IMG/VR virus record: IMGVR_UViG_3300009481_000120 | Coordinates: 1 to 22,427 of that record | Reading direction: 5' to 3' (one strand) | Origin: a virus | Length of the DNA stretch: 22,427 nt | Shown: in pieces, positions 1-22,427 of the stretch | Layout of the letters: each line of letters begins with the position of its first letter | How positions within the stretch are numbered: position 1 is the first letter of the stretch | Notes under the pieces: model-generated | Seen by the model: the letters and a program-made list of their open reading frames with translations, nothing else | What the model was told of the DNA's origin: nothing | Database searches by the model: none | Program-made: the position numbers and the translations under genes

Positions 1-531
1 GACTTGTCAGCAGGAATGAGTGAGAGGAATGACTGGACTGTGTTTACCTTGGCTGGAAGAGTGGATGACAAGGTTTATATCATTGATTATCGAAGGATGA
101 GATCAATGGGGAATATTGAGAAGATAGAAGCTTTGTGTGAGTTATTAATGGAATGGAATCTATTAACAATGAATGATGACGGACAATATTTTCAAACTGA
201 TTCACCCGTAGTCGTATGGCCTGAAGTTGTTGCATATCAAAAGAGCTTTGAAGGAGATTTAAAACGAATATTATTTAACGAATGGCAGCTCTATAATTTA
301 AGTGTCAGTCCGGTGAAAGGTTTTAGAGGAGATAAGCTTGCTCGCCTTAGAGGGATTATTGGTCTGTTCCAAGGTAAGAAAATTATTTTCAATAAATATC
401 GTGATTTCAGCTACATGATCGACGAAGTAATTAACTTCGGACACGCCCCTCATGATGATTGTGCTGATTCACTTAACATAGTTGTACAAGGACTAATGAA
501 AAGAGGGGGAGCACAAATCGAATGGAGATGA
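1..531 (+). CDS. terL: Terminase large subunit, C-terminal nuclease domain (5' truncated)
   Basis: The frame is open from base 1, so this is the 3' end of a longer gene; the TTG at position 4 is only an internal codon. The visible 176 residues fit the RNase H-like nuclease half of a phage large terminase, which cuts concatemeric DNA during packaging. Residue 1 is an Asp in a D-L-S-A-G context, fitting the first catalytic Asp. Near the C-terminus H-A-P-H-D-D-C-A-D-S-L matches the usual late acidic motif (HDD..D.L). A positively charged K-G-F-R-G-D-K segment lies between them, as in many TerL proteins. The ATPase half is outside the window. It is followed after 4 bases by a small gene and then the portal, the common packaging-to-head order. 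The family assignment comes from motif and context, not a search. Confidence 0.8.
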   Translation, partial: DLSAGMSERNDWTVFTLAGRVDDKVYIIDYRRMRSMGNIEKIEALCELLMEWNLLTMNDDGQYFQTDSPVVVWPEVVAYQKSFEGDLKRILFNEWQLYNLSVSPVKGFRGDKLARLRGIIGLFQGKKIIFNKYRDFSYMIDEVINFGHAPHDDCADSLNIVVQGLMKRGGAQIEWR

Positions 532-535
532 CTCT

Positions 536-1132
536 ATGAATCTTGCAGCAAATAGAAAAAGAGCTGTACTTGCTCCTTTGTTATTCGGTTCTCTTGGAGC
601 TGGATTTGTTGATACAGTTGCTCACGACGAATTAGATTATGTCGTCGATAAATACAAGTCATGGGATAGTGAATATAAAAAGGTAGCTGATCAGTGGCCT
701 AGGGTAGCCAGTGCTTACGATCATCTCGTAAGTCAAGGGCCATTCAGCATTATGGATGGTTACGGGATTTTAAATTTCTTAAAAGGGAGTAAAGCAGTAG
801 ATCTTAATTCCTTGACGAACGAAATGTTTCAGGAAGATCCCAGCTTACGCCACATGGCGGCTGCTACTGATATCAGTCAGAAATTAGGAGATGAAGAGAG
901 GCTTGCAATTCAATATATATTCCAAAAAGAATTGGAACTGATGAGCCAAGAAAGGTTGGCTGAAATGATGGATCCAGAAGCTGATTACAGTTCTGGAAGA
1001 GTCGTAGCAGCAGCGGAAGCAGGAGAAGGCACATCACCTATTCCTGCATTAATAGGAGGCTTAACAGGAGGAACTGGAGCTGCCCTTGGTTACGCAGCAG
1101 GAAACTACTTAAGAAATCGTAGAACCGTATGA
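536..1132 (+). CDS. Unknown protein between terminase and portal, Gly-rich C-terminal hydrophobic segment
   Basis: This 198-residue protein is not recognised. The N-terminal stretch (about residues 9-25) is hydrophobic and could be a membrane or packing helix. The middle is mixed charged and helical. The C-terminus (about 165-192) is rich in Gly and Ala, with small residues spaced like a glycine zipper, and ends in basic residues (N-R-R-T-V). The ATG lies 4 bases after the terL stop, and the last four bases (ATGA) overlap the portal start, so it is almost certainly cotranslated with both. Its position suggests a role in head assembly or packaging, but nothing in the sequence proves that. A membrane-associated protein is an alternative. 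Confidence 0.6.
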   Translation: MNLAANRKRAVLAPLLFGSLGAGFVDTVAHDELDYVVDKYKSWDSEYKKVADQWPRVASAYDHLVSQGPFSIMDGYGILNFLKGSKAVDLNSLTNEMFQEDPSLRHMAAATDISQKLGDEERLAIQYIFQKELELMSQERLAEMMDPEADYSSGRVVAAAEAGEGTSPIPALIGGLTGGTGAALGYAAGNYLRNRRTV

Positions 1133-3345
1133 GCGCACCAACTTCCGAGAGATTTAAACAGATACTTCAAGCTGCACGGAAACGTGATGGCATGAGTGGC
1201 ACTGACACAATGCTTGTCAATAGCCATTTAGCTCAGATGAAGCTTTTTATGCTTCGTCAAGGATTGGAATTCTTCCCCACTCAAGACACTTTCGGTTTCA
1301 GAAAGATGTTCTTGGCTCAGTTAGTCGAAGAGAATGAAATTGATACACGATTAGAAGGAATTGTTGATGACTTCTTAATTGACGGTAAAGGACTCTTTTA
1401 CTTCAGACCTGTAGGCGATTCCTACAGAATTATGTGGTTTAGCAAAGATAATTATCGTGCTTATTATGATTCCTCATCACAGCTTGAGGAGATCGAATTA
1501 ATTTATACCTTCTCTGTACGTTCAGGATTAGGAGGTTTAGCAACTCCAACCTCAGAGAATGGAAGTGAGAGATGGGTGAAACTACAAGTAAGGCGTGACA
1601 CGATTAAAGAGTCAATAACGACTGAACGTCCGTCATTCGAACATGGGGTAGGCAATAGTTACTCTTGGAGTCCTAATCAAACAAGAACACTTACGAATAG
1701 TCTTGGTTTCATTCCAGCAGTTGAATCATTCAACACGATGAAATCAACTGGCATGGATTCATCAGGTGATTTCGACTGGTTGGCAGAACAAATAGTTTTA
1801 CATGATGATCTTGTAAAAAATATTAGAACCAATATTCACTTCTTTGGTAATCCAACATTAGTTTCCAGCAGACCAAAGCATGATTTAGTTGAATCTGGAG
1901 ATGGAGATCAATTACGTCCAACAATAAGTTCACAAGCTGGTTTCTATTCAACAAATAGACCATCTACAAGGTTGAGTGAGCCTAGTGGAGGTGGTGGTAG
2001 TGGAATGAAGGTTCCGAGAGTTATTGCAAACGTTGAGCCAACTGATAGGGCTGTTTACTTAACTCCAGATGCGGTTTCAGGAGATCAGAATTTATATGCA
2101 AGACAATACAGAGAAGAATTAAGAACAGCTCTTGGCGGTGTTGATGAATTAGGAATCAGCTCAGGAGCAACTGCTTATGAAATCAAGTCGTTATATGGAC
2201 GTGCAGCTACAACCGCAACTCGTAGATGTAAGGGATTATTGACGTATGGATTGTGCAAATTATTTGGATTAATTATTTATCACGAAGAAAAAATCTTCCG
2301 AGATTCATTCGCAGCTTCTATAGGACTTGAGAAGCCTATGGTTCCTATTCAGGAAGAATTAGAGAATCCAGAAGAGTATCCATTATTGCTCGAAGCTTTT
2401 CAACAAGCACAAATTGCATTCGATACTGAGCTAGACAATAGAATCAGGGAAGCGGTACAAAATACCGAGCTTCCTCCCGGTGTTGTCGGTCTAATCCCCG
2501 ACGGCAATAGAAAAGTAGAATGGAGGTGGAAGGGTCCAGTCTTTGAAGACGGAACCGAAGATATACTGAATTCAAGTATCGTTGTTCGCAACTTACAAGA
2601 ACTCGGTGTAAACAGCATTGAAGCGTTGCGATATCTCTTCCCAGACAAAACGGATGAAGAGCGCAGTGCCATGTTGAGTGGTTATCCCTTCAGGATGGCC
2701 CAAGCAACACAACAAAGTATTGGTCAGTTCTTGTCGTTAATAAACGACATGAGAGCGACCCCACATCCGCAAGATCCAAGTCTGCCTTTACTTGCAGACC
2801 CACGATTGGACTTAACGCCTTATGTATATCGGGCACTCGAATTTTTATCAAAAGAATTGACTTATGCAGGACAGTATTCAGACGACTCAGCAGGTAGTGA
2901 ACCAAGCACCCTCGATACCATCGAGCGAGCCCGTGCCACAGCAGGCTTACCAACCAACACAGGTCCAGAGCGACCAAGTTTCGTACCAGACTCCTTCGGC
3001 TCCACAGGCACCGACTCCACAGGTGGCGGCACCACAGGTTCAGGAGGCGAATCCATGGCAGGAGGCGTTCCACAGACTGAGCGACTCACTGAGCGCAACG
3101 CAGAACTCCCAACCGCAGGCAGCTTACTCAACTCCGACCCCACAACAGCCGGAGACAACCAGCTATCCTTCAGCGACACAGAGCTACCAAGCAGCTCCAT
3201 CCGCTTCGGGGATGCAGACTTATCTGCCCCAAGCAACACCGGCGTACTCCCCGACCCAACAGGTGCAGGCGCAGAGCTCGAATCAGCAAGACAACGCAGT
3301 CAGTCAAGACGGGTATCTAGGAGCAGTAAGCGACGAAAGTCTTGA
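1129..3345 (+). CDS. Portal protein with long disordered C-terminal extension
   Basis: This 738-residue protein is a probable portal, the dodecameric ring at the capsid vertex through which DNA is packaged. Support is its place directly after terL, its length, and its texture: an alpha/beta N-terminal half, then a long helical part (about residues 325-400) with R-Q-Y-R-E-E-L and E-I-K-S-L-Y-G-R. A scaffold-like gene and a capsid gene follow downstream. Residues 1 to about 578 would already be a normal-sized portal. The last 160 residues are low-complexity, rich in Ser, Thr, Gly, Pro and Asp, and end in a strongly basic tail (S-K-R-R-K-S). That tail is encoded by DNA also read in another frame by the next gene. 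Codons there often end in C, unlike the rest of the gene. The start overlaps the previous stop (ATGA). Confidence 0.72.
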   Translation: MSAPTSERFKQILQAARKRDGMSGTDTMLVNSHLAQMKLFMLRQGLEFFPTQDTFGFRKMFLAQLVEENEIDTRLEGIVDDFLIDGKGLFYFRPVGDSYRIMWFSKDNYRAYYDSSSQLEEIELIYTFSVRSGLGGLATPTSENGSERWVKLQVRRDTIKESITTERPSFEHGVGNSYSWSPNQTRTLTNSLGFIPAVESFNTMKSTGMDSSGDFDWLAEQIVLHDDLVKNIRTNIHFFGNPTLVSSRPKHDLVESGDGDQLRPTISSQAGFYSTNRPSTRLSEPSGGGGSGMKVPRVIANVEPTDRAVYLTPDAVSGDQNLYARQYREELRTALGGVDELGISSGATAYEIKSLYGRAATTATRRCKGLLTYGLCKLFGLIIYHEEKIFRDSFAASIGLEKPMVPIQEELENPEEYPLLLEAFQQAQIAFDTELDNRIREAVQNTELPPGVVGLIPDGNRKVEWRWKGPVFEDGTEDILNSSIVVRNLQELGVNSIEALRYLFPDKTDEERSAMLSGYPFRMAQATQQSIGQFLSLINDMRATPHPQDPSLPLLADPRLDLTPYVYRALEFLSKELTYAGQYSDDSAGSEPSTLDTIERARATAGLPTNTGPERPSFVPDSFGSTGTDSTGGGTTGSGGESMAGGVPQTERLTERNAELPTAGSLLNSDPTTAGDNQLSFSDTELPSSSIRFGDADLSAPSNTGVLPDPTGAGAELESARQRSQSRRVSRSSKRRKS

Positions 3346-3925
3346 AGTAATTCAGCACTTCGGAGCAGAAGCACCAGCACTACTTAATAGATATGCATGC
3401 GTAGTTGAAGATGCATTAATAAATCAGGCTCAGGAGACAGCTAAGTCTTTACAACAGGTTGAGACACTTACTCAGTCAGTAGAAGGCGCTAAAAAGGTAG
3501 TTAAGGCAGCAGCAGAAGACAACGCTGCTTATCATGTCATGCTGACAAATCCTGACATGTTGTCAGAGTACGTCAACGACTTCTTTGGGCCAAACGGACC
3601 ACATCCAGTAGAGCTACCTCAAGATCGTCTAGCTGCGGAAGTTGCAGCAAATGAAGCTCGCACTCAGCAAGCAACATTTACACCAACTCCACAAGTACCA
3701 GCACAGACTTCACAGGCAGCTCCAAAGCAGGAAGCAGCAAAGCAACCAACTTTCCAGCGTCCTCAGATGGATATGCCATCACCGGGAACACAAGCTACTA
3801 AGCAAGGTGACTTCTGGGCGGCATTCTCTAACTTGAGCGATAAGAACCCAGCAGCAGCATGGCAGGTATTAAGTCAAGCTTCTCCTGAGCAGCTAAGAAG
3901 TAAAGTGTTAGTGTCCGAAGAGTAG
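2864..3925 (+). CDS. Scaffold-like head assembly protein, first 160 codons overprinted on the portal gene
   Basis: This 353-residue protein sits where a capsid scaffold is expected. Residues 1-155 are almost entirely Gln, Pro, Ala, Ser and Thr. Residues about 160-250 are helical and charged, with Q-Q-V-E-T-L-T-Q-S-V-E-G-A-K-K like a coiled coil, then N-D-F-F-G-P-N-G-P. A second Gln/Pro/Ala linker follows, and the C-terminus (F-W-A-A-F-S-N-L-S-D onward) looks like a short capsid-binding helix. A helical core with disordered flanks is typical of scaffolds. In this frame a TGA lies 6 bases before the ATG at 2864, so no earlier start exists. The ribosome site there is weak (AGAA). A later ATG at 3212 (residue 117), preceded by CGGGG, is possible but would leave most of the open frame unexplained. 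The first 482 bases lie within the portal gene, shifted by +1. Confidence 0.62.
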   Translation: MQDSIQTTQQVVNQAPSIPSSEPVPQQAYQPTQVQSDQVSYQTPSAPQAPTPQVAAPQVQEANPWQEAFHRLSDSLSATQNSQPQAAYSTPTPQQPETTSYPSATQSYQAAPSASGMQTYLPQATPAYSPTQQVQAQSSNQQDNAVSQDGYLGAVSDESLEVIQHFGAEAPALLNRYACVVEDALINQAQETAKSLQQVETLTQSVEGAKKVVKAAAEDNAAYHVMLTNPDMLSEYVNDFFGPNGPHPVELPQDRLAAEVAANEARTQQATFTPTPQVPAQTSQAAPKQEAAKQPTFQRPQMDMPSPGTQATKQGDFWAAFSNLSDKNPAAAWQVLSQASPEQLRSKVLVSEE

Positions 3926-3958
3926 ACTGTCACAGGGTTTTCCCTACTAAGATAGTTA

Positions 3959-3966
3959 AATAAATA
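3959..3966 (+). promoter_or_regulatory. Putative late-type promoter motif AATAAATA
   Basis: AATAAATA ends 19 bases before the ATG at 3986, in the only sizeable gap between the scaffold-like gene and the next gene. It matches the NATAAATA late promoter form of T4-like phages, including cyanomyoviruses. The same heptamer lies at a similar distance before psbA. It is short and also occurs by chance in coding sequence here, so this is a weak call. Confidence 0.4.
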
Positions 3967-3985
3967 CTTACGTTTAAAGGATTAA

Positions 3986-4348
3986 ATGTTTAAGACAGCG
4001 ACATTGACCGCAGCTCTTTTGACTGCTGGCATGCCTGCTATGGCTGGTTTCTACGGAAACACTGAATTCAACAAAGCATATGTTGGTACAGATGCATGGG
4101 GATCTGCTATAGACCTCCATGTTGGATATGAAGGTAGTGCAAACGAAAAACTTGACTACTACGTTCAAGGCGGTCCAACAATCCTTTACCCAATCGATGG
4201 CGAAAGATCAACAGAGATCAGCGCTAAGGTTGGTGGTTCTTACGGATTAACAGAAAGACTTTCTGCTTATGGAGAGTTTGCTGGAATATCTAGCGAAGAC
4301 ACCGACAATACATATGGTTTAAAAGTAGGCGGTAAGTTTAGTTTTTAA
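3986..4348 (+). CDS. Secreted small beta-barrel-like protein
   Basis: This 120-residue protein starts with a clear Sec-type signal peptide: M-F-K, a hydrophobic stretch (T-L-T-A-A-L-L-T-A-G-M-P) and an A-M-A|G cleavage site after about residue 20. The mature part alternates polar and hydrophobic residues in short strands with Gly/Asp/Asn turns (for example L-H-V-G-Y-E-G and L-D-Y-Y-V-Q-G-G-P). It ends L-K-V-G-G-K-F-S-F, with the terminal Phe typical of outer-membrane beta-barrel proteins. With about 100 mature residues it would be very small for a barrel alone, so it may oligomerise. I recall similar short proteins in marine cyanophage genomes, some labelled virion structural, but I have not checked this. 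It has its own probable promoter before it and a terminator after it, so it is a single-gene transcript or the end of a read-through unit. Confidence 0.6.
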   Translation: MFKTATLTAALLTAGMPAMAGFYGNTEFNKAYVGTDAWGSAIDLHVGYEGSANEKLDYYVQGGPTILYPIDGERSTEISAKVGGSYGLTERLSAYGEFAGISSEDTDNTYGLKVGGKFSF

Positions 4349-4363
4349 CTTTAAATAGAACAT

Positions 4364-4393
4364 AAGCCACTGCTTAATTGCGGTGGTTTTTTA
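4364..4393 (+). terminator. Rho-independent terminator after the secreted-protein gene
   Basis: The stem CCACTGC (4367-4373) pairs with GCGGTGG (4380-4386) with one G-U pair and a TTAATT loop, followed by six T bases. It starts about 15 bases after the stop at 4348 and ends before the next ATG at 4411. Confidence 0.82.
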
Positions 4394-4410
4394 TTGTCTA
4401 CAATTAGAGA

Positions 4411-5178
4411 ATGAGTTATTACGACAGACGATTTGCAGGAGGGGATGAGTCCTTCCTACAACCTTTCGCAGAGGCAATGGGAAGCATTCCATTTATTCCT
4501 TATCGTGAAGGTGCAGATCCATTAACAGAATTCCCTATAAGAAATATCAGAGGGACATCAGCAAGTTCATGGGGAAATTATGGTGATTTTATAAGAGGTA
4601 AACAAAGAGAATTAGATGTAATAGAACAGGAAGCTGGAGGAAGGTGGACGAGAGACCCTGTGGACCCAGTAGATCCTGTAGATCCTGTAGACCCAGTGGA
4701 TCCAGTTGACCCAGTCGATCCAGTCGATCCGATTGATCCTGAGAAGAAAGCAGCGCAGGATAAATGGAGAAAGATTTTTGCTAATCACATAGAAGAAGGA
4801 AATAGGAAAGGTAGATCAGAAATAGACAGTATGGATTCGGCTGTTCGCTGGTCTAGAACAATGACTCCAGAAGAGAATAGAGAATATAAATGGGCTTTCG
4901 AGGATACAACAAATGCTCCTGACTGGAAGAAATGGGGAGGAGGCAACAAGATGGGCTCAGGGGGAGCAAAAATCAATGCCGATAGAACATCAGGAGAAAA
5001 AAGTGGCCCCGGACTAGGTTTCCATGTTGGTCAAGCGGTAAGGGGAGTAAAGGCAAGATTTAGCGATACTCAAGGCAGAGGTATTAAGACTGGTGCAGAT
5101 GGTTATGGTTATAGCAATCACAGTAGAAAACATAGTTATAACACTCACGGAGTAGGAGAAAGAGGAGCGGCATTCTAA
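4411..5178 (+). CDS. Unknown hydrophilic protein with a (Asp-Pro-Val)n rod
   Basis: This 255-residue protein is not recognised. The N-terminal 80 residues look partly folded (M-S-Y-Y-D-R-R-F-A-G-G-D). Residues 82-110 are eight D-P-V triplets, one D-P-I and a final D-P, an extended, stiff spacer. Then comes a charged helical region (about 112-160), and a Gly-, Arg- and His-rich C-terminus ending G-E-R-G-A-A-F. The Ser/Gly/Arg-rich tail resembles in style the end of the protein at 15984-18017, which also closes with an aromatic residue. The start is supported by AGAG just upstream and lies behind a terminator, so it may need its own promoter or read-through. A role as a virion or spike component fits the neighbourhood but is inference. 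Confidence 0.6.
   Translation: MSYYDRRFAGGDESFLQPFAEAMGSIPFIPYREGADPLTEFPIRNIRGTSASSWGNYGDFIRGKQRELDVIEQEAGGRWTRDPVDPVDPVDPVDPVDPVDPVDPVDPIDPEKKAAQDKWRKIFANHIEEGNRKGRSEIDSMDSAVRWSRTMTPEENREYKWAFEDTTNAPDWKKWGGGNKMGSGGAKINADRTSGEKSGPGLGFHVGQAVRGVKARFSDTQGRGIKTGADGYGYSNHSRKHSYNTHGVGERGAAF
4654..4740 (+). repeat. In-frame 9-base repeat encoding (Asp-Pro-Val)n
   Basis: Nine 9-base units of the form GAY-CCN-GTN (the last reads ATT in place of GTN), plus a final GAT-CCT. Third positions vary freely (GTG, GTA, GTT, GTC; CCT, CCA, CCG), so the peptide pattern is kept while the DNA has diverged. This argues for an old repeat rather than recent slippage. Confidence 0.9.
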
Positions 5179-5269
5179 TAACCTCTAGGAATTATTTACA
5201 ATAAGGTCTGCTGGTAGACGTATCAGCATTCCCTAACCGAGACCATGGGATAAGTCTCTGTCATAACTA

Positions 5270-5277
5270 AATAAATA
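5270..5277 (+). promoter_or_regulatory. Putative late-type promoter motif AATAAATA before psbA
   Basis: AATAAATA, followed by TCG, ends 17 bases before the psbA ATG within a 116-base gap. It matches the motif before the gene at 3986 in sequence and spacing. The rest of the gap has only a weak GAGAC/GTCTC inverted repeat (about 5240-5260). Confidence 0.42.
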
Positions 5278-5294
5278 TCGTACTTTTTACTTCG

Positions 5295-6386
5295 ATGACT
5301 ACATCATCATTAGGAAGCAAGAGCTTCTTAAAGGGGTGGGACGAGCTGACGACTTGGGTAACTTCAACAAACAATCGAATTTATGTCGGTTGGTTTGGAG
5401 TCCTAATGATTCCTTGTCTCCTTGCAGCAGTAAGTTGCTTTATCATTGCATTTATAGCTGCTCCGCCTGTTGATATCGACGGCATCCGTGAGCCAGTAGC
5501 TGGTTCATTTTTATATGGCAACAACATTATTTCTGGTGCTGTTGTACCTTCTAGTAACGCTATCGGCTTACACTTCTACCCCATATGGGAAGCGGCGACG
5601 TTAGACGAATGGCTTTATAACGGTGGTCCATATCAATTAGTTGTATTTCACTTTTTAATAGGAATATCTGCATACATGGGAAGACAGTGGGAGCTGTCAT
5701 ACCGTCTAGGCATGCGTCCTTGGATCTGTGTTGCTTATTCAGCACCAGTATCTGCTGCATTCGCTGTATTCCTTGTATATCCATTTGGTCAGGGATCATT
5801 CTCTGATGGAATGCCTTTAGGAATATCTGGAACATTTAATTTCATGTTCGTATTCCAAGCTGAGCACAATATCCTCATGCATCCATTCCACATGGCAGGT
5901 GTGGCAGGCATGTTTGGTGGTGCTTTGTTTAGTGCTATGCATGGTTCATTGGTTACATCTTCACTTATTCGTGAAACCACAGGTCTGACTTCTCAGAATT
6001 ATGGTTACAAATTCGGACAAGAAGAAGAGACTTATAACATCGTTGCAGCACATGGATATTTTGGACGACTAATCTTCCAATACGCTTCATTTAATAACTC
6101 CAGAAGTCTTCACTTCTTCCTAGCAAGCTGGCCTGTTATATGTGTCTGGCTTACAAGTATGGGGATAAGTACCATGGCTTTCAACTTAAATGGCTTCAAC
6201 TTTAATCAGTCTGTCGTAGACTATGAAGGTAAAGTCATCCCAACATGGGGAGACGTATTAAATAGAGCAAACCTCGGAATGGAAGTAATGCATGAGCGAA
6301 ATGCTCATAACTTCCCATTAGATCTAGCTTCAATAGAATCTGATGCATCATATGATATTGCTTTAACAGCACCTTCAGTTGGTTAA
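5295..6386 (+). CDS. psbA: Photosystem II D1 protein
   Basis: This 363-residue protein is a full-length D1, the reaction-centre subunit that binds the primary pigments, the plastoquinone QB and the manganese cluster in the thylakoid membrane. Numbering is one higher than the usual cyanobacterial D1. Visible key residues are Tyr162 (TyrZ), Asp171, Glu190 and His191 (Mn cluster side), His199 and His216 (P680 and iron sites), Ser265 (QB site), His273 (iron), and His333, Glu334, His338, Asp343 and Ala345 (Mn cluster). After Ala345 there is an 18-residue extension that the host protease CtpA would remove. The five-helix core is intact. The N-terminus (residues 5-20) and S-A-Y-M-G instead of the usual F-C-Y-M-G show it is a phage-type divergent copy. 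Phage D1 is known to replace host D1 during infection. It lies between virion-type genes. Confidence 0.98.
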
Positions 6387-6399
6387 CCGAGAAGTTATC

Positions 6400-6419
6400 G
6401 CCCACCTTCATTGGTGGGC
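6400..6419 (+). terminator. Hairpin after psbA without a T tract
   Basis: GCCCACC (6400-6406) pairs perfectly with GGTGGGC (6413-6419) around a TTCATT loop, 14 bases after the psbA stop and 9 bases before the next ATG. The following bases are TACACCAC, so it lacks the T run of a normal intrinsic terminator. It could be a weak terminator, an mRNA 3'-end stabiliser or an RNA processing site. Confidence 0.5.
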
Positions 6420-6427
6420 TACACCAC

Positions 6428-6760
6428 ATGAATCTTCCACCAGATCAACATATTAATTTAGATGCCGCTCGAATGAACGAGCAAGGACCGTCTACAACAC
6501 AACAATCACAAGCCTTACAGCAATCCATACAATCCGAAGAAGTACGAGCTCAGACAACTAATGCAGGCAGTATCGCCAATATGCAAGAGATAGCGATGAG
6601 AGCCGCAGAGAGAGCACGTACAGAAGACTTGAAGGGCGCTCAGTTAGTTGATTACTATACAACTACACTTCAAGACGCAACGAATACAGGACAGCACAGG
6701 AGAGAGCTTGCAGATTTCACTGCTAAGTACCCAGAAGCTATTCGTAGACTTATTTCTTAA
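6428..6760 (+). CDS. Unknown small hydrophilic helical protein
   Basis: This 110-residue protein is not recognised. It has no signal peptide or membrane segment. The first half is Gln-, Ser- and Thr-rich and probably flexible. The second half (about residues 48-110, from A-N-M-Q-E-I-A-M-R-A-A-E-R-A-R) is Ala/Arg/Glu-rich and likely alpha-helical. It starts 9 bases after the psbA hairpin with no strong ribosome site and is followed by an AT-rich gap. Its composition resembles small head or scaffold accessory proteins of phages, but that is only a style match. Confidence 0.55.
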   Translation: MNLPPDQHINLDAARMNEQGPSTTQQSQALQQSIQSEEVRAQTTNAGSIANMQEIAMRAAERARTEDLKGAQLVDYYTTTLQDATNTGQHRRELADFTAKYPEAIRRLIS

Positions 6761-6778
6761 AATTAATAGTTAACATAA

Positions 6779-6788
6779 TTAAATATCG
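6779..6788 (+). promoter_or_regulatory. AT-rich motif TTAAATATCG, possible promoter variant
   Basis: The string TAAATATCG is shared with the promoter-like stretch before psbA (AATAAATATCG). It lies 10 bases before the ATG at 6799 in a 38-base gap. One base differs from the ATAAATA form and the distance to the ATG is shorter, so support is weak. Confidence 0.25.
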
Positions 6789-6798
6789 ACATTGACTA

Positions 6799-7077
6799 AT
6801 GCGTCTAGCTGGCAATGGGTCAATTGGTGATGCCAGCGAATATTCTTCAGACGAGGATGATACAAGATTTGCTGGGGATGATCATTTCGATATATTTCTC
6901 GAAACTGTCGAAAATTTAAGATCCAAAGGATACAGTGAAGAAGGGGCTTTTAACGTTGCCGAAAGGATGACTCTCGGACAAGAGCCAATGGCTAAGAAGT
7001 CCAAACGTTTCGCAAAAATTTACGATGACTCACCCATTAACGATTGGGAAAGCAGCGACACTGATAGAAAGATTTGA
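6799..7077 (+). CDS. Unknown small acidic protein upstream of endolysin
   Basis: This 92-residue protein is not recognised. It is strongly acidic at the N-terminus (S-S-D-E-D-D and G-D-D-H-F-D) and has a short predicted helix (residues about 31-56, F-L-E-T-V-E-N-L through A-E-R-M). The C-terminus turns basic (K-K-S-K-R-F-A-K) and then acidic. Its last 53 bases overlap the endolysin gene in another frame, so translation of the two is probably coupled. No transmembrane helix is present, so it is not an obvious holin. Confidence 0.55.
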   Translation: MRLAGNGSIGDASEYSSDEDDTRFAGDDHFDIFLETVENLRSKGYSEEGAFNVAERMTLGQEPMAKKSKRFAKIYDDSPINDWESSDTDRKI

Positions 7078-8170
7078 AGGAATAGAAGTTGAATCATATT
7101 TAGACCCACAAGGAGTGCCAACTATTTGCACAGGTTTAACCAAGTACACGAATGGTGATCCAGTTCGTATGGGTGATGTATGTTTTGAAAGCATATGTAC
7201 GGAATATACAAAAGAGCAAATAGAACGAGATATCCTACCTGAATTATCAAAAATTCCGGGTTGGGATAATCTTGGACCTAATCGCCAAGCAGCATTAATT
7301 AGCTTTGCTTGGAATATGTCTATTGATTTTTTCGAGAAATCAGAATTCGAGAATTTAAGAGAAGTATTAAAGGAAGGAGCGATACATCCAGAAGCGTATG
7401 AAGATGTTCCTTACATCCTTGGTCTATTCACAAAATCTTATGGAGAGCAATTGCCGGGATTGATGTACAGGAGAGAAATTGAATCTAATGAATGGAGGAA
7501 AGAATCAATCATACCAATACATTTAAAAGCTTCTCAAGAAACATACTTAAAGAAGGCTCCGATTAATCATTTTCAGTTATCAGAATCTGGAAAACAATTC
7601 GTTGAAGTTGATGAAGAATTATATGTTTCACGAATAGAGGAAATACCAAGAGATAACCATAGTTGGATCACATTAGTAGGAAGTGGTGAAAAGTGGATCA
7701 TCAATCAGACTCATTGGAGAGAAAGTATTGCTAACAACTTCATCATCAAAAAAGAAGAGAAAGTGAATTGGCATGTATTAGAAGATCGAGTAGGTAAGTA
7801 CGCCACCGTAGGAGAGATATTGCAATACGATCCTCGACGTGCCCCTCTAGAAGGCAGTGAAGACGAAATCAACCTATTACGACTTGTAGAACAATTCGAC
7901 AGCATTAGAGAGGCTTGGGGGGCTCCTATAGGAATACTTGGTGCATATAGACCAGAGGAGAAGGTAAAAGATAATTATCACTCCAAAGGAATGGCTCTTG
8001 ATATATATCCAGTGCAAGATGACTTGGTTGAGTTCAGTCGATGGTTATCAAGAAGATGGACAGGAGGTTTCCTTCCCAATAAAGGGAAAAATTATTTGCA
8101 TATTGACATCAGAAAGAATGGTGCTTTTTACACCAGACCTCAACAGTCTTTAAAATCTTTCGCTATTTGA
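7025..8170 (+). CDS. Modular endolysin: GH24 muramidase, SH3-like middle, M15-type peptidase
   Basis: This 381-residue enzyme should degrade peptidoglycan at the end of infection. Residues 1-160 match the GH24 (T4/lambda-type) lysozyme pattern: Glu18 in R-F-E-G, Asp27 in Y-L-D-P and Thr33 in P-T-I-C-T-G keep the E-x8-D-x5-T spacing of the catalytic triad. Residues about 165-235 (T-Y-L-K-K-A-P-I through H-W-R-E) look like an SH3-type wall-binding or linker domain. Residues about 285-381 match a Peptidase M15 fold, with metal ligands His319 and Asp326 in H-S-K-G-M-A-L-D and His359 in L-H-I-D. So it probably cuts both a sugar bond and a peptide bond. The start at 7025 overlaps the previous gene by 53 bases but is needed for a normal GH24 N-terminus. 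The last 31 bases overlap the convergent gene at 8140. Confidence 0.85.
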   Translation: MTHPLTIGKAATLIERFEGIEVESYLDPQGVPTICTGLTKYTNGDPVRMGDVCFESICTEYTKEQIERDILPELSKIPGWDNLGPNRQAALISFAWNMSIDFFEKSEFENLREVLKEGAIHPEAYEDVPYILGLFTKSYGEQLPGLMYRREIESNEWRKESIIPIHLKASQETYLKKAPINHFQLSESGKQFVEVDEELYVSRIEEIPRDNHSWITLVGSGEKWIINQTHWRESIANNFIIKKEEKVNWHVLEDRVGKYATVGEILQYDPRRAPLEGSEDEINLLRLVEQFDSIREAWGAPIGILGAYRPEEKVKDNYHSKGMALDIYPVQDDLVEFSRWLSRRWTGGFLPNKGKNYLHIDIRKNGAFYTRPQQSLKSFAI

Positions 8171-8688
8171 GAACCCACTTTCGATCCTTGATCCATTCCG
8201 AGCATGGTGGCAGCACCAGCAAGAAATGGTCCTAGTACTGGCACTCCGGCGAGTGTAGGCGCAGCAGCCGTTCCAACTGCGGAACCGACGAGTCGGCCCT
8301 GCATCTTCCCAGCAGCTCCTGCTTCAATGCACTCGGCTTGTTTTGCCGTGAGTTCGGGACTGCGAATTGATGATTGATTAAATTCATCTCCAACAGGCGA
8401 TTGTTTGAGTATGTAAGTCTCTGATTTCCCTTTCCTAAATACGCCAGCAGGCTTTTCTATTGTTCTTAGCTCCTCTACTATTTTAGGATCATGCATCCGA
8501 TGCTTGATGTTATAAGACTGAGCTTTATCAGACTTAAAGACATCAATGCTGTAGGAAGAATATTGACTTACAGGTAAATTAAATTTCGGTAATCCACTCT
8601 GGTTACGCCCCAGCAAAGATATTGCTAATACATTGGAAGCTCCGAAAGCTAATCCAACTCCGACGAGGAGCCATCTCTGCTGGGACAT
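8140..8688 (-). CDS. Putative membrane protein with N-terminal anchor and glycine-zipper segment
   Basis: This 182-residue protein is not recognised by family. Residues 6-25 (L-L-V-G-V-G-L-A-F-G-A-S-N-V-L-A-I) form a hydrophobic anchor or uncleaved signal. The middle is soluble and charged. Residues about 122-172 are a Gly/Ala-rich hydrophobic pair of segments with G-x3-G spacings (G-R-L-V-G-S-A-V-G-T), like glycine-zipper membrane proteins. Two cysteines flank it (E-C-I-E and the terminal F-K-D-C). The ATG lies 3 bases after the stop of the upstream minus-strand gene, so they are co-transcribed. Its 3' end overlaps the endolysin tail. A role in lysis (holin- or spanin-like) is possible because of the endolysin next to it, but a virion or DNA-injection membrane protein is equally likely. 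Confidence 0.55.
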   Translation of the reverse strand: MSQQRWLLVGVGLAFGASNVLAISLLGRNQSGLPKFNLPVSQYSSYSIDVFKSDKAQSYNIKHRMHDPKIVEELRTIEKPAGVFRKGKSETYILKQSPVGDEFNQSSIRSPELTAKQAECIEAGAAGKMQGRLVGSAVGTAAAPTLAGVPVLGPFLAGAATMLGMDQGSKVGSQIAKDFKDC

Positions 8689-8691
8689 AAT

Positions 8692-9114
8692 TTAGATCAC
8701 TTTAATTGCCATAGCTCCTTGGTTGAACTGAACAGTATCACCAAGTTGAACGTCAACAGACGTTGTAAGCTCTCCAGATGCTAGGAAGTTACCTGCCGTA
8801 GCTGCGTCCCAAATGCCAAAATGGGTGACAGTTGTTGGAGAGGAGTTTTGAGCACTTGTCGTAATTTGAGAGACAATTGCGTTTGTAATCTGATATCCAC
8901 CACCTGATGCTGAACTAACAGTACTGAATGAAGTACTTGCAATTGATGTTCGAGTACCAGAACCTTTAATAGAACTTGTTACATCGTTATTAGATCCAGC
9001 AACACCGGGATCTGCTGTATGCACTGAGACATATACGTTTGTGAGTGCATTAGGGAACGAAGAATTCTTTATCCAACCAAGAATCTTATTTGCAAGATAC
9101 GAGGAAAATGCCAT
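8692..9114 (-). CDS. Virion protein resembling Gp80-type phage tail proteins
   Basis: This 140-residue protein has the look of a small beta-rich phage structural family. It begins with M-A-F-S-S-Y-L-A-N-K-I-L-G-W, has V-Y-V-S-V-H-T-A-D-P-G in the first third, then a Ser/Thr/Gly-rich stretch. It closes with V-T-H-F-G-I-W-D-A-A-T-A-G-N-F-L, followed by a strand and G-D-T-V-Q-F-N-Q-G-A. I recall this order (YLANKIL... FTADPG... HFGI.DA..GG) from tail-associated proteins of many phages, some labelled Gp80-like. It probably sits on the tail or capsid surface. It is the second-last gene of the minus-strand block and is followed after 3 bases by the membrane protein. Confidence 0.65.
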   Translation of the reverse strand: MAFSSYLANKILGWIKNSSFPNALTNVYVSVHTADPGVAGSNNDVTSSIKGSGTRTSIASTSFSTVSSASGGGYQITNAIVSQITTSAQNSSPTTVTHFGIWDAATAGNFLASGELTTSVDVQLGDTVQFNQGAMAIKVI

Positions 9115-9157
9115 GCGAACTTCTACTTACTACTAGGGTTTTCTGTAGCTCTTACTT

Positions 9158-9167
9158 GTATTTTTAG
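9158..9167 (-). promoter_or_regulatory. Possible minus-strand promoter motif CTAAAAATAC
   Basis: Reading the minus strand, CTAAAAATAC lies about 44 bases before the ATG at 9114 in a 62-base gap. A near copy, CTAAAATAC, lies before the CP12-like gene (10122-10130). Both resemble the ATAAATA motifs elsewhere but are not exact. Confidence 0.22.
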
Positions 9168-9176
9168 AGGGTCTAA

Positions 9177-9968
9177 TTAGTACCCACCACCATACGGAGC
9201 TGTACTAGTAAGCGTAGCCATATTTGCACTTGAACCGCTGATGGTTCCACTTACTCTCCAATACATTTTAAGTCTTCCATAAGGAACCATTCGTCCAATG
9301 ATTGTTCCTTTCATTATTGTCAGGGTACCAGTCGATTCAGAAGTACCTAGAGCTGTACCACTGATTTCGTCTAGTTGGCTTAAAGGAGTCAGGGTAAGAC
9401 CATTCTCATTCACTCCTGAAGCTGTACCAAATAGCTTGACCAGACCAATACGACCAGTTAGCTCATTACGTCCAGTAGCCGTTCCATCTAGCAGTAGATA
9501 ACGAATGACTTGAAGACTTACGCTAAATGGCAATGCCTGCCACTGAGAGTTGCAAACAGTTAGGTAGTAAGTTCCTTTCGGTAGTTGTAAGTTGCTTTCT
9601 AAAACATCAGTATTAATAATTTCATTTTTGCAAGCAAAGCCATCTGGCTGGATCCTTATTTGATCTAAATGTTCGTTGAGCAATCCAAAAGATATATATT
9701 GATCTTCGTATTTGTTCAGTGAATTTTTAATAGCTCTTAAATCAGACTCTCCCGATGTGGTGACTTTGAAGTAAAGAGTATTCGTACCGACTTCAGACCC
9801 AACAGATCCTGTTAATGTTGTGTTCAGATTAAAGACTATACCAAGGTTCTTGGCTTTTGCAGGAGTATTATATTTGACATGTTCAGGTCTTAAGAATGAA
9901 GGTGATGATTTATCACTGCCCCCATAAGACTCTTTGATTTTGTTTATAGAGCCTGTTAAAGAAGTCAT
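9177..9968 (-). CDS. Repeat-containing probable virion protein
   Basis: This protein of about 263 residues is not assigned to a named family. The N-terminal 165 residues look like a beta-sandwich domain (residues about 37-155, ending G-T-Y-Y-L-T-V-C-N-S). The rest is a loose repeat of 20-24 residues built on G-T-A-x-G-x-x-E: D-G-T-A-T-G-R-N-E-L-T-G, then F-G-T-A-S-G-V-N-E-N-G, then S-G-T-A-L-G-T-S-E-S-T-G, then G-T-I-S-G-S-S-A-N. Such short beta repeats are usual in fibre or surface proteins. I chose the ATG at 9968, five bases after the CP12-like stop. A GTG at 9980, directly after an in-frame stop, would add four residues. Two cysteines occur, at about 115 and 143. Confidence 0.6.
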   Translation of the reverse strand: MTSLTGSINKIKESYGGSDKSSPSFLRPEHVKYNTPAKAKNLGIVFNLNTTLTGSVGSEVGTNTLYFKVTTSGESDLRAIKNSLNKYEDQYISFGLLNEHLDQIRIQPDGFACKNEIINTDVLESNLQLPKGTYYLTVCNSQWQALPFSVSLQVIRYLLLDGTATGRNELTGRIGLVKLFGTASGVNENGLTLTPLSQLDEISGTALGTSESTGTLTIMKGTIIGRMVPYGRLKMYWRVSGTISGSSANMATLTSTAPYGGGY

Positions 9969-9973
9969 AAGGA

Positions 9974-10096
9974 TTAGCACTCATATAACCGACACTCCTC
10001 ATCCGACGGATTTTCTTCGCAATACTCTAAGTATCGTCGTCGTTGTGGAGAGAGGATTGGTGAGTCTAGGTCGTCTTGGTCAAGAGAGTCGCTCAT
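9974..10096 (-). CDS. 40-residue CP12-like protein (C-terminal GAPDH-binding module only)
   Basis: This short frame reads M-S-D-S-L-D-Q-D-D-L and ends EYCEENPSDEECRLYEC. That tail matches the C-terminal module of CP12 (E-Y-C-x-x-N-P-x-x-x-E-C-R-x-Y-D/E), including the C-x8-C pair (Cys26, Cys35). In CP12 that pair forms a redox-controlled disulfide loop, and this end of the protein binds the Calvin-cycle enzyme GAPDH. The upstream CP12 part that binds phosphoribulokinase (A-W-D-x-V-E-E-L) is missing. An arginine run (R-R-R-Y-L) precedes the motif, and an extra Cys is the last residue. A stop codon lies directly before the ATG in frame, so no longer form exists. The next gene starts 5 bases after the stop, as in an operon. 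Full-length cp12 is a known cyanophage auxiliary gene; a module-only form is an inference from the motif. Confidence 0.68.
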   Translation of the reverse strand: MSDSLDQDDLDSPILSPQRRRYLEYCEENPSDEECRLYEC

Positions 10097-10264
10097 TCAA
10101 CATGGGAACCCTTGTATAGACGTATTTTAGTAATTCTTATGAGTCAGGAGCCCTACACGTTGGGATACGCCTAGGGATCAGTTTAAAGTTCTAAGAAACT
10201 ACAAAAATTAGAACTCCTAACCCATGCAACCCCTGACGTAGTTCTTCTTCGGGGCAAGCTTAAT
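10097..10264. other. 168-base non-coding gap with an 8-base inverted repeat
   Basis: This is the largest gap between genes in the window. I find no plausible frame in it on either strand. It holds a perfect inverted repeat, AGTTCTAA (10187-10194) and TTAGAACT (10208-10215), with a 13-base loop and no clear T run. On the minus strand CTAAAATAC (10122-10130) could be a promoter for the CP12-like gene. I saw no tRNA cloverleaf and could not recognise an intron core. Confidence 0.5.
10122..10130 (-). promoter_or_regulatory. Possible promoter motif CTAAAATAC before the CP12-like gene
   Basis: Reading the minus strand, this AT-rich string lies 25 bases before the ATG at 10096. It resembles the CTAAAAATAC before the gene at 9114 and loosely the ATAAATA elements on the + strand. 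No matching -35 box was identified. Confidence 0.25.
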
Positions 10265-10855
10265 CTATCTGAATTTTGATAGTTGTGGCCTAAGTTTCTT
10301 TTTCATATTGATGTGAATCAAAGGTCTGATCAAATTAAACAGCTCATGTAATGCATCTTTCTTGAAACTGAGCTGGATGATCGTTAGATGGTTTCGATGA
10401 ATTTTGGCTGGAATACTTAAATCGTTAAACCATGATTCCAAAGCTTCGTATTCCCTTTCTGAATATTTACCCCTAATAGAACCCTTCTTTCCAGTAATTC
10501 TTCCTTGATCAATCCATAATGCAGCAGCTCCTTTTAATCCAGTCGTATTCAAGACCTCTCTGGATATCATTCGCTTGTCTCTGGGATATAACAGTTCATA
10601 AGCTCGCCAAAGCATATCCCCTTGAAACCTGAATCGTTCCATATCGTAGAAACCATCAGTTGGCACACGATCCCAAACGTAATCAACAGGTCCATCGTGA
10701 TACTGACGTAATTTCCTGAGTTGATGATCTAAATAAGTTCGATCAATTTCTAATCTTTTAATTTCAAGCCATGGCCTTCTCCTTCTCCCCTTCAGGCTTA
10801 TTGATCCCTTTCCCAAGCTGTAACTCAGTGCGTGAGCTACGAATTGAGCTGACAT
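10265..10855 (-). CDS. Second LAGLIDADG-type endonuclease-like protein, degenerate first motif
   Basis: This 196-residue protein appears related to the gene just upstream. The two N-termini align from Met without gaps: M-S-A-Q-F-V-A-H-A-L-S-Y-S-L-G-K-G-S-I against M-D-A-A-D-V-R-G-L-L-G-L-L-V-G-D-G-S-L. Both also share L-L-Y-P and then a G-x2-A/G-A-A-x-L-W segment (here G-L-K-G-A-A-A-L-W-I-D-Q-G). The acidic residue that would end the first LAGLIDADG helix is Lys16 here, so cleavage at that site is doubtful, while an Asp is kept in the second motif. It could be an inactive copy, a partner subunit or a DNA-binding maturase-like protein. The start overlaps the upstream gene by 92 bases and is supported by the N-terminal alignment. 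Confidence 0.55.
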   Translation of the reverse strand: MSAQFVAHALSYSLGKGSISLKGRRRRPWLEIKRLEIDRTYLDHQLRKLRQYHDGPVDYVWDRVPTDGFYDMERFRFQGDMLWRAYELLYPRDKRMISREVLNTTGLKGAAALWIDQGRITGKKGSIRGKYSEREYEALESWFNDLSIPAKIHRNHLTIIQLSFKKDALHELFNLIRPLIHINMKKKLRPQLSKFR

Positions 10856-11456
10856 CCCATGACTCCTTGTTGAAGAGGTGTATTCGACTTTTTGGTGCGT
10901 AATGCTTTAAAACTTCTCTGATCTTTTGAGACTGTTCAGGATCGAAGAAGATTCGAGGTCTTACATATGCCTCATCGATTGATCCATCTGCTCCTGTCAG
11001 CATGGTTAGCCAGCCACAGATAAGTTGAGCCTCCTCAAAGGTTGAGCCAACCCTTCCAAGCAAAACAGACCCATCTTTCATCGGTTTATTACCTTCAGCC
11101 CATAACCACGCAGCAGCTTGAGCACCAAGCAAATCAAGCGTAGTTTTCGTTAATTGCTTTTCTCCTATTGGATAAAGGAGATTGTAAACAGGACGCAATT
11201 TGTTGGTTGAGACCCTAAATCTTAGTATTTGGGTTGATTTACCACTATTACGAGGCTTAGTTTTATAGGGAACAATTTTGGCCCTCGTGAAAATAAATTG
11301 CTTAAATTCGTCAACTTTTTCTTCTAAAAATGCAGACTCAGTTGCACCGGCTGTGAGAGTTAATTGGATATAACCTCCGCTAGGAGTGCGATATGGGACA
11401 AGACTCCCATCTCCAACCAGTAATCCTAAGAGCCCCCTTACATCAGCGGCATCCAA
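10764..11456 (-). CDS. LAGLIDADG-type homing endonuclease
   Basis: This 230-residue protein looks like a free-standing two-motif LAGLIDADG endonuclease, a mobile gene that cuts DNA at a long target site. Residues 8-19 (G-L-L-G-L-L-V-G-D-G-S-L) fit the first LAGLIDADG helix with catalytic Asp16. Residues about 112-123 (A-Q-A-A-A-W-L-W-A-E-G-N) fit the second, with Glu in place of Asp. The regions after each motif alternate strands and helices, as in the DNA-binding saddle. No splice-site or intein features are visible, so it seems intron-free. It lies directly upstream of and divergent from the capsid gene, a usual type of location for phage homing genes. It is the first gene of the minus-strand block. 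Confidence 0.65.
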   Translation of the reverse strand: MDAADVRGLLGLLVGDGSLVPYRTPSGGYIQLTLTAGATESAFLEEKVDEFKQFIFTRAKIVPYKTKPRNSGKSTQILRFRVSTNKLRPVYNLLYPIGEKQLTKTTLDLLGAQAAAWLWAEGNKPMKDGSVLLGRVGSTFEEAQLICGWLTMLTGADGSIDEAYVRPRIFFDPEQSQKIREVLKHYAPKSRIHLFNKESWDVSSIRSSRTELQLGKGINKPEGEKEKAMA

Positions 11457-11476
11457 AAGTTTTACCCTATGAGATG

Positions 11477-11484
11477 TATTTATG
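11477..11484 (-). promoter_or_regulatory. Putative late-type promoter motif on the minus strand
   Basis: The + strand TATTTAT at 11477-11483 reads ATAAATA on the minus strand, preceded by C. It lies 20 bases upstream of the endonuclease start at 11456, close to the distance seen before the genes at 3986 and 5295. It would drive the minus-strand block. Chance occurrence of such a short motif cannot be excluded. Confidence 0.38.
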
Positions 11485-11493
11485 ATATAGACA

Positions 11494-11510
11494 ACACACT
11501 GTAGGTGTGT
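11494..11510. repeat. Inverted repeat in the divergent capsid/endonuclease intergenic region
   Basis: ACACAC (11494-11499) and GTGTGT (11505-11510) form a perfect 6-base inverted repeat with a TGTAG loop. It lies midway in the 90-base region between the divergent endonuclease and capsid genes. It could be an operator, an mRNA leader hairpin for the capsid gene, or part of a homing site. Confidence 0.4.
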
Positions 11511-11546
11511 ATTTGTTCCCTATAAGTTTCGGAGTTATAAATCCCA

Positions 11547-12695
11547 ATGTGGATTGATAATGATTTTCCAAAACTGTTAGGAGCCGAACTCTACCGTCCT
11601 CATCCCGGTTATATCATCGAGATGGCTGTAGAGCCTGTAGTGGTACACGATTTTTCAAAACAGCCCGGACAAACCGTGCAGTTGGATCGTTATCGCTTCT
11701 GGGGAAATCCCGGTAATAAGGATTCAAGAGAGCGTACTGCTGATCAAACTCTTGGAACGGCTTCAAGCAGAAATATTGTTAAAGACAAGGTATTAGTAAA
11801 CCTTAAAGAGTACACAGGTCCAGCGGATCCAACAGATGCTACTTCTCCTTCAACCTTTAAGGTTGCTCGTGAGACATTGCTTACAGCACAGCGTCTTTTA
11901 TTGGATACTGGTAACCTCAACGTTTTTCATCAGTCAATCGGTTCGTTGACCCTTTTGGATGATTACAGACGTTGGAGAGACAGAGTATTCGCAGACGAGC
12001 TATTCAAGGCAGAAGCAAACGGCAACTCTTCATCTAGCACTGGTGGTTATTACTATCCCGGTGGTGATGCAAAGGCTGCTGCTGCTCCTTTCTTCACATA
12101 TGGTGTAGGTGTCTCAGCTAAGTTCGACGTAAAGACTGACTTACTGCAAGTTGTAAAAGACATGCGTAAGCGTAACGTTCCAACTTTTAGCGACGGCTAC
12201 TACAGATGTATTGCTGATCCAACAGCAATGATGCATCTTCGTCAGAACGACGCATTTAGAGAGATTGCACGTTATGCAGGCAACGGCATGGTTAATCCTA
12301 TGTCTCCTGAGCAAGCTCCTAACGCCAACTTCTTCCAAGGAATGGGACCAGCTTACGGTCAAGCTGGATTCGTTGCTGGACAACCAGTGATGCCAAGCGG
12401 CTTCCTCTTTGAGGGAGTAAGATGGTTCGAATCAACCAACCTTCCAGAGAAATCTATCAGTGCAAGCATCGCTGCTGCACCGGGTGGAGCTGGAGCTGCG
12501 ACATATACAGCAGCGCCAATGTTGTTCTTTGGACCACAGGCAGTTGGTGTTGGTATTGGTGGCAACAATGCCCAGATATTATTAAACAATAATGATGACT
12601 TTTCACGGTTTATCATTATGATCTGGTCACTGTTTGCAGGTTTTGAAATCCTTAATAAGGACTTCATTACTGTTGCTTACTCATTCGTATATTGA
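11547..12695 (+). CDS. Major capsid protein
   Basis: This 382-residue protein is the best candidate for the shell subunit, probably HK97-fold. Length is typical. The N-terminal part has Y-R-P-H-P-G-Y-I-I-E, then a loop-like region with R-T-A-D-Q-T-L-G-T-A-S-S-R-N, resembling the N4-gp56-like capsid family. The middle (residues about 195-245) has D-M-R-K-R-N-V-P-T-F and a Y-Y-R-C-I-A-D-P-T strand, typical of the capsid A/P-domain junction. The C-terminus is beta-rich and ends Y-S-F-V-Y. It is immediately followed by a protein with the strongest ribosome site in the window, as for capsid decoration or partner proteins. GGAG at 11531 serves as its own ribosome site. It is separated from the scaffold by more than 7 kb, which is unusual. 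Assignment is by features and context, not search. Confidence 0.75.
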   Translation: MWIDNDFPKLLGAELYRPHPGYIIEMAVEPVVVHDFSKQPGQTVQLDRYRFWGNPGNKDSRERTADQTLGTASSRNIVKDKVLVNLKEYTGPADPTDATSPSTFKVARETLLTAQRLLLDTGNLNVFHQSIGSLTLLDDYRRWRDRVFADELFKAEANGNSSSSTGGYYYPGGDAKAAAAPFFTYGVGVSAKFDVKTDLLQVVKDMRKRNVPTFSDGYYRCIADPTAMMHLRQNDAFREIARYAGNGMVNPMSPEQAPNANFFQGMGPAYGQAGFVAGQPVMPSGFLFEGVRWFESTNLPEKSISASIAAAPGGAGAATYTAAPMLFFGPQAVGVGIGGNNAQILLNNNDDFSRFIIMIWSLFAGFEILNKDFITVAYSFVY

Positions 12696-12700
12696 GGAGG
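12694..12700 (+). promoter_or_regulatory. Strong Shine-Dalgarno site GAGGAGG
   Basis: GAGGAGG begins inside the capsid stop codon and ends 12 bases before the ATG at 12713. It is the best anti-16S match I saw in the window, where most genes have weak sites, and suggests high expression of the following protein. Confidence 0.75.
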
Positions 12701-12712
12701 TAACTAATAACA

Positions 12713-13348
12713 ATGGCAAAGAAAATTTTTCCGGGTAACTGGGTCACAACCCTTTCGAGTTACCAAGGTCAGCCAGTTGTGGCTGTTCCCGGTAGACAGT
12801 ACTACCAAAAGATAGGTTATGCACTCGTTAACGCCACTGGTGGTACCGAATTTGATGTAACCATACCTAGTCCAGATATGCGTGGCGACGATAAAGTTCG
12901 TGCGAATATCACAGGTTTAACTCTTCCAGCAGGCGCAAACGTGTATCACGTTGGTGTTCGTGTTCCTGACCTTCGTAAGGACAGAGCAGTTGGATCAGCA
13001 ACTTCTGGACTTGTAGGTACCACTGGCGACACAATCGCAGTGAAAGACGCAGCAGCTTCAGCCGCTGGCACTATCTCAACTACTGTGGTTTCTACACCAA
13101 CAGTTGCTGTAGCTGGTGGCACAATTGCTCCTACTTCTGCGAAGAAAGGAGTTGTTGAAGCTAAGACACTTGCTGGAGCAGAGACTCTTAAGGTCTATGT
13201 AAGAAACGCAGCAGGAAATGCGGCTGGTTCAGCTCTTTCCTCTTCGGAAGCAGGTGGCACACCAATCATCGTCGAAGTAGCTTATTTCGTCGAAGATGAT
13301 GTAGCTGGTTTAGATAGCACATTTATTCCTTACATCACAGAGACCTAA
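12713..13348 (+). CDS. Probable capsid-associated (decoration-like) protein
   Basis: This 211-residue protein directly follows the major capsid gene and has a very strong ribosome site, so it is probably made in large amounts. It begins M-A-K-K-I-F-P-G-N-W-V, and about residues 20-95 look like a compact beta domain (D-V-T-I-P-S-P-D-M-R-G-D-D-K-V-R). Residues about 100-185 are Ala/Thr/Gly/Val-rich with few charges, like an exposed beta domain. The C-terminus (residues about 188-211) returns to a regular strand pattern with an acidic patch. No catalytic motif is seen. Decoration or cement protein is the best guess; a tail-tube role is less likely given the composition. It ends just before a terminator, closing the capsid operon. 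Confidence 0.6.
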   Translation: MAKKIFPGNWVTTLSSYQGQPVVAVPGRQYYQKIGYALVNATGGTEFDVTIPSPDMRGDDKVRANITGLTLPAGANVYHVGVRVPDLRKDRAVGSATSGLVGTTGDTIAVKDAAASAAGTISTTVVSTPTVAVAGGTIAPTSAKKGVVEAKTLAGAETLKVYVRNAAGNAAGSALSSSEAGGTPIIVEVAYFVEDDVAGLDSTFIPYITET

Positions 13349-13373
13349 ATCTATAGGTTTCTCACTACAATAA

Positions 13374-13402
13374 GGGCATCTCAATTTGGGGTGCCCTTTT
13401 TT
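13374..13402 (+). terminator. Rho-independent terminator closing the capsid operon
   Basis: GGGCATCTC (13374-13382) pairs with GGGGTGCCC (13388-13396) including two G-U pairs, with an AATTT loop and six T bases after it. It starts 26 bases after the stop at 13348 and ends 5 bases before the next ATG. Confidence 0.88.
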
Positions 13403-13407
13403 AATTT

Positions 13408-13839
13408 ATGGCGTTATATCAAAATACAAAGAACGGTCAAGTTGTCGAGTTCATTGGACATCACGATAAGGACTGGGCTATGGTCAAGAACGCAACAGGT
13501 GTCGTAGCTTATGTTGCATTGGATGATTTAGTTTCTTACGAAGTAGGGAAAGGTAAAACTAATCAGAAGATTGAACCACAATCGGCTGAGAAAGAAATAG
13601 ATGAGGATAAGATTCCTGAGTCTGTTATACCGCTTGACGCTCGTTTAAATCTGAATGTAGCTACAGCAGAATCAATAGCTAAGCAAGTCAAAGGGATTGG
13701 ATACGCTACTGCTAAGAAAATCCTAGAGCTAAGACTTTCACTGCCCGGAGAAAGATTTAAGAATTTAGATCAACTCAGAAAGATCGGCAGAGTTGACTGG
13801 GATGAGGTATTCAAAGAAGACTTAATCTACATCAGTTAA
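13408..13839 (+). CDS. Small protein with SH3-like N-terminus and helix-hairpin-helix C-terminus
   Basis: This 143-residue protein has two parts. Residues 1-48 look like a small SH3/KOW-type beta barrel (N-G-Q-V-V-E-F-I-G, then D-W-A-M-V-K-N-A-T-G-V-V-A-Y-V). Residues about 75-143 match a ComEA-like pair of helix-hairpin-helix motifs: L-N-V-A-T-A-E-S-I, V-K-G-I-G-Y-A-T-A-K-K-I-L-E-L-R, then F-K-N-L-D-Q-L-R-K-I-G-R-V. Such motifs bind the DNA backbone without sequence preference. A DNA-binding protein between capsid and neck-type genes could sit at the portal or in the head near the packaged DNA; that is inference. It starts right behind the terminator with no clear ribosome site. Confidence 0.68.
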   Translation: MALYQNTKNGQVVEFIGHHDKDWAMVKNATGVVAYVALDDLVSYEVGKGKTNQKIEPQSAEKEIDEDKIPESVIPLDARLNLNVATAESIAKQVKGIGYATAKKILELRLSLPGERFKNLDQLRKIGRVDWDEVFKEDLIYIS

Positions 13840-13877
13840 AAAGCCTAGAATAAAGCGAAAGTCGCCTTGTATAGAGA

Positions 13878-14363
13878 TTGGAGCTAAACGACTACGAAAA
13901 AAGCCGTACTAGGTTCCATCTCGGCTATAACACTGGAGCAAATCTACCTGCTGGTGATATTGCTCGCCTAGAAGAGGCGATGGCTCGTGTTCCTGATAGT
14001 TATTTTTACGACAGGATTATTGAGCATTTGAATCGTTGCGATAAGGCTTACAGATTATCTCAGGTATTTAAGTCTGAGACATCTCCGCAGCCAAATATGG
14101 TTCAGAGCATATCAGGGGATACGACAAGGCAAATCTTGCAGTCGGATCCTATTAAGGCTGATAAAACATATCGAGAGATTTATCTAAGAGAAGTTGATCG
14201 ACTTGCTGAAACATTGTATGTCGCAAACTATCGCAGAGATGAAGTCAGAAGATATGCATTTGATCGTTCAGGTTCTGAATTCATCATGGCTATTAAAGGG
14301 CCAGCGGATACAGCCGTAGGAACGAGAATAACTCAAGCTATTGGATCACAAAACTGGAGGTAG
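13878..14363 (+). CDS. Putative head/neck structural protein, TTG start
   Basis: This 161-residue protein has no Met near the start. The only full-length start is TTG at 13878, which follows an in-frame TAG by three bases; an ATG at residue 35 would lose the region E-K-S-R-T-R-F-H-L-G-Y-N. That segment looks conserved in style with cyanobacterial-phage virion proteins (short helix, R-F-H-L-G-Y-N, then a helix around D-I-A-R-L-E-E-A-M). The rest is helical, with Y-R-D/R-R-rich parts near the C-terminus. Position after the capsid and DNA-binding genes suggests a head-completion or neck role, but no family is recognised with confidence. It is followed 9 bases later by the next gene. Confidence 0.55.
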   Translation: MELNDYEKSRTRFHLGYNTGANLPAGDIARLEEAMARVPDSYFYDRIIEHLNRCDKAYRLSQVFKSETSPQPNMVQSISGDTTRQILQSDPIKADKTYREIYLREVDRLAETLYVANYRRDEVRRYAFDRSGSEFIMAIKGPADTAVGTRITQAIGSQNWR

Positions 14364-14372
14364 TAATTCCTA

Positions 14373-14984
14373 ATGACAAAATTTAATCCAAGAGATTGGT
14401 ACCAAAAGAGAGGATCAGAAGAAATGGTAGGTGGAGAAGAAGCTCCTGAGCAACAAGTAAGTAATGAAGCACCAACTACAAATCCCAGTGCGGATAGAGA
14501 GAGAAATAATTTCTCAAATGAAATAGCTTTGCTGCAACAACACAGTCGTAATGAAGGTCAGCCGACTCCAAACATAGCCGATGATTTTTATCGAAGTCTT
14601 CAAATAGGTAATGATTTTGGTATCCAAGGAAAAGATGCAGCACAAGAGCAGGCTGAAGTATCAGGAATGTATCCGGGTGTAGAGCAGCTTGGAGAAGGAT
14701 CTGAAATCGAATTTGCCGAGTCCTTAACTAATGCAGATCAGAACAGAAGTACAGCTTTCACAGAAAATGCAATAGCTGCTTTAGCTCAGTCTTCCAAGAC
14801 AGGAGAAGAAGCTTTTGATCCTATGCAGCCAAAAATAGGAACACCAACACCCGGAGTTGAGATCTCTCAGGTAGGAGGCCAACCCGGAAATGTATCTAAT
14901 AGTCAAGATCTTTTATTACAGCAGCACAAAGGGAGAGTACCTAGCAAGCTTGCTGAGATTCTTGGTGGAGGCGATTTCGCATGA
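14373..14984 (+). CDS. Unknown disordered protein with N-terminal F-x-P-x-x-W-Y motif
   Basis: This 203-residue protein is acidic and mostly low-complexity: Gln, Glu, Asn, Ser and Pro dominate, and no membrane helix or enzyme motif is seen. Residues 4-9 (F-N-P-R-D-W-Y) form a short aromatic motif that recurs in the next gene. A second ordered piece is the C-terminal K-L-A-E-I-L-G-G-G. Two ordered ends with a flexible middle suggest a linker or tether inside the virion. ATGA overlap with the next gene implies coupled translation. A clear Shine-Dalgarno-like GGAGG precedes the start. Confidence 0.55.
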   Translation: MTKFNPRDWYQKRGSEEMVGGEEAPEQQVSNEAPTTNPSADRERNNFSNEIALLQQHSRNEGQPTPNIADDFYRSLQIGNDFGIQGKDAAQEQAEVSGMYPGVEQLGEGSEIEFAESLTNADQNRSTAFTENAIAALAQSSKTGEEAFDPMQPKIGTPTPGVEISQVGGQPGNVSNSQDLLLQQHKGRVPSKLAEILGGGDFA

Positions 14985-15418
14985 CCAAGAAAACTGACCC
15001 AATGAAATACAAAGAAGGTCATAAAAGAACCTTCAGACCAAACGAATGGTACATTGACAAATTAAAAGAAAGTCAAGCCAATAATCTATTTAGAAGCTCC
15101 AAGGGTGGTGTTCCTAATAATCCAGAGAATGCACGATCATTCGTACCAATACCATCACCGATAGATCCTTCTGGCTCGATGCAAGGAGATCAAGTCGTCA
15201 GAAGAAATCCATATGGAGATGGAGAACAAATCGTAAACAGTGAAACACCAATACTGACAAAACCTAATCAACGTGGTTCATCTTTTGACCCACCCCCAGT
15301 ACCTGTAGAAAAAGCAGGGGTAGTGAAGAAGGAGGATCCTAAAGCGAATAGAAAAGGAATGAGTACAAAAATTGGTCTAATGAATTCAGGCCCACTAAGA
15401 GATATCTCAATCTTGTAG
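14981..15418 (+). CDS. Unknown basic disordered protein with F-x-P-x-x-W-Y motif
   Basis: This 145-residue protein overlaps the previous gene by 4 bases. It is basic, Pro/Asn/Ser-rich and probably unstructured. Residues 18-23 (F-R-P-N-E-W-Y) repeat the aromatic motif of its neighbour, with a similar charged flank. The central part has several Pro-rich turns (P-I-P-S-P-I-D-P-S-G, D-P-P-P-V-P-V). No function is recognised. The opposite charges of the pair (acidic upstream, basic here) suggest that the two could bind each other or the same partner. Confidence 0.52.
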   Translation: MTKKTDPMKYKEGHKRTFRPNEWYIDKLKESQANNLFRSSKGGVPNNPENARSFVPIPSPIDPSGSMQGDQVVRRNPYGDGEQIVNSETPILTKPNQRGSSFDPPPVPVEKAGVVKKEDPKANRKGMSTKIGLMNSGPLRDISIL

Positions 15419-15458
15419 TTATCTAATTTAAGTAAACTTTAAAAAGATAGGTAATTAA

Positions 15459-15980
15459 ATGGCAACGAGTAGTTCAAACAAAATGCCGCTTTTGGTCGAT
15501 AGACCATTACATTCTTTCGCAACGCTTGGAGGAACGTCGGCATTAACAGATTCAACTAATCTGAATACACCATCACCAGCAGGATGTGTATTACTAGTTG
15601 ATTGCTCAGCAAATGATGGAGCAGTGATTGATAGTCTGTCTATTATTGCGAACGAGGCGACTTTAACAGCGTCGAATGTTCTTGTATTTCTAAGTACTGC
15701 GACGACGGCAACATCGGTTACGACAGCAAATACAGCCTACGTATGTGGTGCAGCTATAGCAAGTACATCAAAGGGAGACAGAACTAATATCTCATTACCA
15801 GCTTTAAGTGTTCCTGTTCCTAACCTTGGTGGTGACGCAACAGTATCCGAATTAGACAAGAAAAATACAGGCTTATATGTTCCTTCTGGAGCATTGATTT
15901 ATGTGGGTGTAGATACGGTAATCAGTTCTCCAAGCGCAAACTCAAGAGTTCATTTATTTGCCCAAGGCGGCTTCTTTTAA
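15459..15980 (+). CDS. Probable beta-sandwich virion protein
   Basis: This 173-residue protein is rich in Thr, Ser, Ala and Val with few charges and alternating strands, as for a jelly-roll virion component. It begins M-A-T-S-S-S-N-K-M-P-L-L-V-D-R-P and ends A-Q-G-G-F-F. There are three Cys (C-V-L-L-V-D-C in residues 43-49 and one in V-C-G-A-A). No signal peptide or enzyme motif is present. It stands after a 40-base AT-rich gap and starts a run of close-packed genes that reaches the fibre region, with 3 bases to the next ATG. A head or tail surface role is likely; the exact part is unknown. Confidence 0.55.
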   Translation: MATSSSNKMPLLVDRPLHSFATLGGTSALTDSTNLNTPSPAGCVLLVDCSANDGAVIDSLSIIANEATLTASNVLVFLSTATTATSVTTANTAYVCGAAIASTSKGDRTNISLPALSVPVPNLGGDATVSELDKKNTGLYVPSGALIYVGVDTVISSPSANSRVHLFAQGGFF

Positions 15981-15983
15981 ACC

Positions 15984-18017
15984 ATGCCTTCACTTGCTAG
16001 TACAAGCGCATACCTAGATCAGCTTTATAAAGACAAGTTTGGTAGACAGCCAGACGCAGAAGGGAAAGCGTATTGGCAAGGTCAAATAGATTCAGGTAAG
16101 GCAACTGCTGCAAGTGTCGCAGCAGCTTTCGACGCATCATCAGAAGCTAAAGATCGTGTATCTAAAGGAGTAGCTCAGGGTGTAGCTGATACAGCATCAT
16201 TTGAAGCGGCAAAGGCAGCTAATGCAGCGAAAGCACCAGCACCTGCACCTGCACCTGCACCTGCACCTTCTCCAGCACCAGCCCCATATAACGCAGCAGA
16301 GGCATATAACAATACAGTTAACTCAACAGTTGCAGCGTTTAATGCGCCAGCACCTGCACCAAGTCCAGCTCCAGCTCCAGCACCTTCTCCAGCTCCAGCA
16401 CCGGATGATGACGATGGCCCTGTCTACACTCTCCCTTATATAGATCCAGAGAGTGAGCAAGGTAAAAGACTGGCTATCAATGATATCTATAGAGATGTCT
16501 TAGAACGAAATAGTGATGAAGGTGGAGAAGATTATTGGTATAAGGAACTGGAATCAGGCAGGCAAACTCTTGATGATATTAGATCTAACATCGAAGCATC
16601 AAGTGAAAAAGATAAGTTAGCGGACAATAAAGCATTTATTGAACAGCAATATAACCAAGGATTAGATAGAGGTACTGGAGACAATATCGATGATGCTGCT
16701 GATCCTTATGGCGGTGGAATGGGATATTGGCTCAAAGATTTAGCTACTGGTCAATCTCGTGATGACGTTGCAGCAAATATCCGTAGATCCGATGAGTTCT
16801 CTACACAAGCCAGCGATTACTTAGAAGGTCTGTACGAGAATATTCTTGAACGTGATCCTGATACTGAAGGATTGGATTACTGGAAACAGTCGTTAATCGA
16901 TGGAACTCAAACAAGAGAAGACGTAGAAAACAACTTCAATATCAGTGACGAGAAATGGCTGGGTGATATCTATAAAAATGAATTAGGTAGGAATCTTGGG
17001 GAGGAAGGTAGGGACTATTGGTTGAATGATATAAACAACAAGGGACAATCTCGTGAAGATGTTTTAGCCAATATAAAACGATCTGATGAATACGCTTGTG
17101 CTCAAAGTGGTGGAACATGGGATGGAAGTAGTTGTACTCAGGCACCAACCGCATGTCCAGCAGGTCAGGTCAGGAATGCCAATGGGGATTGCGAGGATAC
17201 AGATCTTCCTATCGTTTGCGGTGCAGGTCAACAGTTAAATAGTGCAGGAACTGGATGTATAGATATTCCTGAAATTCCAGATGATGAATGCCCAACGGGT
17301 CAAAGGAGGAATGCTGCTGGTAATTGCGAAACCGATCCCAATACTTTGCCATGTGGAGAAGGAGAAACCAGAGGAGCTGATGGCGTATGCCGACCAGTAG
17401 ATACAACTCCAGCTCCTTGCCCATCAGGTCAAACAAGAAACGCTCAAGGACAGTGCGTAGGATCAGATGCTCCGGCTCCGGGTCCAGCTCCATGTCCTAA
17501 TGGTCAAACAAGAAATCCAGATGGATCATGCCCAGAAGCTGGAACTTACATGGGAGAAGATCCACAGGACAAAATAGATACTGAGGGTAATGCACCCGGA
17601 ACTTGGATGGGAAACCAAGAATCAGATGACGACTTCAATCGGCTATATAACGACAAGCAAGCAGAGATGGTCAGGCTATACGGTGGAGATGGTCAAGGAG
17701 GAACAGCATCTAATGATCGGTATGACCAATTAAAGTCTGATTACGACGATGCGAGAAGAGAAGCTGATTCATATATCAATGCAAATCGGGATGAAGAATT
17801 ATCAAAACTAAGAAGAGGTATTACTGTCGGAGGATTCCCCGGAAGCAGACGTAATGATCTGAGGTCAGGAGGAACTGCTTATAGTGATCGGTCTAGAAAG
17901 AGAAGTCGTGTCACTGCTGGCCCAAGAGTCAAGAATGATCGACCATACGCAGCAAGAGGCGTTAGGGGTGGATATTCATCAGGAAGTACTTATTTCGATA
18001 ACGCTAGTAGCTTTTAA
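15984..18017 (+). CDS. Multi-domain virion protein: five DUF4214-like domains and six Cys repeats
   Basis: This 677-residue protein has a modular, extended build. DUF4214-like modules (L-Y-K-D-K-F-G-R-x-P-D-x-E-G-x-x-Y-W) lie at about residues 9-57, 165-213, 217-272, 278-326 and 327-370, each with an aromatic Y-W and most ending near S-D-E-F/Y. Two Ala-Pro-rich linkers (84-101 and 121-140) separate the first from the rest. After C-A-Q-S-G-G-T-W-D-G-S-S-C come six repeats of C-x2-G-Q/E-x-x-R-N-x-x-G-x-C (residues 391-516), which probably form small disulfide-bonded knobs. The C-terminus is Arg/Gly/Ser-rich. DUF4214 occurs in cyanobacterial surface proteins and in cyanophage structural proteins. 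A fibre, spike or adhesin is the best reading. No signal peptide is present. Confidence 0.68.
   Translation: MPSLASTSAYLDQLYKDKFGRQPDAEGKAYWQGQIDSGKATAASVAAAFDASSEAKDRVSKGVAQGVADTASFEAAKAANAAKAPAPAPAPAPAPSPAPAPYNAAEAYNNTVNSTVAAFNAPAPAPSPAPAPAPSPAPAPDDDDGPVYTLPYIDPESEQGKRLAINDIYRDVLERNSDEGGEDYWYKELESGRQTLDDIRSNIEASSEKDKLADNKAFIEQQYNQGLDRGTGDNIDDAADPYGGGMGYWLKDLATGQSRDDVAANIRRSDEFSTQASDYLEGLYENILERDPDTEGLDYWKQSLIDGTQTREDVENNFNISDEKWLGDIYKNELGRNLGEEGRDYWLNDINNKGQSREDVLANIKRSDEYACAQSGGTWDGSSCTQAPTACPAGQVRNANGDCEDTDLPIVCGAGQQLNSAGTGCIDIPEIPDDECPTGQRRNAAGNCETDPNTLPCGEGETRGADGVCRPVDTTPAPCPSGQTRNAQGQCVGSDAPAPGPAPCPNGQTRNPDGSCPEAGTYMGEDPQDKIDTEGNAPGTWMGNQESDDDFNRLYNDKQAEMVRLYGGDGQGGTASNDRYDQLKSDYDDARREADSYINANRDEELSKLRRGITVGGFPGSRRNDLRSGGTAYSDRSRKRSRVTAGPRVKNDRPYAARGVRGGYSSGSTYFDNASSF
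16233..16403 (+). repeat. Two Ala-Pro linker repeats inside the DUF4214 protein gene
   Basis: Hexanucleotide-like GCACCT and CCAGCT units encode Ala-Pro dipeptides at 16233-16286 and 16344-16403, separated by a unique stretch with N-A-A-E-A-Y-N-N-T. The first tract is nearly uniform (GCACCT repeated), the second has more synonymous variation, so they probably arose by slippage at different times. Confidence 0.8.
17154..17532 (+). repeat. Six Cys-rich peptide repeats (C-x2-G-Q-x-R-N...G-x-C)
   Basis: Six in-frame copies of a 13-15-residue unit begin with Cys-Pro or Cys-Gly and end with Gly-x-Cys, spaced by Pro/Thr/Asp linkers of variable length. The DNA of the copies differs clearly, so the pattern is kept at the protein level. 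Confidence 0.78.
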
Positions 18018-18019
18018 TA

Positions 18020-19441
18020 ATGGGGAAAGGTCTAGGAACATTAGGCCATAAGGGGTTTAGCTTTAAACCTCTTAGTAAAGGTATCGGAAGTTCGAGGTCG
18101 AAAGGTTTATATCCAACAAAGACAGATGGAGCTGGTTTATATGGAACTGCACAGTTTCCTACGATTCTTGAGAATTACAATCGAATCAGTGATTACAAGC
18201 GTTGGCAGTTAGGACAGGCTTATTACTTTGGAACAGGTAGAAGCTGGGACGACTTATCTTTTTACAGCAACAGTAGATTCGTTACAGGAGCCGTTAGTGG
18301 TGTTTCGAAAGATATTGTCACGATGTTTCCCAGTGCAGACAGCCCTGAAGGAGCATGGTATGTAGGTCAAAGAACAAGAGGTAGCATCATCTTGCCTCAA
18401 CCATTATCTGCAACTGCAATAACGACAAATACCTCGGACCCAGATCCAGCGAATCACACGTTGACTTACGACGTAAGTGGAATATTAACTCCAGCTCAGA
18501 TTGGAATTTTTAATATTTTCATAGGGGAGCAATTTGAAGATACTGCTAGTGGACCTAACTATCCAGATGACGTTGTTGAAAAGCCAGAAGGTAGTGTTGC
18601 TCTAACATTGGTTGCAGCCAACTCAGGATCGATGACACTTGTTTTCGATCTTTCCAAGGCTTATGGAAGGGTGAAATTTAATAACACGATTTATTGGAAG
18701 AAACTAGATTACAGCCCCTCTAGTCCAAACATATGGGATACAAGCATCGGAAGACACCTATGTTCCTCCACTAAAATGTTTTGTTGCTGTCCTGATCATT
18801 TAGGCGGAGCATTAGCAAACCTTGAATTTCCAAAAGGTGAAGTTGATCAAGATATGTTCCCACTACCAAACGCTCAAAGAAATGTGAGATCTGCATGGGA
18901 AAGTCAGGGTGCAGGTTATTACAGGCAGTGGAGATCGCTCCCTAGGAGAATTGATGAAAGACGAGAATGCAAACATATGCATGCAATGAGATGGGAATGT
19001 GGCATTCCTTGGTATGAGCCAAGTGATGTGCCTACTCAATATTTCGGTACTGAGACTAGAGGGCTTCTCACAGATTCATCAATAGAGCAACAGTATGGAG
19101 ATGATGTCTATGACTCATATAACGCAAAGCATCGAATTAACTACGACAGGTATGTCCTTGCATTAGCTGAAGTTGTCGGAATTGAATTATTCCCCGGCTC
19201 AGATGTACGAGATGGAATTAGATCAGATCAAAGACCGATGCTATGGAATGATGCTGATGAACCATTAGCAAGCTGGTGCAGACAAAACGATTGGTGGTGT
19301 AGAAGAGGAACCCAAGAAATCAGAATATTCAATAGTGCTACTCAACAATTTGAATCGACAGTGAATATTGGAGGCACCGATTATCCCATGATTGAGATAG
19401 TAAAAGAGGGATCAAATGGTGCGCCAATAATTGTTCCTTAG
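18020..19441 (+). CDS. Cys/His-rich structural protein, possibly metal-binding
   Basis: This 473-residue protein starts 2 bases after the previous stop. Residues 1-60 are Gly/Lys/Ser-rich and flexible; about 75-130 and 145-230 look like beta domains. The striking part is a cysteine set: Cys248, Cys255-256-257 (H-L-C-S-S-T-K-M-F-C-C-C-P-D-H), Cys317 and Cys327 in E-C-K-H-M-H-A-M-R-W-E-C, and Cys420 and Cys427 in W-C-R-Q-N-D-W-W-C-R-R-G. Nearby His246, His260, His319 and His321 could add ligands. This could hold a metal or an Fe-S cluster, as in lambda tail tip protein L, or form disulfides. No family is recognised with certainty. Its place between an adhesin-like gene and fibre genes suggests a tail, baseplate or fibre-attachment role. 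Confidence 0.6.
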   Translation: MGKGLGTLGHKGFSFKPLSKGIGSSRSKGLYPTKTDGAGLYGTAQFPTILENYNRISDYKRWQLGQAYYFGTGRSWDDLSFYSNSRFVTGAVSGVSKDIVTMFPSADSPEGAWYVGQRTRGSIILPQPLSATAITTNTSDPDPANHTLTYDVSGILTPAQIGIFNIFIGEQFEDTASGPNYPDDVVEKPEGSVALTLVAANSGSMTLVFDLSKAYGRVKFNNTIYWKKLDYSPSSPNIWDTSIGRHLCSSTKMFCCCPDHLGGALANLEFPKGEVDQDMFPLPNAQRNVRSAWESQGAGYYRQWRSLPRRIDERRECKHMHAMRWECGIPWYEPSDVPTQYFGTETRGLLTDSSIEQQYGDDVYDSYNAKHRINYDRYVLALAEVVGIELFPGSDVRDGIRSDQRPMLWNDADEPLASWCRQNDWWCRRGTQEIRIFNSATQQFESTVNIGGTDYPMIEIVKEGSNGAPIIVP

Positions 19442-19460
19442 AACTTCTTAAAATAAAGAG

Positions 19461-19988
19461 ATGACAGCATACCCAGAAAATACTGGTGGCATTATCGCTG
19501 CCATCAACGCATGCATATTTGCTGCTGGAGGGCAGATGGGAACGTATAACCACAACACTGGTGGAATCATTCAAGCCTTGATGGAATTGCAAACCGCAAT
19601 TGCAGGGATGGGAGGAGGTTCAGCAGTTGAGATTGAATTAACAGCTTCAGAGAATTTAGCTACAGGTGATGTGGTTTATATCAATGCATCTGGAGAACTC
19701 GCAAAAGCAATCCATGATTCAACAAGAGATATAGCAACTGTTGCTGGAATGATGAAAGAAACAGTTGCAGCAACCGCATTAGGTAAATTAGTTTTTTCAG
19801 GAAAAATTGATGTATCTGGATGGGGAGCAGGAGCTTTAACACCCGGAGATAGATATTTTCTCAGCGGCAGTGGAGCCTTATCATCCACTCCACCAAGTAC
19901 AGCAGGTGATTTTGTCACCCTTGTGGGAGAAGCATTAGACGCAAATACTCTTGCATTAAATATTGATACCCCTGTGTTATTGAGCTGA
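19461..19988 (+). CDS. Fibre-type protein with N-terminal NTGGII repeats and decoration-like C-domain
   Basis: This 175-residue protein has a duplicated N-terminal piece: Y-P-E-N-T-G-G-I-I-A-A-I-N-A (residues 4-17) and Y-N-H-N-T-G-G-I-I-Q-A-L-M-E (29-42), likely two short helices that could trimerise. Residues about 55-175 resemble a common phage surface domain: A-S-E-N-L-A-T-G-D-V-V-Y-I-N-A-S-G, a segment with V-A-G-M, V-F-S-G-K-I-D-V, then L-T-P-G-D-R-Y-F-L-S. This pattern is frequent in tail fibres and capsid decoration proteins. The stop overlaps the next ATG by one base. AAAGAG just upstream of the ATG is its ribosome site. It opens the fibre run. Confidence 0.62.
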   Translation: MTAYPENTGGIIAAINACIFAAGGQMGTYNHNTGGIIQALMELQTAIAGMGGGSAVEIELTASENLATGDVVYINASGELAKAIHDSTRDIATVAGMMKETVAATALGKLVFSGKIDVSGWGAGALTPGDRYFLSGSGALSSTPPSTAGDFVTLVGEALDANTLALNIDTPVLLS

Positions 19989-20614
19989 TGGCAATTCGTA
20001 ATCCTATTGTCTATGTAAATGGCTACCCACAAGAGTTAGCCACTAGTGATCGATTAAATGGAGTAGGAAAGAGTACAGTTTCTGCAACTGCTCCTTCTAA
20101 CCCAGAAAATGGTGATCTTTGGTTAGATACAAACGGAGATATTTTAAAGATCTATAAAGGTGGGGCATGGACTGAGCCCACAGAAGATCTATCGACAGCA
20201 GTCGTTGCAGGCTCAGCACCAACTAGTCCTTCCAATGGATTACTCTGGTTTGACACGACTACAGATCAGTTAAAGGTATATGACGGATCTTCTAATAATT
20301 GGAAATTAGCAGAATCTCAAACATACATTGCAGGTTCAGCACCGAGTTCTCCTTTAGCAGGTGAGTTCTGGTGGGATACCTCTGAAGGAAGACTCAAGAT
20401 TTATACAGGAAGTGCATGGGCATATGTAGGACATAAAACATTTACGGCAGCAACCGCACCTACTTCAGGAATGGTAGAAGGCGATTGGTGGTATGACTCA
20501 GTTTCTGGAGCCTTTAGTATGTATATAGCTGGCTCAATTAATGCTTGGACAACCGTTAGTAGCGGTGGTTCAGGAGGAGGCGGGTCTATTTCAGACATCC
20601 TTGCGTTTGGTTAA
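19988..20614 (+). CDS. Tail-fibre-like protein with four G-x-L-W-x-D-T repeats
   Basis: This 208-residue protein is built of four repeats of about 38-42 residues. Each reads A-P-x-x-P-x-x-G-x-L/F/W-W-x-D-T/S, then L-K-I/V-Y-x-G, then W, starting near residues 35, 77, 118 and 156. The fourth is the most diverged (G-D-W-W-Y-D-S-V-S-G-A-F-S-M-Y). Repeats of this form are common in fibres of marine phages, where they fold as small beta units along the shaft. The N-terminus (I-V-Y-V-N-G-Y-P-Q-E-L) may join the preceding protein. The C-terminus is a Gly/Ser tail ending D-I-L-A-F-G. Start and stop overlap neighbours by one base each. Confidence 0.65.
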   Translation: MAIRNPIVYVNGYPQELATSDRLNGVGKSTVSATAPSNPENGDLWLDTNGDILKIYKGGAWTEPTEDLSTAVVAGSAPTSPSNGLLWFDTTTDQLKVYDGSSNNWKLAESQTYIAGSAPSSPLAGEFWWDTSEGRLKIYTGSAWAYVGHKTFTAATAPTSGMVEGDWWYDSVSGAFSMYIAGSINAWTTVSSGGSGGGGSISDILAFG

Positions 20615-20994
20615 TGGCATTATTTAAGAAATCTAGTCATCCCTTTGGTAATTCAGGTTATCCAAGTACAGGAGCAGTAAACATCTACACACAACCAGCT
20701 TCAAAAAGCAGTGTTGTTGTTGGTTTATCTGTTGTAAACACAAGTGATTTTGACCTTCCTTGTGACATATATCTGATTAAAGGCGGTGGAACTGCTAAAC
20801 ACTATTTTGCAAAAGATAGACGAGTTAAAGCAGGTGAGACCGTTCAGTTAATCGATAGTGGACAAAAGGTTGTACTAGAAGCTGATGCAACAAACGCAGA
20901 TGGTGTTTGGGCTAATGCTTATACACATTTAGATGGAGCTAATCCACAAACCTTTAGCTGCTGGTTGTCTTATTACGAGGACGTTAACGCATGA
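20614..20994 (+). CDS. Small beta-rich fibre-region protein
   Basis: This 126-residue protein starts on the last base of the previous stop and ends in an ATGA overlap with the next gene. It is beta-rich and soluble: V-V-V-G-L-S-V-V-N-T-S-D-F-D-L-P, then I-Y-L-I-K-G-G-G-T-A-K, G-E-T-V-Q-L-I-D-S-G-Q-K-V-V-L-E-A, and a D-G-V-W-A-N-A-Y strand. The layout suggests an immunoglobulin-like or similar small sandwich used as a fibre connector or accessory. No named family is recognised. Two Cys are present (D-L-P-C-D and F-S-C-W). Confidence 0.52.
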   Translation: MALFKKSSHPFGNSGYPSTGAVNIYTQPASKSSVVVGLSVVNTSDFDLPCDIYLIKGGGTAKHYFAKDRRVKAGETVQLIDSGQKVVLEADATNADGVWANAYTHLDGANPQTFSCWLSYYEDVNA

Positions 20995-21266
20995 GTCTTG
21001 ATTCAATTCAACTACTCAAAGAGGTTGAAACTCCCGGCATTCAGGAATTTCCTGAGCCGTCTGGCAAGAATGCCTATGGCATTAAGTTCAATCAGTCAAC
21101 AGGAGCACTTGATTTAATACGTCTCAGTGATGGCGATTTTATTAAACTTCCTGACGACAATATAATTAATGAAGAGGACTATACAGAAGTTGTGTGGTCA
21201 AATAAATTGCTCAATTTTAGTTGGGCTACATCACACCCCGGACATCTACAAGTTGAAATAGTATGA
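20991..21266 (+). CDS. Small unknown fibre-region protein
   Basis: This 91-residue protein is not recognised. It is mostly beta and acidic, with G-I-K-F-N-Q-S-T-G-A-L-D-L-I-R-L-S in the middle, a strand-turn-strand typical of fibre or needle segments, and ends H-L-Q-V-E-I-V. It overlaps both neighbours by four bases, so the whole set from 19461 on is probably one translationally coupled fibre operon. It could be a short fibre adaptor between the preceding proteins and the long repeat adhesin that follows. Confidence 0.5.
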   Translation: MSLDSIQLLKEVETPGIQEFPEPSGKNAYGIKFNQSTGALDLIRLSDGDFIKLPDDNIINEEDYTEVVWSNKLLNFSWATSHPGHLQVEIV

Positions 21267-22427
21267 GCACCATTATTGATCTGGGTAAGTTACGCTTTCT
21301 CTGGAGAGGAGCATATTCTGCTGGTTCTAGTTATGAATTAAACGATGTTGTTGCCTACGGTGGTAACTCATACGTTTATATCAATACCCTTGCGTCATCA
21401 GGGAACCTTCCTGACAATACGACCTTTTGGTCGCAGATGTCTGATGGATTATCTCTAAAAGGAGACTGGGATGCCGGAACAACTTACACCATCGGTGACC
21501 TAGTTAACGTCAGTGGTATTGTTTATAAAAACAAGCAGACATCAACAAATAACGAACCTCCTAATGCAACGTATTGGGATGTCTTTATAGAAGGATTCAA
21601 ATACAAAGGTACGTGGAGTAGTTCTACTGCATACAAGGTTAATGATGTAGCGATACAAAATGGTGTTAACTATATTTGTATTCAGAACCATACGAACCAA
21701 GACCCTCCGGCTGGAGCTTATTGGAATGTATTTGCAGAAGGTTTTAACGATACTGGAGACTGGAGCAACGCAACTGAATATCACGTTAATGACTTAGTTA
21801 ACTTAAACGGCATTGTTTATAAATGTACCGCTGATAATACAAACCAAGAGCCGCCAAATGCGTCCTACTGGGTTCAGTTTGCTGCTGGTTTTAACTGGAC
21901 TGGCGATTACAACGCAGCAACTGCTTATAAAATCAACGATATTACCAAAGTAAGTGGTATTCAATATCGTTGTAAATTAGCGTCAACAGGTAACGAGCCT
22001 CCAAATAATACTTATTGGGAAGAGTATGTACAAGGCTACAACCAGACAGGTGCTTGGTCTAACGCAACAAGCTACAAGCTGAATGATATAGCGACATTAA
22101 ACGGTATTCAATATCGTGCTAAGGCTGCCCATTCAAACGTTGAGCCACCAAACTCAACCAATTGGGAGATTTGGGTTGAAGGTTTGAAATGGACTGGAGA
22201 TTACAGTGGATCAACAGCCTATAAAATTAACGATTTAGCAAAGTTAAATGCAGATATTTATAGGTGCAAAGCTGCTGTAACAGGAACAGAACCACCAGAT
22301 GCAACATATTGGGAGCTGTATTCACAAGCTTTATTTAATAAAGGAACTTGGACTGGATCAACAGCTTACAAAAAGAATGATGTTGTTCAGCATTTAGGAC
22401 AGACATATCAAGCCACAAGTAGTCATA
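21263..22427 (+). CDS. Long repeat adhesin/tail fibre, CBM5/12-like modules (3' truncated)
   Basis: The frame opens with ATG at 21263, overlapping the previous stop, and stays open to the window end, giving at least 388 residues. It is a tandem of 49-residue modules: K-G-D/T-W, then T-A/T-Y-K-I-N-D-L/V, G-I-x-Y-x-C/A-K, a Thr/Asn stretch, E-P-P-N-x-T-Y-W and an aromatic end. Seven full modules plus a partial eighth are visible; the first has one extra variation (G-N-L-P-D-N-T-T-F-W). The Trp-Tyr-Gly-V-Y-PP-W pattern resembles the chitin-binding CBM5/12 family, so sugar or cell-surface binding is likely. This may be the receptor-binding fibre. How many modules follow is unknown. Confidence 0.7.
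   Translation, partial: MSTIIDLGKLRFLWRGAYSAGSSYELNDVVAYGGNSYVYINTLASSGNLPDNTTFWSQMSDGLSLKGDWDAGTTYTIGDLVNVSGIVYKNKQTSTNNEPPNATYWDVFIEGFKYKGTWSSSTAYKVNDVAIQNGVNYICIQNHTNQDPPAGAYWNVFAEGFNDTGDWSNATEYHVNDLVNLNGIVYKCTADNTNQEPPNASYWVQFAAGFNWTGDYNAATAYKINDITKVSGIQYRCKLASTGNEPPNNTYWEEYVQGYNQTGAWSNATSYKLNDIATLNGIQYRAKAAHSNVEPPNSTNWEIWVEGLKWTGDYSGSTAYKINDLAKLNADIYRCKAAVTGTEPPDATYWELYSQALFNKGTWTGSTAYKKNDVVQHLGQTYQATSSH
21299..22427 (+). repeat. 147-base tandem coding repeats
   Basis: Module starts at G-D/T-W recur at exact 147-base spacing (for example GGAGACTGG at 21461 and GGTACGTGG at 21608). Seven full units and part of an eighth are seen. Units differ in DNA and in loop residues, so they are old copies rather than a recent amplification. 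Confidence 0.85.

Follow-up and report, generated by a model that had tools for sequence, protein, structure and literature searches.

A long +1 overlap between the portal gene and a scaffold-like gene in viruses of cyanobacteria

The DNA considered here, called the window throughout, is the whole 22,427-nt stretch of an IMG/VR virus record that carries psbA; the closest isolated relative of the virus is Synechococcus phage S-EIV1. On its plus strand lies a portal ORF of 738 aa (1129-3345, frame 0), and a scaffold-like ORF of 353 aa (2864-3925) runs in the +1 frame. The two share the 482 bases from 2864 to 3345, portal stop included, as had been stated in a preliminary description of this DNA made from its letters and reading frames; the same description put the portal without its tail at about 578 residues, and 578 residues (the portal core, 1129-2863) do precede the overlap. 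The ATG of the scaffold-like ORF (2864-2866) follows a weak Shine-Dalgarno-like AAAAGAA (2850-2856) and a TGA in the scaffold frame (2858-2860), six bases before the start, which had also been noticed at the outset and which bars any earlier beginning. The portal's own stop, a TGA at 3343-3345, falls inside Leu-Glu codons of the scaffold frame, at the start of a conserved ESLEV..HFG domain. Within the overlap, alignments single out a well-conserved stretch at 3055-3129, which reads SMAGGV..ER.A.LP..GSLL in the portal and encodes a helix, NPWQ.AF..LS.SLS, in the scaffold. Both products are of low complexity here and the portal ends basic, again as first described. The portal tail is rich in G, S, P and A, with its basic stretch over the last 20 residues (3283-3342, RRVSR..RRKS, by alignment and charge count), and the scaffold part is rich in Q, A, S and P with one conserved helix.

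Judged by its predicted fold, the 738-aa ORF product is a portal protein. It matches phrog_20475 (head and packaging; E 2.4e-186), the best Foldseek matches of its AlphaFold model are portals (E down to 1.7e-09), and VIA-align places residues 5-474 of the model on a solved portal with a Z of 15.7 over 298 residues at an rmsd of 4.7. The mean confidence of the model is low (58.9), and the tail beyond residue 578 is mostly low-confidence prediction with no regular structure. The portal also has a position near terminase, since the annotated terminase gene of S-EIV1 is found some 0.9 kb upstream.

The 353-aa product is termed scaffold-like by its gene position and predicted helices, an assignment less secure than that of the portal. 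Its gene directly follows the portal gene and lies upstream of the major head protein gene (MCP, phrog_1357), which is found at 11547 in the window; in L365, a locus from a Desmonostoc MAG, phrog_1357 stands at 9286, about 550 nt past the scaffold. The AlphaFold model (mf7dab1e79852) has a disordered N-terminus rich in Q, P, A and S, a short helix at residues 64-77, a long helix at 170-228 and C-terminal helices at about 317-350. No solved scaffold matched the protein, either by structure (Foldseek against the PDB) or by sequence (PDB profiles), and PDB profile searches with the portal and scaffold proteins alike gave nothing meaningful. The model's only significant match in BFVD is a 133-aa entry, equal in length to the S-EIV1 protein AHV82225.1.

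IMG/VR was scanned for the portal and the scaffold, which gave several hundred loci, 346 of them containing the end of the portal core. Thirty-three of these were too close to a contig end. An early portal stop in L223, 9 nt from a contig end, was set aside. The overlap is found in 298 loci, is 443-638 nt long (median 500) and is always +1; because many loci derive from the same contigs, the number to use is that of the distinct overlap sequences, 212. In 13 of the remaining 15 loci the overlap is present and the contig ends inside the scaffold, and the last two, L196 and L281, are one contig in which the portal is broken by indels. The 298 loci span two marine clades, here called window-like and far marine, and the freshwater S-EIV1 clade, and in these three clades the median net charge of the last 20 portal residues is +6 to +8. 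All ten loci from bacterial or archaeal genome bins (L356-L365) have the overlap too. In four of them (L356-L359), contigs from this phage group ended up in MAGs with a Euryarchaeota label, probably through contamination. The most distant cases come from Nostocaceae: in L365 the portal is 36% identical to that of the window and the overlap is 344 nt, and in two further genomes of the same family, L369 and L370, the portals are 38% and 30% identical and the overlaps 341 and 353 nt, all of them +1. The L370 portal is without the basic C-terminal patch. For one of these three portal-scaffold pairs the contig (G558) is 6.4 Mb long, a size that points to prophages in these Nostocaceae genomes.

An outgroup without the overlap was sought in 386 genomes of the phylum and in 218 genomes of L365's family, and only overlapping cases came up; among the loci examined there is no intact relative without it. 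Related phages with an early portal stop and no tail, which would have spoken against the overlap as originally described, were likewise looked for, and none occurs among the intact relatives. On this sampling, the overlap is widespread in a large group of cyanobacteria-infecting viruses.

Measured against the portal reading frame, the scaffold start holds its position, following closely on a stop in its own frame that in most relatives lies 6 nt before an ATG or 9 nt before a GTG. The 212 sequences divide into 124 with ATG and 88 with GTG; AAGGAG stands 7 nt before the ATG in 53 of them and 10 nt before the GTG in 84. A perfect AAGGAG is typical of the S-EIV1-like and far marine clades. The Shine-Dalgarno is weak in the window's clade, being GAG only, or AAAAGAA in the window itself. 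Shorter overlaps, measured from a distant first ATG, were considered for L083, L113 and the far marine clade and rejected, because the upstream site there holds a GTG that is conserved. Together, a start codon fixed in place, a stop just ahead of it in its own frame and the Shine-Dalgarno lead us to infer that the scaffold is initiated independently and internally, not through a +1 frameshift fusion.

To estimate selection in the window-like marine, far marine and S-EIV1-like clades, each difference between paired sequences was sorted by what it does to the portal and the scaffold frame, following the OLGenie approach with codon bootstraps. Under portal-based alignment the portal-frame dN/dS in the overlap is 0.42 (0.35-0.52), 0.48 (0.31-0.73) and 0.62 (0.47-0.79) in these clades, respectively, and the scaffold-frame values are 0.33, 0.36 and 0.32, with 95% intervals all below 1. 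As controls, a fictitious scaffold frame laid over the portal core gave 0.90-0.99, and a fictitious portal frame in the scaffold-only part gave 1.5-2.2. The portal core itself, at about 0.08, is under stronger constraint than the portal frame in the overlap. Alignment of the S-EIV1-like clade on the scaffold frame makes its portal-frame ratio borderline, 0.77 (0.57-1.00), so that portal constraint appears weakest in that clade, and a single Nostocales pair, with too few differences to carry weight, gave ratios of 0.70/0.68. Within the window's clade the scaffold-frame ratio is 0.44 (CI 0.31-0.57) over 2867-3038 and 0.21 (CI 0.14-0.30) over 3039-3211. A comparison of substitutions across relatives had been proposed as a check on dual selection, and its outcome is purifying selection in both frames in three clades; by these ratios the overlap has the character of a dual-coding gene pair.

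The likelihood of such an arrangement arising by chance was gauged by fixing the residues of one frame and drawing synonymous codons at random according to phage usage. With the scaffold residues fixed the portal frame stays open in at most about 0.2% of trials on average (0/400 for the window), and with the portal residues fixed the scaffold frame stays open in about 5-10% (1.5% for the window). An open frame by chance is unlikely in either case even once, and far more so across clades.

Very probably, then, this is a genuine overlapping gene pair, with the portal extending to 3345, the scaffold beginning at its own internal start at 2864, and both kept by selection. It might be argued instead that function in the overlap belongs to the scaffold frame alone and that the portal tail is read-through, tolerated but without a role, as its predicted disorder and a ratio (0.42-0.62) well short of the constraint on the core would allow. 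Against this, the portal-frame ratio under portal-based alignment is significantly below 1 in all three clades, compared with 1.5-2.2 outside the overlap; the portal frame has conserved motifs and a basic C-terminus and would seldom be open by chance given the scaffold residues; and no intact relative has an early portal stop. We consider a tail without any role improbable. Conservation of a nucleotide-level signal, such as an RNA structure or packaging site, in place of two proteins might be read from the low diversity of portal third positions, which is 0.35 in the overlap compared with 0.58 in the core (scaffold third positions have 0.36 in the overlap vs. 0.58 beyond it). However, the differences are biased by their amino-acid effect in both frames, and indels leave both frames open across the 212 sequences, so that a signal of this kind is extremely improbable as the explanation.

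Two other alternatives concern the way in which the scaffold is begun. If it started at 3212 or later, the +1 frame upstream would be open by accident; an ATG does exist at 3212, and some relatives have no ATG until far downstream. Those relatives nevertheless have the conserved upstream GTG, mostly with AAGGAG, the S-EIV1-like phages carry AAGGAG and ATG at the homologous site, and the strong scaffold-frame constraint within 2867-3211, well upstream of 3212, argues against a start there. The start at 2864 has thus withstood the challenge, and a downstream one is very improbable. The preliminary description had also raised a programmed +1 shift that fuses portal to scaffold, in keeping with the +1 offset and the long overlap, and one contig, L196, does contain a fused ORF. 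The portal of that contig is itself broken by indels, however, and relatives 97-99% identical to it have the normal overlap, for which reason L196/L281 was rejected as a natural fusion. The scaffold begins at a conserved start of its own. Most marine phages have the portal stop in ESLE codons, S-EIV1 has it in AVLNNYA, and with contexts differing in this way between clades no shared slip site was seen by inspection. The programmed shift is accordingly abandoned as very unlikely indeed.

As to which frame came first, the C-rich third positions of the portal frame had been taken to mean that the scaffold frame is the older and that the portal tail was gained by read-through into it. The C-richness is real (0.41 in the overlap vs. 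0.16 in the portal core), but composition, codon usage and the spread of motifs do not support that order. In the overlap neither frame has typical third positions, and codon-usage correlations are low, with the portal frame slightly higher in all three clades (0.29, 0.06 and 0.10, vs. 0.13, -0.15 and 0.08 for the scaffold). The portal-tail motif is alignable even with the Nostocaceae loci; the L365 scaffold has no significant match to the scaffold profile. Weak as these signs are, they would not favor a scaffold-first history.

For comparison, S-EIV1 (KJ410740) has the same gene order, a homologous portal (46% identity) and scaffold, and a +1 overlap with AAGGAG and ATG, its overlap differing in being longer, at 554 nt. 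Its scaffold ORF (L082, KJ410740.1, 7751-8728) encodes 325 aa; GenBank annotates only the last 133 of these (8327-8728, AHV82225.1), which makes the overlap invisible in the S-EIV1 record. The C and Nu3 genes of phage lambda offer a likeness in that the scaffold protein is initiated within the coding sequence of a different head gene; there, however, the start is in the same frame and the shared residues are identical, whereas the pair described here uses two frames and yields unrelated products. Long out-of-frame overlaps in which both products are functional occur in phages at Rz/Rz1 and at phiX174 A/B and D/E, but these involve genes for lysis or replication, or else ssDNA genomes of very small size, and we know of none among them that joins portal and scaffold. 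A survey of virus reference genomes gives a median of 14 nt (IQR 8-26) for +1 same-strand overlaps and finds overlaps in DNA viruses to be mostly short (PMC8903798), which makes a head-gene overlap of 340-640 nt, kept down to 30% portal identity, exceptional. Literature searches, with the S-EIV1 genome paper outside their reach, found no account of a portal-scaffold overlap. Overprinting as such is known; we found no earlier description of an ancient overlap of such length joining portal and scaffold genes.

With the overlapping gene pair as the preferred reading, the last 160 or so residues of the portal would form a largely disordered tail whose C-terminus is basic, and the scaffold-like protein would be translated in the +1 frame from the internal start at 2864, its N-terminal 160 residues being encoded on the same bases. 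With internal initiation, the supply of the many scaffold copies would not be tied to that of the 12 portal copies. Both flexible segments may do their work within the procapsid, the place of contact between portal and scaffold in other phages; in P22 procapsids the scaffold is docked on the portal, whose C-terminal barrel is disordered at that stage and ordered in the virion (PMC12005531), a likeness at the protein level only. Since both segments would face the procapsid interior, a role for the portal tail and the scaffold N-terminal segment in portal-scaffold or DNA contact is plausible. More doubtful, though worth stating, is the possibility that the overlap makes portal and scaffold a locked pair, inherited as a unit, with the disordered segments touching during procapsid nucleation and recombination being unable to part them, and that this lock predates the divergence of cyanophages with unicellular hosts from those with filamentous ones. 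What the disordered ends of portal and scaffold do in the procapsid becomes testable, existing annotation is seen to shorten the scaffold, and more than 200 natural sequences are at hand for the study of two proteins evolving on one stretch of DNA.

The surroundings of the pair hold several further features. Directly after the scaffold comes a gene for a cyanophage outer-membrane-like beta barrel (PF24653, 3986-4348), and then an ORF (4411-5178) with a tandem repeat at 4653-4741 that encodes (Asp-Pro-Val)n; the weak match of this ORF to the phiKZ gp35-type decoration protein is confined to the repeat. The psbA gene (photosystem II D1, 5295-6386), about 80% identical in DNA to psbA of large Prochlorococcus phages, sits between the scaffold and major head protein genes. 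A block of minus-strand ORFs (8140-11456) separates a lysozyme/peptidase gene from the major head protein and includes a GP4 gp80-like fibre protein (8692-9114) and a LAGLIDADG endonuclease (10764-11456). Farther along, 15984-18017 encodes a 677-aa protein with five DUF4214 stretches and with proline/alanine-rich tandem repeats near 16232-16402.

Follow-up and report, generated by a model that had tools for sequence, protein, structure and literature searches.

The question raised by this locus is whether a minus-strand frame of only 40 codons in a phage fragment is a gene at all, and which part of CP12 its product has kept. Few intrinsically disordered regulators have been studied as well as CP12, and its phage version is the textbook case of the viral shut-off of carbon fixation. 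The window, i.e. the whole stretch of DNA analyzed here, is a 22,427-base IMG/VR virus fragment whose gene content includes psbA (5295-6386, plus strand; its other photosynthesis-related gene), terminase, portal, capsid and lysozyme. The initial annotation had claimed a 40-residue frame with a C-x8-C pair and an E-C-R-x-Y motif at 9974-10096 of the minus strand, and this frame is present as described. It starts with an ATG at 10096, ends with a TAA stop at 9976-9974 and encodes MSDSLDQDDLDSPILSPQRRRYLEYCEENPSDEECRLYEC; we refer to the gene as mini-cp12 and to its product as mini-CP12. The protein carries C26-x8-C35, ECRxY, a run of arginines at residues 19-21 and a final C40. Its tail reads C26-x3-P30-x4-C35-R-L-Y, which corresponds to CxxxPxxxxC followed by [RK]x[YF], and no cysteine occurs before residue 26, so that the canonical N-terminal Cys pair is absent. 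A plus-strand frame (9934-10119) overlaps mini-cp12.

A CP12 profile search had been proposed as a check on the frame. Against Pfam, the only family matching mini-CP12 was PF02672 (CP12), with an E-value of 3.6e-5 and a significant score of 24.9 bits compared to the cut-off of 22.7 bits; the alignment places residues 18-39 on profile positions 49-70. In a six-frame search of the genome the gene scored 22 bits, slightly under the cut-off, and for this reason the Pfam match taken alone is borderline. All of the 17 aligned relatives match PF02672 and no second family (best E-value 3.9e-7). PHROG 627, which represents T4-like cyanophage CP12, matches mini-CP12 at 7.1e-5 in two stretches, and a profile built from 43 T4-like phage CP12s gave 31.6 bits. 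Searching the PDB with the sequence of mini-CP12 returned CP12 polypeptides and the GapB tail, and the profile of the relatives found the GAPDH-bound CP12 peptide 3zdf_C, a 23-residue polypeptide in a solved structure, at 9e-8. An AlphaFold model of mini-CP12 predicts a helix at residues 17-28. When this model of 40 amino acids was used for a fold search, the five best PDB matches were CP12 chains in GAPDH complexes, and four of the five superpose at 1.1-1.3 Å over about 20 residues, all with E-values that are not significant.

Relatives were collected from IMG/VR by means of the neighboring genes, and further ones by searching with short CP12s. About 20 contigs carry cp12 in a shared slot between HE1 (10265-10855, minus strand in the window; a LAGLIDADG_2-like endonuclease with a weak match of 0.003) and a 267-aa gene. 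In this slot we observed forms of 40-42 aa (L004, L006, L007, L009, L010, L013), of about 54 aa (L020/L021, L031, L050-L052, L054-L057, L059, L066, L071, L077) and, in L061, of 70 aa. The initial annotation would have taken missing conservation in relatives as evidence against the frame, but both frame and position are indeed kept in these uncultured phage contigs. Comparing the window copy with L006 over 22 core codons, we counted seven synonymous and no nonsynonymous differences, and pooled pN/pS amounts to 0.06 in the window's subclade and to 0.24 over the clade. The core of mini-cp12 is under strong purifying selection in this subclade, and mini-cp12 is a real gene; synteny and the synonymous-biased change rule out a chance frame or an overlap artefact.

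The gene is nevertheless dispensable, since 16 of the 37 contigs scored lack it. On a tree of the HE2 protein (10764-11456, minus strand; a LAGLIDADG_2 endonuclease, 9.8e-9, and the second upstream neighbor), the presence and absence of cp12 requires at least five changes. The 40-aa form is restricted to one well-supported set of 11 rows in this tree, which contains three members without cp12, so that loss is common. In three contigs of 66-68 kb from members without the locus copy, no cp12 relocated elsewhere was found. It could be argued that mini-cp12 is a decaying remnant, i.e. a cp12 which degenerated after an internal deletion and lost its function, and the deletion itself (see below), the several close relatives without cp12 and the shifted, oddly spaced ribosome-binding site of the window copy would agree with this. 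However, the purely synonymous divergence from L006, the maintenance of frame, cysteines and short length across the clade and the occurrence of short forms in at least four cyanophage lineages all speak against decay, which we strongly disfavor and regard as very improbable.

According to the initial annotation, the frame encodes only the GAPDH-binding end of CP12, the match being confined to the last 17 residues. The C-terminal module is real and intact: residues 25-39 (YCEENPSDEECRLYE; 9980-10024, minus strand), including C26-x8-C35, represent the GAPDH-binding module by homology. Every conserved hook residue is retained in the window protein, and both cysteines and the proline of CxxxPxxxxC are invariant in the 17 aligned sequences. 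The central part of CP12 is gone, but the missing piece is internal, and the view that only the last 17 residues derive from CP12 is ruled out by residues 6-24 (DQDDLDSPILSPQRRRYLE; 10025-10081, minus strand), which match the N-terminal region of T4-like phage CP12 and directly abut the C-terminal module. The 43-member profile aligns to mini-CP12 as two abutting segments, profile positions 13-31 on residues 6-24 (16.8 bits) and positions 57-71 on residues 25-39 (17.4 bits). The 25 positions in between (32-56), comprising the central helix and the HDPT linker and equivalent to the region of the canonical AWD_VEE core, are absent. With a profile of the N-terminal part of phage CP12, the N-terminal part of mini-CP12 scored 23.8 bits, a value reached by none of 5000 shuffles, and the N-termini of L004 and L006 gave the same outcome. 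From the two abutting segments together with the shuffle result, the window protein is best interpreted as a phage CP12 with an internal deletion. In the 54-aa forms the leaders reach at most 2.6 bits against the N-terminal profile, and for L052 the score was equaled by 159 of 5000 shuffles; these forms may have inherited the same deletion, or they may have been shortened separately and acquired a new leader.

Two further features had been considered as oddities, and both turned out to be ordinary. C40 is not an added residue, as it fills the normal last position of CP12, at which other relatives have D, V, L or S. Nearly all relatives conserve the arginine run in the form RR[KR].

Next to mini-cp12 lies a downstream gene (9177-9968, minus strand; 263-267 aa, no family match), whose ATG at 9968 is found 5 nt past the mini-cp12 stop. 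In L031 the cp12 stop and the next start overlap (TAATG), and the short gap in the window together with this overlap makes translational coupling of mini-cp12 to the downstream gene likely. As for the start signals, a conserved, Shine-Dalgarno-like AAGGG can be read at 10109-10113 (minus strand). In L006 an AAGGG stands 5 nt ahead of the start of the 42-codon form. Within 10097-10114 of the minus strand (ATGTCTATGAGTGAC in L006, ATGTTGAATGAGCGAC in the window) a difference of 1 nt shifts the AAGGG-adjacent ATG out of frame in the window; owing to this shift, the start used lies 12 nt from AAGGG, with a frame of seven codons (MLNERLS) ahead of mini-cp12.

The placement beside virion genes rather than other metabolic genes had been thought unusual. 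This is not the case, as tail or baseplate genes adjoin cp12 in the phages S-SSM5, S-CAM9, S-PRM1, S-SCSM1, S-B64 and S-CREM1 and virion-gene neighbors are thus normal for phage cp12. The surroundings could still be taken to mean that the CP12 tail has been recruited for another target, or as a small protein of the virion or its assembly: the neighborhood of mini-cp12 consists of the 267-aa gene, the gene of a head protein and that of the major capsid protein, and mini-cp12 would probably be translated in coupling with its downstream neighbor. Against such a role, the conserved residues coincide exactly with the GAPDH hook, and the T4-like cp12 adjoining tail genes is a metabolic gene in the literature, so that we hold a virion-associated function to be quite improbable.

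Several observations concern the wider gene neighborhood. psbA occurs in most relatives and is missing between the same neighbors in L014, L021, L033 and L034. A frame of 353 aa (2864-3925, plus strand) overlaps the portal gene (1129-3345) in a different frame over about 480 nt (2864-3345); in the relatives L014, L033 and L034 the frame likewise stays open across the portal overlap, here about 500 nt, and can be aligned from its first residue onwards, and the region is possibly a long dual-coding stretch. The capsid gene is uninterrupted in the window and interrupted at several sites in relatives (also L004, L005, L012, L013 and L014), with Rfam group I introns in the capsid gene at L055:1664-1901, L055:1326-1571 and L054:2037-2336 (all minus strand). 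The two free-standing LAGLIDADG_2 genes (10265-11456 in the window, minus strand) adjoin the capsid gene throughout and lie outside the capsid insertions.

Just upstream of cp12, the segment that separates it from HE1 contains a structured RNA of 117 nt (10141-10257, minus strand), in which three hairpins are combined with a three-way junction and a loop-loop pseudoknot; copies in relatives are located at L006:6599-6718, L034:5835-5951 and L050:1363-1480. The 21 clade loci giving a match contain a single copy each, and no match was obtained in eight loci outside the clade, in S-EIV1 or in the host genomes tested. Over 19 distinct sequences, 96% of the pair cells are standard and 29 of 34 pairs have changed on both sides; no shuffle approaches the observed level of covariation. 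A helix forms between the loops of hairpins 1 and 2 (AACUAC/GUAGUU, AACUAU/AUAGUU, AACGGC/GCCGUU, AACGAC/GUCGUU and AACUGC/GCAGUU) and covaries, including in sequences outside model building. Loop 1 resembles the loop of Rfam CyVA-1, with a match of 20.8-26.3 bits that is well under the family cut-off of 41.4. The RNA is retained in clade members without cp12 and is therefore not specific to cp12; a function as a cp12-specific regulator is not supported. We regard this RNA as a candidate for a new RNA family, and it may be a more novel object of the region than mini-cp12.

For better evaluation of the miniature form we compared it with known CP12s. Canonical CP12 (Thermosynechococcus, Arabidopsis) has the C-terminal CxxxPxxxxC hook in common with mini-CP12, but it comprises about 75-80 aa with two Cys pairs and the AWD_VEE core and bridges GAPDH and phosphoribulokinase (PRK), whereas mini-CP12 lacks the first pair and the core. 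T4-like cyanophage CP12 (S-SSM5 gp017, S-CAM9 gp014; PHROG 627) shares L-x-NP-x-x-SPQ-x-RR and YC-x-x-NP-x4-ECR-x-Y with mini-CP12, is likewise located among virion genes and also has no N-terminal Cys pair. However, it is 70-88 aa long and possesses the central helix and HDPT linker (the 25 profile positions), both of which mini-CP12 has lost; the T4-like layout of N-segment, central helix, HDPT linker and C-hook, with its total of about 70-77 aa, is therefore not found in the 40-aa protein. The contrast with a 'full' phage CP12 is less pronounced than the initial annotation had claimed, since the N-terminal Cys pair is missing there and in the small-genome host CP12s examined too, and short forms exist elsewhere.

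The small cyanobacterial genomes examined contain a host CP12, and five CP12s from small genomes, taken as picocyanobacterial on account of genome size and sequence, have the T4-like phage layout, e.g. MKSIDEHIQKDQSEIEAARASGDEAKVRHLTSELHSLEEYKEHNPEDKHDPTSLELYCDANPDADECRVYDD. We surveyed 194 genomes sampled from the host phylum and re-examined 13. Among the matches listed, convincing CP12s span most of the profile and belong to frames at least 74 aa long, and C-terminal-only matches have E-values of 0.68-0.83, which argues against a host-derived microgene. A contig scan with a phage CP12 gave mostly filamentous cyanobacteria.

Short forms are found in other phages. S-CAM7 gp031 (39 aa, 'hypothetical protein') is a stand-alone CP12 C-terminal module with 24.2 bits, above the Pfam cut-off; it differs from mini-CP12 in belonging to a Kyanoviridae phage, in its N-terminal half and in its neighborhood, and is probably an independent reduction. 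S-EIV1, in which alone among isolates the portal (48%) and capsid (69%) proteins of the window have homologues, has an unannotated frame of 45 aa (KJ410740 5931-6068, minus strand; L001:11923-12060) with the C-terminal module at 25.7 bits, likewise above the cut-off. Its start overlaps the preceding stop and the next ATG abuts its own stop; in contrast to mini-cp12 it stands before a gene annotated PurM and has another leader and no RR motif. In S-CRES3 gp30 (L038:1896-2060; 54 aa, annotated 'CP12 domain protein') and in an unannotated 57-aa frame of S-CBS2 (L190:777-950) both C-terminal cysteines are replaced (EENPSRLEAKIYDV and EENPSRLEARIYDV, respectively), and this replacement would abolish redox control. 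From these four copies (39-57 aa) it follows that several cyanophage lineages possess short CP12 tails. The sister contigs (L031, L050-L052, L054-L057, L059, L066, L077) encode about 54 aa in the same slot as mini-cp12 with the core LRRKFLxYCEENPxAEECRxY, and differ by a longer, unrelated-looking leader and by D, V or L as final residue. Outside CP12 itself, 10 of 16 residues are common to the mini-CP12 tail and the C-terminal extension of plant GapB; the latter is fused to GAPDH and is thus no freely diffusing effector. The GapB tail is an autonomous GAPDH inhibitor without a PRK-binding half.

What, then, would this conserved CP12 homologue with its two abutting segments do in the host cell? 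We consider it likely that it is a miniature CP12 derived by internal deletion, whose oxidized tail blocks Gap2 without recruiting PRK. The ancestor would have been a CP12 of about 72 aa, of the host or T4-like-phage type, from which the N-terminal Cys pair was already gone. Loss of about 25 internal residues, namely the central helix and the HDPT linker, would have left a leader that is short and acidic, a helix (RRR[YF]LEYC) and the C-terminal hook closed by a disulfide; as the T4-like starting form may itself not bind PRK, this deletion need not have altered PRK binding. With C26 and C35 oxidized, the tail would enter the active site of the host photosynthetic GAPDH (Gap2) in the manner of CP12 and the GapB tail, and the use of NADPH by the Calvin cycle would be slowed. 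Without the second binding half the GAPDH-PRK bridge should not form, and the phage would find NADPH and sugar phosphates still available for making nucleotides. We infer that the protein is translated in infected cells, binds and inhibits GAPDH under redox control, as the sequence and solved complexes suggest, recruits no PRK and benefits the phage.

Published data are in line with several of these steps. Solved complexes show the oxidized C-terminal hook of CP12 with its last residues in the active site of GAPDH, which the GapB tail enters likewise, in cis (PMC4436894, PMC9406205). A Synechocystis cp12 mutant is nearly complemented by CP12 without the N-terminal Cys pair and poorly by CP12 without the C-terminal pair (PMC9623430), so that a GAPDH-only CP12 can suffice. 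One could object that mini-CP12 is an ordinary CP12 whose N-terminal remnant still bridges GAPDH and PRK, as phage CP12 residues 6-24 are retained. However, the entire central helix is gone together with the N-terminal Cys pair, which is the PRK docking site of canonical CP12 (PMC9623430) and whose loss counts against bridging, and we find this hardly credible.

T4-like phage cp12 is highly expressed during infection in the light, and in the published model a block of the Calvin cycle spares NADPH for nucleotide synthesis (PMC5082946). By analogy, mini-CP12 would serve the same purpose, minus the recruitment of PRK. The opposite effect is conceivable: mini-CP12 could compete with host CP12 and displace it from GAPDH, so that no GAPDH-CP12-PRK complex forms and PRK, or some GAPDH, stays active. 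In favor of competition, mini-CP12 has the GAPDH module in common with host CP12 and lacks the second half for PRK bridging, and a host CP12 was found in the small genomes examined. In known structures, however, the bound tail occupies the active site and inhibits (PMC4436894), and infection data point towards shutdown of the Calvin cycle (PMC5082946), so that competition appears unlikely and inhibition of Gap2 by the oxidized tail is the reading we prefer.

A deep-branching cp12 has been described in cyanosiphoviruses in a 2023 paper (PMC10665884). In the literature searched, outside which most subscription journals lie, we found no paper on a 40-aa internally deleted CP12, and within the same literature no binding test of any phage CP12. 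What is new is the form of 40 aa with its internal deletion, the finding that an uncultured clade related to S-EIV1 conserves it at one locus, and the unannotated copies. CP12 microgenes are overlooked by annotation, as the initial annotation had supposed from the small size of the gene: the S-EIV1 and S-CBS2 copies are unannotated and that of S-CAM7 is listed as 'hypothetical'. As a natural version of only 40 residues that is accessible by peptide synthesis, mini-CP12 would permit a direct test of what a virus needs from CP12, the inhibition of GAPDH alone or the complex of GAPDH with PRK. With regard to the family as a whole, we are somewhat inclined to believe that cyanophages have repeatedly and independently cut CP12 down to a hook of 39-57 aa for GAPDH only, with even the C-terminal cysteines missing in S-CRES3 and S-CBS2, which would throttle carbon fixation at GAPDH and leave PRK out, and that the lineage of the window did so by an internal deletion fusing the two ends.
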